From assembly GCF_013409645.1 (NCBI RefSeq), contig NZ_JACCBG010000001.1, forward strand, positions 1,426,001 to 1,490,000: a stretch of 64,000 nucleotides of DNA. The letters run 5' to 3'. The number at the start of each line of letters is the position of its first letter. The stretch's first letter is position 1. Position numbers and translations under genes: made by a program. The notes below the pieces were generated by a model. The model was not told where the DNA came from, searched no databases, and saw only the letters and a program-made list of their open reading frames with translations. Shown piece by piece: positions 1 through 64,000 of the stretch. This DNA is from Nocardioides panaciterrulae (lineage in GTDB: Bacteria; Actinomycetota; Actinomycetes; Propionibacteriales; Nocardioidaceae).

Positions 1-25
1 GCCCCGATCACACGGAAGGACCGCG

Positions 26-916
26 ATGACCCGCTACGAGCCGCGGCTGGACCTGGACGCCCTCAGCGCCATCGACATGCACGTGCACGTGGAGCAGGAC
101 GGCCACGGCCACCTCTCGCTCGACCAGGAGCTGATGGACGCCTCCGCGGCGTACTTCCGCGCCACCGACAACCGGACCCCGACGGTCGCGGACCTGGCCG
201 AGCGCTACCGCGCCGCGGGGATGGCCGCGGTGGTGTTCACCGTCGACGCCGGCACCGCCACCGGTCATCGGCCGCTCTCCAGCGAGGACATCGCGGCCGA
301 GTGCGCGGAGCACGCCGACGTGCTGGTCCCGTTCGGCTCGGTCGACCCGCACCGGGGGAGCGCGGCCGTCGAGCAGGCGCGGCGGCTGGTGAAGGAGTAC
401 GGCGTCCGCGGCTTCAAGTTCCACCCGAGCCTGCAGGACTTCGCGCCGGACGACCGCGCGTTCGCACCGCTCTGGTCGGCGCTGGAGGAGCTCGGCGTCC
501 CGGCGCTGTTCCACACCGGGCAGAACGGCATCGGCGCCGGGCTGCCCGGCGGGCGGGGCCTGAAGCTGCGGCTCTCGAACCCGATCCTGCTCGACGACGT
601 GGCCGCCGACCACCCCGGCCTCACCGTGATCCTCGCCCACCCCTCGGTGCCCTGGCAGGCCGAGGCGATCTCGATGGCCACGCACAAGGCCAACGTCTAC
701 ATCGACCTCTCCGGCTGGGCGCCGAAGTACTTCCCGCCGGAGCTGGTGCGCGCGGCCGGGGGCCAGCTGCGGCACAAGGTGCTCTTCGGCAGCGACTACC
801 CGCTGATCACGCCCGAGCGGTGGATGTCGGACTTCGCCGAGCTGGGCCTGAAGGAGGAGGTCCTGCCCGGGATCGTCAAGGGCAACGCGGTCCGGGTCCT
901 CGGCCTGGACCGGTGA
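26..916 (+). CDS. Amidohydrolase-2 family metal-dependent hydrolase/decarboxylase
   Basis: A 296-residue protein of the amidohydrolase-2 (ACMSD-like TIM-barrel) family. Visible metal-site residues are the HVH pair at H19/H21 near the N-terminus, the His in LFHTGQ, the His in ILAHPSVPW and the Asp in FGSDYPL near the C-terminus, so the active site looks complete. The family hydrolyses or decarboxylates small cyclic or aromatic acids; the substrate here is not evident. The ATG follows an AAGGA motif by five bases. It may be the last gene of an operon beginning before the window. An 18-bp tandem repeat overlaps its stop codon. No signal peptide, so cytoplasmic. Confidence 0.8.
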   Translation: MTRYEPRLDLDALSAIDMHVHVEQDGHGHLSLDQELMDASAAYFRATDNRTPTVADLAERYRAAGMAAVVFTVDAGTATGHRPLSSEDIAAECAEHADVLVPFGSVDPHRGSAAVEQARRLVKEYGVRGFKFHPSLQDFAPDDRAFAPLWSALEELGVPALFHTGQNGIGAGLPGGRGLKLRLSNPILLDDVAADHPGLTVILAHPSVPWQAEAISMATHKANVYIDLSGWAPKYFPPELVRAAGGQLRHKVLFGSDYPLITPERWMSDFAELGLKEEVLPGIVKGNAVRVLGLDR

Positions 917-996
917 GCCCGATGGGGCCGGTGAGTGCGATGTGGCCCGTGAGCGCGAGGGGGCCCGTGAGCGCGAGGGGGCCGGTGGGTCCCGCG
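907..996. repeat. Degenerate 18-bp tandem repeat
   Basis: About five copies of an 18-bp unit lie head to tail at 907, 925, 943, 961 and 979. The third and fourth copies (core GGCCCGTGAGCGCGAGG) are nearly identical. The first copy includes the last codons and stop of the amidohydrolase. The array fills the gap before the MarR gene. Confidence 0.75.
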
Positions 997-1064
997 GGCG
1001 CCCGCGCCCGCCGTACCATGCAGGTCCGAGCCGCAGCGCGGCTGCCTGACCCCCGAGGACGACG

Positions 1065-1547
1065 GTGACCCCCACTCCCGAGCGCACGGCTCCCGACGCG
1101 GCCCGGCGCACCGAGCCGACCCTGCTCTACCTGATCAAGCAGGTCGAGCTGGCGGTGCGCGCGCGGCTCGACGACATGGTCCGGCCGGCCGGGCTGACCG
1201 CCCTGCAGTACACCGCCATGACCGTGCTCGAGGCGCACCCCGGGCTCACCGCCGCCCGGCTCGCCCGGCACTCCTTCGTGACCGCGCAGAGCGCCGCCGA
1301 CATGGTCAACGCGCTGCTCGCGCACGGCCTCATCGAACGGCACCGCGACCCCGCCGACCGGCGGCGGTTGGTGCTCGCGCTGACCCCGGCGGGTCGGACC
1401 CTGCTCGCGGACTACCGCGACCAGGTGCGGCTGATCGAGCGGCAGATGCTCGAGGGCCTCGACCCCGAGGAGGTCGCGCGGTTCCGGGCGGCCGTCATCT
1501 CCTGCCGGGAGTCGCTGCACGCCCACGAGAGTGGACAGGATTCCTGA
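1065..1547 (+). CDS. MarR-family transcriptional regulator
   Basis: 160 residues with a winged-helix MarR fold: helices around LTALQYTAMTVLEAHPGL, a recognition region with TAQSAADMVNALLAHGLI, and the wing RHRDPADRRRLVLALTPAG. It starts at a GTG; a possible -10 (TACCAT) lies at 1012. Such proteins are dimeric repressors relieved by phenolic or drug ligands. The next gene on the same strand is a multidrug-type MFS pump, and a strong dyad sits between them, so it probably represses the pump and perhaps itself. Confidence 0.9.
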   Translation: MTPTPERTAPDAARRTEPTLLYLIKQVELAVRARLDDMVRPAGLTALQYTAMTVLEAHPGLTAARLARHSFVTAQSAADMVNALLAHGLIERHRDPADRRRLVLALTPAGRTLLADYRDQVRLIERQMLEGLDPEEVARFRAAVISCRESLHAHESGQDS

Positions 1548-1565
1548 CGGAATATTCATCAGGAA
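1541..1565. promoter_or_regulatory. Nested dyad, likely MarR operator
   Basis: TTCCTGA at 1541-1547 and TCAGGAA at 1559-1565 form perfect 7-bp arms. They enclose a second palindrome, GAATATTC (1550-1557), with almost the same centre. The left arm contains the stop codon of the MarR gene. The size and symmetry fit a MarR dimer operator in front of the efflux pump; the assignment to this regulator is inference from position. Confidence 0.6.
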
Positions 1566-1637
1566 ACCTGTACATCTCGCTCCGGATGTGATTGCCTTCA
1601 CTCGTTTGTGAAGAGTCCGTCCGCCCGGAGGTTCCCG

Positions 1638-3338
1638 ATGAGCAGCACCTCGACGTCCCAGCAACACCCCGCGCGCGGGAGCGGTGCCCGGCACCGGCTC
1701 ACGCCCGGAACCCTCACCGCGGCCGCGCTGGCCGTCGCCGTCGCCCAGGTCGGGCTCTCGATCCCGGCCGTGCTCAACGGCATGTTCCAGCTGGACCTGA
1801 ACACCTCCTCGACCCAGCTGACCTGGATCTCCGATGCGTTCCTGGTCCCGATCACGCTGTTGGAGCTCAGCTTCGGCGCGGTCGGTGACCTCTTCGGCCG
1901 CAAGCGGCTGCTCGCCATCGGCGCGCTGCTGATGGTGCTCGGCACCGTGATCGCGTTCTTCACCCCCGGCCCGGAGGCCTCGCACAACGTGCGGATCGCG
2001 GTGCTGTGGACCGGTCAGGCGATCGCCGGCATCGGGGCCGCGGCGATCTTCCCGACGTCGGTCGCGATGCTCGCCGCCGGCACCCACGACGTCCGCGAGC
2101 GCGCCCGCGCCATCTCGGTGTGGGCCGCCGCGCTGACCGCGGCCGGCTTCATCTCCCCGGTCCTGGGCGGCCTGCTCGCCAAGCTGCACCACTCGGGCGG
2201 CCCGGAGTCCTCCTGGCGCTACGCCTTCCTCGCGCTCGCGGCGCTGTCCCTGGTCAGCATGATCGTCACGCTGGTCGCGGCCCAGGAGTCCTCCTCGCCC
2301 GTGGGCCGCTCGCTGGACTGGCCCGGGCAGGTCACGGTCGCCATCGCGCTGTTCGCGCTGCTCTACGCCGTGATCCAGGGCGCCGACTCCGGCTTCGGCA
2401 CCTCGAAGGTCATCGGCGGCTTCGTGGTGGCCGTCGTCTTCCTCGTGGTGTTCGTGCTGGTCGAGCGGCGCAGCGCGGCCCCGCTGCTGCAGCTCGAGCT
2501 GTTCTCGAACCGGATCTTCGTCGCCACCGCGGTGGTCACGGTGATCGGGATGTTCGCCTACCTCGGTACGGCGTACTCGACCAGCATTCGGCTGTCCGCC
2601 ATCCAGGGCTACTCGCCGCTGAAGACGTCGATCGGCTTCGTCTGCCTCAACATCATGGGCGTCGTGCTGTTCCCGGTGAGCGCGCGGATGATCGAGCGGC
2701 ACAACCCCGGCTGGACGCTGGCGGCGGGCATGGCGCTGATCGGCCTCGACGACCTGTGGCTCTCGCGGATCCCGGCCACCGACATGTCGATCGCGAAGAT
2801 CGCGGTCCCGTTGCTGCTCGTCGGCATCGGCTTCAAGCTCGCGGTCACCTCGATCACCGTCGTGGCGGTCAACAGCGTGCCCACCTCGAAGTCGGGCATG
2901 GCCAGCGGCGCCACCAGCATGCTGCGCGACTTCGGGCTCACGCTGGGCCCGGCGGTCATCGGTGCGATCGCCCTGAGCCGCGCGGCCAACGAGATCTCGG
3001 CGAAGGTCGCCGCGAACCCGGCCCTGGCCTCTGCGCTGAAGGCGTTCAACGCGGCGCCGTCGCACGTGCCGGCGGCCGAGCGCCCCGAGGTCGCGGGCGC
3101 CGTGGCGGCGGTGAACTCGGGACCGCTGGGCGCCAACGGCGTGCCCGGCCACATCGTCCTGCCGGACGGGACCACGCAGCCGTTCAACCCGCTCAAGGAC
3201 GTGGCCTTCCACGCGCTGTCCAACGCCTACTCGATCGGGTTCCTCGTCTGCGGCATCGCCGCCCTGGTGGCCGCGCTGGTGGCCGTGGCGTTCCTCGGCG
3301 GCCGACCGCACCACGACAGCTTCGCCGACGCGGCCTGA
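1638..3338 (+). CDS. MFS transporter, DHA2 (EmrB/QacA) type, probable drug efflux
   Basis: 566 residues, rich in hydrophobic segments, consistent with the 14-helix DHA2 class of proton-driven drug exporters. A loop motif GAVGDLFGRKRLL follows the second helix region (MFS motif A). A long polar loop of about 70 residues (KVAANPALASALKAF onward) precedes the final helix, as in QacA-type pumps. The ATG at 1638 is preferred over an upstream GTG at 1608 because GGAGG sits six bases before it. Downstream of a MarR gene and a putative operator, so probably induced by the MarR ligand. Substrate unknown. Confidence 0.88.
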   Translation: MSSTSTSQQHPARGSGARHRLTPGTLTAAALAVAVAQVGLSIPAVLNGMFQLDLNTSSTQLTWISDAFLVPITLLELSFGAVGDLFGRKRLLAIGALLMVLGTVIAFFTPGPEASHNVRIAVLWTGQAIAGIGAAAIFPTSVAMLAAGTHDVRERARAISVWAAALTAAGFISPVLGGLLAKLHHSGGPESSWRYAFLALAALSLVSMIVTLVAAQESSSPVGRSLDWPGQVTVAIALFALLYAVIQGADSGFGTSKVIGGFVVAVVFLVVFVLVERRSAAPLLQLELFSNRIFVATAVVTVIGMFAYLGTAYSTSIRLSAIQGYSPLKTSIGFVCLNIMGVVLFPVSARMIERHNPGWTLAAGMALIGLDDLWLSRIPATDMSIAKIAVPLLLVGIGFKLAVTSITVVAVNSVPTSKSGMASGATSMLRDFGLTLGPAVIGAIALSRAANEISAKVAANPALASALKAFNAAPSHVPAAERPEVAGAVAAVNSGPLGANGVPGHIVLPDGTTQPFNPLKDVAFHALSNAYSIGFLVCGIAALVAALVAVAFLGGRPHHDSFADAA

Positions 3339-3397
3339 CCTCGCGACGGGTTCGCCCGCTCCTCGCCCGCCCGCTCCTCGCCGGTCGCCCGACCGGG

Positions 3398-3733
3398 TCA
3401 GGGGAGCGGGCGGACGCGCGTCACGGCGGCGGCCGGGATCGCGCCGTACACGTGGGGGAAGGTCTCGGTGACGCCGGGAGCGGGCGGCTCCTCGACCACC
3501 GGCACGTCGAGGAGGTCGGTCTCGATCTCCAGCAGCACCAGCGGCTCGGCCACCCCGGTGTAGAACCGCGCGAGCACCCCCTGCCACTGGTCGGAGCGGC
3601 TGGCGTGGATGTAGCCCTCCTCGGCCAGGGTCCGGCCCAGCGTGGAGGTGGTGTAGCTGCCCTCCCGCCTCGCCTGCTCCCAGTCCGACACCGTGGCCAC
3701 GTGGAAGATCCTCACCGGGCCATGGTGCCGCAT
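3398..3733 (-). CDS. DUF952 family protein
   Basis: A 111-residue cytoplasmic protein matching the DUF952 family: IFHVAT near the start, the EGYIHAS motif, LVLLEIETDLL and the C-terminal HVYGAIPAAAV. The fold is related to ADP-ribosyltransferase-like glutathione-transferase-adjacent families, but no activity is established. ATG at 3733 is chosen; a GTG at 3715 (VRIFHV) would match the usual family N-terminus equally well. It is convergent with the MFS gene and follows the DinB-like gene on the same strand. Confidence 0.8.
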   Translation of the reverse strand: MRHHGPVRIFHVATVSDWEQARREGSYTTSTLGRTLAEEGYIHASRSDQWQGVLARFYTGVAEPLVLLEIETDLLDVPVVEEPPAPGVTETFPHVYGAIPAAAVTRVRPLP

Positions 3734-3831
3734 CGGCCCGGTCAGACGTGGCCGGTCGGAGGCGGCCGGTCGCATCGGCCGGATCAGAGCCGGCCGACCT
3801 GGTCGGCGTACCAGCCGATGCCGGCGACGTG

Positions 3832-4251
3832 CTAGGCGATCCGGCGCAGCGACCAGTTCTCGCCGCGGGTCCGGTCCCAGGTCTCCGGGCCGGCGGCGGC
3901 CAGCCGCAGCGAGAAGGTCCGGGCGAGGCGGCGCAGCCGCTGGCGGGCCTCGGTGAGGTCCTGCTCGGTGAAGCGGGCCCAGTCCGACTCCAGGGTCACC
4001 AGGCTCGCGTGCCAGCCGTCGGGCATCGTGTCCACGCCGGCCAGCAGCGCCTCGACCTCGGCCAGGTGGTCGATCAGGTGGTCGGCGATCCGTCGTACGG
4101 CCTTGTGCGGGGTGTAGACCCGGTCGCCGTCCTCGCTGACCCGCGGCCGCCCGTCCCAGGCCAGCCAGGTGGCGGCCACGTCCAGGCAGTGGTCGACGGC
4201 GGACTCGACGAGGGCCCCGGGGTTCTCGGTGATCGTGCTGCTCTGCTGCAT
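3832..4251 (-). CDS. DinB-like four-helix protein, truncated by a nonsense codon
   Basis: 139 residues resembling DinB/YfiT-type metal-binding four-helix proteins: NPGALVESAVDHCLD, RIADHLIDHLAEVEALL and the C-terminal ENWSLRRIA. Reading stops at TAG (3832-3834) inside the usual last-helix motif. The same frame continues with HVAGIGWYADQVGRL to a TGA at 3784-3786. A one-base CAG-to-TAG change would explain this. The loss removes about 16 residues, including the His often used as a metal ligand, so the protein may be inactive. A -10-like TAGCGT lies seven bases before the ATG, suggesting a leaderless mRNA. Confidence 0.7.
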   Translation of the reverse strand: MQQSSTITENPGALVESAVDHCLDVAATWLAWDGRPRVSEDGDRVYTPHKAVRRIADHLIDHLAEVEALLAGVDTMPDGWHASLVTLESDWARFTEQDLTEARQRLRRLARTFSLRLAAAGPETWDRTRGENWSLRRIA

Positions 4252-4316
4252 GGCGAGGACGCTAGGTCCGCGACATGTCGGCGGTCGCCGAAGCGTGCGC
4301 GTCGTACCCTCACCGC

Positions 4317-5036
4317 ATGCACGACGTCGACCTCGCTGCCGTCGGTGCCCTGATCGGGGATCCGAGCCGCGCCCGCATGCTCGACGGCCTGATGGGTGGG
4401 CGCGCCCTCGCGGCCGGAGAGCTGGCGCGGATCGCCGGGGTCGGCCGGTCGACCGCGAGCGAGCACCTCGCCCGGCTCCTCGACGGCGGTCTCGTCGAGG
4501 TGGTGGCCCAGGGCCGGCACCGCTACTACCGGATCGCGGGGCCGGAGGTGGGCGCGGCGCTCGAGGCGCTCTCGCACGTCGCCCCGCCGCGGCCGGCGGC
4601 CGGCCTGCGGCAGTCCGGCCATGCCCGGGCCCTGGGCTTCGCCCGCACCTGCTACGACCACCTCGCCGGCCGGTGCGGGGTCGCGCTGCACGACGTGCTC
4701 GTCGAGCGCGAGTGGCTCACCGGGGCGTACGACGTGACGCCGGCCGGCGAGGTCGGCCTGGCGGCCCTCGGCGTGGACGTGGTGGCCGCCCGCGCCCGCC
4801 GGCGGAGCTTCGCCCGGCCCTGCCTGGACTGGACCGAGCGTCGCCCCCACCTGGCCGGCAGCCTGGCGGCCTCGGTCACCAGCGCGCTGCTGGACGCCGG
4901 GTGGATGGTGCGCCGGGCCGCGGACTCCCGGGCGCTCCGGCTCACGCCGGCGGGGGAGTCGGGGCTGCTGGAGCTCGGCTGCCACCTCGGGGCGCCGGCG
5001 TCCGCGCCGGACGAGGCCGCCGCGCTGGCCTGGTGA
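4317..5036 (+). CDS. ArsR-type winged-helix regulator
   Basis: 239 residues. The N-terminal 80 residues are an ArsR/SmtB helix-turn-helix: LIGDPSRARMLDGLMGG, then AGVGRSTASEHLARLLDGGLVEV and wing QGRHRYYRIAG. The remaining 150 residues resemble the long C-terminal domain of YczG-like ArsR homologues, ending with two repeats of LTPAGE-type sequence. ATG 4317 is preferred over ATG 4275 because TACCCT (4305-4310) lies six bases upstream, typical of a leaderless start. Divergent from the DinB-like gene, which it may control. No obvious metal-binding cysteine box. Confidence 0.8.
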   Translation: MHDVDLAAVGALIGDPSRARMLDGLMGGRALAAGELARIAGVGRSTASEHLARLLDGGLVEVVAQGRHRYYRIAGPEVGAALEALSHVAPPRPAAGLRQSGHARALGFARTCYDHLAGRCGVALHDVLVEREWLTGAYDVTPAGEVGLAALGVDVVAARARRRSFARPCLDWTERRPHLAGSLAASVTSALLDAGWMVRRAADSRALRLTPAGESGLLELGCHLGAPASAPDEAAALAW

Positions 5037-5151
5037 CCGGCACGTCAGCGGAGGCCAGGCGCCGGCGAACGCGCAAGCTCACGACGACTCTGGAAGCCGC
5101 CGAACGACCTCGGCCAGGGTGCTCTGTGGAAGACGGCGGCCACCCCACCCG

Positions 5152-5850
5152 TCAGAACAAACGAGTCGTCGGATCGTCGAGCCCCCGCAGGGCGTCGTAG
5201 TCGACGACCGCGCAGGCGATGCCCCGGTCGGTGGCGAGCACGCGGGCCTGCGGCTTGATCTCCTGGGCGGCGAAGATGCCCCGGACCGGGCCCTTGCGGA
5301 CCAGGGCGGGGTCGCGGTTGAGCAGGTCGAGGTAACGGGTCAGCTGCTCGACGCCGTCGATCTCGCCACGACGCTTGATCTCGACGGCGACGCTGAGGCC
5401 CGCGGCGTCGCGGCACATCAGGTCGACCGGGCCGATCGCGGTCGGGAACTCGCGACGCACCAGGGTCAGCCCCGGGGCCAGGGTGGCGGGGTGCTCGGCG
5501 AGCAGCGCCTGCAGGTGCTTCTCCACGCCGTCCTTCTGCAGCCCGGGGTCGACGCCGAGCTCGTGCGAGGAGTCGTGGTGCACCTCCTCGATGAGGATGC
5601 GCAGGGTGTCGTCCGGACCCTTCGAGGAGCTCCGGCTGGTGACCGTCCACTCGATCCGGCCGTCCTCGGCGGTGCCCTCGCGCAGCGTGCACGGCGGGGA
5701 CATCCAGTTCAGCGGCTTGTAGGAGCCGCCGTCGGAGTGCACCAGCACCGAGCCGTCGCCCTTGATCATCAGCACCCGGTTCGCCATCGGCAGGTGGGCG
5801 GTCAGCCGTCCCGCGTAGTCGACCTGACAGCGCGCCACCACGAGTCTCAC
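5152..5850 (-). CDS. nucS: Endonuclease NucS/EndoMS, mismatch-specific
   Basis: 232 residues matching actinobacterial NucS: start [24 protein letters not shown]-binding N-domain with [12 protein letters not shown], and the C-terminal RecB-like nuclease motifs [18 protein letters not shown] and QLTRYLDLL. The D-E-K nuclease triad is intact. The C-terminal DPTTRLF tail resembles the beta-clamp-interacting end of the family. NucS cuts both strands at mismatches and replaces MutSL in many actinobacteria and archaea. GTG start at 5850 is set by the conserved N-terminus; a TAGACT box eight bases upstream suggests a leaderless transcript. Confidence 0.95.
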
Positions 5851-5940
5851 GGGCGGGGAGTCTACGGTGGCCCTCGTGCTCGCCGGTCCGCAGATCAGCC
5901 ACGACGCCGACGACCGCCCGTGCGGGGCCCGGAGCCCGCG

Positions 5941-6480
5941 GTGAGCACCCCGTCGTACGCCGTCCGGATCCGCCTCGCGCGGCCCTCCGACCTGCGCCAC
6001 CTGGCGGCGGTGGAGGACTCCGGCGCCCCACTGTTCGAGGAGCTGTTCGGGGCGGCGCTCGCGCCGGTGCTGGTCGAGCCCGCCCGCTCGGGGAGGGACC
6101 GCGACCTCGACGGGATCTTCCTGCTGGTCGCCGAGGAGACCGGCAGCGGCACCGTGGTGGGCTTCGCGCACGTCCGCGAGGTGGAGGGGCACGCGCACCT
6201 CGAGCAGCTCTCCGTGCGGCCCGAGCACGGGCGCCGCGGCACCGGTGCCGCGCTGGTGGCGGCGGCCGAGGAGGAGGCCCGGTGGCTCGGGTACGACGAG
6301 CTGAGCCTCTGCACCTACCGCGAGGTGCCGTGGAACGGGCCGTTCTACCGGCGGCTGGGCTACCGGGAGGCCGGCCCGCTCGCCCCGTGGCAGCAGCGCC
6401 TGCACGACCACGAGGTCGAGCTCGGCCTGGACGTGAACGGGGTGCGTGTGGTGATGGCGCGCCCCCTGCGACGCCGGTGA
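5941..6480 (+). CDS. GNAT-family N-acetyltransferase
   Basis: 179 residues. GNAT features are [16 protein letters not shown] at the start, the acetyl-CoA loop [15 protein letters not shown] (motif A, R/Q-x-x-G-x-G/A) and the C-terminal [15 protein letters not shown]. It would transfer acetyl groups from acetyl-CoA to an amine; substrate unknown. The GTG start at 5941 gives the normal family length. Divergent from nucS with only 90 bases between the two starts. Confidence 0.85.
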
Positions 6481-6550
6481 CCCGGCCCGTTACCCACGGG
6501 TGAACTAACTCACGGTGCAGCTGCGAAGTGGCGCGTGACACCATGCGACC

Positions 6551-8386
6551 ATGACCTCCAGCGCGCCCTCCCCAGCCCCCGGCACCGACTCCGCTGCGCC
6601 CGTCTCCGGGCGCGAGTTCCGCACCGTCGGGGTGGTCGGCCTCGGCACCATGGGCGCCGGCATCGCCGAGGTGTTCGCCCGCAACGGCGTCCCCGTGGTC
6701 GGGGTGGAGGTCGGCGAGGACGCGCTGCGGCGCGGTCGCGAGCACCTCGAGCACTCCACCGGACGCGCGGTCAAGCGCGGCAAGATCACCGAGGCCGAGC
6801 AGGCCGAGATCCTCGGGCGGATCACGCTGACCACCGAGATGAAGGACCTCGCCGACGCCGACCTGGTCGTCGAGGCGGTCGTGGAGTCGCTGGAGATCAA
6901 GAAGAGCATCTTCCGTGAGCTGGAGTCGATCGTCTCCACCGAGGCGGTGCTCGCGACGAACACCTCCTCGCTCTCGGTCACCGAGATCTCGACGGCCAAC
7001 GCCCACCCCGGTCGCGTCGTGGGCATTCACTTCTTCAACCCGGCGCCGGTGCAGAACCTCGTCGAGATCGTGCGCACGGTGGTCACCGAGCCCACCGTGC
7101 TCGACGACGTGGTCGCGCTCGTGCGCAGCCTCGGCAAGAACCCCGTCGTCTGCGGGGACAAGGCCGGCTTCATCGCCAACACGCTGCTGTTCGGCTACCT
7201 CAACCACGCGGTGGCGATGTTCGAGGGGCACTACGCCTCGCGGGAGGACATCGACGCCGCGATGCGGTTCGGCTGCCGCTACCCGATGGGCCCGCTGGCG
7301 CTGCTCGACCTGATCGGCCTCGACACGGCGTACGAGATCCTCGAGACGATGTACCGCCAGGGCCGCGACCGGCTGCACGCGCCGGCGCCGATCCTCAAGC
7401 AGATGGTCACCGCCGGCATGCTCGGCCGCAAGACCGGCCGCGGCTTCTACACCTACGAGGGCCCCGACAGCCCGGTCGTCGTCGCCGACGACAGGACGCC
7501 CTCGCCCGACCAGCTCCCGCAGCTGCGCCACGACATCCGCCAGGTCGGCGTGGTCGGCACCGGCACCATGGCCACCGGCATCGTCGAGGTCTTCGCCAAG
7601 GCCGGGTACGACGTGCTCTACGTCGGCCGGTCCGCCGACAAGGTCGACGGCGTGCGCGCGACCATCGAGCGCTCCCTGGACAAGGCGATCCAGCGCGGCA
7701 AGCTCGAGGAGTCCGCGAAGGCCGACGTGCTGGGGCGGCTGACCGGGACCACCTCGCTCGACGACCTCTCCTCGGCCGACCTCGTGGTCGAGGCGATCGC
7801 CGAGGACCTCAACATCAAGACCACGCTGTTCGAGAACCTCGACGAGATCTGCAAGCCCGGCGCGATCCTGGCCACCACGACCTCCTCGCTGCCGGTGATC
7901 TCCTGCGCCCGCGCCACCAAGCGGCCCCAGGACGTCATCGGGATGCACTTCTTCAACCCGGCGCCGGTGATGCAGCTCGTGGAGGTCGTCTCCACGGTCT
8001 CGACCGCCGACGAGGTCACCGAGACGGTGCAGGCGCTGTGCGGTGCGGTCGGCAAGGTGGCGGTCTCCTGCGGCGACCGGGCGGGCTTCATCGTCAACGC
8101 GCTGCTGTTCCCCTACCTCAACGACGCGGTCAAGATGCTCGAGGCGCACTACGCCACGGCCGACGACATCGACGTCGCCATGAAGCAGGGCTGTGCGCTG
8201 CCGATGGGGCCGTTCGAGCTGCTCGACGTGGTCGGCAACGACGTCTCGCTGGCGATCGAGCGCGAGCTCTACCTGGAGTTCCGCGAGCCGGGCTTCGCGC
8301 CGGCGCCGCTGCTCGAGCACCTCGTCACCGCGGGCTACCTCGGTCGCAAGACCGGTCGCGGCTTCCGGGACTACCGCCACGCCTGA
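6551..8386 (+). CDS. 3-hydroxyacyl-CoA dehydrogenase, tandem fusion of two full modules
   Basis: 611 residues, about twice the usual 285. Residues ~26-318 and ~332-611 are two homologous 3-hydroxybutyryl-CoA dehydrogenase modules. Each has an NAD Rossmann motif (VGVVGLGTMGAGIAE; VGVVGTGTMATGIVE), a catalytic-His segment (GIHFFNPAPV; GMHFFNPAPV) with the following Glu, and the closing GRKTGRGF motif. Both sites look intact. It oxidises 3-hydroxyacyl-CoA to 3-ketoacyl-CoA with NAD, in beta-oxidation or the acetyl-CoA/crotonyl-CoA conversion used by the downstream thiolase and Ccr. Cytoplasmic. Two-module forms are known in actinobacteria. Confidence 0.92.
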   Translation: MTSSAPSPAPGTDSAAPVSGREFRTVGVVGLGTMGAGIAEVFARNGVPVVGVEVGEDALRRGREHLEHSTGRAVKRGKITEAEQAEILGRITLTTEMKDLADADLVVEAVVESLEIKKSIFRELESIVSTEAVLATNTSSLSVTEISTANAHPGRVVGIHFFNPAPVQNLVEIVRTVVTEPTVLDDVVALVRSLGKNPVVCGDKAGFIANTLLFGYLNHAVAMFEGHYASREDIDAAMRFGCRYPMGPLALLDLIGLDTAYEILETMYRQGRDRLHAPAPILKQMVTAGMLGRKTGRGFYTYEGPDSPVVVADDRTPSPDQLPQLRHDIRQVGVVGTGTMATGIVEVFAKAGYDVLYVGRSADKVDGVRATIERSLDKAIQRGKLEESAKADVLGRLTGTTSLDDLSSADLVVEAIAEDLNIKTTLFENLDEICKPGAILATTTSSLPVISCARATKRPQDVIGMHFFNPAPVMQLVEVVSTVSTADEVTETVQALCGAVGKVAVSCGDRAGFIVNALLFPYLNDAVKMLEAHYATADDIDVAMKQGCALPMGPFELLDVVGNDVSLAIERELYLEFREPGFAPAPLLEHLVTAGYLGRKTGRGFRDYRHA

Positions 8387-8399
8387 GCCCCCCGGGGCC

Positions 8400-8858
8400 C
8401 TAGTCCAGGCAGAACTCGTTGCCCTCGGGGTCGCGCATCACGAGGAACCCCAGACTCATCGGCGGCGCCGGCTCGTGCCGCTCGACCCGGGTGGCGCCGA
8501 GCCCGACCAGCCGCTCGCACTCGGCCTCCAGCGCGGCCATCCGCGCGGCGCCCTGGAGGCCGGGCGCGGCCCGTACGTCGAGGTGGACCCGGTTCTTGGC
8601 CGCCTTGGCCTCCGGCACCTGCTGGAAGAAGAGCCGCGGCCCCCGGCCCTCGGGGTCCTCGGCGGCCGACGCGCTGTTGCGCCGGTCCTCGGGGACACCG
8701 GCCGCCGCCAGGAACGCCTCCCAGGCGTCGAACGGGTCCTCGCCGTCGGCCAGCGTGTGCCCCGGCGGGGGTGGGTTGACGTAGCCCAGCACCGCCGCCC
8801 AGAAGCGGGACAGCTCCCGGGGATCACGCGCGTCGAAGGTCACCTGGAAGTCGGTCAT
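8400..8858 (-). CDS. VOC/glyoxalase-like domain protein
   Basis: 152 residues with the actinobacterial glyoxalase-like layout: FQVTFDARDPRELSRFWAAVLGY at the start, RLFFQQVPEAKAAKNRVHLDV in the middle and LVMRDPEGNEFCLD at the end. The paired beta-alpha-beta-beta-beta modules and terminal E are typical of the vicinal-oxygen-chelate superfamily. Function is unknown; relatives include resistance proteins and dioxygenases. Convergent with the dehydrogenase gene, 13 bases apart. Confidence 0.82.
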   Translation of the reverse strand: MTDFQVTFDARDPRELSRFWAAVLGYVNPPPPGHTLADGEDPFDAWEAFLAAAGVPEDRRNSASAAEDPEGRGPRLFFQQVPEAKAAKNRVHLDVRAAPGLQGAARMAALEAECERLVGLGATRVERHEPAPPMSLGFLVMRDPEGNEFCLD

Positions 8859-8933
8859 GGCCCCGAGGCTGCCACGCAGCGTCGACGGCCGCCACGAGGC
8901 AGGCGGCTCACCCGCGGTCCGTATCCTGGCCCC

Positions 8934-9743
8934 ATGGCAGGTTGGGTCGTCTTGGTCGTGCTCGTCGCGGTGGTGATCGCCGCGGTGGTCTCCAGCCGGC
9001 GGGGCAAGGAGCGCGCGCTGGCGCAGCGGCAGGCCGAGCTCGAGCCGGTGCGCAAGTTGGCCTTCGAGGACATCACCGCGCTCGGGGAGGAGCTTCAGTC
9101 GCTGGACCTCGACCTCGCCGGGCGGCCCCTCGACGCCGGCGCGAACTCGGACTACCAGCGCGCCCTCGACGCCTACGAGTCGGCGAAGACCGCGGCCCAG
9201 CACCTCACCCAGCCCGACGACATCCGGCACGTCACCGAGATCCTCGAGGACGGCCGCTATGCCATGGCCTGCGTGCGGGCCCGGGTGGACGGTGAGCCCC
9301 TGCCCACCCGACGCCCGCCGTGCTTCTTCGACCCGCGCCACGGCCTCTCGGTCGCCGAGGTGTCGTGGGCGCCTGCGGGCGGCGCGCCGCGCGACGTGCC
9401 GGCGTGCGCCCTGGACGCCGAGCGGGTGCGCGCCGGCGCCGAGCCCGACGTGCGCCAGGTGATGGTCGGCGCCCAGCGGGTGCCGTACTGGCAGGGGGGT
9501 CGTGCCTACCAGCCCTACGCCGCCGGCTACTTCGGCCGGACCGGCGTGATGGACATGATGTTCATGGGCATGATGTTCGGCGGCCTGGGGGGTCTGGGCG
9601 GCTTCGACGCGATGGGCGACGGCCTGGGCGCGCTCGGGGACGGGATCGGCGACGGCCTGGGCGACATCGGGGACGGGATCGGCGACATCGGGGACGGCAT
9701 CGGCGACGCGTTCGGCGACATCGGGGACATGTTCGACTTCTGA
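8934..9743 (+). CDS. Single-pass membrane protein with Gly/Asp/Ile repeat tail, unknown function
   Basis: 269 residues, not recognised. Residues 3-20 (WVVLVVLVAVVIAAVV) form an N-terminal membrane anchor, followed by SSRRGKERALA as a positive stop. The middle is soluble with an alpha-helical stretch (ELQSLDLDLAGRPLDAG; TEILEDGRYAMACVRA) and a CFFDPRHG segment. Residues ~205-223 are Met/Gly-rich and hydrophobic. From ~224 to the end the chain is a run of GDGIGD and GDIGD units ending in MFDF, which is acidic. The ATG is six bases after TATCCT, consistent with a leaderless transcript. Proteins with a DUF-like soluble part and such tails occur in related actinobacteria, but I know of no assigned role. 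Confidence 0.75.
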   Translation: MAGWVVLVVLVAVVIAAVVSSRRGKERALAQRQAELEPVRKLAFEDITALGEELQSLDLDLAGRPLDAGANSDYQRALDAYESAKTAAQHLTQPDDIRHVTEILEDGRYAMACVRARVDGEPLPTRRPPCFFDPRHGLSVAEVSWAPAGGAPRDVPACALDAERVRAGAEPDVRQVMVGAQRVPYWQGGRAYQPYAAGYFGRTGVMDMMFMGMMFGGLGGLGGFDAMGDGLGALGDGIGDGLGDIGDGIGDIGDGIGDAFGDIGDMFDF

Positions 9744-9753
9744 CCCGGTGCCC

Positions 9754-9849
9754 CGCCGAGTCGGCGCAGGTTGACGCCGGCATCCCTCGCGGGCGTCAAC
9801 GAGCGCTGACTCGGCGTGGTGCGGGGTGTCAACGAGCGCCGACTCGGCG
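9754..9849. repeat. Intergenic repeat cluster 1 (three copies)
   Basis: Three copies of a ~24-bp sequence with core GTCAACGAGCGCCGACTCGG: an inverted variant at 9754-9778 and direct copies at 9793-9816 and 9826-9849. The same family recurs at 21288-21379. Cluster 1 fills the space between the membrane-protein gene and the alpha/beta hydrolase and ends just before the latter's -10 box. Confidence 0.85.
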
Positions 9850-9878
9850 CGCTGGGGACGGCTCGGTAGCCTGCTCGC

Positions 9879-10700
9879 GTGAGCCAGAAGATCCGCGCCA
9901 ACTCCGTGCTGCCGGCCCGTCGCGAACCGGTCACCCTCCAGACCGCGGACGGGCTGGAGCTGGTCGCCGAGCTGGCCGTCCCGCAGGACCGCGAGCCGGT
10001 GGCCACGCTGATCTGTCTGCACCCGCTGCCGACCCACGGCGGGATGATGGACAGCCACGTCTACCGCAAGGCGGCGTTCCGGCTGCCGGCGCTGGCCGGG
10101 GTCGCGGTGCTGCGGTTCAACACGCGTGGCACCTGGAGCGAGCAGGGCACCAGCGAGGGGTCCTTCGACAACGCCGTGGGGGAGCAGTACGACGTCGCCG
10201 CGGCGATCGAGTACGCCGAGTTCCACGACCTGCCGAACGTGTGGCTGGTCGGCTGGTCCTTCGGCACCGACCTGGCGCTGATGCACGGCCACGACCCGCT
10301 GGTCCAGGGGGCGATCCTGCTCAGCCCCCCGCTCCGGTTCAGCGACCCCGAGCACCTCACCCAGTGGGCCGACTCCGGCAAGCCGGTCAGCGCGTTCGTG
10401 CCGGAGCACGACGACTACCTGCGCCCGGCCGAGGCGGCCGAGCGCTTCCGGGCGATCCCGCAGGCCGAGGTGGTGCCGTTCGAGGGCAGCAAGCACCTGT
10501 GGGTGGGCGACGCCGAGCGGGTGCTCGACGAGATCGTCCGCCGGGTCGCCCCGGACGTCGCCGTGCCGTTGCCGACGGAGTGGGACGGCCCGATGGAGAC
10601 CGCCGACACCAGCGCCTACAACGCCCACAACCTCGCGGCCTACCAGGACAAGCCCGTGCCCGGTCCGGCGCAGCGCAGCGCCGGGGGCGCTCAGGGCTGA
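9879..10700 (+). CDS. Alpha/beta hydrolase
   Basis: 273 residues with the alpha/beta hydrolase fold: oxyanion region LHPLPTHGGMMDS, nucleophile elbow GWSFG (GxSxG), and the late His in FEGSKHLWVGD. This order resembles COG2945-type serine hydrolases. Substrate unknown. The GTG at 9879 follows a TAGCCT -10-like box by six bases, so probably leaderless. Its last ten bases overlap the end of the convergent CGNR gene. Confidence 0.85.
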   Translation: MSQKIRANSVLPARREPVTLQTADGLELVAELAVPQDREPVATLICLHPLPTHGGMMDSHVYRKAAFRLPALAGVAVLRFNTRGTWSEQGTSEGSFDNAVGEQYDVAAAIEYAEFHDLPNVWLVGWSFGTDLALMHGHDPLVQGAILLSPPLRFSDPEHLTQWADSGKPVSAFVPEHDDYLRPAEAAERFRAIPQAEVVPFEGSKHLWVGDAERVLDEIVRRVAPDVAVPLPTEWDGPMETADTSAYNAHNLAAYQDKPVPGPAQRSAGGAQG

Positions 10701-11236
10701 GGCGTCCCCGTCCGGCGCGCGCGGTAGGCCGCGACCGCGTTCCGGTTCCCGCAGGCGGTGCTGCAGAACCGCCTCGACCGGTTGCGGGACAGGTCGAGCA
10801 CCAGGCCGTCGCAGTCCGGGTCGGCGCACACGCCCAGCCGGGACGTCTCGTCGGCGCGGACCACGTCGATCATCGCCATCGCGGTCTCGACCGCGATCCG
10901 GGTCGCCAGCGGCGCCTCGGGGTCCGTGGCGTGCAGGTGCCAGTCCTGCTGGTCGTGGCGGACGAGGCGCGGGACCGCGCATGCGGCGGCCAGCAGCCGG
11001 TTCACGAGCGGTACGGCGTCGTCGCGGCCGCTGGTCAGCAGCGTGCGCAGCGGGGCACGCAGCGCCCGCACCTCCTCCAGCTCGGCCCGGTCGCCGGTGT
11101 GGCGGCCGGTGTAGGCGTGCTCGCGGTAGAACTCGTCGAGCGCCTCGACCGTGGTCAGGGTGTCCGGCGCCACCGCGCTGTTGACCAGTGCGACCGCGGC
11201 CAGCAGTGAGGACTCGGTGTCATGAGCGAACGGCAC
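10691..11236 (-). CDS. CGNR zinc-finger (ABATE-domain) regulator
   Basis: 181 residues. The N-terminal ~120 residues match the stress-linked ABATE domain (LLAAVALVNSAV, EVRALRAPLRTLL). The C-terminus is a CGNR zinc finger: CADPDCDGLVLDLSRNRSRRFCSTACGNRNAVAAYRAR, with CX4C and CX3C cysteines and the CGNR signature. These are proposed DNA-binding regulators. It begins with GTG at 11236, six bases after a TAATCT box, and is divergent from the EamA transporter across only 39 bases, so it probably regulates both. Confidence 0.88.
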   Translation of the reverse strand: MPFAHDTESSLLAAVALVNSAVAPDTLTTVEALDEFYREHAYTGRHTGDRAELEEVRALRAPLRTLLTSGRDDAVPLVNRLLAAACAVPRLVRHDQQDWHLHATDPEAPLATRIAVETAMAMIDVVRADETSRLGVCADPDCDGLVLDLSRNRSRRFCSTACGNRNAVAAYRARRTGTPQP

Positions 11237-11275
11237 ATTGACAGATTACACGACTGCGGCCTAGTGTCATCAGCC
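11237..11275. promoter_or_regulatory. Overlapping divergent leaderless promoters
   Basis: On the plus strand TTGACA (11238-11243) and TAGTGT (11262-11267) are 18 bases apart, and the ATG follows eight bases later. On the minus strand TAATCT lies six bases before the GTG of the CGNR gene, with an ATGACA-like -35 sixteen bases away. TGACA (11239) and TGTCA (11265) form an inverted pair spanning both promoters. Confidence 0.65.
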
Positions 11276-12244
11276 ATGACCACGATGGCCGATGACGTCG
11301 GGAGGCTCGCCCCGGGGCCGGCCGGGTCCCGGCTCGCCTCGGGGCTGGGGTTCGCGGTCCTCTCCGCCGCGTCGTTCGGCCTGTCGGGGTCGCTGGCCAA
11401 GGGGCTGCTCGACGCCGGCTGGTCGGCGGGCGCCGCGGTCGCGATCCGGGTGCTGGTGGCCGCCGCGGTGCTCGCGGCGCCGGCGGCACTCTCGCTGCGT
11501 GGTCGCTGGGGGCTGCTGCGCCGCAACGCCGGCCTGGTCGCCGGCTACGGACTGGTGGCGGTGGCCGGCTGCCAGCTCGCCTACTTCAACGCGGTCGTGC
11601 ACATGCAGGTGGGCGTCGCGCTGCTCATCGAGTACACCGCCCCCGTGGCGGTCATCGGCTGGATGTGGCTGCGGCACGGCCACCGGCCCGGCGTCCTCAC
11701 GCTCGCCGGCGCGCTGGTCGCGGCGCTGGGCCTGGTGCTGGTGCTCGACCTGCTCTCCGGCGCCGACCTCAGCGTCGTCGGCGTGGCCTGGGCGCTGGGC
11801 GCGATGGTCGGCGCCGCGACGTACTTCGTGCTCTCGGCCAGCGAGTCCAACGGTCTGCCGCCGCTGGCGCTGGCCTGCTCGGGCCTGACGCTGGGGGCGG
11901 CCGCGCTGGTGCTCGCCGGCCTGGCCGGCGTGGTGCCGATGCACGTCTCCACCGCCGCCGTCGCCTACCAGGGCTCGTCGGTGCCGTTCTGGGTGCCGCT
12001 GCTCGGCCTCGGGGTGGTGACCGCGGCCGTCTCCTACGTCAGCGGCATCGCGGCCTCGCGCCGGCTCGGCTCCCGGCTGGCGTCGTTCGTGGCGCTGCTC
12101 GAGGTGCTCTTCGCGCTGGTCTTCGCCTGGCTGCTGCTGGGGGAGCTGCCCCGCGGCGTCCAGTTCGTCGGCGGCGCGTTCATCCTCGTCGGGGTGGTCG
12201 TGGTCAAGCTGGGGGAGCGGCGTACGGCGGCCGCGGCCGGCTGA
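11276..12244 (+). CDS. EamA-family transporter (DMT superfamily exporter)
   Basis: 322 residues, about ten hydrophobic helices in two EamA repeats (first from FAVLSAASFGLSGSLAKGLL, second from VGVAWALGAMVGAATYF). The repeat ends have the usual LEVLFALVFAWLLLGE motif. RhtA/YdcZ-like members export amino acids or metabolites; substrate unknown here. ATG 11276 is chosen because a good promoter ends eight bases upstream; an in-frame start at 11222 would overlap the divergent gene. Likely controlled by the CGNR protein. Confidence 0.85.
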   Translation: MTTMADDVGRLAPGPAGSRLASGLGFAVLSAASFGLSGSLAKGLLDAGWSAGAAVAIRVLVAAAVLAAPAALSLRGRWGLLRRNAGLVAGYGLVAVAGCQLAYFNAVVHMQVGVALLIEYTAPVAVIGWMWLRHGHRPGVLTLAGALVAALGLVLVLDLLSGADLSVVGVAWALGAMVGAATYFVLSASESNGLPPLALACSGLTLGAAALVLAGLAGVVPMHVSTAAVAYQGSSVPFWVPLLGLGVVTAAVSYVSGIAASRRLGSRLASFVALLEVLFALVFAWLLLGELPRGVQFVGGAFILVGVVVVKLGERRTAAAAG

Positions 12245-12307
12245 GCCGGCCTGCTGCCGACCGATTGGGCCGACCGACTGGGCCGACCGGAGGGACGGGA
12301 CGGATCG

Positions 12308-13522
12308 CTAGCGGGCGTCCTGGCGCCGGACGAACACCTCGCGGGTCAGCAGCAGGATCGCGGCCGCGGTGGGGATCGCCAGCAGGGCGCCCACTACGCC
12401 GAGCAGGGCCGCACCGATCAGCGCGGCGATGACGGTCATCGCGCCCGGGATGTCGACCGAGCGCGACATCACGCGCGGGTAGATCACGTAGTTCTCGAGC
12501 TGCTGGTAGACGACGTAGAAGATGATGCAGACCAGGCCGATCGTCGGGTCCGTGGCGAAGCCGATGGCGGTGACGATCACCGCCCCGAGCGTGGCGCCGA
12601 TCATGGGGATCACGTCCAACAGCGCCACGACGAACGCCAGCGCCACGGCGTACTGACCCAGGCCCACCACGAACAGGAACACCAGCGAGCTGATCCCGGC
12701 GCACAGCGCGACCACGAAGGCGCCGGATACGTAGCCGCCGACGCCCCGGATGATCTCGTCGCCGAGCTTGCTGACCCGGCCGCGGCGCGAGGCGGGCGCG
12801 AGCCGGTAGAGCGCGTTCTTGGTCTTCTCCAGCGACGAGAGGAAGTAGAGGGTCAGCACCGTCACGACGAAGGTGTTCGCGAGCACGCCGAGCACGGCCA
12901 GCCCGATGCCGAGCACGCCGCCGAACAGGCTGCTGGCGAACTTGCCGTCGGCGAGGTAGGCCTTGACCTTGGAGATCACGTCGTACCGCTGGTCGAAGTT
13001 CTGGATCTGCCGGTTGCGCTGCAGCGAGTCCAGCCAGTCCGGCGCGTTGGCGGTGATCGCCGCCACCTGGTCGCTGATGACCGGGACGAACGCGACGAGG
13101 AACAGCGCCAGCGCCGCCACCACGACCACGATGACCGTCAGTACCGCCCACGAGCGCTTGAGTCCGCGGCGCTCGAAGAGCTCGACGGCGGGGTTGAGGC
13201 CCGCGGCGAGGAACAGGGCCACCAGGATCTGGATCAGCACCGAGCCGATCGAGATGATCAGGCCGCCCAGCCACCAGGCCAGGAACAGGCCGAGCCCGGC
13301 GAAGAAGCCGATGAGGAACGGCGACCGCTTCGACAACGGCGCCCCCGGCTCACCGAGGTCCTGGTCGGGGTCGGACCTCCACGTGTCGGCGCCCGGCGCC
13401 GGGTCGGCCCCGGCGGCGCCGCCGTCTGCGGCATTGACCACGCCGCCGGCCGCATCATCAGCGGGGCGCCGGGGCTCGGCCACGGCCGCTTCGTCGGCGG
13501 CCGCGGCCGAGTCCGGACTCAC
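12308..13522 (-). CDS. AI-2E family transporter (TqsA/YdiK-like permease)
   Basis: 404 residues. After an acidic, Ala/Pro-rich ~75-residue cytoplasmic N-terminus come about eight membrane helices with the AI-2E family layout: an early pair (FLIGFFAGLGLFLAWWLGG, LIQILVALFLAAGLNPAVE), a long soluble insert, and a C-terminal block with DVIPMIGATLGAVI and YQQLENYVIYPRVMSRSVD, the family signature. Relatives export autoinducer-2, ions or unknown metabolites. The GTG start shares its G with the TAG stop of the upstream coiled-coil gene, so the two are probably translationally coupled. Confidence 0.9.
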   Translation of the reverse strand: MSPDSAAAADEAAVAEPRRPADDAAGGVVNAADGGAAGADPAPGADTWRSDPDQDLGEPGAPLSKRSPFLIGFFAGLGLFLAWWLGGLIISIGSVLIQILVALFLAAGLNPAVELFERRGLKRSWAVLTVIVVVVAALALFLVAFVPVISDQVAAITANAPDWLDSLQRNRQIQNFDQRYDVISKVKAYLADGKFASSLFGGVLGIGLAVLGVLANTFVVTVLTLYFLSSLEKTKNALYRLAPASRRGRVSKLGDEIIRGVGGYVSGAFVVALCAGISSLVFLFVVGLGQYAVALAFVVALLDVIPMIGATLGAVIVTAIGFATDPTIGLVCIIFYVVYQQLENYVIYPRVMSRSVDIPGAMTVIAALIGAALLGVVGALLAIPTAAAILLLTREVFVRRQDAR

Positions 13523-14862
13523 TAGTTCTCCTCGTCCTCGCCGAAGCCGGAGAAGACGTCGCGCAGCGAGGCGAGCTGGGCGCTGATCGCGTCCCGGCGC
13601 CGGGTCATCCGGTCCAGCTCGGCGCGGGTGGCGGCGAGCTGGCGCTCGGCCTCGGCGTTGCCGGTGGACGTGATCGCCTCGGCCTGGGTGCGTGCGGAGG
13701 CGACGATCTGCTCGGCCTCGCGGCGCGCCCGGACCAACAGCGCCTCGGCCTCCTGCTGGGTGTGGTGGCGCAGCTCGTTGGCCTGGTTCGAGGCGTCGCG
13801 GGCCCGCTGCTCGGCCGCACCGGCCCGCTGCTCGGCCTCCTCGACCAGCCGCTTGGTCTCCCCGACCGCGTTGGTGTGGTGGTCGGTGGCCTCGCGGGCC
13901 AGCCGCTCCTTCTCCACCGCCAGCGCCCGGCGCGCCTCCTGCACCTCACGGTCGGCCGACGCGCGCGCCTGCTCGGCCTCGCGCCGCGCCGAGATCCGCA
14001 GCTCGTTGGTCTCCTGCTGGGCGGCCAGCCGGATCTGGTCGGCCTCGCGCTTGGCGGAGGCCAGCAGGTCCTCGGCCTCGGCGCGCGAGGTGGCGCGCTC
14101 CTGCTCGGCGTCGGCCATCAGCCGGCTGCGGTTCTCGTCGAGCTCCTTGAGCTGCACGATGCGCATGTCCTCGGCCTCGCTCGAGGCCTCGGCCCGGATC
14201 GCCCGGGCGTCCCGGGCGGCCTGGGTGCGGATGTCGGCGGCCTCGCGCTGCGCGGTCTCGCGGACCTCGGCGGCCTCCTCCTCGGCCAGTCGCAGCATCG
14301 CGCTCGCGCGACCACCCAGCCCGGCGTACGACGGGTTCTTGTTCTCCTCGAGCTCCTGCTTCAGCGACTCGATCTGCGGCTCGAGCTCCGCGATGCGCCG
14401 CTCGGCGGCCTCGAGGCGCCCGCCCAGCTCGCCGCGCTCGGTGGCGAGCTGGCGGACCCGGGCGTCGACCGCGTCGCGGTCGTAGCCGCCGCGGCGTACG
14501 ACGGGGAAGCCGACCGCGCCGCCGGCGGGGCCGGCCGGCAGACCCGCCGACACGACCGAGGCGGAGGACGGGGTCGACGAAGGGGCCGACGAGGGGGCGG
14601 CCGACGAGGGGGCGGACGGGGCGGTGGCCCGGGCCACGGGCGGGGCGGCGGGCGGCACCACCGGACCGGGCGTGGCCTTGGCGGCCGCGGGCGCGCCGGC
14701 CGGAGGCGGAGTGCCGCCGGACCGGTCATCGGCCCGCGGTGCCGACTTCTCCGGGGTCGTCTCGTCGGCCTTCCCGACCGCCGGCATGACCTGGGTGGCG
14801 TCGTCGTCGTGGGAGGCCTTCTCGGGCTCGTCGTCGAAGATGGACAGACCCTGGTCGCTCAT
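13522..14862 (-). CDS. DivIVA/Scy-like coiled-coil protein
   Basis: 446 residues. The first ~150 are disordered and rich in Pro/Ala/Asp with a DDDATQVMPAV motif that looks like a forkhead-binding phosphosite. GYDRDAVDARVRQLATERGELGGRLEAA then begins a continuous coiled coil to the C-terminus, with many AxxEAxxIRxxAxxEA heptad/undecad repeats and almost no Pro. This layout is like the DivIVA-domain and Scy/FilP cytoskeletal proteins of actinobacteria, which organise polar growth. A GAGAGGTG ribosome site precedes the ATG. It shares a base with the downstream permease start. Confidence 0.78.
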   Translation of the reverse strand: MSDQGLSIFDDEPEKASHDDDATQVMPAVGKADETTPEKSAPRADDRSGGTPPPAGAPAAAKATPGPVVPPAAPPVARATAPSAPSSAAPSSAPSSTPSSASVVSAGLPAGPAGGAVGFPVVRRGGYDRDAVDARVRQLATERGELGGRLEAAERRIAELEPQIESLKQELEENKNPSYAGLGGRASAMLRLAEEEAAEVRETAQREAADIRTQAARDARAIRAEASSEAEDMRIVQLKELDENRSRLMADAEQERATSRAEAEDLLASAKREADQIRLAAQQETNELRISARREAEQARASADREVQEARRALAVEKERLAREATDHHTNAVGETKRLVEEAEQRAGAAEQRARDASNQANELRHHTQQEAEALLVRARREAEQIVASARTQAEAITSTGNAEAERQLAATRAELDRMTRRRDAISAQLASLRDVFSGFGEDEEN

Positions 14863-14929
14863 GGGGGCACCTCTCCCGGGATGAAGCATCGTGGTTGGGG
14901 GCCAGTCTCCATGATCACCCCGGAACAAC

Positions 14930-14966
14930 CCACCCCGGCGCGCGGCTTTACCGCGAACCGGGGTGG
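14930..14966 (-). terminator. Terminator hairpin after ccr
   Basis: CCACCCCGG (14930-14938) pairs with CCGGGGTGG (14958-14966), enclosing a second stem CGCGG/CCGCG with loop CTTTA. It lies just after the ccr stop on the same strand. No strong T tract follows. Confidence 0.6.
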
Positions 14967-14987
14967 ATGGGGCAGGTGATCGGTCTC

Positions 14988-16328
14988 TCACACGCCGCGG
15001 AACCGGTTGATCTCCGTCAGGTGCTGCTCGCGCATCTCCGGATTCCGGACGCCGAGGCCCTCCTCGGGGGCCAGGCAGAGGACGCCGACCTTGCCCTGGT
15101 GGGCGTTGCGGTGGACGTCCAGGGCCGCCTGGCCCACCTCGTCGAGGCCGTAGGTCCTCGACAGGGTCGGGTGGATCCGGCCCTTCGCGATCAGGCGGTT
15201 GGCCTCCCACGACTCGCGGTAGTTGGCGAAGTGGCTGGAGATGATCCGCTTGAGGTTCATCCACAGGTACCGGTTGTCGTACTCGTGCATGTAGCCCGAC
15301 GTGGAGGCGCAGGTGGTGATCGTGCCCCCCTTGCGGGTGACGTAGACGCTGGCGCCGAAGGTCTCACGGCCGGGGTGCTCGAAGACGATGTCGATGTCCT
15401 CGCCGCCGGTGAGCTCGCGGATCCTGGCACCGAACCGCTTCCACTCGCGCGGGTTCTGCTGGGTGCCCTCGTCGTTCCAGAACCGGTAGCCCTCCTCGGA
15501 GCGGTTGATGATCAGCTCCGCGCCCATCGACCGGCAGATGTCGGCCTTGTCGTCGCTGGAGACCACGCAGACCGGCGTGGCGCCGCCGTTGAGGGCGTAC
15601 TGCGTGGCGAAGCCGCCGAGGCCGCCGGAGGCGCCCCAGATCAGCACGTTGTCGCCCTGCTTCATGTCACCGCCGTTCTTGGACACCAGCTGGCGGTAGG
15701 CGGTGCAGTTGACCAGGCCGGGGGAGGCCGCCTCCTCCCAGGTGAGGTGCGCGGGCTTGGGCATCAGCTGGTTGGCCTTGACCAGCGCGATGTGCGCGAG
15801 CCCGCCGAAGTTGGTCTCGAAGCCCCAGATCCGCTGCTCGGGGTCGAGCATCGTGTCGTTGTGGCCGTCGGGGTGCTCGAGCTCCACCGAGAGGCAGTGC
15901 GCGACCACCTCGGTGCCGGGCTGCCAGGAGTGCACGCCCGGCCCGGTCTTGAGCACCACGCCGGACAGGTCGGAGCCGACGACGTGGTAGGGCAGGTCGT
16001 GGCGCGCCGCCAGCGGGGAGAGCCGGCCGTAGCGCTCGAGGAACCCGAAGGTCGAGACCGGCTCGAAGATCGAGGTCCACACGGTGTTGTAGTTGATGGC
16101 GCTGGCCATCACCGCGACGTAGGCCTCGCCCGGCCCGAGCTCGGGCAGCGGCACGTCCTCGACGTGCAGGGACCGGCGGGGGTCCTTGTCCTTGGTCGGG
16201 ACCCCCTCGAACATGTCGACCTCGTCCTTGTGCACCGTCACGGCGCGGTAGGACTCGGGCAGGGGGAGGGCGGCGAAGTCCTCCGCCGGGGTGTCCCCGG
16301 CGAGGATCGCGTCGAGAATCTGCTGCAC
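14988..16328 (-). CDS. ccr: Crotonyl-CoA carboxylase/reductase
   Basis: 446 residues, the normal length. It reductively carboxylates crotonyl-CoA with NADPH and CO2 to ethylmalonyl-CoA, the key step of the ethylmalonyl-CoA pathway and a source of extender units. Residues I recall as forming the CO2 pocket in the Kitasatospora enzyme are present at matching positions: N81 (INYNTVW), F170-E171 (WGFETNF) and a His at 366 (SSHFANY). The cofactor motif WGASGGLGGF is at ~231. GTG start with an AGGAG site. The -10 and -35 boxes lie at 16369-16398 with a palindrome across the -10. Its thiolase, epimerase and mutase partners follow on either strand. Confidence 0.96.
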   Translation of the reverse strand: MQQILDAILAGDTPAEDFAALPLPESYRAVTVHKDEVDMFEGVPTKDKDPRRSLHVEDVPLPELGPGEAYVAVMASAINYNTVWTSIFEPVSTFGFLERYGRLSPLAARHDLPYHVVGSDLSGVVLKTGPGVHSWQPGTEVVAHCLSVELEHPDGHNDTMLDPEQRIWGFETNFGGLAHIALVKANQLMPKPAHLTWEEAASPGLVNCTAYRQLVSKNGGDMKQGDNVLIWGASGGLGGFATQYALNGGATPVCVVSSDDKADICRSMGAELIINRSEEGYRFWNDEGTQQNPREWKRFGARIRELTGGEDIDIVFEHPGRETFGASVYVTRKGGTITTCASTSGYMHEYDNRYLWMNLKRIISSHFANYRESWEANRLIAKGRIHPTLSRTYGLDEVGQAALDVHRNAHQGKVGVLCLAPEEGLGVRNPEMREQHLTEINRFRGV

Positions 16329-16368
16329 GGGGGGCTCCTGAGGGGGTCGGCCGGCCGGATGGCTCGGA

Positions 16369-16398
16369 AATCTACTCAGGAGTAGCCCGCGCTGTCAG
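16369..16398 (-). promoter_or_regulatory. ccr promoter with embedded dyad
   Basis: Reading the minus strand, CTGACA (16398-16393) and TAGATT (16374-16369) are 18 bases apart. CTACTC and GAGTAG arms (16372-16385, two-base centre) form a dyad in the spacer that runs into the -10. This position fits repression by a dimeric regulator. Confidence 0.6.
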
Positions 16399-16590
16399 GC
16401 ATGTGTGACCTATCTGGCTCGGTCCGGCCCGGTGGGACTCGGTGGCGCCTCGGGGGCGGGGCGCCACCTGCCCTTCCGGGCAGCCCGGCAGGGGCCTTTG
16501 GTCCCTGTGCCCTCCGAGCCGTCGACGCCTACGGTTCCCGGGTACGCCGTTCCGCTGGAGGGAGACGGCGATGGCTTCTCAGGGGGGACC

Positions 16591-16902
16591 ATGACAAGCA
16601 TCGAGATCCACCCGCGCCGCCGGGGGGCCGGCGCGGCGACGCGGCCCGGGCCGCTCACGCTGGGCGACCCGCCGCTGCGGGACCTGGCCTCGCAGCGGGT
16701 CGACAGCAGCCTGCACGACGCGTCGCGGCGGGTGTGCCGGGCGATGCTGCTGCTGGCGCCGCTGCGCGACTCGCACGACCCCGAGCTTCGCGCGGCGTAC
16801 GAGAACATCCACGACGTCATGGGCGACCTGGCCAGCATCCACCACTGGACGGCGCTCGCCACGATGCCGGCGCCGGGCGGAGTCGCCGGCCAGGTCGACT
16901 GA
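16591..16902 (+). CDS. Small hypothetical protein
   Basis: 103 residues, not recognised. The N-terminus is basic and Gly/Ala-rich; the C-terminal half is helical (ASRRVCRAMLLLAPLRD, ELRAAYENIHDVMGDLASIHH). No signal peptide or membrane segment. ATG 16591 is preceded by a GGGGGG stretch five bases away. It is divergent from ccr and convergent with the epimerase gene. Coding bias is normal, but the assignment rests on reading frame alone. Confidence 0.5.
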   Translation: MTSIEIHPRRRGAGAATRPGPLTLGDPPLRDLASQRVDSSLHDASRRVCRAMLLLAPLRDSHDPELRAAYENIHDVMGDLASIHHWTALATMPAPGGVAGQVD

Positions 16903-16938
16903 GCGACGGCCCGAGCCGCCGGGGTGGGGGTCGGGGGC

Positions 16939-17400
16939 TCAGTGCCCGGCGGCCGGCTCCACCAGCTCGACGAGCACCCCGCCGGCGTCCTTGGGGTGGA
17001 CGAAGTTGATCCGCGAGCCCGCGGTGCCGCGGCGCGGCTCGTCGTAGAGCAGCCGCAGGCCGCGCTCGCGCAGCACGGTGCACACCGCGTCGAGGTCGGC
17101 GACCCGGTAGGCCATCTGCTGGATGCCGGGGCCGGAGCGGTCGAGGAACTTCGCGATCGTCGACTCCGGCGTCAGCGGCGCCAGCAGCTGGATGCAGGAG
17201 CCCGAGTCCCCGACGGCCATCATCGCCTCGCGGACGCCCTGCTCCTCGTTGGTCTCCTCGTGCGCCAGCCGCATGCCGTAGGTGTCGCGGTAGAACGCGA
17301 TCGCCGCGTCGAGGTCGGCCACCGCGATGCCGACGTGGTCGATGGCGGTGAACAGGTGGGTGGGGACCTGCGTGCTCGTGTCGGACGTCATGGCCGACAT
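16939..17400 (-). CDS. mce: Methylmalonyl-CoA epimerase
   Basis: 153 residues of the VOC superfamily with epimerase hallmarks: IDHVGIAVADLDAAIAFY, EEQGVREAMMAVGDS, IQLLAPLTPES, GIQQMAYRVADLD, RINFVHPKDAGGVLVELVE. Metal ligands (His in DHVG, Gln in CIQLL, His in QMAYR-equivalent region and terminal Glu) are mostly visible. It interconverts R and S methylmalonyl-CoA (and ethylmalonyl-CoA), feeding the B12-dependent mutases. Start could be the ATG at 17400 or 17391. Divergent from the thiolase gene and near meaB and icmA, which fits the pathway. Confidence 0.92.
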   Translation of the reverse strand: MSAMTSDTSTQVPTHLFTAIDHVGIAVADLDAAIAFYRDTYGMRLAHEETNEEQGVREAMMAVGDSGSCIQLLAPLTPESTIAKFLDRSGPGIQQMAYRVADLDAVCTVLRERGLRLLYDEPRRGTAGSRINFVHPKDAGGVLVELVEPAAGH

Positions 17401-17508
17401 CGTCGTACGACGGGGCCCGGGAGGCGAGGACGTGTGACCTTCTCCTCAGGGTTCCCAGGCCCCCACCCACTCCCGGCGGGTCGGTCCGCGTGGGTAAGGT
17501 CGCCATGA

Positions 17509-17529
17509 GGCCCGGGCTGCGTCCGGGCC
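17509..17529 (+). other. Hairpin in the thiolase leader
   Basis: GGCCCGG (17509-17515) and CCGGGCC (17523-17529) form a seven-pair GC stem with loop GCTGCGT. It lies between a -10-like TAAGGT (17495-17500) and the ribosome site of the thiolase, so it would be in the mRNA leader. Function unknown. Confidence 0.4.
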
Positions 17530-17563
17530 ACCCCGCAGGCACGTCGATCTGGAGGCACCTCCC

Positions 17564-18766
17564 ATGTCAGCAAACACTGGCGGAACCGTCATCGTCGCCG
17601 GGGCCCGCACCCCGATCGGCCGGCTCCTCGGCGGGCTGAAGGACCTCTCGGCGGCGGACCTCGGCGGGGTCGCCATCAAGGGCGCCCTGGAGAAGGCCGG
17701 CGTGTCCGGCGACCAGGTCGACTACGTGGTCATGGGCCAGGTCATCCAGGCCGGCGCCGGCCAGAACCCCGCGCGCACCGCGGCGGTCGCCGGAGGCATC
17801 CCGATGACCGTCCCCTCGATCACCATCAACAAGGTGTGCCTGTCCGGCATCAACGCCATCGCCATGGCCGACCAGCTGATCCGCGCCGGCGAGTGCGAGA
17901 TCGTCGTCGCCGGGGGCATGGAGTCGATGACCCAGGCGCCGCACCTGCTGCCGAAGTCGCGCGAGGGCTTCAAGTACGGCGACGTGAAGCTGGTCGACTC
18001 GATGGCCTACGACGCGCTGTGGGACCAGGCCACAGCCCAGGCCATGGGCCTGCTCACCGAGGAGTGCAACGCGGCCGCGGCGAACCTCACCCGCCAGGAG
18101 CAGGACGAGTTCTCCGCCCGGTCCCACCAGCGGGCCGCCGAGGCGTGGAAGAACGGCGTCTTCGACGAGGAGGTCGTGCCGGTCTCGATCCCGCAGCGCA
18201 AGGGTGACCCGGTCGTCGTCTCCACCGACGAGGGGATCCGCGGTGAGACCACCGCGGAGTCGCTGGGCAAGCTCCGCCCGGCGTTCAGCAAGGACGGCAC
18301 CATCACGGCCGGCTCCGCCTCGCAGATCTCCGACGGCGCCGCCGCGGTCGTGGTGATGAGCCGGGCGAAGGCCGAGGAGCTGGGCCTGACCTGGCTCGCC
18401 GAGGTGGGCGCCCACGGCCAGGTGGCCGGCCCCGACTCGACGCTGCAGCTGCAGCCGGCCGCCGCGACCGCCAAGGCCTGCCGCAAGGAGGGCATCGAGC
18501 CCGCCGACCTCGACCTGGTCGAGTTCAACGAGGCGTTCGCCGCCGTCGGCATCGCCTCGGCCCGCGAGCTCGGGCTGGACGAGGGCAGGGTCAACGTCAA
18601 CGGCGGCGCGATCGCGCTCGGCCACCCGGTCGGCATGTCCGGGGCCCGGATCGTGCTGCACCTCGCGCTGGAGCTCAAGCGCCGCGGCGGTGGCGTCGGC
18701 GCCGCCGCGCTGTGCGGCGGTGGCGGCCAGGGGGACGCGCTGATCGTGCGCGTGCCCAAGGCCTGA
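17564..18766 (+). CDS. Acetyl-CoA C-acetyltransferase (thiolase)
   Basis: 400 residues, thiolase II type. Catalytic motifs are all present: the nucleophilic Cys in [10 protein letters not shown] (~residue 90), [17 protein letters not shown] with the His base, and the second Cys in [12 protein letters not shown]. It condenses two acetyl-CoA to acetoacetyl-CoA or the reverse. With the 3-hydroxyacyl-CoA dehydrogenase and a hydratase this produces crotonyl-CoA for Ccr. A GGAGG site precedes the ATG. The stop TGA is directly followed by the GTG of meaB, so the two are cotranslated. Confidence 0.94.
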
Positions 18767-19759
18767 GTGCCGACCACGACCCCGACCGGCGGGGGCCGGC
18801 GCCGCGCCGCGGCCTCGGTCCCCGACCTGGTCGCCCGCGCCCGCGACGGTGACCCCCGGTCCGTGGCCCGGTTGATCTCGCTCGTCGAGGACGAGTCCCC
18901 GCTGCTGCGCGAGGTGATGGCTGCGCTGGCGCCGCACACCGGGCACGCCCAGATCATCGGCATCACCGGCTCGCCGGGCGTCGGGAAGTCCACCTCGACC
19001 AGCGCGCTGGTCACCGAGCTGCGCCGGCACGGCCGACGGGTCGGCGTGCTCGCGGTCGACCCGTCCTCCCCGTTCTCCGGCGGGGCGCTGCTCGGTGATC
19101 GGGTGCGGATGCAGGACCATGCCCTGGACCGGGACGTCTACATCAGGTCGATGGCCTCGCGCGGCCACCTCGGCGGGCTGTCCTGGACGACCCCGCAGGC
19201 CCTGCGCGTGCTCGACGCCGCCGGCTGCGACGTGATCCTGATCGAGACCGTCGGGGTCGGCCAGAGCGAGGTGGAGATCGCCGGGCTCGCCGACACCACC
19301 GTGGTGCTACTGGCGCCCGGCATGGGCGACGGGATCCAGGCGGCCAAGGCCGGCATCCTCGAGATCGGCGACCTCTACGTCGTGAACAAGGCCGACCGCG
19401 ACGGGGCCGACCAGGTGCGCCGCGACCTGCGCTCGATGCTGGCGCTGGCCGACCGGCCGGAAGGGGCGTGGCGGCCGCCGATCGTGAAGACCGTCGCCCA
19501 GCGCGCCGAGGGGCTCGACGAGGTCGTCGCGAAGCTCGAGGAGCACTTCGACTGGCTGCAGTCCGCCGGCGAGCTCGAGCAGCGGCGTACCCGCCGGGCG
19601 CGCGACGAGATCGAGGCCATCGCGGTGACCGCGCTGCGCTCCCGGTGGGGCGACGTGCACGGCCGCTCCGAGCTCGACGAGCTGGCCGCCGCGGTCGCGA
19701 CCGGCAAGTCCGATCCCTACACCGCGGCCGACGAGCTGCTCGAGGCGTTCACCGAGTGA
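18767..19759 (+). CDS. meaB: MeaB/ArgK-type GTPase, mutase chaperone
   Basis: 330 residues of the G3E SIMIBI GTPase family. P-loop GSPGVGKST, the Mg-binding VDPSSPFSGGALLGDRVRM block characteristic of MeaB, switch II ETVGVGQSEVEIA and the guanine motif NKAD are all intact. MeaB gates loading and protects B12-dependent acyl-CoA mutases, so IcmA downstream or a methylmalonyl-CoA mutase elsewhere is the probable partner. The GTG start abuts the thiolase stop with no gap. Confidence 0.94.
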   Translation: MPTTTPTGGGRRRAAASVPDLVARARDGDPRSVARLISLVEDESPLLREVMAALAPHTGHAQIIGITGSPGVGKSTSTSALVTELRRHGRRVGVLAVDPSSPFSGGALLGDRVRMQDHALDRDVYIRSMASRGHLGGLSWTTPQALRVLDAAGCDVILIETVGVGQSEVEIAGLADTTVVLLAPGMGDGIQAAKAGILEIGDLYVVNKADRDGADQVRRDLRSMLALADRPEGAWRPPIVKTVAQRAEGLDEVVAKLEEHFDWLQSAGELEQRRTRRARDEIEAIAVTALRSRWGDVHGRSELDELAAAVATGKSDPYTAADELLEAFTE

Positions 19760-19879
19760 CGTGACGCCGCGTGGCCCGGGTCACACCGCCGGGCCCGGGC
19801 GCGCCTCGGCCCACCGCCGGTCCAGACCTGTTACACAGGTCCAGACCAGCTCGGGGGCCGATCGATGGAGAAGTCTGCG

Positions 19880-20050
19880 ATGAACGCCAAGAAGGTGCTC
19901 CTCATCCTGGTGGTGGTGTTCCTCGGGTTCTGGATGTTCCAGGACCCCCACGGGTTCGCGGTGTCCGCCAAGGCCGCCGGCGGCAGCGCGTGGCAAGCGC
20001 TCAGCTCGCTCTTCCGCGGCGTGATCCGCTTCATCAACCAGCTGAACTGA
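19880..20050 (+). CDS. Small single-pass membrane protein
   Basis: 56 residues. Residues 4-19 (KKVLLILVVVFLGFWMF) make one membrane helix; the rest (AAGGSAWQALSSLFRGVIRFINQLN) looks amphipathic. ATG 19880 is preferred over ATG 19865 because GGAG lies nine bases upstream. It is 22 bases ahead of the PH-domain gene and probably cotranscribed with it. Function unknown. Confidence 0.7.
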   Translation: MNAKKVLLILVVVFLGFWMFQDPHGFAVSAKAAGGSAWQALSSLFRGVIRFINQLN

Positions 20051-20072
20051 GGGGCCGACGGATGGGATCCCG

Positions 20073-20594
20073 GTGAGACTGGCCCGCCCCGCCGACCTCG
20101 ACATCGGTCGGCACCTGCTCCGCGAGGAGGGCGAGGTCATCGTCGACGTGGTGCATCACCACTGGGCGGCGTACACCCTGCCGGTCCTCGAGAGCGCTGT
20201 CGCAGTGCTGCTGATCGGCGCCACCGCGGTGGTGCCGGCCGCGCTCTCGACGGTGCCGTTCGTGCTCGCGCTCGCGCTCTTCGCCCACGCCGCCTGGTGC
20301 TACGCCCGCGAGCACAAGGACCGGTTCGTGATCACGAACATGCGGGTCTTCCGGGTGCACGGGGTGCTCTCCCGGCGGCTCGCGACGATGCCGCTGCACA
20401 GGATCCTCGACATCACCGTGGTCCGGCCGCTGCACGGCCGGCTGCTGGGCTTCGGCCACTTCGTCTTCGAGTCCGCCGCCCAGGACCAGGGGCTGCGCGA
20501 CATCCGGTACGTCGGCCGCCCCGACGAGCGCGACCTCGCGATCCAGCGGGTGGTGCAGCGCTCGGGCCTGCGCGGCCCCCGGCACCTCAACTGA
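20073..20594 (+). CDS. Bacterial PH-domain (DUF304-like) membrane protein
   Basis: 173 residues. Two hydrophobic helices (TLPVLESAVAVLLIGATAVV; VPFVLALALFAHAAWCYA) follow a short cytoplasmic N-terminus. A bPH_2-type domain comes next: DRFVITNMRVFRVHGVLSRR, MPLHRILDITVVRPLHGRLLGFGHFVFES. These proteins are common in actinobacteria beside small membrane proteins, and their role is unclear. GTG start. A 100-bp palindromic element begins four bases after the stop. Confidence 0.85.
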   Translation: MRLARPADLDIGRHLLREEGEVIVDVVHHHWAAYTLPVLESAVAVLLIGATAVVPAALSTVPFVLALALFAHAAWCYAREHKDRFVITNMRVFRVHGVLSRRLATMPLHRILDITVVRPLHGRLLGFGHFVFESAAQDQGLRDIRYVGRPDERDLAIQRVVQRSGLRGPRHLN

Positions 20595-20597
20595 GCC

Positions 20598-20697
20598 GCT
20601 GCAGGAATCCCCGGCTGACCGGGGAATCTCTCGCTTGAGGGGCGTTGCAACGCCCATCAACCGTAGGAACACCCGGCTGGCCGGGGATTCCTGCAGC
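20598..20697. repeat. 100-bp nested palindromic element
   Basis: GCTGCAGGAATCCCCGGC (20598-20615) and GCCGGGGATTCCTGCAGC (20680-20697) are perfect 18-bp inverted ends. A perfect 16-bp palindrome, GGGCGTTGCAACGCCC (20640-20655), occupies the centre, extending to TTGA/TCAA with one mismatch. Each end also contains its own small CCGG hairpin. It could act as a terminator for the PH-domain gene, but the architecture is more like a REP/MITE-type intergenic repeat. Confidence 0.8.
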
Positions 20698-20755
20698 CAC
20701 CCGCGCGCAGCCTCGCTGCCCCCCGGCCGCCGGTCTCACCACTAGGCTGCCGCCC

Positions 20756-21247
20756 ATGTCCCGGCTGCCGTTCGACCCCATCGACGAGGCGGCCCGCCAG
20801 TGGGGCCAGCGCTGGCAGGGGGTCCCGGCGATGCACGCGGTCACCTCGCTGATGCGGGTGCAGCAGCTGGTGCTGGCCGAGCTCGACGGGCTCCTCAGGC
20901 CGCACGGACTGACGTTCGCGAGGTACGAGGCCCTGGTGCTGCTGGTCTTCTCGTCCCGGGGCTCGCTGCCGCTGGGGAAGATGGGGGAGCGGCTGCAGGT
21001 GCACCCCACCTCGGTCACCTCGATCGTGCGCCGGCTCGAGGCCGACGGCCTGGTCGAGCGGCTGCCGCACCCCGAGGACGGCCGCGCGGTGCTCGCCGAG
21101 ATCACCGCCGCCGGCCGGGCCCTGGTCGAGCGGGCCACCGCGGACCTGGTCGCCGCCGACTTCGCGCTGGGCGCGCTCGACGAGGAGCAGCTGGGCCGGT
21201 TGTCCGCGCTGCTGGCGCCGGTGCGTCGCGCGGCCGGCGACTTCTGA
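20756..21247 (+). CDS. MarR-family transcriptional regulator
   Basis: 163 residues. MarR winged helix: LTFARYEALVLLVFSSRGSLPL, recognition helix VHPTSVTSIVRRLEADGLVER, wing HPEDGRAVLAEITAAGR. ATG 20756 gives a standard start, seven bases after TAGGCT, so probably leaderless. It lies directly upstream of icmA on the same strand, separated by a repeat cluster and a palindromic operator, so control of icmA is a reasonable inference. A longer in-frame reading from 20645 would run through the palindromic element and is unlikely. Confidence 0.88.
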   Translation: MSRLPFDPIDEAARQWGQRWQGVPAMHAVTSLMRVQQLVLAELDGLLRPHGLTFARYEALVLLVFSSRGSLPLGKMGERLQVHPTSVTSIVRRLEADGLVERLPHPEDGRAVLAEITAAGRALVERATADLVAADFALGALDEEQLGRLSALLAPVRRAAGDF

Positions 21248-21287
21248 GCCGGGCAGGGCTCCGGGGAAGACGCCGCCGCGGAGCTGC

Positions 21288-21379
21288 GGCGTCAACCTGC
21301 GCCGACTCGGCGTGCCCCCGGGGTGTCAACGAGCGCCGACTCGGTGTGCCCTGGGGTGTCAACGAGCGCCGACTCGGCG
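21288..21379. repeat. Intergenic repeat cluster 2 (three copies)
   Basis: Copies at 21288-21312, 21323-21346 and 21356-21379 share the core of cluster 1. The first is identical over 25 bases to the inverted first copy of cluster 1. The third matches the last copy of cluster 1 exactly. It sits between the MarR gene and the icmA promoter. Confidence 0.85.
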
Positions 21380-21394
21380 CGGGTTTCTCTCAAC

Positions 21395-21413
21395 TAGTAG
21401 GACGTCCTACTAT
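21395..21413 (+). promoter_or_regulatory. icmA promoter with perfect 18-bp palindrome
   Basis: TAGTAGGACGTCCTACTA (21395-21412) is a perfect palindrome. Its right end overlaps a -10 box TACTAT (21408-21413), which lies seven bases before the icmA ATG. A bound dimer would block RNA polymerase. The size fits a TetR- or MarR-type operator. Confidence 0.75.
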
Positions 21414-21420
21414 CGAGGAC

Positions 21421-23172
21421 ATGGCCGAGACCGAGAACCAGACCGACGCCGCCGCGGAGAGCCGCGGCACCGCCCGCTCGCGCTGGCAGTCCCGCTACGA
21501 GAAGTCCCGCGTCCGCGAGGCGGACTTCACCACGCTGAGCGGGCTCGAGCTCGAGCCGGCCTACGGCACCGAGGACTCGGAGTGGCCGGGCGAGTTCCCG
21601 TTCACCCGCGGCCTGTACCCCACCGGCTACCGGGGACGGACCTGGACGATCCGTCAGTTCGCCGGGTTCGGCAACGCCCAGCAGACCAACGAGCGCTACA
21701 AGATGATCCTGGGCCGCGGCGGCGGCGGGCTGTCGGTGGCCTTCGACATGCCCACGCTGATGGGCCGCGACTCCGACGACCCCAAGGCGCTCGGCGAGGT
21801 CGGCCACTGCGGCGTCGCGATCGACAGTGCCGCCGACATGGAGGTCCTCTTCGACGGGATCGACCTCGGTGACGTCACCACGTCGATGACGATCAGCGGC
21901 CCGGCCGTCCCGGTCTTCTGCATGATGATCGTCGCCGCCGAGCGGGCCGGCGTCGACACCGGCAAGCTCAACGGCACCCTGCAGACCGACATCTTCAAGG
22001 AGTACATCGCACAGAAGGAGTGGCTCTTCGGTCCCGAGCCGCACCTGCGGCTGATCGGCGACCTGATGGAGTACTGCGCCGCGGAGATCCCGGCGTACAA
22101 GCCGCTGTCGGTGTCGGGCTACCACATCCGCGAGGCCGGCTCGACGGCCGCGCAGGAGCTCGCCTTCACCCTCGCCGACGGCTTCGGGTACGTCGAGCTG
22201 GGGCTCTCCCGCGGCCTGGACGTGGACGTCTTCGCACCCGGCCTGTCGTTCTTCTTCGACGCCCACGTGGACTTCTTCGAGGAGATCGCGAAGTTCCGTG
22301 CCGCCCGCCGCATCTGGGCGCGCTGGATGCGCGACGTCTACGGCGCGAAGACCGAGAAGGCCCAGTGGCTGCGCTTCCACACCCAGACCGCGGGCGTCTC
22401 GCTGACGGCGCAGCAGCCCTACAACAACGTGGTCCGCACCGGCATCGAGGCCCTCTCCGCGGTGCTCGGCGGCACCAACTCGCTGCACACCAACGCGCTC
22501 GACGAGACCCTTGCGCTGCCCAGCGAGCAGGCCGCCGAGATCGCGCTGCGCACCCAGCAGGTGATCATGGAGGAGACCGGCGCCGTCAACGTCGCGGACC
22601 CGCTCGGCGGCTCGTGGTACGTCGAGGCGCTCACCGACCGCATCGAGGCCGAGGCCAACGCGATCTTCGACAAGATCCTGGCCATGGGCGGCTCGACCCT
22701 CACCCACGCCGACACCGACCGGCTGGCCGAGACGATGCGACGCTCCACGGGCGCGACCATCGACCGGGCCGAGTGGCCCGTCACGCAGGGCCTGCTGCGC
22801 GGGATCGAGGACGGGTGGTTCATGTCCGAGATCGCCGAGGCCGCCTTCCAGTACCAGACCGCGCTGGAGAAGGGCGAGAAGCGCATCGTCGGCGTCAACT
22901 GCCACGAGGACTCCGTCACCCACGACCTGGAGATCCTGCGGGTCTCCCACGAGGTCGAGGTCGAGCAGGTCCGCGAGCTGGCCCGGCGCCGCGAGTCCCG
23001 CGACGACGCGGCCGCGCGCGCGGCCGTGCAGCGGATGGTCGAGGTCTCGCGGACCGAGGAGAACATGATCTCCTCGATGCTCGAGGCGGTCCGTGCCGAG
23101 GCGACCCTCGGCGAGATCTGCGACGCGCTGCGCGCCGAGTGGGGGGAGTACCGCGAACCCGCGCGGTTCTGA
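21421..23172 (+). CDS. icmA: Isobutyryl-CoA mutase large subunit
   Basis: 583 residues. B12-dependent acyl-CoA mutase catalytic subunit without the cobalamin-binding domain, which would be a separate IcmB not seen here. It interconverts isobutyryl-CoA and n-butyryl-CoA, linking valine breakdown to butyryl/crotonyl-CoA. Specificity residues match IcmA: F80 (TWTIRQFAGF) where methylmalonyl-CoA mutase has Tyr, and Q198 (YIAQKEW) where it has Arg. Sequence closely follows Streptomyces IcmA as I remember it. The ATG lies seven bases after the -10, so leaderless. MeaB upstream is its probable chaperone; Ccr uses the product branch. Confidence 0.93.
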   Translation: MAETENQTDAAAESRGTARSRWQSRYEKSRVREADFTTLSGLELEPAYGTEDSEWPGEFPFTRGLYPTGYRGRTWTIRQFAGFGNAQQTNERYKMILGRGGGGLSVAFDMPTLMGRDSDDPKALGEVGHCGVAIDSAADMEVLFDGIDLGDVTTSMTISGPAVPVFCMMIVAAERAGVDTGKLNGTLQTDIFKEYIAQKEWLFGPEPHLRLIGDLMEYCAAEIPAYKPLSVSGYHIREAGSTAAQELAFTLADGFGYVELGLSRGLDVDVFAPGLSFFFDAHVDFFEEIAKFRAARRIWARWMRDVYGAKTEKAQWLRFHTQTAGVSLTAQQPYNNVVRTGIEALSAVLGGTNSLHTNALDETLALPSEQAAEIALRTQQVIMEETGAVNVADPLGGSWYVEALTDRIEAEANAIFDKILAMGGSTLTHADTDRLAETMRRSTGATIDRAEWPVTQGLLRGIEDGWFMSEIAEAAFQYQTALEKGEKRIVGVNCHEDSVTHDLEILRVSHEVEVEQVRELARRRESRDDAAARAAVQRMVEVSRTEENMISSMLEAVRAEATLGEICDALRAEWGEYREPARF

Positions 23173-23200
23173 CCCGGCCAACGGCTCCTAAGGTGTCCGG

Positions 23201-24073
23201 GTGCGCCCCGGAATCGACCTGCTGACCCGCAAGTGGTGGCGAGCCGTCGGCCGCCGCGTCGACCTCGCCGGCGAGCACGCCTGGCTGGCGGGACCCGTCT
23301 CGCGGGGCCCGGTCGTCCGCGACGGGTGGCTGGCCGACGAGGCGGCCCGCTCCGGCGGCCAGGTGCACGAGGACGTCCCGGGCGCGGGGCTGGTCCCGCA
23401 CTTCGCCGCGCTGGACGGGCCGGGCTTCGACTCGGCCGCGCTGGCACCGGAGGTCCGCGACTTCTACGAGCACACCTCCGACTGGCGGATGGAGGTGTGG
23501 ACCGGCTGGCGGGCCGCCTTCTGGCCCGGCGGTGAGCTGGTCTCGCGGCTCTTCGGTCGGCGGGTCGAGCAGCTCGCGCTGCCGACGCGCCCGCTGGACG
23601 TGGCCCGGGGCATGGAGAGCCGGGTCTCGCTGATCACCGACGCCCGCGGCGCCCAGGTCGCCGCCGCCTGGCTCCGCACCCTGCGGGCCACGGGGGAGTA
23701 CGTCTACAGCGGCTGCTACTCCCACCGCCGACTCCCCGGCGCCGACCGGCCCGCCGTGCACGTGGCCTTCCCGCTGGAGCACGGCAACGTCCAGGTGTTC
23801 CTGCGCCCGGAGGTCGGCGCGAACGGCTCGCTGTGGCTCCGCTCGCCCGGGGAGGGGTTCGGCGGCCACGGCGCCTACGTCGTGGTCCAGGACGGCGGCA
23901 GCGCGTTCGCGGCGACGCTGCCGATCCGGGAGGACTTCCAGGTGTACGTCGACCCCGAGAGCGTGCTCCGCTGCGACCACCGGCTCCGGCTATGGTCGGC
24001 CGAGGCGGTCGCGCTGCACTACCGGCTCGAGCCGGACCGGAGGCGGGCGCTGCGCACCGACACGCTGCTGTGA
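23201..24073 (+). CDS. Conserved hypothetical protein
   Basis: 290 residues, function not recognised. No signal peptide or membrane helix. The chain has a Trp-rich centre (SDWRMEVWTGWRAAFWPGG), SRVSLITDARGAQVAAAWLRTLRATGEYVYSG, a beta-rich VHVAFPLEHGNVQVFLRP and GGHGAYVVVQDGG segments, ending in YRLEPDRRR. GTG start six bases after TAAGGT, so its own leaderless promoter is likely although icmA ends only 28 bases upstream. The TGA stop forms the left target duplication of the mobile element. Confidence 0.75.
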   Translation: MRPGIDLLTRKWWRAVGRRVDLAGEHAWLAGPVSRGPVVRDGWLADEAARSGGQVHEDVPGAGLVPHFAALDGPGFDSAALAPEVRDFYEHTSDWRMEVWTGWRAAFWPGGELVSRLFGRRVEQLALPTRPLDVARGMESRVSLITDARGAQVAAAWLRTLRATGEYVYSGCYSHRRLPGADRPAVHVAFPLEHGNVQVFLRPEVGANGSLWLRSPGEGFGGHGAYVVVQDGGSAFAATLPIREDFQVYVDPESVLRCDHRLRLWSAEAVALHYRLEPDRRRALRTDTLL

Positions 24074-24090
24074 CTGGGTGTGTCCCTATT
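24074..24090 (+). repeat. Left terminal inverted repeat
   Basis: CTGGGTGTGTCCCTATT, perfect inverse of 27225-27241. It begins immediately after the TGA stop of the neighbouring gene. Confidence 0.85.
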
Positions 24091-24274
24091 CGGGCTCACC
24101 GGCTTCCCTTGGCCAGCGACGCACAGGGCGCGGTGGCTGTTGGTTGCCGTCCGAGCGCCTGCCACTCCTTGGTGGTGGGTCTTGTCTCGGTTCCGGCCCA
24201 GGGCCCCTTGGTGGTGCGGGGTGGCGGTCGGCTCTACGTCCCGGTCCATCCGGGTGCGGACACCGTGCGGGGTG
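24091..24274 (-). ncRNA. Candidate reRNA/omegaRNA of TnpB
   Basis: 184 bases between the tnpB stop and the element end, on the tnpB strand, without a convincing gene. In TnpB systems the guide RNA scaffold is the 3' part of the tnpB transcript and runs to the element end, with the guide beyond it. Position and length fit; the structure was not tested. Confidence 0.35.
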
Positions 24275-25636
24275 TCAGGCGGCCGCAGGTAGCGGCGGTG
24301 CTGCGGTGGCTGGTCCTGTATAGCGGGCGAGGTTGATGGCGGCGTTGACGTCGCGGTCGATGGCCAGGCCGCAGTCCGGGCAGGTGTAGACCCGGTCGGT
24401 CAGGGTCAGGTCGGTCTTGACCTGACCGCAGCCGGAGCAGGTCTTGGACGAGGGGTACCAGCGGTCGGCGATCGTGAGGGTGGTGCCGTACCAGGCGGTC
24501 TTGTACTCGATCTGCCGCCGCAGCTCCCCGAAGGAGGCGTCGGAGACGACTCGGGCCAGCATGCGGTTGCTGACCATTCCGGCGGCATTGAGGTCCTCGA
24601 TGACCACCGCCGCGTGCCCCTTGGCGATGGCCGCAGAGAGCTCGTGGAGGAGGTTGCGGCGCAGGTGGGCGACGCGGGCGTGGACCCGTCCCAGGCGTCG
24701 TGCTGCCTTGCGCCGGCCGGCCGAGTCTCGCTTGGTTCTCGCGAAGGCTTGGTTGGCCAGCTTCAGGCGTGCCTGGGCGTGCTGGAGTGCTTTCACCCCC
24801 TCCACCGCGGCCAGCACTCGGCCGTGTTCGTCGGCGATCACCGCCAGGACCTTGACGCCGAGATCGACCCCGACCGTTGCCTGATGTCGGTCCCGGATGT
24901 CGCGGCGGGCGTGGTGGAAGTCGGCAGCGACACCCGTGACCGCGACGATCCAGCGGCCGCGTTCGAACCGGAAGGACGCGGCGTAGGCGTGGAACCGGCC
25001 CGAGTCGTACATCCGCCGCAGCTGCTTGGTGCTCTCCCGCACGTGGAGCTCGCCGAGCTTGGGAAACCGGATGGCCCGCGGACCGGTCGGCCGGACCGGC
25101 GAGGCGGCGCCTTCGGTGTACTTGGCGCGGAGCCGGAACGCCGGGGCGGTCTTGTGTCGAGACTTGAACCGGGGAAACCCAGCGGCCTTCCCGGCCCGGG
25201 TCCCCTGGCGGGAGTCGGCCCAGTTCTTCAGGGCCTGCGCTGCGTTCACGCTCGCGCACTCGAACACGTCCGCAGAGATCTCGCCCCGCCAGGCCAGCCC
25301 CCGTGTGCCGTCGGGGTTGACCGGTGCCGAGGCATCGCGGCCGTCCTTCCAGGCGTTCATGTGGTTGATCAACGCGACCTTCGACCACGACAGCGCCGGC
25401 GTGAGCTGACCCTCGGCGAGCCCATAGCTGCGCTCGGCGGCGCGTTGGTCCAGGTTGGCCCGCACGCGCGCCAGCTGATGGTTGAACGCCAACCGCGCCG
25501 CGCCCGCGTGCGCCAGCAGCGCTCGATGCTGGGCCTGGTTGACGTCGAGGGTGAAGCGGAACGTCGTGGACCGGGTCAACCGCACACCGGTGCGCGAGAC
25601 CAGAACGGCTTCGTCAACGGTAGCGGGGATCGGCAT
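24275..25636 (-). CDS. tnpB: TnpB RNA-guided endonuclease (IS200/IS605 OrfB type)
   Basis: 453 residues from ATG 25636 (a GTG at 25666 is possible). N-terminal OrfB helix-turn-helix (FRFTLDVNQAQHRALLAH) and a split RuvC nuclease: D258 in VGVDLGVK, E347 in VVIEDLN, and Asp in IDRDVNAAINLA near the C-terminus. A zinc finger (CSGCG at ~400, CPDCG at ~419) lies between the last two. All catalytic residues are present, so it may be active as an omegaRNA-guided nuclease that promotes element retention. No TnpA tyrosine or serine transposase is nearby; it rides on the IS5-type element. Confidence 0.92.
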   Translation of the reverse strand: MPIPATVDEAVLVSRTGVRLTRSTTFRFTLDVNQAQHRALLAHAGAARLAFNHQLARVRANLDQRAAERSYGLAEGQLTPALSWSKVALINHMNAWKDGRDASAPVNPDGTRGLAWRGEISADVFECASVNAAQALKNWADSRQGTRAGKAAGFPRFKSRHKTAPAFRLRAKYTEGAASPVRPTGPRAIRFPKLGELHVRESTKQLRRMYDSGRFHAYAASFRFERGRWIVAVTGVAADFHHARRDIRDRHQATVGVDLGVKVLAVIADEHGRVLAAVEGVKALQHAQARLKLANQAFARTKRDSAGRRKAARRLGRVHARVAHLRRNLLHELSAAIAKGHAAVVIEDLNAAGMVSNRMLARVVSDASFGELRRQIEYKTAWYGTTLTIADRWYPSSKTCSGCGQVKTDLTLTDRVYTCPDCGLAIDRDVNAAINLARYTGPATAAPPLPAAA

Positions 25637-25705
25637 GCGACCGATGGTGCACCGCACCACCGACACCGCAGGCGACCCACAGTGCGATCCGTCTCCGGTG
25701 TCGGT

Positions 25706-26272
25706 TCACGAACGCAGCATGGTCCACAGCGTCGGTCCATCGTCTGGCAGACGGATCTCCTCGACGACCTCGAACCCGAACCGCTGGTAGAGGGGCAGGT
25801 TCGCGAAGTTGCTGCTCTCCAGGTAGGCCGGCCCCTCGATCTTCGCCAGGCGGTGCTCCAGCAGCGCTGACCCGGCGCCCCGTCCGGGCGTGGAGGCACC
25901 CAGCTGGGCGAGGTACCAGAACGCTCAGGGTGGCCGGGCCCGCGCGAAGGCCGCCTCGAGCACGGCACCACGGCGGATGCCGGGGCCCATCGCGAGGAAC
26001 AACGTCGCCAACCCCGCCAGCCGCCGACCGTACGACACGCGATGCCCCGGTGGGTCCCACAACGCCGCACCCCTCAACTCGCCGTCTTCCCACGCCAGGT
26101 CCGCGCATCCGGGAGCGGCATGAACGTGTGCGGCCAGCGCTCGGAACATCCGGACGTCGCGGTCCCCGGCGGGTAGCAGCCACCGGACCACTGGGTCGGC
26201 CGCGAACGCCGTTGCCAACGTCTCGGCCACGACGACGCGCTCCCGAGCACACGCGGCCCTAACCTCCATCAC
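25706..26272 (-). pseudogene. GNAT acetyltransferase pseudogene
   Basis: A continuous frame of 189 codons broken by TGA at 25925-25927. The upstream part (VVAETLATAFAADPVVRWLLP, AALWDPPG) and downstream part (WYLAQLGAST, GRGAGSALLEHRL, NLPLYQRFGFEVVEEIRLP) together make a full GNAT protein of the type with acetyl-CoA loop near the middle. The stop falls just before WYL, where family members usually have a Pro/His-rich turn, so the acetyl-CoA site would be lost. Located between tnpB and the transposase inside the element. Confidence 0.8.
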
Positions 26273-26363
26273 GGTCGGAGCCTAAGGTGCCGGCCGGCAA
26301 GGTGCAGGCGGGTTGCTGTCGTCCACGCCGAAACCCACCACCGAGTCGTGCCCGACCCCTGCC

Positions 26364-27191
26364 TCATGCCGCGACCCCGACTCGCGGCTCACGGGCTCTC
26401 GACCGGGCGAGCTGACGCAACGTTGTCGCGATGCAGGCCACTTGGAGCCAGCCGGTCGCCGAGGTGGTGGTGTTCTCGAACGACTTCGCCAAGCGGTGCG
26501 AGCGGCCGAGGCGCCCGTGCGCGACCTCGACGCGCCAGGCGTGTCGGATGGGTCGGAAGACCGGCTGCTTGTCGTCCCACCCGACGCGGCGGACCTCGAG
26601 GTCGTGGCGCTTCCCGATATTGCGGGCGGCCGCCGCGGTGACGCCGCGGTCCACCAGAACAAGCTCGAGCCGGCCAGTGACGCCCTGCTCGGCCAGGTGC
26701 CCCAGCATCAGTTCGCTGGCTCGATTCTCGTGGGTAGAAGCGGGCACGACCAGCGCGCCCACCGGGAGACCGGTCACGTCCACGGCCACGACGCGCTTGG
26801 CACCGTTGGTGCGGCCGTACGGTCCGCCACGGTCGTGGAAGGTGAACCCACCATTCGAAGCGCCCCGGGCCAGGTGCGTGTCGATCACCACCATCGAGGG
26901 AACTTCCTCCGCCCGACCACCCGCCTCACGCGCGGCCGCATGCAACACCGTCAGCGCACGCGCCCACGTGCCATTGCGCGACCAGCGGCGGAACTGCGAC
27001 CACACCCGGGTCCACGGCCCGAACGACTGCGGGAGATAGCGCCACTGGCAACCGGTCTGCGCGATGTACAACATCGCGTCCACCACGGCACGCAGATCAT
27101 CGGCATGCTTGCGGCCCCGCTTGCCCGGCGCGTGGAACACCGGCTCCAGCAGTTCCCACTGCTCGTCGGTCAGGTCACTTGGATAGGACAT
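26364..27191 (-). CDS. IS5-family DDE transposase
   Basis: 275 residues. N-terminal DUF4096-type segment (SDLTDEQWELLEPVF, AMLYIAQTGCQWRYLP) followed by a DDE domain: first Asp in MVVIDTHLARG, second Asp in LVLVDRGVTA, Glu in AWRVEVAHGRLGRSHRLAKSFE. The triad appears intact, so it may be active. ATG 27191 (MSYPSDLT) is the usual family start. It begins 34 bases inside the right terminal repeat. Confidence 0.9.
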   Translation of the reverse strand: MSYPSDLTDEQWELLEPVFHAPGKRGRKHADDLRAVVDAMLYIAQTGCQWRYLPQSFGPWTRVWSQFRRWSRNGTWARALTVLHAAAREAGGRAEEVPSMVVIDTHLARGASNGGFTFHDRGGPYGRTNGAKRVVAVDVTGLPVGALVVPASTHENRASELMLGHLAEQGVTGRLELVLVDRGVTAAAARNIGKRHDLEVRRVGWDDKQPVFRPIRHAWRVEVAHGRLGRSHRLAKSFENTTTSATGWLQVACIATTLRQLARSRAREPRVGVAA

Positions 27192-27224
27192 GCCCCGCAC
27201 GGTGACGACACAGCCCACCACGGC

Positions 27225-27241
27225 AATAGGGACACACCCAG
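27225..27241 (-). repeat. Right terminal inverted repeat
   Basis: Exact inverse of 24074-24090, followed by TGA at 27242-27244. Confidence 0.85.
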
Positions 27242-27314
27242 TGAGGACGGCTCGGCCGGGGGTCGGGACGACGCCCCGGAGCGGGCCGCCGGCCAGGTCT
27301 CTAGGATTGCGGTC

Positions 27315-28277
27315 ATGACCCAGCAGCCGTTCAGCCGCCCCGGCGCGATCGACCTCTCGGCCCTCAAGCGCCCCGCCCAGTCGCCGCCCTCAGCCGGCGG
27401 CCCCGCCGCGGGCCCGACCGGTGCCCCCGGGACCGCCCCCACCGGCGGCGGTACGGCGTACTCGGTCGACATCGACGAGCAGAACTTCCAGGCCACCATC
27501 GAGGCGTCGATGACCGCGCCGGTGCTGCTGGTGTTCTACTCGCGCACCCGGATGCCCGAGAGCGGCCAGCTCGCCGACGACCTGCGCTCGCTCTCCGACG
27601 AGTTCGAGGGCCGCTTCCTCGCGGGCCTCGTCGACATCGACGCGGCGCCCTCGATCGCGCAGGCGATGCAGATCCCCTCCATCCCGCTGGTGGTCGCGGT
27701 CCTCGACGGGCGCCCGGCGCCGCTGTTCCAGGACGTGCTCCCGCTGGAGGAGCTGCGCACCGCGCTCACGACCGTCCTGCAGCAGCTCACCGCGCAGGGC
27801 ATGGCCGGGCGCCACCAGCCCCGGTCCGCGGCTCCCGAGGCAGCGGGCGAGGACGGCGAGGCGGTCGACCCGCGGTACGCCGCGGCGCAGGACGCGCTCG
27901 GCGACGGCGACATCGACCGCGCGGTCGCGGAGTACCAGAAGCTCGTCGACGCCAACCCCGCCGACACCGAGGCCGCCGCCGGCCTGGCGATGGCCAAGGT
28001 GCTCCTGCGCACCCGCGGCGTGGACCTGCAGCAGGCGCGGGAGGCGGCCGCCGCCCGGCCCGACGACGTCGCGGCGCAGACCATGGTCGCCGACCTCGAC
28101 ATGCTCGGCGGCCACGTCGACGACGCGTTCGACCGGCTGGTCGACGTGATCCGGCGCACCTCCGGCGCCGACCGCGACCAGGCGCGCGAGCACCTGCTCG
28201 CGCTCTTCGGGGCGGTCGGCAACGACGACCCGCGGGTCCTCCGCGGCCGTCAGAACCTCGCCTCTGCGCTGTTCTGA
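27315..28277 (+). CDS. CnoX/YbbN-like thioredoxin-TPR chaperone
   Basis: 320 residues. A Pro/Gly-rich N-terminus (1-50), a thioredoxin fold (51-160) in which the active-site loop reads YSRTRMPES so both redox cysteines are absent, and the cis-Pro in IPSIPLVVAV. A C-terminal tetratricopeptide part follows (PRYAAAQDALGDGDIDRAVAEYQKLV, AAGLAMAKVLL). CnoX proteins hold unfolded clients and pass them to chaperonins. ATG is seven bases after TAGGAT, so probably leaderless. A hairpin follows the stop. Confidence 0.87.
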   Translation: MTQQPFSRPGAIDLSALKRPAQSPPSAGGPAAGPTGAPGTAPTGGGTAYSVDIDEQNFQATIEASMTAPVLLVFYSRTRMPESGQLADDLRSLSDEFEGRFLAGLVDIDAAPSIAQAMQIPSIPLVVAVLDGRPAPLFQDVLPLEELRTALTTVLQQLTAQGMAGRHQPRSAAPEAAGEDGEAVDPRYAAAQDALGDGDIDRAVAEYQKLVDANPADTEAAAGLAMAKVLLRTRGVDLQQAREAAAARPDDVAAQTMVADLDMLGGHVDDAFDRLVDVIRRTSGADRDQAREHLLALFGAVGNDDPRVLRGRQNLASALF

Positions 28278-28285
28278 GGCGAGCA

Positions 28286-28312
28286 GCGGCCGGCGAGGCA
28301 CGAGCCGGCCGC
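28286..28312 (+). terminator. Terminator hairpin after the cnoX-like gene
   Basis: GCGGCCGGC (28286-28294) pairs with GCCGGCCGC (28304-28312) around a nine-base loop, nine bases after the stop codon. No T tract. Confidence 0.55.
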
Positions 28313-28315
28313 GTG

Positions 28316-28380
28316 GGCTCGACCAGGTTGAGCAAGCACCGCGACCGAGCCTGCGAGGTCGCGACGTGCGCGTCGAAACC
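28316..28380. repeat. Candidate dispersed intergenic element
   Basis: A 65-bp block with TCGAC near one end and GTCGA near the other, and an internal stem CGCGACC/GGTCGCG (28340-28363). Its GACCAGGTTGAGC and GTCGAAACC ends resemble sequences I recall between genes of related actinobacteria. No second copy in this window. Confidence 0.35.
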
Positions 28381-28397
28381 CGGTGCCCGGGGCGTGC

Positions 28398-31067
<2,670 letters not shown>

Positions 31068-31115
31068 AGGGCATCTGTACCCGGTTCGCGCCGTTTTTGG
31101 CAGGGGCCTGCGGGA

Positions 31116-31901
31116 CTAGATCCCGGACTCGGTGTACGTCGCGGCCCCGGATCCGCCCGCGACGCGGCCCAGCGCCGACCGGATCCGGCGCGCGGTGAAG
31201 TCGGCGCAGCGCTTCTCGACCTGCTCGATCGTGCAGAACTCGGCGGCGCTGATCTCGCGGGTCTGCTTGACGACCCGCTCCAGGAGCGCGGGGTCGTGGA
31301 CGCCGCCGTCGAAGACCAGGCACAGGGCGTCGTCCCACCCGCTCCACGGCGGCAGCCAGTCGGTGAGCAGCAGGTTGCCGGCCTCGATGACCAGCCCGAG
31401 CTCCTCCTCGACCTCGCGGGCCACGGCCAGCTGCGGTGACTCGCCGACCTCGACCACGCCCCCGGGCAGGTCCCAGTCCTGCTTGTAGGTCAGCTGGCAC
31501 AGCAGCACCCGGTCGTCGTGGTCGCGCAGCAGCATCTGGCTGATCGCGCGCTTGCGGGGCAGGAAGGAGTTCAGCAGGGCGCGGAAGCCCTCCGGCTCGT
31601 GCGCGGGGGCGTCGGTGGCGAGCCGGGCGTAGACGATCCGGTCGACGGTCCGGCCGGCCACGGTGACACCGCGCATCACGCCCTCGCGCCGCAGCCCGGC
31701 CCAGGTGGCCACCCGCTGGCCGAGCTCGTCGTCGGGGGAGACCAGGGCCTCGACCCGGGGGTGCGCGGCCAGCGCCCCCTCGACCTCTCGGCGCACGACG
31801 TCGACCGCGGCGGTGAACCCCTCGTCGTGCAGGTCGGGGACCCACTCGATCCGCGCGACGCCGTCGGCCACGGTCGAGACGGTGGTGGGCTGGTCGGTCA
31901 C
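31116..31901 (-). CDS. NUDIX hydrolase with N-terminal GNAT-like region
   Basis: 261 residues. Residues ~145-170 hold an intact NUDIX box (GGVVEVGES to REVEEELGL), which hydrolyses a nucleoside diphosphate derivative. The first ~110 residues (DEGFTAAVDVVRREVEGALAAHP, WAGLRREGVMRG) resemble the second half of an acetyltransferase fold, so the protein may be a two-domain fusion. Substrate unknown. GTG start. It is between the glgB operon end and ppdK on the same strand. Confidence 0.82.
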   Translation of the reverse strand: MTDQPTTVSTVADGVARIEWVPDLHDEGFTAAVDVVRREVEGALAAHPRVEALVSPDDELGQRVATWAGLRREGVMRGVTVAGRTVDRIVYARLATDAPAHEPEGFRALLNSFLPRKRAISQMLLRDHDDRVLLCQLTYKQDWDLPGGVVEVGESPQLAVAREVEEELGLVIEAGNLLLTDWLPPWSGWDDALCLVFDGGVHDPALLERVVKQTREISAAEFCTIEQVEKRCADFTARRIRSALGRVAGGSGAATYTESGI

Positions 31902-31944
31902 GGTTCCACCCTAACGAGCCCGCGGGCGCCCGGCCGGACGGGCG

Positions 31945-34155
31945 TCAGTCCCGCCGGCGCAGCCACACGGTGGCCAGCGGCGGTACGACGAGCTCGGCGT
32001 ACGCCGGCTGTCCCGACCAGTCGCCCTCGACGGCCGTGACCGCGCCCATGTTGCCGACCCCGGAGCCGGTGTAGGACTCGGCGTCGGTGTTGACGACCTC
32101 CTCCCAGACCCCGGCGGAGGGCAGCCCCAGCCGGTAGCCCTCGTGGGGGACCGCGGCGAAGTTCGACACGCAGACCAGGTCCGGGCCCGAGGAGCCGCGG
32201 CGGATGAACGAGAAGACGTTGCGGTTGGCGTCGTTGGCGTCGATCCACTGGAACGTGCCGGGCTCGTTGTCCCGCGACCACGCGGCCGGCGTCTCGGCGT
32301 AGACGCGGTTGAGGTCGCGCACCAGCGACTGCACGCCGCGGTGCTCGGGGTGGTCGAGCAGCCACCAGTCCAGCTCGCGGGCCTCCGCCCACTCCGACTC
32401 CTGGCCCATCTCCGCGCCCATGAACAGCAGCTGCTTGCCCGGGTGGGCCCACATGAAGCCCAAGTAGGCACGCAGGTTGGCCAGCTGCTGCCACCGGTCG
32501 CCGGGCATCTTGCGCAGCAGGGACCCCTTGCCGTGCACCACCTCGTCGTGGCTGATCGGCAGCACGTAGTTCTCCGACCACGCGTAGACGAGGGAGAACG
32601 TCAGCTCGCCGTGGTGGTAGGTGCGGTGCACCGGCTCGTGCTGCATGTAGGCCAGCGAGTCGTGCATCCAGCCCATGTTCCACTTGAAGCCGAACCCGAG
32701 GCCGCCCTCGGAGGTAGCGCGCGTGACGCCCTCCCAGGAGGTCGACTCCTCGGCGATCGTGATCGCGCCGGGGACCCGCTTGTAGACGGTGCCGTTCATC
32801 TCCTGGAGGAACTGCATGGCCTCGAGGTTCTCCCGCCCGCCGTGGACGTTCGGCGTCCACTGGCCGGGCTCGCGGGAGTAGTCGAGGTAGAGCATCGAGG
32901 CGACCGCGTCCACCCGCAGCCCGTCGACGTGGAACTCCTCGAGCCAGTAGAGGGCGTTGGCGACCAGGAAGTTGCGGACCTCGCGGCGCCCGAAGTTGAA
33001 CACGTAGGTGCCCCAGTCGGGGTGCTCCCCGCGCGAGGGGTTGGGGTCCTCGTAGAGCGGCGTGCCGTCGAAGCGGGCCAGCGCGAACTCGTCCTTGGGG
33101 AAGTGCGCCGGCACCCAGTCCACGATCACGCCGATCCCGGCCTGGTGCAGCCGGTCGACCAGCAGTCGGAAGCCGTCGGGGTCGCCGAACCGCGCGGTCG
33201 GGGCGAAGTACGACGTGACCTGGTAGCCCCAGGACCCGCCGAACGGGTGCTCCATCACCGGCAGGAACTCCACGTGGGTGAACCCGAGGTCGGTGAGGTA
33301 GGGCACCAGGTGGTCGGCCAGGTCGGCGTAGGAGTACAGCCCGCCGCCGTGGTGCTTCTTCCACGAGCCCAGGTGCAGCTCGTAGACCGACATCGCCTCG
33401 TGGACGGGCTGCCTGGTCGGGCGGGCGGTCATCCACTCCTCGTCGCCCCAGGTGTAGGAGGACTCGAAGACCACCGAGGACGTCGCCGGCGGCACCTCGG
33501 TGTGGTAGGCCATCGGGTCCGCCTTCTCCCGCCACTGGCCGTCGGCGCCGAGGATCACGAACTTGTAGCCGGTGCCGCTGCCGGCGCCCGGGACGAACAG
33601 CTCCCACACCCCGGAGCTGCCGAGCTGGCGCATCGGGTGCTCGCGGCCGTCCCAGCTGTTGAACGAGCCCTTCACCCGCACGCCGCGCGCCGACGGCGCC
33701 CAGACCGCGAACGACGTGCCGCTGATGGTCTCGCCCAGCGGCGTGCGGTAGTGCTGCACGTGCGCGCCGAGCACGTCCCAGAGCCGCTCGTGCCGGCCCT
33801 CGTTGATCAGGTGCAGGTCGACCTCGCCCAGCGTGGGCAGGAAGCGGTAGGGGTCGTCGAGCTCGTGCGGCTCCCCGTCGTAGGCCACCGAGAGGCGGTA
33901 GTCGGGCACCTCGGCCATCGGCAGCACGCCGGACCAGATGCCCTCGTGCTCGTGGTGCAGCGGGGTCTCGACGCGGCCCTCGGGGCCGTCGTGGAGCACG
34001 ACGACGCGCGAGGCGAGCGGCTTGAGGACACGGACGGTGACGCCGCCGTCGTGGGGGTGGGCCCCGAGCACGCCGTGGGGGTCGCCGTGGGCGCCCCGAA
34101 CGAGCAGGTCGAGCTCCTCGACGGGGACGGGCTTCACGGTGGGGGTGCTGGTCAT
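31945..34155 (-). CDS. glgB: 1,4-alpha-glucan branching enzyme
   Basis: 736 residues, GH13. Introduces alpha-1,6 branches into the linear maltosyl chains made by GlgE. An N1 domain ([18 protein letters not shown]) precedes the CBM48 domain ([22 protein letters not shown]) and the TIM barrel. Catalytic residues are visible: nucleophile Asp in [16 protein letters not shown], acid Glu in [14 protein letters not shown] and the third Asp in [10 protein letters not shown]. Last gene of glgE-treS-mak-glgB; its ATG overlaps the mak stop as ATGA. Confidence 0.96.
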
Positions 34156-35579
34156 GACACTCCGATCCTCGCGACGGCCTCGAGTGGGATGCCCACCCAG
34201 GACGGACGGTTGCGCGTTTCGTAGACGGTCTCGTAGACGGCCTTGTCGGCGACGTACGCCGCGAGCAGCGTCTCCTCGGCCGACGTCAGGTCCCGCCCGG
34301 AGGCGTAGGCGGTCAGGAAGGCGGTGCGGTTGCGCTCGGCCCACTCCGCGGCCCGGTAGGCGCGCTGCTCGGTGGCCCCGTCGCCGTCGTCGTCCCAGGT
34401 GCGCTCCACGACCCGCGGGGCGTAGTCGAAGGAGCGCAGCATGCCGGCGACGTCGCGCCAGGGCGAGTCGGGCAGCATCCGCTCGGTCAGCGGCTTGGCG
34501 GGCTCGCCCTCGAAGTCGACGATCTTCCAGCCGCGCACGGTGCGCAGCGTCTGGCCCAGGTGCAGGTCGCCGTGCACGCGCTGGACCACGACCTCGTCGA
34601 GCCCGCGCAGTGCGTCGAAGGCGCGGCGCAGGTCCGCGGCGTGCGGCTCCAGGCCGGGTACGACGGGGAGCGCCTCGTCGAGCCGCCGGTCCATGGCGTC
34701 GGCCAGCCCGACCAGGTCCGCCCGGGTGCGCCGCTCGGTCCCGAAGTGCTCGGCCAGGCTGTGGTGGACCTCGGCCAGCGCCTGGCCCAGCCGGGCGGAC
34801 TCGCCGGCGAAGTCGCCGCCGACCTCGTCGGCACGCAGGTCGCCCTCGGCGAAGAGGTTGCGCACGCTGGCCAGCGCGAGCTCCCAGCCGTCGGTGGCGG
34901 TGCGCAGGAACTGCTGCAGCATGGCCAGGTGCAGGACGTCGTCGCCGGTCTCGCCCTCGGCGCCCAGCGCCGGGCACTCCAGCCAGCCGTAGAGGGCCGG
35001 CACGTGCTCGCTGCCGGCGCGGGTGAGCACCTCGTGGACGGCGATGTCGGGGTTGACCCCCGGGGTGATCCGGCGGAACACCTTGAGCAGGGAGTCGTCG
35101 CCGAACGCGACCGAGGAGTTGGACTGCTCGCCGCTGAACAGCGTCGAGCGGCTCTCCAGGTCGAGCTCGTGGCCCGGCATCCGGTGGAACCGCAGGGGAC
35201 CCTCGGGCGGGTCGGCGAACGAGCGCAGCCAGCAGGCCATCGCCTCGCGGTCGTGGACCGCGTCGTAGACGTGGCTGGGGCCGAACTCCTCGTCGGTCCA
35301 GGCCCCGACCAGCGCGTGCTCCAGCCGCTCCTGCGGCTCGGCGTAGAACGCCAGCGGGAGCTGGTAGTAGTCCTCCGGGCCGCCGTCGTCGTAGCCGATC
35401 GTCACCAGCTCCAGGGCGACCCGCGGGCCCTCGGGCACGCAGCCCGGGACCTCGCCGAGCCGGCGGCTGCCGGTGACGCGGAACGGCCGTCCCTTGCCGC
35501 CGAACCAGCGTGCCTTCCCCACGTAGGCCGCCAGGAGCTCCAGCGGCCGGGCCTCGGGTGTCTGGTCGGCAGGCGTCAC
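34152..35579 (-). CDS. mak: Maltokinase (Pep2 type)
   Basis: 475 residues. Phosphorylates maltose with ATP to maltose-1-phosphate, the substrate of GlgE. Aminoglycoside-phosphotransferase-like fold with the N-cap [11 protein letters not shown], catalytic loop [14 protein letters not shown] and DFG-equivalent [14 protein letters not shown] start overlaps the treS stop by four bases (GTGA) and its own stop overlaps the glgB ATG (ATGA). Here Mak is separate from TreS; in some bacteria the two are fused. Confidence 0.94.
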
Positions 35580-37327
35580 AGGGCAGCTCCCTCGTCGGTC
35601 TCCGGTGCGGTCAGTCTGAACCAGTAGAAGCCGTACCCACCCAGCGTGAGGAGATACGGCAGCTCGCCGATCGGGGGGAAGGGCACGCCGCCGAGCAGCT
35701 CGACCGGCACCATCGCCTCCCAGCGGCGCAGGTCCAGCTCGACCGGCTGCGGGAACCGGGAGAGGTTGTTCACGCAGATGATCACGTCGCGGCGCCCGTC
35801 GTCGCCCTCGTGCTCGCGGGCGTAGGACAGCACGCTCGGGTTCGAGCCCCCCAGGTCGACGAACGAGCCGAGCCCGAAGGCGTCGTGGCGGCGCCGGGCC
35901 TGGATCATCCGCCGGGTCCAGTGCAACAGCGAGGAGGAGTTCTCCAGCTGCGCCTCGACGTTGACCGCCTGGTAGCCGTAGACCGGGTCCTGGATCGCCG
36001 GCAGGTGCAGCTTGCCGGGGGTGGCCGAGGAGAAGCCGGCGTTGCGGTCCGGCGTCCACTGCATCGGGGTCCGGACGCCGTCCCGGTCACCGAGCCAGAT
36101 GTTGTCGCCCATCCCGATCTCGTCGCCGTAGTAGAGGACCGGGGAGCCGGGCAGCGAGAGCAGCAGCGCGGTGAACAGCTCCATCTGGTTGGTGTCGTTG
36201 TCGAGCAGCGGCGCCAGCCGCCGGCGGATGCCGATGTTGGCCTTCATCCGGGGGTCCTTGGCGTACTCGCCCCACATGTAGTCGCGGTCCTCGTCGGCGA
36301 CCATCTCCAGGGTCAGCTCGTCGTGGTTGCGCAGGAAGATGCCCCACTGGCAGCCGTGGGGGACCGGCGGGGTCTGCTCCAGGATCTCCGAGATCGGGAA
36401 GCGGGACTCCCGGCGCACCGCCATGAAGATGCGCGGCATCACCGGGAAGTGGAAGCACATGTGGCACTCGTCGCCGCCGGACTCGAAGTCGCCGAAGTAG
36501 TCCACGACGTCGGCCGGCCACTGGTTGGCCTCCGCCAGCAGCACCCGGCCCGGGTAGTTCTCGTCGACGAAGCGACGGACCTTCCTCAGCAGCTCGTGGG
36601 TCTCCGGCAGGTTCTCGCCGTTGGTGCCCGGGCGCTCGTAGAGGTAGGGCACCGCGTCGAGGCGGAACCCGTCGAGGCCCATGTCGAGCCAGAACGCCAG
36701 CGCCTCGAAGATCGCGTCGTGGACCTTCGGGTTGTCGAAGTTGAGGTCGGGCTGGTGGGCGAAGAACCGGTGCCAGTAGTACTGCTGGCGGACCGGGTCC
36801 CAGGTCCAGTTCGACGGCTCGGTGTCGACGAAGATGATCCGCGCGTCCTGGTAGAGGTCGTCGGTGTCGGACCAGACGTAGAAGTCGCCGTACGGCCCGT
36901 CGGGGTCCTCCCGGCTGGCCTGGAACCAGGGGTGCTGGTCGCTGGTGTGGTTCATGACGAAGTCGATGATCACGCGGATGCCGCGCTTGTGGGACTCGTC
37001 GAGGAAGTGGTGGAAGTCCTCCACCGACCCGCACTCGGGAAGGATGTTGGTGTAGTCGGCGACGTCGTAGCCGCCGTCGCGCAGCGGCGAGGTGAAGAAC
37101 GGCGGCACCCACAGGCAGTCCACCCCGAGCCACTGCAGGTAGTCGAGCTTCTCGGTGAGCCCCCGGAAGTCACCGGTGCCGTCCCCGTTGGAGTCGCGGA
37201 AGGACCGCACCAGGACCTCGTAGAAGACCGCGGTCTTGAACCAGTCGGGCGTGCTGCCGACGGTGTCGGGGAACGGGTCGGTCTCGGTGTCGCCGGCAGG
37301 GGTCTGGCTGGTCGAGACGTCCGTCAA
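35576..37327 (-). CDS. treS: Trehalose synthase/maltosyltransferase
   Basis: 583 residues, GH13. Interconverts trehalose and maltose. TIM barrel with [14 protein letters not shown], nucleophile Asp in [14 protein letters not shown], Glu in LLAEANQWP and Asp in [11 protein letters not shown], plus a C-terminal beta domain. The start is inferred to be TTG at 37327, which overlaps the glgE stop as TTGA in the same four-base pattern as the rest of the operon; no ATG or GTG lies near the conserved N-terminus. Confidence 0.95.
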
Positions 37328-39315
37328 CGGGGGCTCCTCACGGTCAGGATGTGCGCGGGTTCGTGCGCCGGGTCGAGGCGCACGTAGTTGTGCTGGCTCC
37401 AGCTCCAGTCGTCGTGGGTCAGCTCGTCGTGCACGACGAACGAGTCGCCCCACGCCAGGCCCAGGGCCGGCAGGTCGAGGTGGACCGTGGTCTCGCGGGC
37501 GGCGTGCGGGTCGGTGTTGACCACGACGACCACGGTGTCGCGCCGGCCGTCGTCGAGCTGCCGGGTCTTGGAGAACACCAGGACGTTCTCGTCGTCGCTG
37601 TGGTGGACGTGCACGTTGCGCAGCAGCTGCAGCGCCGGGTGCTGCCGCCGGATCTCGTTGAGCCGGGTGAGGTACGGCGCGAGCGTGCGTCCCTCCCGCT
37701 CCGCGGCGTCCCAGTCCCGGATCCGGATCTGGTACTTCTCGGAGTCGAGGTACTCCTCGCTGCCCGGTTTGACCGCCACGTGCTCGTAGAGCTCGTAGCC
37801 GGCGTAGACGCCCCAGCTGGGCGAGCCGGTCGCCGCGATCGCCGCGCGGATCTTGAAGGCGGCCGGGCCGCCGTACTGCAGGTAGGCGTGCAGGATGTCG
37901 GGGGTGTTGACGAAGAAGTTCGGTCGCATCAGGTGGTCGGACTCGCTCGCCAGCTCGCGCAGGTAGTCCTCGAGCTCCCACTTGGCGTTGCGCCAGGTGA
38001 AGTAGGTGTAGGACTGGTGGAACCCGACCGCGCCCAGCGCGTGCATCATCGCCGGGCGGGTGAACGCCTCGGACAGGAACAGCACGTCGGGGTCGGTGCG
38101 GCGGACCTCCTTGAGCAGCCACTCCCAGAACGCCACGGGCTTGGTGTGCGGGTTGTCGACGCGGAAGATCCGCACGCCGTGGGACATCCACAGCCGGACC
38201 ACCCGCAGCACCTCGCGGCAGATGCCGACCGGGTCGTTGTCGAAGTTGACCGGGTAGATGTCCTGGTACTTCTTGGGCGGGTTCTCGGCGTGCGCGATGG
38301 TGCCGTCGGCGCGGGTGGTGAACCACTCGGGGTGCGAGGTCACCCAGGGGTGGTCGGGCGCGGCCTGCAGCGCCAGGTCGATCGCCACCTCCAGCCCGAG
38401 CTCATGGGCGTGCGCCACGAACGCGTCGAAGTCCTCGAAGGTGCCGAGCTCGGGGTGGATCGCGTCGTGGCCGCCGTGCCGGGAGCCGATCGCCCAGGGC
38501 GAGCCGGGGTCCTCGGGACCGGGCGTCAGGGTGTTGTTCGGGCCCTTGCGGTTGACCTCGCCGATCGGGTGCACCGGCGGCAGGTAGATCACGTCGAAGC
38601 CCATCGCGGCCACGGCGTCCAGCCGCTTGGCCGCGGTGCGGAAGCTGCCGCTGGTGACCTTGCCGCTCGCCGGGTCCAGGGTGGCGCCCTCGGAGCGGGG
38701 GAAGAACTCGTACCAGCTGCCGAACAGTGCGCGCGGCCGGTCGGCGTACGCCGGGTAGGGCCCCTCGACCGTGACCAGCTCGCGCAGCGGGTTCGCCGCG
38801 AGCAGCTCGACGAGCCGGGGGTCCTGCAGCACCGCCAACCGGGCGCCGGTCGGCCGGTCGGGGTCGGCGGCGGCGTCCAGCGCCCCCTCGAGCACCTGCC
38901 GGGCCTCGGCGCGGCCGGCGGGGTCGAGCTGGTCGCGGACCCGCTCGAGCAGCAGCCGGCCCTCGGTGAACATCAGCTCGACGTCGACGCCGGCGGGGAT
39001 CTTCAGCCCGGCGGCGTGCTGCCAGGTCGCGACCGGGTCCGACCAGGCCTGCACCTCGAAGGTCCACGCACCACCGGCGTCGGGGGTCACCCAGGCCTCG
39101 TAGCGGTCGGGGACCTCGGGGTGCTTGACCATCCGAACGGGGTCGCGGCGGCGCCCGTCGGGACCGGTCAGGACCACCTCGGCGCCGAGCTTGTCGTGGC
39201 CCTCGCGGAAGACCGTCGCCGAGACCGGGAACGGCTCGCCGACCGCCGCCTTGGCCGGCTGACGACCCAGATCGACCACGGGCATGACGTTCATGACGGG
39301 AATGCGTCCGACCAT
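37324..39315 (-). CDS. glgE: Alpha-1,4-glucan:maltose-1-phosphate maltosyltransferase
   Basis: 663 residues, GH13_3, slightly shorter than the Streptomyces enzyme. Extends alpha-glucan chains with maltosyl units from maltose-1-phosphate. N-terminal beta domain ([22 protein letters not shown]), then the barrel with [15 protein letters not shown], nucleophile D387 (RVDNPHTKP) and acid E416 (FLSEAFTRP). ATG 39315 matches the family start [10 protein letters not shown] and follows a GGGGA site. First gene of the operon; divergent from glgP over 244 bases. Confidence 0.96.
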
Positions 39316-39522
39316 GTCCCCACACTTTCGAATCGCTCCCGGCCGCGCAAGCGGGGGAGGTACCGGCGACCACCAGGTGGGCTGCCCGTCCGAGTCCACC
39401 TGGCGCCACCGTGCCCGCTGCGGGCGGTCGCCACACCTCTCGCGGCCCACCGGTCTGAGGGACTCGGGGGATCGCCGCCGGGATGTTGTGCGGATCACGC
39501 CGGGTCACAGGTGCGGCGAAAC

Positions 39523-39553
39523 CTTGGATCGATCCAAGAAATCGCGCTACCTT
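39523..39553 (+). promoter_or_regulatory. glgP promoter with 16-bp palindrome
   Basis: CTTGGATCGATCCAAG (39523-39538) is a perfect palindrome containing the -35 TTGGAT (39525-39530). A 17-base spacer leads to TACCTT (39548-39553) and the GTG comes six bases later. The form resembles LacI-family operators. The rest of the 244-base gap to glgE holds the divergent leader; I see no clear promoter for glgE in it. Confidence 0.72.
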
Positions 39554-39559
39554 CCTCCG

Positions 39560-42142
39560 GTGCGCGCAATTCGACGATTCACTGTCCGCCCCGTCCTGCC
39601 GCCGGCCCTGGCCGCGCTGGGGGACCTGGCGGGCAACCTGAGGTGGTCCTGGCACCCGGAGACGCAGGACGTCTTCGCGGCGGTGGACCCGGTCCTGTGG
39701 GACACGACGGGGCGCGACCCCGTGAAGCTGCTCGGTGCGGTCGGCCGGTCCCGGCTCGAGGAGCTGGCCGGCGACCAGGGCTTCCTGCGGCGGCTGGGCG
39801 AGGCCCGGGAGGACCTCGAGCGCTACCTGACCGGCGACCGCTGGTTCCAGCGGCGCTGGGCCGGCGAGGGCGGTCCCCGGGCGATCGGCTACTTCTCCCC
39901 GGAGTTCGGCATCACCGCGGTGCTGCCGCAGTACTCCGGCGGCCTCGGCATCCTGGCCGGTGACCACCTGAAGGCGGCCAGCGACCTGGGCATCCCGATC
40001 ACCGGGGTCGGCCTGCTCTACCGCCACGGGTACTTCGAGCAGTCGCTCTCCCGCGAGGGCTGGCAGCAGGAGACCTACCCGGTGCTCGACCCCGACGGGC
40101 TGCCCATCTCGCTGCTGCGCGAGCAGGACGGCTCGGGGGCCCTGGTCGCCATCGCGCTGCCCGACGGCCCCGACCTGCTGGCCCGCATCTGGGTCGCCCA
40201 CGTCGGCCGGGTGCCCCTGCTGCTGCTCGACTCCGACGTCGAGGGCAACCCCGACCACTACCGCGACGTGACCGACCGCCTGTACGGCGGCAACAGCGAG
40301 CACCGGCTGCGCCAGGAGCTGCTGCTCGGCGTCGGTGGCGTGCGGGCGCTCCGCGCCTACTCGCGCATCACCGGGGCCCCCGCCCCCGAGGTGTTCCACA
40401 CCAACGAGGGCCACGCCGGGTTCCTCGGCCTCGAGCGGATCCGCGAGCTCACGGTGGAGGAGACCGGGCCCCGCCTCGACTTCGACACCGCGCTCGAGGT
40501 CAGCCGCGCCTCCACCGTCTTCACCACCCACACGCCGGTGCCGGCGGGCATCGACCGCTTCCCGCGCACCCTGGTCGCGCAGCACTTCAGCGAGGCCGGC
40601 GCGACCCCGGGTGTCCCGGTCGAGCGGATCCTCACGCTCGGCACCGAGGACTACGAGGGCGGCGACCCGTCGGTCTTCAACATGGCCGTGATGGGCTTCC
40701 GGCTCGCCCAGCGCGCCAACGGCGTCTCGCAGCTCCACGGCCACGTCAGCCGGGGCATGTTCAACGGCCTGTGGCCCGCCTTCGACGAGGCCGAGGTGCC
40801 GATCGGCTCGATCACCAACGGGGTGCACGCCCCGACCTGGGTGGCGCGCGAGGTCTTCGAGCTCGCCGTGGCCCACGGTGCCGACCGCGAGAGCGACGTC
40901 CCCGACAGCTTCCTGGCCACGGTCGACAAGATCCCCGGCGCGGAGGTCTGGGCGGTCAAGCGCCGGCTGCGTGAGCACCTGGTCGCGGACGCCCGCCGCC
41001 GCCTGACCGCGTCGTGGGAGAAGCGCGGCGCCGCGAGGGCCGAGCTGGGCTGGATCGACAACGCCCTGGACCCCGACGTGCTCACGATCGGGTTCGCGCG
41101 TCGCGTCCCGTCGTACAAGCGGCTCACGCTGATGCTGCGCGACCCGGAGCGCCTGAAGCGCCTGCTGCTCGACCCCGAGCGCCCGGTGCAGCTGGTCATC
41201 GCCGGCAAGTCCCACCCCGCCGACGACGGGGGCAAGAAGCTGATCCAGGAGATGGTGCGCTTCGCCGACGACCCGGAGGTCCGCCACCGCATCGTCTTCC
41301 TGCCCAACTACGACATCGCGATGGCCCAGCCGCTCTACCCGGGCTGCGACGTCTGGCTGAACAACCCGCTGCGCCCCTACGAGGCGTGCGGCACCTCCGG
41401 CATGAAGGCCGCCCTGAACGGCGGGCTGAACCTCTCGATCCTCGACGGCTGGTGGGACGAGTGGTTCGACGGCAACAACGGCTGGGCGATCCCGTCCGCC
41501 GACGGTGTCGAGGACCCCGACCGTCGCGACGACCTCGAGGCGACCGCGCTCTACGACCTGATCGAGAACGAGATCGCGCCGCGGTTCTACGACATCGACG
41601 GCGAGGGGGTGCCGACCCGCTGGCTGGAGATGGTCCGCCACACGCTGAAGTCGCTCGGCCCCAAGGTGCTGGCGACCCGGATGGTGCGTGACTACGTGCG
41701 CGAGCTCTACGCCCCGGCCGCGGGCAACGCCCGTCGCCTGAACTCCGACTTCCACGGCGCGGCCGAGCTCGCCGCGTGGAAGAAGAAGGTGCGCGGCGCC
41801 TGGCCGGCGGTCCGGGTCGAGCACGTGGAGAGCAGCGGCGTCGGCGACGCCCCCGAGGTCGGCGACGTGATGAGCGCCCGGGCGTTCGTGGCGCTGGGCG
41901 ACCTCTCGGCCGACGACGTCGACGTGCAGCTGCTGCACGGGCGCATCGACAGCGCCGACCAGCTCACCGGGACGGTCGCGGAGTCGCTGACGCTCGCCGA
42001 GAGCTACGAGGGCGGACGGCACCGCTTCGACGGGGACGTCACCCTCGACCACAGCGGCCCGTTCGGCTACACGGTCCGCGTGATCCCGCGCAACGACCTG
42101 CTCACCTCGGCCGCCGAGCTCGGCGTGGTGGCGCTGCCGTGA
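39560..42142 (+). CDS. glgP: Alpha-glucan (glycogen) phosphorylase
   Basis: 860 residues, the long actinobacterial/archaeal-type phosphorylase. Releases glucose-1-phosphate from alpha-1,4-glucans using PLP. N-terminal DUF3417-type domain (ALAALGDLAGNLRWSWHPE), then GYFSPEFGI, GGLGILAGDHLKAASDLG, HTNEGHAGF and the PLP-site region EACGTSGMKAALNGG with its Lys. GTG start at 39560, leaderless. Transcribed away from the glgE operon and ending head-on with glgX, with a strong hairpin between. Confidence 0.95.
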   Translation: MRAIRRFTVRPVLPPALAALGDLAGNLRWSWHPETQDVFAAVDPVLWDTTGRDPVKLLGAVGRSRLEELAGDQGFLRRLGEAREDLERYLTGDRWFQRRWAGEGGPRAIGYFSPEFGITAVLPQYSGGLGILAGDHLKAASDLGIPITGVGLLYRHGYFEQSLSREGWQQETYPVLDPDGLPISLLREQDGSGALVAIALPDGPDLLARIWVAHVGRVPLLLLDSDVEGNPDHYRDVTDRLYGGNSEHRLRQELLLGVGGVRALRAYSRITGAPAPEVFHTNEGHAGFLGLERIRELTVEETGPRLDFDTALEVSRASTVFTTHTPVPAGIDRFPRTLVAQHFSEAGATPGVPVERILTLGTEDYEGGDPSVFNMAVMGFRLAQRANGVSQLHGHVSRGMFNGLWPAFDEAEVPIGSITNGVHAPTWVAREVFELAVAHGADRESDVPDSFLATVDKIPGAEVWAVKRRLREHLVADARRRLTASWEKRGAARAELGWIDNALDPDVLTIGFARRVPSYKRLTLMLRDPERLKRLLLDPERPVQLVIAGKSHPADDGGKKLIQEMVRFADDPEVRHRIVFLPNYDIAMAQPLYPGCDVWLNNPLRPYEACGTSGMKAALNGGLNLSILDGWWDEWFDGNNGWAIPSADGVEDPDRRDDLEATALYDLIENEIAPRFYDIDGEGVPTRWLEMVRHTLKSLGPKVLATRMVRDYVRELYAPAAGNARRLNSDFHGAAELAAWKKKVRGAWPAVRVEHVESSGVGDAPEVGDVMSARAFVALGDLSADDVDVQLLHGRIDSADQLTGTVAESLTLAESYEGGRHRFDGDVTLDHSGPFGYTVRVIPRNDLLTSAAELGVVALP

Positions 42143-42176
42143 CCACGGCCCGTCGTACGACGGGATGAGCACGCAC

Positions 42177-42214
42177 GAAGGCCGGTCCGGACCCCAGGGT
42201 CCGGACCGGCCTTC
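42177..42214. terminator. Bidirectional terminator between glgP and glgX
   Basis: GAAGGCCGGTCCGGACCC (42177-42194) pairs perfectly with GGGTCCGGACCGGCCTTC (42197-42214), and GCACGC/GCGTGC flank it. The stem is symmetric, so it can end both convergent transcripts. Confidence 0.85.
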
Positions 42215-42232
42215 TGCGTGCGGCGGGGCCGG

Positions 42233-44407
42233 TCAGGTCTCGCGGATCACCACGACGCTGCGCGAGGCCACGGTGATCCGGTCCCCGGCCTTGACCGAGG
42301 TGCCCGCCGGCAGCGCGGGGTCGGTGGACAGCACGACCTCGCCGGCCTGCACCCAGACGTTCTCGGGGATCTCGAGCGCCGCCGGGTCGGCCGCGGAGTT
42401 GAGGTAGATCAGGAACGACTTGTCGACCTGCTGCTCGCCGCGCGGCCCGGGGGAGCGCAGCGGCTTGCCGGACACGAACATCGCGACGACCCGCAGGCTC
42501 TCGTCGTGCCAGTCGTCGGCGGTCATCTCCCGGCCGCTCGGGTGCAGCCAGGTCAGGTCCTTCGGGCCGCCCAGGATCGCCGGCCGGCCCTCGAACCAGT
42601 GGCGCTGCCGCAGCGCCGGGTGCTCGCGGCGCAGCCGCAGGGCCTCCCGGGTGACCTCGTAGACGTCCAGCCAGGCGTCGTCGGGCCTCCAGTCGATCCA
42701 GGAGATCTCGTTGTCCTGGCTGTAGGCGTTGTTGTTGCCGCGCTGGGTGCGGCCGCGCTCGTCACCGGCGGTGATCATCGGGACGCCGTTGGACAGGCAC
42801 AGGGTGGCCATCAGGTTGGCCGCCTGCCGACGGCGCAGCGCGACGATCTCCCGGTCGTCGGTCTCGCCCTCGACACCGTGGTTCCAGGAGCGGTTGTGGT
42901 CGGCGCCGTCGCGGTTGTGCTCGCCGTTGGCCTCGTTGTGCTTGCGGTCGTAGGAGACCAGGTCGCGCAGCGTGAAGCCGTCGTGGGCGGTCACGAAGTT
43001 CAGCGAGTTGTACGGCGAGCGGCCGTCGTCGGCGTAGAGGTCCGAGGAGCCCGCCAGCCGGGTGGCGACGGTGTGGACGCCGGAAGAGTGACCGCGCCAG
43101 AAGTCGCGGATGGTGTCGCGGTACTGGTCGTTCCACTCCACCCACGGCGGCGGCATGCCGCCGACCAGGTAGCCGTCCATCGAGGCGTCCCACGCCTCGG
43201 CGATCAGCTTCACGTGCCGCAGGATCGGGTCCTGGCCGATGGCGATCAGCAGCGCGCAGTCCATGTCGACCTCGTCGCCGGTCCGGGTGAGCGCGGACAT
43301 CAGGTCGAAGCGGAAGCCGTCCACGTGCATCTCGGTGACCCAGTAGCGCAGCGAGTCGAGGATCATTCGGAGCGCGAGCGGGTCGGAGGAGTTGACGGTG
43401 TTGCCGCAGCCGGTGACGTCCCAGTAGGTGTCGTCGAAGACCGGCGTCCCGGTCTTCGGGTCCAGGGCGGGCTGCACCCGCTTGTAGAAGCCGCGGTCGT
43501 CGAGGCCGCGGAAACACAGCGTCGGGCCCTCCCGGCCGGCCTCCGCGGTGTGGTTGTAGACCACGTCGAGGATCACCTCGAGGCCGGCCTCGTGCAGCGC
43601 CCGGACCATCTGCTTGAACTCGGTGACCTGCCCCCCGCGGTCCCCGGCGGAGGAGTAGGCGTGGTGGGGGGCGAAGTAGCCGATCGAGTTGTAGCCCCAG
43701 TAGTTGGTGGCCCCGCGGCTGACCAGCGCGGTCTCCGGGACGAACTGCTGCACCGGCAGCAGCTCGACCGCCGTCACGCCCAGCTCGCGCAGGTAGTCGG
43801 TCACCGCGGGGACGGCGAGGCCGGCGTACGTCCCGCGCAGCTGCTCGGGCACCCGGTCGTGCAGCGCGGTCATGCCCTTGACGTGCATCTCGTAGATGAC
43901 GGTGTCGCGCCACCGGCGGCGCATCGGCCGGTCGCCGCCCCAGTCGAAGTCGTCGTGGACCACCACGCTGCGCGGCACGTGCGGCGCGGAGTCCTCGCGG
44001 TTGGGCTCCTCCGGCCGGTCCGGGACGTAGCCGAAGACCGACGGGTGCGGGGAGAGCTCGCCCGACACCGCCCGGGCGTAGGGGTCGAGCAGCAGCTTGT
44101 CGGGGTTGAACCGCAACCCCTCCGCAGGTGCCCACGGGCCGGCCACCCGGTAGCCGTAGCGGGTGCCGACCGCGACCCCGGGCAGCGCGCCGTGCCAGAT
44201 GCCCAGCGACCGCTCGGTGAGCTGGTGCCGGGACTCCACACCGTCCTCGTCGAAGAGGCACACCCAGGCCCGGGTCGCCGCCGGCGCATAGACGGCGAAG
44301 TTGGTCGACTCCTCCGACCAGTCCGAGCCGAGCGGGTAGTTCCGGCCCGGCCACACCGAGGCCGTCTGGCCGAGGTGGCTCCACATCCCTGGGGTCACCC
44401 GGCCCAT
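42233..44407 (-). CDS. glgX: Glycogen debranching enzyme (isoamylase type)
   Basis: 724 residues, GH13_11. Hydrolyses alpha-1,6 branches left by glycogen phosphorylase. N-terminal CBM48 (STNFAVYAPAATRAWVCLF), barrel motifs VVYNHTAEAG, nucleophile Asp in GFRFDLMSALTR, Glu in KLIAEAWDASMDGY and Asp in VTAHDGFTLRDL. Start is ATG 44407 or the GTG at 44398, which has a better spaced GGAG. Convergent with glgP; upstream gap of 119 bases to the divergent enoyl-CoA hydratase gene. Confidence 0.94.
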   Translation of the reverse strand: MGRVTPGMWSHLGQTASVWPGRNYPLGSDWSEESTNFAVYAPAATRAWVCLFDEDGVESRHQLTERSLGIWHGALPGVAVGTRYGYRVAGPWAPAEGLRFNPDKLLLDPYARAVSGELSPHPSVFGYVPDRPEEPNREDSAPHVPRSVVVHDDFDWGGDRPMRRRWRDTVIYEMHVKGMTALHDRVPEQLRGTYAGLAVPAVTDYLRELGVTAVELLPVQQFVPETALVSRGATNYWGYNSIGYFAPHHAYSSAGDRGGQVTEFKQMVRALHEAGLEVILDVVYNHTAEAGREGPTLCFRGLDDRGFYKRVQPALDPKTGTPVFDDTYWDVTGCGNTVNSSDPLALRMILDSLRYWVTEMHVDGFRFDLMSALTRTGDEVDMDCALLIAIGQDPILRHVKLIAEAWDASMDGYLVGGMPPPWVEWNDQYRDTIRDFWRGHSSGVHTVATRLAGSSDLYADDGRSPYNSLNFVTAHDGFTLRDLVSYDRKHNEANGEHNRDGADHNRSWNHGVEGETDDREIVALRRRQAANLMATLCLSNGVPMITAGDERGRTQRGNNNAYSQDNEISWIDWRPDDAWLDVYEVTREALRLRREHPALRQRHWFEGRPAILGGPKDLTWLHPSGREMTADDWHDESLRVVAMFVSGKPLRSPGPRGEQQVDKSFLIYLNSAADPAALEIPENVWVQAGEVVLSTDPALPAGTSVKAGDRITVASRSVVVIRET

Positions 44408-44526
44408 TCTCCACGATCGGGTGCCCCCGGCCGCACCGCCGGTTTGGCCGCGGCGTGGCTGTGAATAATGCCGGGTGGGCCCGCCCGCCGGCGGCCCCGA
44501 TCGTCAGACGAAGGAGCGAGGACCCG

Positions 44527-45306
44527 ATGGGTGAGTTTGTGCGGCTCGAGGTCGCCGACGGGGTGGGCACGATCCGGCTCGACCGGCCGAAGATGAACGC
44601 GATCAGCATCCAGGTCCAAGACGAGCTGCGCGAGGCGGCCGCCGAGGCCGCCGAGCGCGACGACGTCAAGGCCGTCGTGCTGTACGGCGGGGAGCGGGTC
44701 TTCGCCGCCGGCAACGACGTCAAGGAGATGGCGACGATGTCGCACATCGACATGGTCAAGCGGTCGGGGCCGCTGCAGGCGGCGGTCACCGCGGTCGCCC
44801 GGATCCCCAAGCCCGTCGTCGCGGCGGTCACCGGCTACGCGCTCGGCGGCGGCTGCGAGCTGGCCCTCGCCGCCGACGTGCGGTTCGTCGCCGACAACGC
44901 CGTGCTCGGCCAGCCCGAGGTGCTGCTCGGGATCATCCCCGGCGCCGGCGGCACCCAGCGGCTGGGCCGGTTGGTGGGCCCGAGCCGCGCCAAGGACATC
45001 ATCTTCACCGGCCGGTTCGTGAAGGCCGAGGAGGCGCTCGCGATCGGGATGGTGGACCGGGTGCTCCCCGCGGACCGGGTCTACGACGAGGCGGTGGCGT
45101 GGGCCACGCAGTTCAGCGGGGCCGCGTCGTACGCGATCCGGGCGGCGAAGGAGTGCGTCGACCGCGGCCTGGAGACCGACCTCGAGACCGGCCTGGAGAT
45201 CGAGCGGCAGCAGTTCGCCGCCCTGTTCGCCACCGAGGACCGGGCCACCGGTATGCGATCCTTCGTCGAGGACGGGCCTGGCAAGGCCGTCTTCAGGGGG
45301 CGTTGA
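44527..45306 (+). CDS. Enoyl-CoA hydratase/isomerase
   Basis: 259 residues, crotonase family. Hydrates 2-enoyl-CoA in beta-oxidation. Oxyanion-hole segments ERVFAAGNDVKEM and GGGCELA, and both catalytic glutamates in the usual places: GGCEL and GQPEVLLG. Followed by IPGAGGTQRLGRLVG. ATG preceded by AAGGAGC. The stop overlaps the ATG of the next gene (TGATG), and EtfBA lie close behind, giving a beta-oxidation context. Confidence 0.93.
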   Translation: MGEFVRLEVADGVGTIRLDRPKMNAISIQVQDELREAAAEAAERDDVKAVVLYGGERVFAAGNDVKEMATMSHIDMVKRSGPLQAAVTAVARIPKPVVAAVTGYALGGGCELALAADVRFVADNAVLGQPEVLLGIIPGAGGTQRLGRLVGPSRAKDIIFTGRFVKAEEALAIGMVDRVLPADRVYDEAVAWATQFSGAASYAIRAAKECVDRGLETDLETGLEIERQQFAALFATEDRATGMRSFVEDGPGKAVFRGR

Positions 45307-45665
45307 TGAAGCGGAGGGCCGAGGTGTCGGAGAGGGCCGATCGGCGGTCGTCGTCCGGGGCGCGGGTCGCGAAGGTCCGGGTCCAGGTGGCGCGCCTGCT
45401 GTGGCTGCTGTGTGCGCTGGCCGCGCTGTTCCTGGCCGTCGGGGCGCTGCTGATCGCGGTGGACGCCAACCCGCACAACGCGCTGGTGCAGTTCGTGCTC
45501 GACGTCGCCGACAAGCTCGACGTCGAGGTGTTCTCCCGCACCGCCGGCATCAAGCACTTCACCGGTCACGACGCCGCGACCAAGAACGCCCTGGTCAACT
45601 GGGGGCTCGCGGCCGTGGCGTGGCTGGTCGTGGGCCGCATCCTCGACCGCGTGGTCCGTCCCTGA
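45306..45665 (+). CDS. Small two-helix membrane protein
   Basis: 119 residues. Basic N-terminus, helix 1 LLWLLCALAALFLAVGALLIAV, a ~50-residue extracytoplasmic or cytoplasmic loop (FVLDVADKLDVEVFSRT, HDAATKNALVNW), and helix 2 GLAAVAWLVVGRIL. Function not known. The ATG overlaps the hydratase stop, so it is translationally coupled to it. A 148-base gap to etfB follows, rich in CCGG runs and with no gene. Confidence 0.78.
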   Translation: MKRRAEVSERADRRSSSGARVAKVRVQVARLLWLLCALAALFLAVGALLIAVDANPHNALVQFVLDVADKLDVEVFSRTAGIKHFTGHDAATKNALVNWGLAAVAWLVVGRILDRVVRP

Positions 45666-45786
45666 CCCCCACCCAGGGCCGGCCGGGGCCGGCCGGGGGC
45701 CGGGCCGGTTGTGACTGACCCCACCGCCCCGGGCGGTTCTCCCGAGATTGACCCACTAGTAACCTCGCCACACACACCGAGTGCAC

Positions 45787-45813
45787 AGGAGGGGCCGTAG
45801 CGGCCACACCACC
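45787..45813 (+). promoter_or_regulatory. etfB ribosome site split from the start by a hairpin
   Basis: AGGAGG (45787-45792) is 21 bases from the ATG, too far for normal use. GGCCG (45793-45797) and CGGCC (45801-45805) form a hairpin with loop TAG. If this 13-base hairpin folds out, the distance shrinks to eight bases, which is optimal. Confidence 0.6.
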
Positions 45814-46611
45814 ATGAACATTGTTGTCTGTGTGAAGTACGTGCCCGACTCCACTGCCGACCGGCAGTTCGAGTCGGACAACACCGTCGATCGCGAGGGC
45901 GTGGACGGGCTGCTGTCGGAGCTCGACGAGTACGCCGTCGAGCAGGCGCTCCAGCTCAAGGAGAAGGCCGGTGACGACACCACCGTCACCGCCCTGACCG
46001 TGGGTCCGGAGAAGGCCACCGACGCGGTCCGCAAGGCCCTGCAGATGGGTGCCGACGCGGGCGTCCACGTCACCGACGAGGCGATCGCGGGGTCGGACTA
46101 CGTCGCGACCTCGCTGGTGCTGGCCAAGGCCATCGAGAAGTTCGGTGAGGAGAAGCCCGTCGACCTGGTCGTGTGCGGCATGGCCTCCACCGACGCCTCG
46201 GGCTCGGTGGTGCCGGCGATGCTGGCCGAGCGCCTCGACCTGCCGCAGGTCACCTTCGCCTCGGTCATCGAGACCCAGGGCGACCAGGTCCGCGTGAAGC
46301 GCGACGGCGACACCGCCACCGAGGTGATCGGCGGCACGATGCCGCTGGTGCTCTCGGTGACCGACCAGACCGGCGAGGCCCGCTACCCCTCGTTCAAGGG
46401 GATCATGGCGGCGAAGAAGAAGCCGGTCCAGACCTGGTCGCTCTCCGACATCGGCGTGGACCCCGAGCAGGTGGGCCTGTCGGTGGCCTGGACGCAGGTC
46501 GAGGACACCGCCGCCCGGCCGCCGCGCTCCGCCGGGGAGATCGTGACCGACGAGGACGGCTCGGGCGCGAAGGCGCTGGCCGACTTCCTCGCCTCCAAGA
46601 AGTTCATCTGA
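45814..46611 (+). CDS. etfB: Electron transfer flavoprotein beta subunit
   Basis: 265 residues. Partner of EtfA; the heterodimer binds FAD and AMP and takes electrons from acyl-CoA dehydrogenases to the quinone pool via ETF-QO. Family features: MNIVVCVKYVPD, LSELDEYAVEQAL, TALTVGPEKATDAVRKAL, VCGMASTDASGSVVPAMLAERLDLP and the late AAKKKPV. ATG 45814 matches the family start. An upstream GTG at 45781 would add 11 unlikely residues. Confidence 0.96.
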   Translation: MNIVVCVKYVPDSTADRQFESDNTVDREGVDGLLSELDEYAVEQALQLKEKAGDDTTVTALTVGPEKATDAVRKALQMGADAGVHVTDEAIAGSDYVATSLVLAKAIEKFGEEKPVDLVVCGMASTDASGSVVPAMLAERLDLPQVTFASVIETQGDQVRVKRDGDTATEVIGGTMPLVLSVTDQTGEARYPSFKGIMAAKKKPVQTWSLSDIGVDPEQVGLSVAWTQVEDTAARPPRSAGEIVTDEDGSGAKALADFLASKKFI

Positions 46612-46626
46612 GGAGCTGATCGCAAG

Positions 46627-47589
46627 ATGTCTGAAGTCCTGGTTGTCGTCGACCACGTCGACGGTGCGGTCCGCAAGCCGACGTACGAGCTCCTCACGAT
46701 CGCCGGGCGTCTCGGCGAGCCGTCCGCGGTGTTCTTCGGCCCGGCCGAGAAGGCCGGCGAGGTCGCCGAGAAGGTGAAGAAGTACGGCGCGCAGAAGGTC
46801 TACGCCGTCGACGACGCGCAGATCAAGGGCTACCTCGTCGCCCCCAAGGCCGAGGCGCTCCAACAGCTCGCGGAGAAGACCTCGCCCGCCGCGATCCTGA
46901 TCACCTCCTCCTACGAGGGCAAGGAGATCGCGGGCCGGCTGGCGATCAAGCTCGAGTCGGGCCTGATCACCGACGCCGTCGACGTCGAGGCCGACGGTGA
47001 CACGCCGGTCACCACGCAGAGCGTGTTCGCGGGCAACTACACGGTCAAGGCGAAGGTCACCAAGGGCACGCCGATCATCACGGTCAAGCCGAACGCCGCC
47101 TCCCCGGAGGAGGCCGACGGCGCCGGCACGGTCGAGGAGTTCGCCGCGACCGTCTCGGACGCGGCGAAGCGGGCGCAGATCGTGGCCTCCCAGCCGCGCA
47201 AGGCCAGCGGACGCCCGGAGCTGACCGAGGCCGCGATCGTGGTCTCGGGTGGGCGCGGCACCGGCGGCAACTTCGAGCCGGTCGAGGGCCTGGCCGACGC
47301 GCTCGGCGCGGCCGTGGGCGCCTCGCGCGCCGCGGTCGACTCCGGCTGGATGCCGCACTCCTTCCAGGTCGGCCAGACCGGCAAGACCGTCTCGCCGCAG
47401 CTCTACGTCGCCAACGGCATCTCCGGTGCGATCCAGCACCGCGCCGGCATGCAGACCTCCAAGACCATCGTCGCGGTCAACAAGGACGAGGAGGCGCCGA
47501 TCTTCGAGCTGGTCGACTTCGGTGTCGTCGGTGACCTGCACAAGGTGCTCCCCGCGCTGACCGAGGAGGTCACGCGGCGCAAGAACTAG
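46627..47589 (+). CDS. etfA: Electron transfer flavoprotein alpha subunit
   Basis: 320 residues. N-terminal domain like EtfB ([23 protein letters not shown]) and C-terminal FAD domain with [10 protein letters not shown], the [11 protein letters not shown] loop, [25 protein letters not shown] and the [21 protein letters not shown] block, all typical. Fifteen bases after etfB with GAGGAGCT between. Followed by a long hairpin. Confidence 0.96.
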
Positions 47590-47617
47590 GGGCAAAGGGC
47601 TGACCACTGCTCACCCG

Positions 47618-47671
47618 CCGGGACGTCATGCGGATCTTGGTCTTCGGACCTCGACCCGCATGACGTCCCGG
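47618..47671 (+). terminator. Hairpin terminator after etfA
   Basis: CCGGGACGTCATGCGG (47618-47633) and CCGCATGACGTCCCGG (47656-47671) pair perfectly over 16 bases around a 22-base loop; TGATTTT follows. It ends the etfBA transcript; the size of the loop is unusual. Confidence 0.7.
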
Positions 47672-47704
47672 TGATTTTCGGGTGCGGGTGGGTAAGGGAC
47701 ACCC

Positions 47705-48646
47705 ATGAGCACCGTGCCCGAGCCCGCGCTGGCGACGCTGAGCCACGACCGGTTCTGGGAGCCGGGATGGATCTACGAGCGCAAGCTGGACGGCCAGCGG
47801 TGCCTCGCCGTCCGCGACTCCCGCGGGACGCGGCTCTACTCCCGGTCCGGACGCGACGTGACCGTCGCGTTCCCCGAGGTCGCCGAGGCGCTGGAGCAGC
47901 AGGCCGCGACCGACTTCGTGGTCGACGGCGAGATCGTGGCCTTCGAAGGGTCGCGGACCAGCTTCGCGCGGCTGCAGCCGCGGATCCACGTCAGCTCCGC
48001 GGCGAAGGCGCGCCGCAGCGGGGTGGCCGTGTGGCTCTACGCGTTCGACCTGCTGCAGGCCGACGAGGAGGACCTGACCGGGTTGCCGCTGCTGGAGCGC
48101 AAGCGGCGGCTGCGCGCGCTGCTCACGTGGGAGGACCCGGTGCGTTACACCCCGCACCGGGTGCACGCGGGGGAGGAGTGGTTCTCCGAGATCTGCCGCC
48201 GGGGCTGGGAGGGCCTGATCGCCAAGCGCGCGGACGCGGCGTACGCCACGGGTCGGACGGACCGCTGGCTGAAGTTCAAGTGCGAGGCCGGCCAGGAGCT
48301 CGTCGTGGTCGGCTGGACCGATCCGGAGGGCTCGCGGGTGGCGCTGGGTGCGCTGCTGCTGGGCCACTGGGACGGGACGGACCTGGTGTACGCCGGCAAG
48401 GTCGGCACCGGCTTCTCCCAGAAGGTGCTGCGGGAGCTGCACGAGCGCCTGGTCCCGCTCGAGCGTGACGACCCGCCCTGCACCCGCGGCGCCCTTCCGC
48501 GCGCGGGCGTGCACTGGGCCGAGCCGGAGCTGGTCGCGGAGATCGCGTTCACCGAGTGGACCAGGGCGGGCCAGCTGCGGCACCCCCGCTACCTTGGGCT
48601 GCGGACCGACAAGCCGGCGCGCGACGTCGTCCGGGAGGCGCGGTGA
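47705..48646 (+). CDS. ATP-dependent DNA ligase, LigD ligase-domain type
   Basis: 313 residues. Stand-alone ligase matching the ligase domain of LigD. Motif I ERKLDGQR with nucleophile K27, motif III LYAFDLLQ region, motif IV EGLIAKR and motif V WLKFKC, then the OB-fold VVGWTDPEGSRVALGALLLG. Seals nicks and, with the neighbouring polymerase, ends in non-homologous end joining. No N-terminal polymerase or PE domain. Its stop overlaps the polymerase GTG (GTGA). Confidence 0.92.
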   Translation: MSTVPEPALATLSHDRFWEPGWIYERKLDGQRCLAVRDSRGTRLYSRSGRDVTVAFPEVAEALEQQAATDFVVDGEIVAFEGSRTSFARLQPRIHVSSAAKARRSGVAVWLYAFDLLQADEEDLTGLPLLERKRRLRALLTWEDPVRYTPHRVHAGEEWFSEICRRGWEGLIAKRADAAYATGRTDRWLKFKCEAGQELVVVGWTDPEGSRVALGALLLGHWDGTDLVYAGKVGTGFSQKVLRELHERLVPLERDDPPCTRGALPRAGVHWAEPELVAEIAFTEWTRAGQLRHPRYLGLRTDKPARDVVREAR

Positions 48647-49542
48647 GCGGCGAGGTCGAGGGCGTCGAGGTCACCCACGCGGACAAGGAGCTGTTCCCGG
48701 CGGGGGACCGCGGGGCGGCGGTCACGAAGGAGGGCCTGGCCCGGTACTACGCCGACATGGCGGCCGTGATGCTGCCGCACCTGCGGGAGCGGCCAGTGAA
48801 CATGCAGCGCTTCCCCGACGGCATCGAGGGCCCCGGGTTCTACGAGAAGAAGGTCCCCTCGCACTTCCCGGACCGGGTGGCCACCGTGGAGGTCGTGACC
48901 GCCGAGCGGCGACAACGGCAGGTGGTGGTCGACGACGTGCGCACGCTGGTCTACCTGGCCCAGCAGGCGTGCCTGACCCCGCACACGTGGCTCAGCCGCG
49001 TCGGCGACCTGGACCGGCCCGACCAGCTGGTCTTCGACCTCGACCCCTCGGTGGAGGGGCTGGCGGAGGTCCGCCGGGCGACCCGGCTGGTAGGGGAGAT
49101 CCTCGACGAGCTCGGGCTCACGTCGTACCTCAAGACCACCGGCTCGCGCGGCTACCACGTGTTGGTGCCGCTGCGCGCGCAGGAGGGGTTCGACGAGGTG
49201 CGCGACTTCGCGAGGTCGGTCGCGTCGGTGCTGGTCGCCCGCGAGCCGGACCTGCTCACGCTGGAGCAGCGCAAGGACAGGCGCGGCGACCGGGTGTTCG
49301 TCGACGTGCTGCGCAACGGCTACGGGCAGACGGCGGTCCCGGCATACGCCGTGCGTGCGCGGCCGGGCGCCCCGGTCTCGACGCCACTGGAGTGGTCGGA
49401 GCTGTCACGGGTCGAGCCCGACCAGCACACGATCGGGTCGGTGCGCCGCCGGCTGGCGCAGCGCCCGGACCCGTGGGCCGACCTGCGACGGCACGCACAG
49501 GGCCTCGGCCGCGCGCGAGAGCGGCTCGCCGCGCTCACGTGA
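48643..49542 (+). CDS. LigD-type DNA polymerase/primase (PolDom)
   Basis: 299 residues. Archaeo-eukaryotic primase-like polymerase of the LigD family. Substrate-pocket PVNMQRFPDGIEGPGFYEKK, metal ligands in LVFDLDPS, TTGSRGYHVLVPL and the third Asp in VFVDVLRNGYGQTAVPAYAVR. Fills or extends ends with ribo- or deoxynucleotides in NHEJ. GTG start within the ligase stop, so coupled. The PE gene is convergent six bases downstream. No Ku gene in the window. Confidence 0.93.
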   Translation: MSGEVEGVEVTHADKELFPAGDRGAAVTKEGLARYYADMAAVMLPHLRERPVNMQRFPDGIEGPGFYEKKVPSHFPDRVATVEVVTAERRQRQVVVDDVRTLVYLAQQACLTPHTWLSRVGDLDRPDQLVFDLDPSVEGLAEVRRATRLVGEILDELGLTSYLKTTGSRGYHVLVPLRAQEGFDEVRDFARSVASVLVAREPDLLTLEQRKDRRGDRVFVDVLRNGYGQTAVPAYAVRARPGAPVSTPLEWSELSRVEPDQHTIGSVRRRLAQRPDPWADLRRHAQGLGRARERLAALT

Positions 49543-49548
49543 GGACTG

Positions 49549-50130
49549 CTACTCCTCGAGGTCCTCGTTGGTCCGCCCGCTCAGCACCGACTCCGGCTGG
49601 GTCTTCGCCGGCTTGCGCCGCCGGTCCGCGCCCTCGTCGTCGACCTTGACCAGCAGCCAGTTGCTGTCGTCGCCGCCCATCTTGGTGTGGGTCAGCGCGA
49701 AGGCCCCGGTGAGCTTCTGCCCGTGCAGGGCGACCTTGAGGTGGCCGCCGGCGAGCGCGTCCTCCAGGGCCAGCGGGGCGCCGTCCTTCTCGGTGAGGTT
49801 CTCCAGGTGCCCGGTGTCCCACACCACGACCGTGCCGGCGCCGTACCCCTGGTCGATCCGGCCCTCGAAGTCGGCGTAGTCCAGTGGGTGGTCCTCGGTG
49901 CGGGTGGCCAGCCGCTTGTCGCGCGGGTCCAGCGAGGGCCCCTTGGGCACCGCCCACGAGACCAGCGTCCCGCCGATCTCGAGGCGGAAGTCGAAGTGCA
50001 GGCTCGAGGCGTCGTGGCGCTGGACGACGAACACCGGGCCGTCCTCCGAGCCGCCGCTGCCCCGTCCGGACGGCTCGCCGGAGCGGTCGGTGTCGCGCTT
50101 GCGGCGGTACGCCGCGAGGTCGTCGGCCAT
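49549..50130 (-). CDS. LigD-type 3'-phosphoesterase
   Basis: 193 residues. Phosphoesterase domain normally inside LigD: VFVVQRHDASSLHFDFRLE with the metal-binding His pair, SWAVPKGPSLDP, TEDHPLDYADFEGRI and HTKMGGDDSNWLLVK near the end. Trims 3'-ribonucleotides and phosphates before ligation. ATG 50130 (MADDLAAYRRKRD) is the usual start. Encoded opposite to the polymerase and ligase genes. Confidence 0.92.
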   Translation of the reverse strand: MADDLAAYRRKRDTDRSGEPSGRGSGGSEDGPVFVVQRHDASSLHFDFRLEIGGTLVSWAVPKGPSLDPRDKRLATRTEDHPLDYADFEGRIDQGYGAGTVVVWDTGHLENLTEKDGAPLALEDALAGGHLKVALHGQKLTGAFALTHTKMGGDDSNWLLVKVDDEGADRRRKPAKTQPESVLSGRTNEDLEE

Positions 50131-50197
50131 GGCGTCCGGGTACCCGACGGGGGAGGCAGGCAAACGGCGGCCGCGGAGGGCGGGCTAGGGTCCACGC

Positions 50198-50581
50198 GTG
50201 GATGACGGATCAGCCATCGAGCGCCTGCTCGAGCGGTGTCGTCGGGGCATGCAGCGGGTCGCGCCGGCGGAGCTGGAGGGCGAGCTCGCCGCGGGCGCGC
50301 TGGTCGTCGACACCCGCCCGGTCGAGCAGCGCCAGCGCGACGGCGAGCTGCCAGGGGCCGTGGTGATCGACCGGAACGTGCTGGAGTGGCGGTTGGACCC
50401 GACTTCCCCCCACCGGATCCCCGAGGCGCGGGCGGGTCGCAAGGTCGTGGTGGTGTGCAACGAGGGCTACAGCTCCAGCCTGGCGGCACACACGCTCCGG
50501 CAGCTCGGACTGGTCGACGCCACCGATCTCGAGGGCGGGTTCCAGGCATGGGCGGCCCACTCACTCCCGTCGCGGTCGTGA
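50198..50581 (+). CDS. Rhodanese-domain sulfurtransferase
   Basis: 127 residues, one rhodanese domain: LVVDTRPVEQRQRDGELPGA, the active-site loop VVVCNEGYSSSLAA with the persulfide Cys, and the closing LEGGFQAW. Transfers sulfane sulfur; acceptor unknown. GTG at 50198 is six bases after TAGGGT, so probably leaderless. Its 3' end overlaps the convergent HNH gene by about 20 bases. Confidence 0.88.
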   Translation: MDDGSAIERLLERCRRGMQRVAPAELEGELAAGALVVDTRPVEQRQRDGELPGAVVIDRNVLEWRLDPTSPHRIPEARAGRKVVVVCNEGYSSSLAAHTLRQLGLVDATDLEGGFQAWAAHSLPSRS

Positions 50582-51955
50582 CCTGATCCACGCCTGTTCG
50601 ACGCCGTGTCTGGGTGGGGGTCTGAACTCGGGTCGCCGGTCGGTGGGGTCGAGGCGGACCTGCCAGGGGGTGTGGTGGAGGACCCGGTGGTGGTGGCCAC
50701 ACAGCAGCACCAGGTTGGGCAGGGAGGTGGGGCCGCCGTCGGCCCAGTGGTGGATGTGGTGGGCCTGGCACATCACCGGTGGCCGGGTGCAGCCCGGGAA
50801 CGCACAGTGCGCGTCGCGGCAGACCAGGGCGGTCCACAACGCGGCGGTGACCAGCCGGTTGGCCCGGCCCACGTCCAACACCTGCCCGCGGGTGCCGAGC
50901 ACGACGGGGATCACGTCGGCGTCGCAAGCCAGCCGCCGCACCGCCCCGGGTGAGAGGTGGCCGCCATCCTCGGTGACCCCGCCGGGGCACCGGTAGCCGG
51001 CCAGCACCGCGGCGGTGGGGTCGGTCTCGCCGAGGCAGGTCCAGTCGATCCGCCCGGCCGGTGGTCTCAGTTGGGTGCGTAGGGACTCCAGGTCGGTGGT
51101 GACCGCCAGCCGGGGCCGGGCGCCGTGGCACTCGGGCGGCAGATCGGTGCCCAGCGCGTGCTGGGCGACCTGGACCAGGGCGTCCCACATCCGGGTGCCG
51201 TGGTCACGCGGGTCGGTCTGCACCTGCTCGTCGGGGTGGTCGGGGTCGAGGGCGGGGGCGGGCTTGGTCAGCGGCAGCAGGGCGGCCTTGAGGACCGCAG
51301 CGTCCTCCACGGTCCCGCGGCCCTTCAACCACGCCCCACCCGCACCGTCGTCGGTGATCGAGAGGAACCGGTGCAGGTGGGCGGCACGTTCCTCGCGGTC
51401 GAGCTTCTGCTGCTGGCGGCGTTCCTCGCCGTCTGGGTCGACCACCGCGGCGATCTTCTTGCCCACCACGGCCAGCGCGGTGGCATCCAGCCGGGTGGCC
51501 TCCGCCAGCAGCACCTGCTCGGCGCGAGCGCGCAGCGCCTCGTCGTGGGGCAGCGCGTCGACCGCGTCCACGATCACCGCCGCCTGCTCCGGCGACACCT
51601 CCCCACGACTCAACGCGGCATGGGTCGCGGTCCGCTCGCCCACGAGCACCGGGGCCTGGCGGACCGTGCGGTGCCCGATCGTGCGCTGCTGGCCGGCGGC
51701 GTGGGTGAACCAGTCGGCGGTCGATCCCCAGGCCAGCGTCTGCTTGGCGATCTTGCGGGCCTCCACCTCGGCCACTAGCGACGCCTCAAGCGCAGCGAGA
51801 TGGGCGCGCAGCCGCTCCGCCTCGTGGACCGCCTCCACGATCTCCTCGGCCGGGCTCGCCGCCCACAACCGCGCGTCGAGCTGCCCGACCAGTACGTTGG
51901 CAGCCGCGACCACGCCGGCGGCACCGGTCGGTGCGAGGGGTGGCAGCTGCTCCAT
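50561..51955 (-). CDS. DUF222 (13E12 repeat) HNH endonuclease-like protein
   Basis: 464 residues. Residues ~20-320 form the DUF222/13E12 region (LRAHLAALEASLVAEVEAR, GEVSPEQAAVIVDAV, RRQQQKLDREERAAHLH). The C-terminus holds an HNH motif with zinc ligands: CAFPGCTRPPVMCQAHHIHHWADGG, NLVLLCGHHHRVLHH. These multi-copy proteins are widespread in actinobacteria and function is unsettled. ATG at 51955 (MEQLPP) or 51967. Confidence 0.9.
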   Translation of the reverse strand: MEQLPPLAPTGAAGVVAAANVLVGQLDARLWAASPAEEIVEAVHEAERLRAHLAALEASLVAEVEARKIAKQTLAWGSTADWFTHAAGQQRTIGHRTVRQAPVLVGERTATHAALSRGEVSPEQAAVIVDAVDALPHDEALRARAEQVLLAEATRLDATALAVVGKKIAAVVDPDGEERRQQQKLDREERAAHLHRFLSITDDGAGGAWLKGRGTVEDAAVLKAALLPLTKPAPALDPDHPDEQVQTDPRDHGTRMWDALVQVAQHALGTDLPPECHGARPRLAVTTDLESLRTQLRPPAGRIDWTCLGETDPTAAVLAGYRCPGGVTEDGGHLSPGAVRRLACDADVIPVVLGTRGQVLDVGRANRLVTAALWTALVCRDAHCAFPGCTRPPVMCQAHHIHHWADGGPTSLPNLVLLCGHHHRVLHHTPWQVRLDPTDRRPEFRPPPRHGVEQAWIRSRPRRE

Positions 51956-51967
51956 GGTTTGACCCAA

Positions 51968-52295
51968 CCAGAGGCCACCGACACTCCGACCCCGTCAGAG
52001 GCGGTTGTTCACAGGCCTCAGGTCGCGAAGCGATAACGGCTTCGAGAGCCTCTCCATAACGGCGCGGCGGGGGTCTTGTACGTACGTGCGTACACCCCGG
52101 AGCGGACCTAGGACCGGCCGCCGAACCTCCCGGACGACCGTGAGCCGGGCAGCGACCGCGACCCCACGCGGCGCCGTACCCGCATAACTGCCAAGACAGC
52201 AACCACCCACGGCCAGCGAGCCGCCGACGGCGGTCTCGAGGATCGTCGCTGGCGCTCCTCGCACCTCGACCACCCGAACACGCCCGGACGCACCA
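51968..52295. other. Intergenic region with one dyad, no gene seen
   Basis: About 330 bases upstream of the HNH gene. Short frames here lack coding character. One notable dyad, TGTACGTACGTGCGTACA (52077-52094; TGTACG/CGTACA arms, six-base centre), could be a regulator site. No RNA gene recognised. Confidence 0.5.
52077..52094. promoter_or_regulatory. TGTACG/CGTACA dyad, possible operator
   Basis: Perfect six-base arms around TACGTG, about 120 bases ahead of the HNH gene start. Regulator unknown. Confidence 0.35.
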
Positions 52296-52328
52296 CCGGC
52301 CGCGACCCGGGGGCAGGGTCGCGGCCGG
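52296..52328 (-). terminator. Terminator after the lysyl-oxidase-like gene
   Basis: CCGGCCGCGACCC (52296-52308) pairs with GGGTCGCGGCCGG (52316-52328), 13 perfect pairs with a seven-base loop, 27 bases past the stop of the minus-strand gene. Confidence 0.7.
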
Positions 52329-52355
52329 CAGACTGGTCCCAGTCGGGACGAGAGG

Positions 52356-53906
52356 TCAGAAGCCCCGGGTCGACTCCTCGACGTTGCCGACCTGCGGCAC
52401 CGTCACCGTGTAGGTGCCGTCCTTGTGGCGCGTGAGGTCCACCTCGCGCAGCACCTGGTTGTTGGAGGTGTCGGACTCGATGAGGTGACCGTCGGGGTTG
52501 GCCGTCACCGCGATGAAGTACTTGCCGGACGGGAGCCCGGTGAGCCGGAACGACTGGCCGGCGCGGTACTGCGCGTAGGTGTCGCCCCAGCCGGCGGCCA
52601 GCACCTCGCGGATCGACAGGGAGCTCAGGTCACCGCAGGACGTCGAGAGGTCGGTGTTCTCCGGGTTCCAGTCGGCGTCCTTGACGGTGAGGTCGACGGC
52701 GTCGGTGTTGGCCAGGCAGAAGGCCTCCTTCTTGGAGCGCACCTTCTCGCTGATGTCGCCGGCGCCGTCCGCGGTCACCAGGGTGTAGCGGGCGAAGTCC
52801 TCGAAGTGCCAGTGGTGGTGCGAGGGGCGGGCGTCCCACTCCATCGAGCCGACCGGCTGGTAGCCGACCTGGTTGCCGTCGCCGTCGAAGAAGTACTGGT
52901 AGGCGTCCATGTTCTCCTGGCCGTTGCGGAAGCCGTCGACGACCAGCGGGCTGTCGCCGGCGTTCCACACCGTCGCGGCGAACTGCAGGAAGTGGCCGTT
53001 GCGAGAGACCTGGATGCCCCAGGCCGGGAGCGGCCGCAGGTCCGGACGCGGGCCGTCCGCGGGAGTGGTGGCGGCGCCGGTGGGCCGGTGGGCCGCCGGG
53101 CGGGCGACCCGGGCGTGCTGGGTGGTCCGGACGGCCGGGTCCCCGGCGGTACGACGCGCGTGCTGCTGGGCCAAGCGGCGGTAGTTGCCGCCGTCGCCGG
53201 CGTCGACCACGAGCCGGAACGACGTCGAGGCGTCGGCCGCGTCGAGGCCGAAGGCGTCGACGTACTTCTGGTTGATGCTGGCGGTCACGTCGTACTTGCC
53301 GAGCGGCAGCCGCATCGGCCGGGTCTGGCCGAGGATCGGGGTCGCCCAGCCCGCCTGGATGCCCTGGACGGATCCCAGCGTGAACGGGTTGTACCAGCAG
53401 GACTTGGGGTACGGCGAGGTCGCCGGCGCGTCCGGCTGCACCCGCTCCGACCAGCCGCTGAGGCACGCGGTCTTGTCGAGCGTGGTCACGTCGCCGCCCT
53501 TGACCGGAGTCATCGTGACGTGGATGAAGTGCGCGAGGCCGTTGAAGCTGTTCATCACGCCCGCGTCCAGGGTCTTGTCGCCGTCCGCGGAGCGCCAGAC
53601 GGTCGTGATCGGCCCGTCGTAGGTGTCGGCGCGGGTGGACCACAGCTCGAACGGCACGCCCTGGGCGATCACGCGCAGTCCGAAGTCGGTCCACACGCGC
53701 TTGCTGCCGTAGGTGTAGGCGGTCACCTTGTCCGGTGCCCAGAGCCGGAGCGGCGAACCGGTCGCGGCGGTCGTGCCGGCCGCGGGCGAGGTGCCCGCGG
53801 AGGCGTCGGCGGCCTGGGGGAGCAGGGCCAGCGGGGCGAGGGTCAGCGAGGCGGCAAGCCCGAGACCGAGAGTGCGAGTGGCGTTGCGCCATGAGTGACG
53901 AGGCAC
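52356..53906 (-). CDS. Secreted lysyl-oxidase-like protein
   Basis: 516 residues. Signal peptide: basic [10 protein letters not shown], hydrophobic [14 protein letters not shown], then AADASA cleavage-like site. The C-terminal ~200 residues resemble lysyl oxidase, with the copper-ligand motif [18 protein letters not shown] and [17 protein letters not shown]. The first half ([20 protein letters not shown]) is a separate beta-rich domain. Would oxidise amines on cell-surface or extracellular proteins; substrate unknown. GTG 53906 has AAGGA seven bases upstream. Confidence 0.85.
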
Positions 53907-54036
53907 GGGCTTGTCCTTCGAGACGATGGGTGCGAGCAGGTGCTTGCGGAGCCTAGGACGCGGCGGAGGCGCGGATGGTTGCCTTCGGCGCAAGACACGC
54001 CAACTCGTGACCTCCGGCTCGCCTAGGCTCACAGGC

Positions 54037-55296
54037 ATGGCAGGTGAGGACACCCGGAACGACGTGCTCGAGGCGGCCCGCCGGGCCCGCGGGGCGAGCC
54101 ACGGGCTGGCACTGGCGACCCGGGCCCGGAAGGACGCGGCCCTCCACGCGATGGCCGACGGCCTGCTGGGCGCCGAGGCGGCGGTGCTGGCCGCCAACGC
54201 CGAGGACGTCCGGCGCGCGGAGGAGGCCGGCACCCCGGTCAACATCGTCGACCGCCTCCGGCTCACGCCCGACCGGTTGGCCGCCATGGCCCAGGGGCTG
54301 CGCGACGTCGCCGGCCTGCCGGACCCGGTCGGGGAGGTGGTGCGCGGCGGGACGCTCGCCAACGGGTTGGAGCTGCGCCAGGTCCGGGTGCCGTTCGGCG
54401 TGGTCGGGATGATCTACGAGGCGCGACCCAACGTCACCGCGGACGCCGCCGGCATCTGCCTGAAGTCCGGCAACGCCGTGCTCCTGCGGGGCAGCTCCAG
54501 TGCCCGGTCCAGCAACGCCGCGATCGTCGAGGTGCTCCGGGCGGCCGCCGTCGCCACCGGCCTCGACGCGGACGTGGTCCAGCTGGTGCCCGGCGACTCG
54601 CACGACAGCGTCAAGGCGCTGATGCGCGCCCGCGGCCTGGTCGACGTGCTGATCCCGCGCGGCGGTGCCGGGCTGATCCGGAGCGTCGTGGAGGAGTCCA
54701 CGGTGCCGGTGATCGAGACCGGCGTCGGCAACTGCCACGTCTACGTCGACCAGCACGCCGACCTCGACAAGGCGCTGGCGATCGTCGTGAACGCCAAGAC
54801 CCAGCGCACCAGCGTCTGCAACGCCGCGGAGTCGCTGCTGGTGCACGCGGAGGTCGCCGACGCGTTCCTGCCCAGGGTGGTCGCCGCCCTGCAGGACGCG
54901 GGCGTGAGGATCCACGGCGACGACGCGTTCACGGCGTACGACGGGGTGGTCCCCGCGACCGAGCAGGACTGGGGCGAGGAGTACCTCTCCCTCGACATCT
55001 CCGCCCGGGTCGTCCCCGACCTCGACGAGGCGCTGCGCCACATCCGTCGCTACTCCAGCCAGCACTCCGACGCGATCGTCACCGAGCACCAGGGGACCGC
55101 CCGGCGGTTCGTCGCCGAGGTCGACTCGGCGGCGGTGCTCGTCAACGCCTCCACGCGGTTCACCGACGGCGGCGAGTTCGGCTTCGGCGCCGAGATCGGG
55201 ATCAGCACCCAGAAGCTGCACGCCCGCGGCCCCATGGGGCTGCCCGAGATGACCTCCACCAAGTACGTCGTGACCGGCGACGGGCACGTGCGCTGA
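54037..55296 (+). CDS. proA: Gamma-glutamyl phosphate reductase
   Basis: 419 residues. Reduces glutamyl-5-phosphate with NADPH in proline synthesis. Aldehyde-dehydrogenase fold: [58 protein letters not shown], catalytic Cys in [14 protein letters not shown], and [25 protein letters not shown] seven bases after TAGGCT, so probably leaderless. proB and obg, its common neighbours, are not upstream. Confidence 0.96.
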
Positions 55297-55365
55297 GCCG
55301 ATGCCGCTGAGCGGGCGGCCCGAGCGGATGCCGGAGTGTGCCTGCGTCCCGGTAGGCTGTCGGCC

Positions 55366-55461
55366 ATGAACCACTGGCTCGTCGGCGGTATCGCCCTGCT
55401 CATCCTCCTCGTCATGCTGTTCGGACTCCTGATGTTCGGCGCGGGACGCGAGCACAGCTGA
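55366..55461 (+). CDS. 31-residue membrane peptide
   Basis: [19 protein letters not shown] then [12 protein letters not shown]: one membrane helix and a short polar tail. ATG 55366 is seven bases after TAGGCT, the same leaderless pattern as proA. It ends 17 bases before nadD. Coding potential rests on this promoter and the hydrophobic composition. Confidence 0.55.
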
Positions 55462-55478
55462 GCGCGACACCGGTCCCG

Positions 55479-56111
55479 GTGGAGGAGCCACGCGTTCCCG
55501 GCCCGCGCCGAGTGGGGGTGATGGGCGGCACGTTCGACCCCATCCACAACGGCCACCTGGTGGCCGCCTCGGAGGTGCAGGCGTGGTTCGACCTCGACGA
55601 GGTCGTCTTCGTGCCCACCGGTGACCCCTGGCAGAAGTCCCACCGGGAGGTCTCCCCGGCCGAGCACCGCTACCTGATGACGGTAATCGCCACCGCGGCC
55701 AACCCCCGGTTCAATGTCTCCCGCGTCGACATCGACCGCTCGGGTCCGACGTACACGATCGACACGCTGCGCGACCTGCATGCGGCCATGCCGGACGCCG
55801 AGCTCTACTTCATCACCGGCGTCGACGCGCTGACCGAGATCTTCACCTGGCGTGACGCCGAGGAGCTCTTCGAGCTCGCCCAGTTCGTGGGCTGCACCCG
55901 GCCCGGCTACGGGCTGGACGCCGCCACGGTTGCGTCGATCCCGGCCGACCGGGTCACCATGGTGGAGATCCCTGCGCTGGCGATCTCCTCGACCGACTGC
56001 CGCGACCGGACCCGCCGAGGCGAGCCGGTGTGGTACCTCGTGCCCGACGGCGTCGTCCAGTACATCGCCAAGCACCACCTCTACCCGCCCAAACCGGAGC
56101 AGCCTGAATGA
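55479..56111 (+). CDS. nadD: Nicotinate-nucleotide adenylyltransferase
   Basis: 210 residues. Adenylates nicotinate mononucleotide in NAD synthesis. Nucleotidyltransferase motifs: [18 protein letters not shown] (HxGH), [23 protein letters not shown] and the C-terminal [16 protein letters not shown] 55479 gives a few residues before the conserved GVMGGTFD. Its stop overlaps the rsfS ATG (ATGA). Order nadD-rsfS-gpgP is the common actinobacterial one. Confidence 0.95.
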
Positions 56112-56488
56112 CCGCCACCGAACACGCCCTCGAGCTCGTCCGCGTCGCCGCGCACGCCGCCTCCGACAAGCTGGCGACGAACATCGTCGCCTTCGACGTC
56201 AGCGAGCAGCTCGCCATCACCGACGCCTTCCTACTCGCCTCCGCCTCCAACGAGCGCCAGGTCCAGGCGATCGTCGACGAGATCGAGGCCAAGCTGCGCG
56301 AGGTCGGCGCCAAGCCGATCCGCCGTGAGGGGGAGCGGCAGGGCCGCTGGGTCCTCATCGACTACGGCGACGTCGTGGTGCACGTCCAGCACGAGGAGGA
56401 GCGGCAGTTCTACGCCCTCGAGCGGCTCTGGCGCGACTGTCCCGTGATCGAGCTGCCGGCGGACGTGACGTCCGGCGGCCGCGGCTGA
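56108..56488 (+). CDS. rsfS: Ribosomal silencing factor RsfS
   Basis: 126 residues, Iojap/DUF143 family. Binds ribosomal protein uL14 and blocks subunit joining in starvation. [32 protein letters not shown] and [30 protein letters not shown] are the family signatures. Overlaps nadD by four bases. Confidence 0.95.
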
Positions 56489-56504
56489 GCGCGGGCAGCC
56501 GGAG

Positions 56505-57182
56505 GTGAGCTCGGCCGACCAGCGGTCCGCGGTCGAGATCGCGGAGACCCGAGGGGCACGCCGGCTGGTGCTGCTGCGCCACGGCCGGACCGCCTGGAAC
56601 CTCGAGGGCCGCGCCCAGGGCCACAGCGACGTGCCGCTCGACGAGGCCGGGCACGCCCAGGCCGCCGCGGCCGCGCCCTACGTCGCGGCGCTGCGGCCGA
56701 CGGCGGTGTGGACCAGCGACCTCACCCGGGCCCGCCAGACCGCGTCGTACGTCGAGGCCGCGACCGGCCTGGTCGCGGCCACCGACCCGCGGCTGCGGGA
56801 GTACGACGTCGGTCTCCGCGCCGGCCTGACGATGGCCGAGTTCGCCGAGAAGCACCCGGCCGAGCACGACCGGTGGCAGGCGCACCTCTCCTGGGACGTG
56901 GTGCCCGGGGCGGAGTCCGACGCGGACGTGACCGCCCGGATGGTGCCCGCGCTGCGGGAGTGCCTCGCCGCCCTCGGGACCGGGGAGACCGGGGTGGTGG
57001 TGGCGCATGGGGCGTGCCTGAAGGTGTCGCTCCTCGCGCTGCTCGGCCTGCCGCCGGAGGCCGAGGCGGCGCTGCTGCACATGGACAACTGCGGCTGGGC
57101 CACGCTCACCGAGCACCGCAGCGGCCGCGTGCGGCTGAGCTCCTACAACGAGACCGCCGGCGGTCTTCCGGCCACGCCGTAG
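56505..57182 (+). CDS. gpgP: Histidine phosphatase, probable glucosyl-3-phosphoglycerate phosphatase
   Basis: 225 residues. Phosphoglycerate-mutase-like phosphatase: LVLLRHGRTAWN with catalytic His, SDLTRARQTASYV and second His in VVVAHGACLK. Position after nadD-rsfS matches GpgP (Rv2419c) of mycobacteria, which makes glucosylglycerate for methylglucose lipopolysaccharide. That function is inferred from context and size; a generic phosphatase is possible. GTG start at 56505. Confidence 0.78.
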   Translation: MSSADQRSAVEIAETRGARRLVLLRHGRTAWNLEGRAQGHSDVPLDEAGHAQAAAAAPYVAALRPTAVWTSDLTRARQTASYVEAATGLVAATDPRLREYDVGLRAGLTMAEFAEKHPAEHDRWQAHLSWDVVPGAESDADVTARMVPALRECLAALGTGETGVVVAHGACLKVSLLALLGLPPEAEAALLHMDNCGWATLTEHRSGRVRLSSYNETAGGLPATP

Positions 57183-57266
57183 GGCCCCCCGGATTTCACT
57201 CCGGCAGCACGTTTGGCTAGTATTCAGCGCGTTGCTCACCTGGGCGGAAGCGCCGGGGAACGCAAT

Positions 57267-57339
57267 GGGGCTGTGGCGCAGCTGGTAGCGCATCTGCATG
57301 GCATGCAGAGGGTCAGGGGTTCGAGTCCCCTCAGCTCCA
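57267..57339 (+). tRNA. tRNA-Ala (GGC)
   Basis: Cloverleaf is clear: acceptor GGGGCTG pairs with CAGCTCC; D arm GCGC/GCGC; anticodon stem TCTGC/GCAGA with loop ATGGCAT, anticodon GGC; T arm GGGGT-TCGAGTC-CCC. Discriminator A. CCA is not encoded. A strong hairpin follows. Confidence 0.95.
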
Positions 57340-57346
57340 CCCCGAT

Positions 57347-57377
57347 GAGAGGCCGGCGCCGATGGCGCCGGCCTCTC
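57347..57377 (+). terminator. Terminator after tRNA-Ala
   Basis: GAGAGGCCGGCGCC (57347-57360) pairs with GGCGCCGGCCTCTC (57364-57377), 14 perfect pairs and loop GAT, eight bases after the tRNA. Confidence 0.85.
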
Positions 57378-57407
57378 TGCATCTCACCCACGGTTCCGCG
57401 TCGACGC

Positions 57408-57423
57408 CCAACCGATCGGTTGG
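57408..57423. promoter_or_regulatory. 16-bp palindrome upstream of the Wadjet operon
   Basis: CCAACCGATCGGTTGG is a perfect palindrome between the tRNA terminator and jetA. A -10-like TAGGCT lies at 57491. It could be an operator or part of an integration site. Confidence 0.5.
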
Positions 57424-57525
57424 CTCCCGAACGCGGTCGCTGCGGCGCGCCGGGCAGCAGGGCCGCGCGTGCAGCGTCGGTGCCCTTGCCTAGGCTGGCG
57501 ACCCGTCCTGGGAAAGGTGGAGGCG

Positions 57526-58971
57526 GTGGAGCACGACGCGATCGACGCGCTGCGGGAGCGGCATCCCGCTTGGCGGCTGCTGCGGGCCGGCAACGGCACC
57601 CTCATCCTGTCCTTCCTCGGGACCTACTTCGTCGAGGGCAACCGGGGTGCGTGTCCGGGCAGCGAGGTGGCGGCGGCGCTCGACGACCACCTCTACGCCC
57701 TCGACGCCGCGCTCTCTGACGGGCGCGAGCAGGCCCGATTCCCGAAGGCTCCACGCGCCTACCTGGAGGACTGGTCGGCCACCGAGGCCGGCTACCTGCG
57801 CCGCTTCTACCCGGCCGGCGACGACGAGGTGCACTACGAGGTGACGCCGGCGTTCGAGAAGGCGTACGCCTGGGTGGAGTCGCTGCGGGGCCGAGCCTTC
57901 GTGGGCACCGAGTCACGGCTGCAAACGGTCGTGGAGCTGCTGCGCCAGATCGTGCACGGGACCGAAGCCGATCCGCAGGCGCGGCTGGCCGAGCTGCGGC
58001 GCAGGCGCGAGGAGATCGACACCGAGATCGCTGCGGTCGAGGCCGGTGAGATGGCCGTGCTCGACGAGACCGGGGTGCGCGACCGCTACCAGCAGTTCGC
58101 CGGGACCGCTCGCGAGCTGCTCTCCGACTTCCGCGAGGTCGAGGAGAACTTCCGGCTACTCGACCGCGCCGCCCGCGAGCGGATCGCCGCCTGGGACGGC
58201 TCCAAGGGCGAGCTGCTCGCCGACCTGGTCGGGTCCCGCTCCGACATCGCCGGCTCCGACCAGGGCCGCAGCTTCCAGGCCTTCTACGACTTCCTGCTCT
58301 CCGAGGCGCGCCAGGACGAGCTGTCCGACCTTCTCGGGCGCGTGGCGGGGCTGAGCATGGTGGAGGCCGACCGGCGGCTGCGCAGCATCCACCACGACTG
58401 GGCGGAGGCTGCCGAGCGCGCCCACCGGACCGTGCGGCAGATCTCCGAGCAGCTGCGCCGCTTCCTCGACGACCAGGTGTGGCTGGAGAACCGTCGCGTG
58501 CTCGATCTGGTCCGCGCCGTCGAGACCACGGCGCTGGAGGTCCGCGACGACCCCCCGGGTTTCGGGCTGGAGGTCGAGGTGCCCGGGCTCGGGATCGTGC
58601 TGCCCTTCGAGCGGCCGCTCTACGAGCCGCCGGCGGCCGCGGACGTCGAGAGCCTGATCCCGCCCGCCACCGAGGAGGAGCTCGCGGCGGACCTCCTCTT
58701 CACCCAGGCCTTCGTCGACCAGGTCCGGCTGGCCGGCAACATCCGAGCCGTGCTTCCCGAGCGGTCCTCGGCCCTGCTGTCCGACATCCTCGAGATGTAC
58801 CCCATCGAGCAGGGGGCCGCCGAGATCGTCGGCTACCTCGCCCTGGCCGACGACGACCTGAAGATCGAGATGGACGACACCGAGGAGACCCTCCTCGACT
58901 ACCCGGACCCGGCCGACCCCGACCGGCTCAAGCGGGCCCGGCTGCCGAAGGTGACGGTGAGACGAACATGA
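57526..58971 (+). CDS. jetA: Wadjet JetA (DUF3375)
   Basis: 481 residues, kleisin-like/MukF-like subunit of the Wadjet anti-plasmid complex. DUF3375 features: IDALRERHPAWRLLRAGNGTLILSFL at the start, FPKAPRAYLEDW, a coiled-coil middle (LAELRRRREEIDTEIAAVEAGE, TARELLSDFREVEENF) and a C-terminal winged-helix-like part. GTG 57526 is chosen for AAGG eight bases upstream; GTG 57517 is also possible. Its stop overlaps the jetB ATG (ATGA). Confidence 0.92.
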   Translation: MEHDAIDALRERHPAWRLLRAGNGTLILSFLGTYFVEGNRGACPGSEVAAALDDHLYALDAALSDGREQARFPKAPRAYLEDWSATEAGYLRRFYPAGDDEVHYEVTPAFEKAYAWVESLRGRAFVGTESRLQTVVELLRQIVHGTEADPQARLAELRRRREEIDTEIAAVEAGEMAVLDETGVRDRYQQFAGTARELLSDFREVEENFRLLDRAARERIAAWDGSKGELLADLVGSRSDIAGSDQGRSFQAFYDFLLSEARQDELSDLLGRVAGLSMVEADRRLRSIHHDWAEAAERAHRTVRQISEQLRRFLDDQVWLENRRVLDLVRAVETTALEVRDDPPGFGLEVEVPGLGIVLPFERPLYEPPAAADVESLIPPATEEELAADLLFTQAFVDQVRLAGNIRAVLPERSSALLSDILEMYPIEQGAAEIVGYLALADDDLKIEMDDTEETLLDYPDPADPDRLKRARLPKVTVRRT

Positions 58972-59546
58972 GCGACGAGCACGCGGTCGGGTCGGCGATC
59001 ATCCGACTGATGCAGGGCGTGGTCTACCGCGAGGCCGACGAGGACACCTGGCTCACGCTGGAGCGCTCGACTGGCGGCGTACGCGACCACTTCGCGACCA
59101 TCGGGGTCGAGGTCGTCGTCGACGACGCCGAGGGCTACGCCTACCTCCGGTCGCGCCCGGAGGTGGAGGGCGAGGAGGCGCTCCCGCGGCTGGTGCGCCG
59201 CCGGGCGCTGACCTACAACGTCTCCCTCCTTCTCGTCCTGCTCCGCAAGCGCCTGCTGGAGTTCGAGACCTCTGGCAGCGAGGGGCGCCTGGTCCTCACC
59301 CGCGACCAGATCGTGGAGATGCTGCGCACGTTCCAGACTGACTCCTCCAACGAGGCGCGTCTGGTCGACCAGGCCGAGCGCACCATCGGGAAGGCCGCCG
59401 AGCTGGGCTTCCTGCGGGCCCTCCGCGGCCAGGCCGACCACTGGGAGGTGCGCCGGATCCTCAAGGCCTACGTCGACGCCGAGACCCTTTCCGGGTTCGC
59501 CGGCAAGCTCCGGCAGTACGCCGGGACCGGAGGCGACGATGAGTGA
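58968..59546 (+). CDS. jetB: Wadjet JetB (DUF4194)
   Basis: 192 residues, MukE-like (KITE) subunit. DUF4194 features: AIIRLMQGVVYREADEDTW, GEEALPRLVRRRALTYNVSLLLVLLRKRLLEFE, RDQIVEMLRTFQTDSSNEARLVDQ and WEVRRILKAYVDAE. Overlaps jetA by four bases and jetC by eight, so the three are made in fixed ratio. Confidence 0.92.
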   Translation: MSDEHAVGSAIIRLMQGVVYREADEDTWLTLERSTGGVRDHFATIGVEVVVDDAEGYAYLRSRPEVEGEEALPRLVRRRALTYNVSLLLVLLRKRLLEFETSGSEGRLVLTRDQIVEMLRTFQTDSSNEARLVDQAERTIGKAAELGFLRALRGQADHWEVRRILKAYVDAETLSGFAGKLRQYAGTGGDDE

Positions 59547-62500
59547 CGGGCTCTTCTCGGCGGTGGAGCTCGCCGACTCCGGCCGTGCGGGCTACCGGCT
59601 GCACCACCTCGAGGTGTTCAACTGGGGCACCTTCGACCGGCAGGTGTGGCGGCTCACCCCCGGCGCGGACACCTCGCTGCTCACCGGCGACATCGGCTCG
59701 GGCAAGTCCACGCTCGTCGACGCGCTCACGACGCTGCTGATGCCGGCGCACAAGATCTCCTACAACAAGGCCGCCGGCGCCGAGGCCAGGGAGCGCACGC
59801 TGCGTTCCTACGTGGAGGGCCACTACAAGTCCGAGCGGATGGAGGCCTCCGGCCGGTCCCGGGCCATCGGCCTGCGCACGGACGCGAGGACCTACTCCGT
59901 CGTCCTCGGGGTCTTCACCAACGACGGCTACGACGAGACCGTGACGCTGGCGCAGGTCTTCCAGCAGCGCGAGAGCAGCGGACAGCCGTACCGCTTCTAC
60001 GTCACCGCCACCAAGGAGCTCACCGTCGCGGTGGACTTCGCCGACTTCGGGGCCGACCTGCGCGACCTGCGCAAGCGGCTGCGGGCCGGCGGAGCGGAGC
60101 TGTTCGACGACTTCCCGAAGTACTCCACGTCCCTGCGGCGGCTCCTCGGCATCCGTTCCGAGCAGGCGCTCGAGCTCTTCCACCAGACCGTGTCGATGAA
60201 GTCGGTCGGCAACCTCAACGACTTCGTCCGCGACCACATGCTCGAGCCGTCGGACGCGACCGACCGGGTCCGCGAGATCATCGGCCACTTCGAGGACCTC
60301 ACCAAGGCCCACGACGCGGTCAAGCGGGCCCGGGAGCAGCTCGAGGCGCTGGCCCCCATCGTGGCCACGTCGCAGCGGTACGACGCCGCGCTGGCCGAGC
60401 GCGAGGACCTGGAACGCCAACGGGGCGCCGTGCGGCTCTTCATCGCGGAGACGCGCTCGCGGCTGCTCGGGGAGGAGATCGTCTCGCTCGAGGGCGACGG
60501 GGAGCGGCTGCTCGGCGAGCAGGACGAGGCGAAGCGGCAGCTCGCCGCCCTGGCCGGCGAGCGGGAGTCGCTGATTGCCGAGCGCGAGCGCGCAGGCGGC
60601 GACCGGGTCGGCGAGCTCGAGCGGATCGCCCGGGAGGCGCGCAGCCTGGCGGAGGAGCGGCGCCGTCGTCGCGCCCTCTTCGACGCGGCGGTCGCCGACG
60701 CCGACCTGGGCGAGGTGCGTGACGCCGTCGGCTTCGGCGCGCTGGCCGCCCTGGTCGCCGACGCGAGACCGCAGCTGGCCGGCGACAAGCGGGCGCTGGA
60801 CGCCCGTTTCGCCGAGCTGATCGGGCAGGTCAGGGAGACCGGCACACGACGGGACGCGGTCAGCGACGAGCTGGCCAGCCTGGAGCAGCGCACCAACAAC
60901 CTGCCCACCGAGCAGGTCGAACTGCGCACGCAGCTCTGCGCCGATCTCGGGCTGTCTCCCGAGCAGCTGCCCTACCCCGGCGAGCTCCTCGACGTCGCCG
61001 AGGAGCACGCCGAGTGGCGCGGCGCCGCGGAGCGGGTGCTGCGCGGGTTCGCGCTGTCCCTGCTGGTGCCCCAGGAGCACTACGAGGCCGTCACAGGATG
61101 GGTCAACGCCCGCCGGCTCACCTCCAGCCGCCGTGACGGCCGAACCGTGGGGGCGAAGCTCGTCCACGAGCGGGTATCCGCGCGGCGGGTGCCGCTGCAG
61201 CGCGCCGGCAGCGACGCGCTCATGCTCGCCGACTGCCTCCAGGTCAAAGAGGGGCCGTTCCGCGACTACCTCCTCGACGAGGTCACCAACCGGGCGAGCT
61301 TCCGGTGCGCCGAGACCTTGGAGGAGTTCCGGGCCGAGCGGCGTGCGGTGACCCGCGAGGGGCAGGTCCGCTCGGGCGAGCGCCACGAGAAGGACGACCG
61401 CCACCGCGTCGACGACCCGCGCCGCTGGGTGCTCGGCTGGGCCAACGAGCGCAAGATCGCCGCGCTCCGGGTCGAGCTGGCCGAGCTCGAGGCCGCGCGC
61501 GACGCGAGCGAGGAGGAGCTCACTCGGGTCGGCGAGGCGCGGGAGACCGTCCAGCGACGCAGCGAGGCGTTCGCCCGGCTCGACGGGTACCAGTCCTGGG
61601 CCGACCTGGACGTCGCCGGGGCCGAGGAGCGTGGCGCCGCCGCCGACGCCGAGCGGGCTCGGCTCGAGGCCGGGTCCTCGAGGCTGGCGGAGATCAAGCA
61701 GGCGCTCGACCACAATGCCGGGCGCACCGCCGAGGTCGGCGCCAGGATCGAGCTGCTCACCGGGCGGTTGGCCACCTCGGACGCCGAGCGGCGTCGCTGC
61801 GTGGACGAGAAGGCGCGGGACGACGAGGCGGTGGCCCACCACCCGGCGGCGGTGCTCAACGCAGCGCGCGAGTCGTACGCCGCGCTCCTCAGTCGCCTCG
61901 GGAAGGCCGTGCCCACCAGCTCGGCGGAGTGCGGCCGCGCTGGCGACGCCCTGACCGAGGACCTGCACCGGCGCATCGAGCGGTTGACCAGGGAGCTCGG
62001 TGGCTTCGGGCAGAGCCTCGCGGCCCACATGAGCGAGGTGCTCCGGCGCTGGCCCGAGCTGCGGGCGGACATGGACGCGACCGTCGACTCGCGCCAGGAC
62101 TTCCTCGCGTTCCACGAGCGGGTCGCCGGTGATGACCTGCCGCAGTTCGAACAGGAGTTCAAGCAGCAGCTCAACACCAACACCATCCGCGAGCTGGCGC
62201 AGTTCAACAGCTGGTTGCGCCGGCAGGCCGAGGAGATCGGCGACCGGGTCGCACGGATCAACGAGGCGCTCGGCGCGATCCCCTACAACCCGGGTCGGTT
62301 CATCCGCCTGGAGAAGCAGCCGACCAACAACCAGGACGTCGCCACGTTCCGGGCCGACCTGCGCAACGCCACCGACGACACCATCTCCGGCGTCGACGAC
62401 CACTACTCCGAGCAGCGGTTCCTCGAGGTCAAGCGGATGATCGAGCGGTTCCGGGGCCGCGAGGGCTACGCCGACTCCGACCGGGCCTGGACCCGCCGGG

Positions 62501-62937
62501 TGACCGATGTGCGCAACTGGTTCGTCTTCTCCGCCTCCGAGCGCGACCTGGAGACCGACGAGGAGTGGGAGCATTACTCCGACTCCGACGGCAAGTCCGG
62601 GGGCCAGAAGGAGAAGCTCGCCTACACCATCCTGGCCGCGTCGCTCGCCTACCAGTTCGGCCTGGAGTGGGGGGCGACTAAGTCCCGGGACTTCCGCTTC
62701 GCCGTGATCGACGAGGCCTTCGGCCGCGGGTCGGACGTGTCCTCCCGCTTCGCGCTCAGCCTGTTCGCCAAGCTCGGCCTGCAGCTGCTCATCGTCACCC
62801 CGCTGCAGAAGGTGCACGTCATCGAGCCCTACGTGAGGGCGATCGGCTACGTCGACAACCCCACCGGCACGTGCTCGCGGCTGCAGACGATGACGATCGA
62901 TGACTACCGCGAGCGGCGCGACGGGCGGCACCGGTGA
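59539..62937 (+). CDS. jetC: Wadjet JetC, SMC/MukB-like ATPase
   Basis: 1132 residues. Walker A GDIGSGKST at 50-58, a long coiled coil (~280-880) broken by a hinge-like part near 470-650 (EHAEWRGAAERVLRGFALSLL), the ABC signature SGGQKEKLAYTI at ~1020 and Walker B FAVIDEAFGRGSD with D1058/E1059. All ATPase motifs are intact. It is the motor that extrudes loops of plasmid DNA. Starts inside jetB; stop overlaps the jetD GTG. Confidence 0.95.
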   Translation: MSDGLFSAVELADSGRAGYRLHHLEVFNWGTFDRQVWRLTPGADTSLLTGDIGSGKSTLVDALTTLLMPAHKISYNKAAGAEARERTLRSYVEGHYKSERMEASGRSRAIGLRTDARTYSVVLGVFTNDGYDETVTLAQVFQQRESSGQPYRFYVTATKELTVAVDFADFGADLRDLRKRLRAGGAELFDDFPKYSTSLRRLLGIRSEQALELFHQTVSMKSVGNLNDFVRDHMLEPSDATDRVREIIGHFEDLTKAHDAVKRAREQLEALAPIVATSQRYDAALAEREDLERQRGAVRLFIAETRSRLLGEEIVSLEGDGERLLGEQDEAKRQLAALAGERESLIAERERAGGDRVGELERIAREARSLAEERRRRRALFDAAVADADLGEVRDAVGFGALAALVADARPQLAGDKRALDARFAELIGQVRETGTRRDAVSDELASLEQRTNNLPTEQVELRTQLCADLGLSPEQLPYPGELLDVAEEHAEWRGAAERVLRGFALSLLVPQEHYEAVTGWVNARRLTSSRRDGRTVGAKLVHERVSARRVPLQRAGSDALMLADCLQVKEGPFRDYLLDEVTNRASFRCAETLEEFRAERRAVTREGQVRSGERHEKDDRHRVDDPRRWVLGWANERKIAALRVELAELEAARDASEEELTRVGEARETVQRRSEAFARLDGYQSWADLDVAGAEERGAAADAERARLEAGSSRLAEIKQALDHNAGRTAEVGARIELLTGRLATSDAERRRCVDEKARDDEAVAHHPAAVLNAARESYAALLSRLGKAVPTSSAECGRAGDALTEDLHRRIERLTRELGGFGQSLAAHMSEVLRRWPELRADMDATVDSRQDFLAFHERVAGDDLPQFEQEFKQQLNTNTIRELAQFNSWLRRQAEEIGDRVARINEALGAIPYNPGRFIRLEKQPTNNQDVATFRADLRNATDDTISGVDDHYSEQRFLEVKRMIERFRGREGYADSDRAWTRRVTDVRNWFVFSASERDLETDEEWEHYSDSDGKSGGQKEKLAYTILAASLAYQFGLEWGATKSRDFRFAVIDEAFGRGSDVSSRFALSLFAKLGLQLLIVTPLQKVHVIEPYVRAIGYVDNPTGTCSRLQTMTIDDYRERRDGRHR

Positions 62938-64000
62938 GCGCTCGGTGGACCACGCCCGATCAGGTTGCCGCCCAGGTCCGCCGGCGGTGGGCCGACGGCA
63001 GCCTGCTGAGGGCGTACGCCGCCGGGGAGCCGTTCCCGAGGGTCGAGGTGCCGCTGCGGGGACCCCGGCCGTCCGAGATCGGGGACGACCTCGAGGAGGT
63101 GCGCGGCTGGGCCGCGCGGCTGGACGCCGGTCGCCGTGACGACGCGCGCTACACCCTGGAGTGGACCACCGTCGGGGGCCGGCACTTCGGCCGCAACCAG
63201 GTCCCGGCGCGGGCGATCGTCTCCGCCTACGAGCAGGCGTGGGGACTTCTGGGCGTGGCCGATGACGTGCGTCGCTTCGCGTCGATCCTCGCCTTGGTCG
63301 CGCCGGTGGCGCCGGTCGAGGCGTGGGTCGTGGCGAACCCGCACAAGGCCCTCGCGGTCGCGGAGCAGTGGCCGGCGCTGCTCGCGGCGTACTCGTGGCT
63401 TGACGAGCACCGTGGCTCCGGCCGCTACCTGCGCGAGATCAGCGCCCCCGGCGTCGACACCAAGCTCGCCGAGCGGCACCGCAGGACACTTGCGGCGCTG
63501 CTCGGCGTCCCCGGCACGGCCTCCGGCTTCCTGGAGGCCCTGGGGCTGCGAGGCAAGCCGGAGCTGGTGCGGTTGCGGCCCTCGCCCGAGCTGGTGGGGC
63601 TCCCGCAGTCGCTCACGGAGCTGGCCGTCCGGGCGGAGGAGCTCGCGGCGCTGGAGCTGCGACCCACCACGGCCCTCGTCGTCGAGAACGAGATCAGCTA
63701 CCTCAGCGTGCCGGTCCCGCCGGGAGGGGTGGTGCTGTGGGGCAAGGGGTTCGAGGTGGACCGCGTCGGCCGGCTGCTCTGGCTGGCGGAGGTCGACGTC
63801 CGCTACTGGGGGGACCTCGACACCCACGGGTTCGCCATCCTCGACCGCTTCCGCGCCTGGCTCCCGCAGGCCCGTTCGGTGCTGATGGACCGCCAGACCC
63901 TTCTCGGTCACCGCGACCGGTGGGGCGTCGAGGAGCGGCCGGCCAGGCCGCTCCTGAGTCGGCTCACGGCCGAGGAGCACGAGCTCTACGACGACCTGGT
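62934..64000 (+). CDS. jetD: Wadjet JetD nuclease (DUF3322-DUF2220), 3' end cut by the window
   Basis: 355 residues visible; probably 30-50 more beyond the window. N-terminal DUF3322 (PDQVAAQVRRRWADGSLLRA, WTTVGGRHFGRNQVPARA) and C-terminal Toprim-like DUF2220: E251/E253 in VVENEISYL and D294/D296 in YWGDLDTHGF, with MDRQTLLGHRDRW after. Metal-binding acids are present, so the plasmid-cutting nuclease looks active. GTG start overlaps the jetC stop (GTGA). Confidence 0.93.
   Translation, partial: MSARWTTPDQVAAQVRRRWADGSLLRAYAAGEPFPRVEVPLRGPRPSEIGDDLEEVRGWAARLDAGRRDDARYTLEWTTVGGRHFGRNQVPARAIVSAYEQAWGLLGVADDVRRFASILALVAPVAPVEAWVVANPHKALAVAEQWPALLAAYSWLDEHRGSGRYLREISAPGVDTKLAERHRRTLAALLGVPGTASGFLEALGLRGKPELVRLRPSPELVGLPQSLTELAVRAEELAALELRPTTALVVENEISYLSVPVPPGGVVLWGKGFEVDRVGRLLWLAEVDVRYWGDLDTHGFAILDRFRAWLPQARSVLMDRQTLLGHRDRWGVEERPARPLLSRLTAEEHELYDDL

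What the first reader, a model, noticed from the sequence alone, without database searches (positions are those of the whole stretch)
57526..64000. Wadjet (JetABCD) defence operon directly behind tRNA-Ala
Four genes with 4-8 nt overlaps encode DUF3375, DUF4194, an SMC-like ATPase with intact Walker A, signature and Walker B, and a DUF3322/DUF2220 Toprim nuclease. This is the Wadjet order known to cleave circular plasmids. It begins right after a tRNA gene, a common integration site, while upstream genes are housekeeping. The system is known; its presence and the tRNA location here are what is notable.
Basis: partly seen in the sequence, partly recalled or inferred. Interest (0 to 1): 0.7.

Follow-up and report, generated by a model that had tools for sequence, protein, structure and literature searches.

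The report
Plasmid-defence operon beside a tRNA
An actinobacterium carries an ordinary, complete Wadjet operon (a machine that cuts plasmids) next to a tRNA gene; it looks horizontally acquired but not inserted at the tRNA, and the same genome holds a second copy that lacks the cutting enzyme.

Summary
Window 57526-63998 and its continuation hold a complete type I Wadjet operon, jetABCD. All four proteins hit PADLOC JetA1/B1/C1/D1; jetD is whole at 382 aa, ending at chromosome position 1490082. ATPase motifs and the JetD metal-site residues are present. The type is patchy: full-length JetA at 57% identity or more in 11 of 215 genomes of the genus. JetC from the genus does not form one clade, so horizontal spread is well supported.

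The tRNA-integration reading is not supported. The tRNA keeps a strong hairpin right behind it, no copy of its 3' end was found in the 37 kb searched, the nearest phage-type integrase is over 270 kb away, and related operons seldom sit near tRNAs.

A side result is more interesting. The genome has a second JetABC set without JetD. In the genus JetA occurs in 129 of 215 genomes but a JetA-JetD pair in only 26. In one syntenic group of nine, one genome has JetD and eight lack it.

Filed as a new member of a known kind.

The parts
57266..57342 (+). tRNA-Ala (anticodon GGC)
   Evidence: ARAGORN; follows the His_Phos_1 gene in 30 of 30 loci examined, G000 included
57347..57377 (+). terminator-like hairpin directly behind the tRNA (14-bp stem)
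   Evidence: fold -34.5 kcal/mol for 57343-57402, z -4.10, 0 of 200 shuffles as stable
57526..58971 (+). jetA, 481 aa, DUF3375 (kleisin-like subunit)
   Evidence: PADLOC JetA1 1.5e-193, PF11855 1.8e-140
58968..59546 (+). jetB, 192 aa, DUF4194/MksE-like (KITE subunit)
   Evidence: PADLOC JetB1 8.8e-108, PF13835 9.7e-44
59539..62937 (+). jetC, 1132 aa, SMC-like ATPase; Walker A GDIGSGKST, signature KSGGQKEK, Walker B FAVIDEAF
   Evidence: PADLOC JetC1 E=0, PF13555 and PF13558, motifs invariant in four relatives
62934..64000 (+). jetD, DUF3322 + JetD_C (Toprim nuclease), 5' part; whole gene is 382 aa and ends at chromosome position 1490082
   Evidence: PADLOC JetD1 5.5e-114 on the truncated frame; completed in L009:5934-7082; residues E251 and D294/D296 align with the metal site of solved JetD

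Best explanation
A complete type I Wadjet (JetABCD/MksBEFG/EptABCD) anti-plasmid operon that entered this Nocardioides-like lineage horizontally and now sits behind a tRNA-Ala and its terminator without being a tRNA-integrated island. Inferred mechanism, from characterised homologues: JetA, JetB and JetC form a dimer-of-dimers SMC motor that loads on DNA and extrudes loops using ATP; on a small circle extrusion runs to completion, the motors meet, and JetD is released from autoinhibition and cuts the circle. Shown here: gene content, order, intact ATPase motifs and JetD metal-site residues, patchy distribution, non-monophyly in the genus. Not shown here: expression, complex formation, cleavage, plasmid restriction.
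For: Family profiles for all four proteins; solved JetC and JetD/MksG chains are the only PDB relatives by sequence; E251 aligns with E248 of the solved JetD(E248A) and the GDxD motif is kept; translational overlaps of 4, 8 and 4 nt; close type in 11 of 215 genus genomes with different flanks; the 11 genus JetC rows do not form one clade (AU p 5.7e-75); no tRNA-end repeat, tRNA hairpin intact, no integrase within 270 kb. Mechanism: passages of review PMC10586767 and of PMC10123090.
Against: No functional data. Composition is that of the host, so a recent transfer is not shown. G050 also has this operon 267 nt behind a tRNA (tRNA-Leu) and L148 within 437 nt, so a weak preference for tRNA neighbourhoods is not excluded. 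The AU test used a quick LG+G4 tree.
Confidence: 0.85

Rival explanations
1. A small genomic island that integrated site-specifically at tRNA-Ala, bringing jetABCD, with its integrase and right att site later lost.
For: The operon is the first gene set behind the tRNA; the segment behind this tRNA differs among relatives; the operon type is horizontally spread; G050 has its copy behind tRNA-Leu.
Against: No 12-mer of the tRNA repeated on the same strand in 37 kb, best ungapped match of the last 25 nt is 17 of 25; hairpin still next to the tRNA; no integrase within 270 kb; 12 of 12 other genus loci of the type have no tRNA in the 1500-base flank; 4 of 75 assessable loci, the window included, have a tRNA within 600 nt upstream.
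Confidence: 0.12
2. The operon acts mainly as a chromosome-organising MksBEF-type condensin rather than in plasmid defence.
For: MksBEF of P. [quoted passage not shown] the same genome has a second JetABC set without JetD.
Against: This operon keeps JetD with its metal-site residues and is patchy in the genus, unlike a housekeeping function.
Confidence: 0.05

Closest known systems
Wadjet type I (JetABCD), e.g. E. coli GF4-3 and P. aeruginosa PA14
   Same: Four subunits in the same order, JetA1-D1 profiles, solved JetC and JetD chains found by sequence
   Different: Only remote sequence relatives of the solved proteins (JetC E 2.2e-54, JetD E 1.7e-11 and 2.7e-09)
MksBEFG of Corynebacterium glutamicum
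   Same: Solved MksG is the closest PDB match of JetD (1.8e-28); same DUF3375/DUF4194/SMC/Toprim set
   Different: Chromosomal context not compared here
EptABCD of Mycobacterium smegmatis
   Same: Same system by the literature; best-scoring JetC relatives include many mycobacteria at 68-71% identity
MksBEF without nuclease (P. aeruginosa)
   Same: The second operon of this genome has JetA, JetB, JetC and no JetD
   Different: That operon lies elsewhere (G000:C1:1293.7-1299.4 kb) and its JetC is 28% identical to the window's; no sequence comparison with P. aeruginosa MksB was made

Membership tests
Wadjet type I | JetA (DUF3375), JetB (DUF4194), JetC (SMC/MukB-like), JetD (DUF3322/DUF2220 Toprim) encoded together in this order | tested here: met
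Wadjet type I | Intact SMC ATPase: Walker A, signature, Walker B | tested here: met
   motifs in the sequence and invariant in four relatives
Wadjet type I | JetD Toprim acidic residues | tested here: met
   E251 opposite E248 of 8q72 (E248A mutant); YWGDLD opposite YWGDMD
Wadjet type I | Restriction of small circular plasmids; ATP-dependent cleavage of circular DNA | not testable with these tools
   needs an experiment
tRNA-integrated genomic island | Direct repeat of the tRNA 3' end at the far boundary | tested here: not met
   none in 37 kb at 12-mer level on the same strand
tRNA-integrated genomic island | Site-specific recombinase in or near the element | tested here: not met
   nearest of 9 Phage_integrase matches at 1,210,318-1,210,848, over 270 kb away; no Resolvase match
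tRNA-integrated genomic island | Empty site in close relatives | tested here: inconclusive
   16 relatives lack jet genes behind the same tRNA-Ala, but none shares the proVWX right flank, so no boundary can be drawn

The most novel reading that the evidence does not exclude
In this genus the JetABC motor is mainly kept without a nuclease, as a maintenance or silencing SMC complex, and JetD is a detachable part that is repeatedly lost and exchanged or regained; this genome carries both states at once, a complete horizontally acquired Wadjet (the window) and a nuclease-free JetABC (second operon).
Probability: 0.45. Interest if true: 0.6.

Novelty: new member of a known kind. Interest (0 to 1): 0.38.

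Why it matters
The operon itself adds one more well-supported, horizontally spread Wadjet to a phylum where such systems are already known to be common (42% of Actinobacteria by PMC10482375, passage seen). The side result matters more. How Wadjet-like defence machines and chromosome-organising MksBEF/MukBEF machines turn into each other is an open question (the review PMC10586767, passage, calls the relationship unresolved and suggests loss of JetD). The JetC 95%-identical pair G175 (with JetD) and G125 (without), at a shared genomic place, would make that transition directly testable.

Tried and rejected
tRNA 3'-end repeat as att site: none. Recurrent tRNA adjacency of this Wadjet clade, suggested by G050 where jetA lies 267 nt behind tRNA-Leu: rejected as general; of 84 loci, 2 had no JetA match and 7 had too little upstream sequence, and 4 of the remaining 75 (the window included) have a tRNA within 600 nt upstream, one of these on the opposite strand; 0 of 12.

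Compositional island: jet genes have 70.5-74.3% GC and GC3 0.94-0.96 against 70.6-74.0% for 4-kb blocks of the window; the proA value of that script was out of frame and is not used.

Phage, plasmid or viral carriage: no confirmed relative in viral contigs (7 pattern matches, none confirmed; a single-protein query that finds close relatives only), none in 50,697 phage records (JetD), 11 of 72,556 plasmid records with a JetC relative at E <= 1e-20, all under 60% identity.

Loss of ATPase motifs in nuclease-free JetC: my script printed 0 of 48, but the pattern was too narrow; the alignment shows Walker A in 46 of 48 and signature and Walker B in 47 of 48, the same letters as in the JetD-bearing rows. 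Loss of the JetB N-terminal patch in nuclease-free operons: not seen, an xFEGD-like patch is present in both states (by eye).

A conserved neighbourhood for the second operon of this genome: none of 20 flanking frames matched the other 60 loci. JetD in Oerskovia, Cellulosimicrobium and some Gordonia loci without a JetD match: 7 frames scanned, 0 PADLOC families; at least one frame, that of L117, was badly chosen, since one search places a JetD match there in another frame, so this is unresolved.

Choice of rows: the tree left out L160 (no JetC piece over 900 aa); the tree used 46 rows, leaving out L118-L162 except L152, the second operon, G154, and L090 and L104 as identical copies. The 61 loci are 13 with JetD and 48 without, picked by me; the 16 loci of the close type and of the 442-448-bit type that also have JetD, and the other nuclease-free loci, were left out.

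Full report
What is there. Each protein matches the type I Wadjet profile of PADLOC: JetA1 1.5e-193, JetB1 8.8e-108, JetC1 E=0, JetD1 5.5e-114. Pfam agrees. The window is bases 1426001-1490000 of a 4.27 Mb single-contig genome. The continuation completes jetD at 382 aa, ending at 1490082, followed by an ABC transporter set with a glycine-betaine-type binding protein. The genus is most likely Nocardioides: the JetC of genome G196 is identical to that of a record titled Nocardioides sp. RYN_209, an inference.

Is it intact. JetC has Walker A, signature and Walker B motifs that are invariant in four relatives. JetD E251 lies opposite the residue mutated in the solved JetD(E248A), and the GDxD motif is kept. 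The PDB chains found by sequence are JetC for JetC, and MksG and JetD for JetD. By the passages I saw of PMC10586767 and PMC10123090, such complexes cut circular but not linear DNA, need ATP, and spare circles above roughly 100 kb. That mechanism is inferred for this operon, not shown.

Is it an island at the tRNA. tRNA-Ala follows the same upstream gene in 30 of 30 loci examined, this genome included, so the tRNA is ancestral. Of 16 relatives whose site was fetched, one cut short by a contig end, none has jet genes or the proW/proX genes behind it. The operon type is patchy: 18 of 215 genus genomes give any JetA match, 11 a full-length one at 57% identity or more, one (G154) at 45%, one a fragment at 66%. 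JetC of the 11 genus members is not one clade on a 46-row tree (AU p 5.7e-75, quick LG+G4 tree); they fall among Mycobacteriaceae, Gordonia, Mumia, Flexivirga and Amycolatopsis, and in a separate second group. So horizontal spread is well supported. Insertion at the tRNA is not: no 12-mer of the tRNA recurs on the same strand in 37 kb; the hairpin next to the tRNA is intact (-34.5 kcal/mol, z -4.1) and 26 of 28 relatives fold at -28 kcal/mol or below in the same 60 nt (without a shuffle control); the nearest of 9 Phage_integrase matches is over 270 kb away, with no Resolvase match. Of the relatives, 0 of 12 genus loci have a tRNA in the 1500-base flank, and 4 of 75 assessable loci, the window among them, have one within 600 nt upstream. 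Two of these, G050 (tRNA-Leu) and L148 (tRNA-Arg), are on the same strand, so a weak preference is not excluded. Composition is that of the host.

The second operon. The genome has two DUF3375 genes but only one JetD_C. The other operon (chromosome about 1293.7-1299.4 kb) has JetA1, JetB1 and JetC1, JetC 28% identical to the window's, and no JetD; the next gene is a PAP2-family protein. In the genus, DUF3375 occurs in 129 of 215 genomes and JetD_C in 32. Pairing the rows by position gives 29 JetA-JetD pairs in 26 genomes; 28 of the 32 JetD genomes also have JetA, so 101 of the 129 JetA genomes have no JetD_C match at all (coordinates typed from the tables; some assemblies are fragmented).

Nuclease on and off. 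I compared 61 such loci, 13 with JetD and 48 without, chosen from the lists. The ATPase motifs are the same in both states (46 of 48 and 47 of 48 nuclease-free rows, the rest gapped). No JetD remnant was found in the 48 at E 0.01. On the JetC tree the JetD state needs 5 changes, against 12.0 on average for shuffled labels, with several long branches. Nine loci share both flanks; one of them, G175, has JetD and eight do not. G175 and G125 are 95.2% identical in JetC. In another group JetA and JetC of G073/G156 and G208/G216 are 88-94% identical, but JetD only 54-58%, which suggests that JetD was exchanged or gained separately. Whether loss or regain prevails is not settled: one gain is simpler for G175, but its ATGA overlap with jetC looks like the ancestral junction. 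Against a fixed housekeeping locus, the second operon of this genome shares no flanking gene with the other 60 loci.

Relation to the literature. Loss of JetD giving MksBEF has been proposed for P. aeruginosa (passage of PMC10586767). Searches for Wadjet with JetD and tRNA, for MksBEF/MksG/Wadjet, for JetABC without JetD, and for Nocardioides with Wadjet (listings only, open-licence papers) showed no title or abstract start describing the Nocardioides pattern; that is not proof that none exists.

Verdict. The window holds a real, intact, already known kind of system. Its tRNA neighbourhood is probably incidental. The nuclease-free companion and the on/off pattern of JetD in the genus deserve follow-up more than the operon itself.

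Noticed in passing
L079:9670-15430 (G000:C1 about 1293.7-1299.4 kb), outside the window: Second JetABC operon of type I without JetD; the only JetD of the genome is that of the window operon.
   Followed up: yes
L199 (G175) against L225 (G125) and L217 (G061): Syntenic JetABC operons that differ by presence of JetD; JetC 95.2% and 93.0% identical.
   Followed up: partly
L192, L196, L201, L202: JetA and JetC 88-94% identical between G073/G156 and G208/G216 but JetD only 54-58%, suggesting exchange of the nuclease gene.
   Followed up: partly
L076:4657-5008 (G050): A 65%-identical Wadjet lies 267 nt behind a tRNA-Leu in another family.
   Followed up: partly
L115, L116, L119, L120, L121, L122, L145: Oerskovia, Gordonia and Cellulosimicrobium loci with JetA and JetC but no JetD match at E 1e-5; in L117 a JetD match lies upstream of jetA.
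   Followed up: partly
L160: MAG contig (Humibacillus) with the JetA match about 8 kb upstream of JetC; insertion or assembly fault.
   Followed up: no
G013:C1:2033303-2033824: A JetD_C match without a DUF3375 gene within 8 kb, perhaps another Wadjet type.
   Followed up: no
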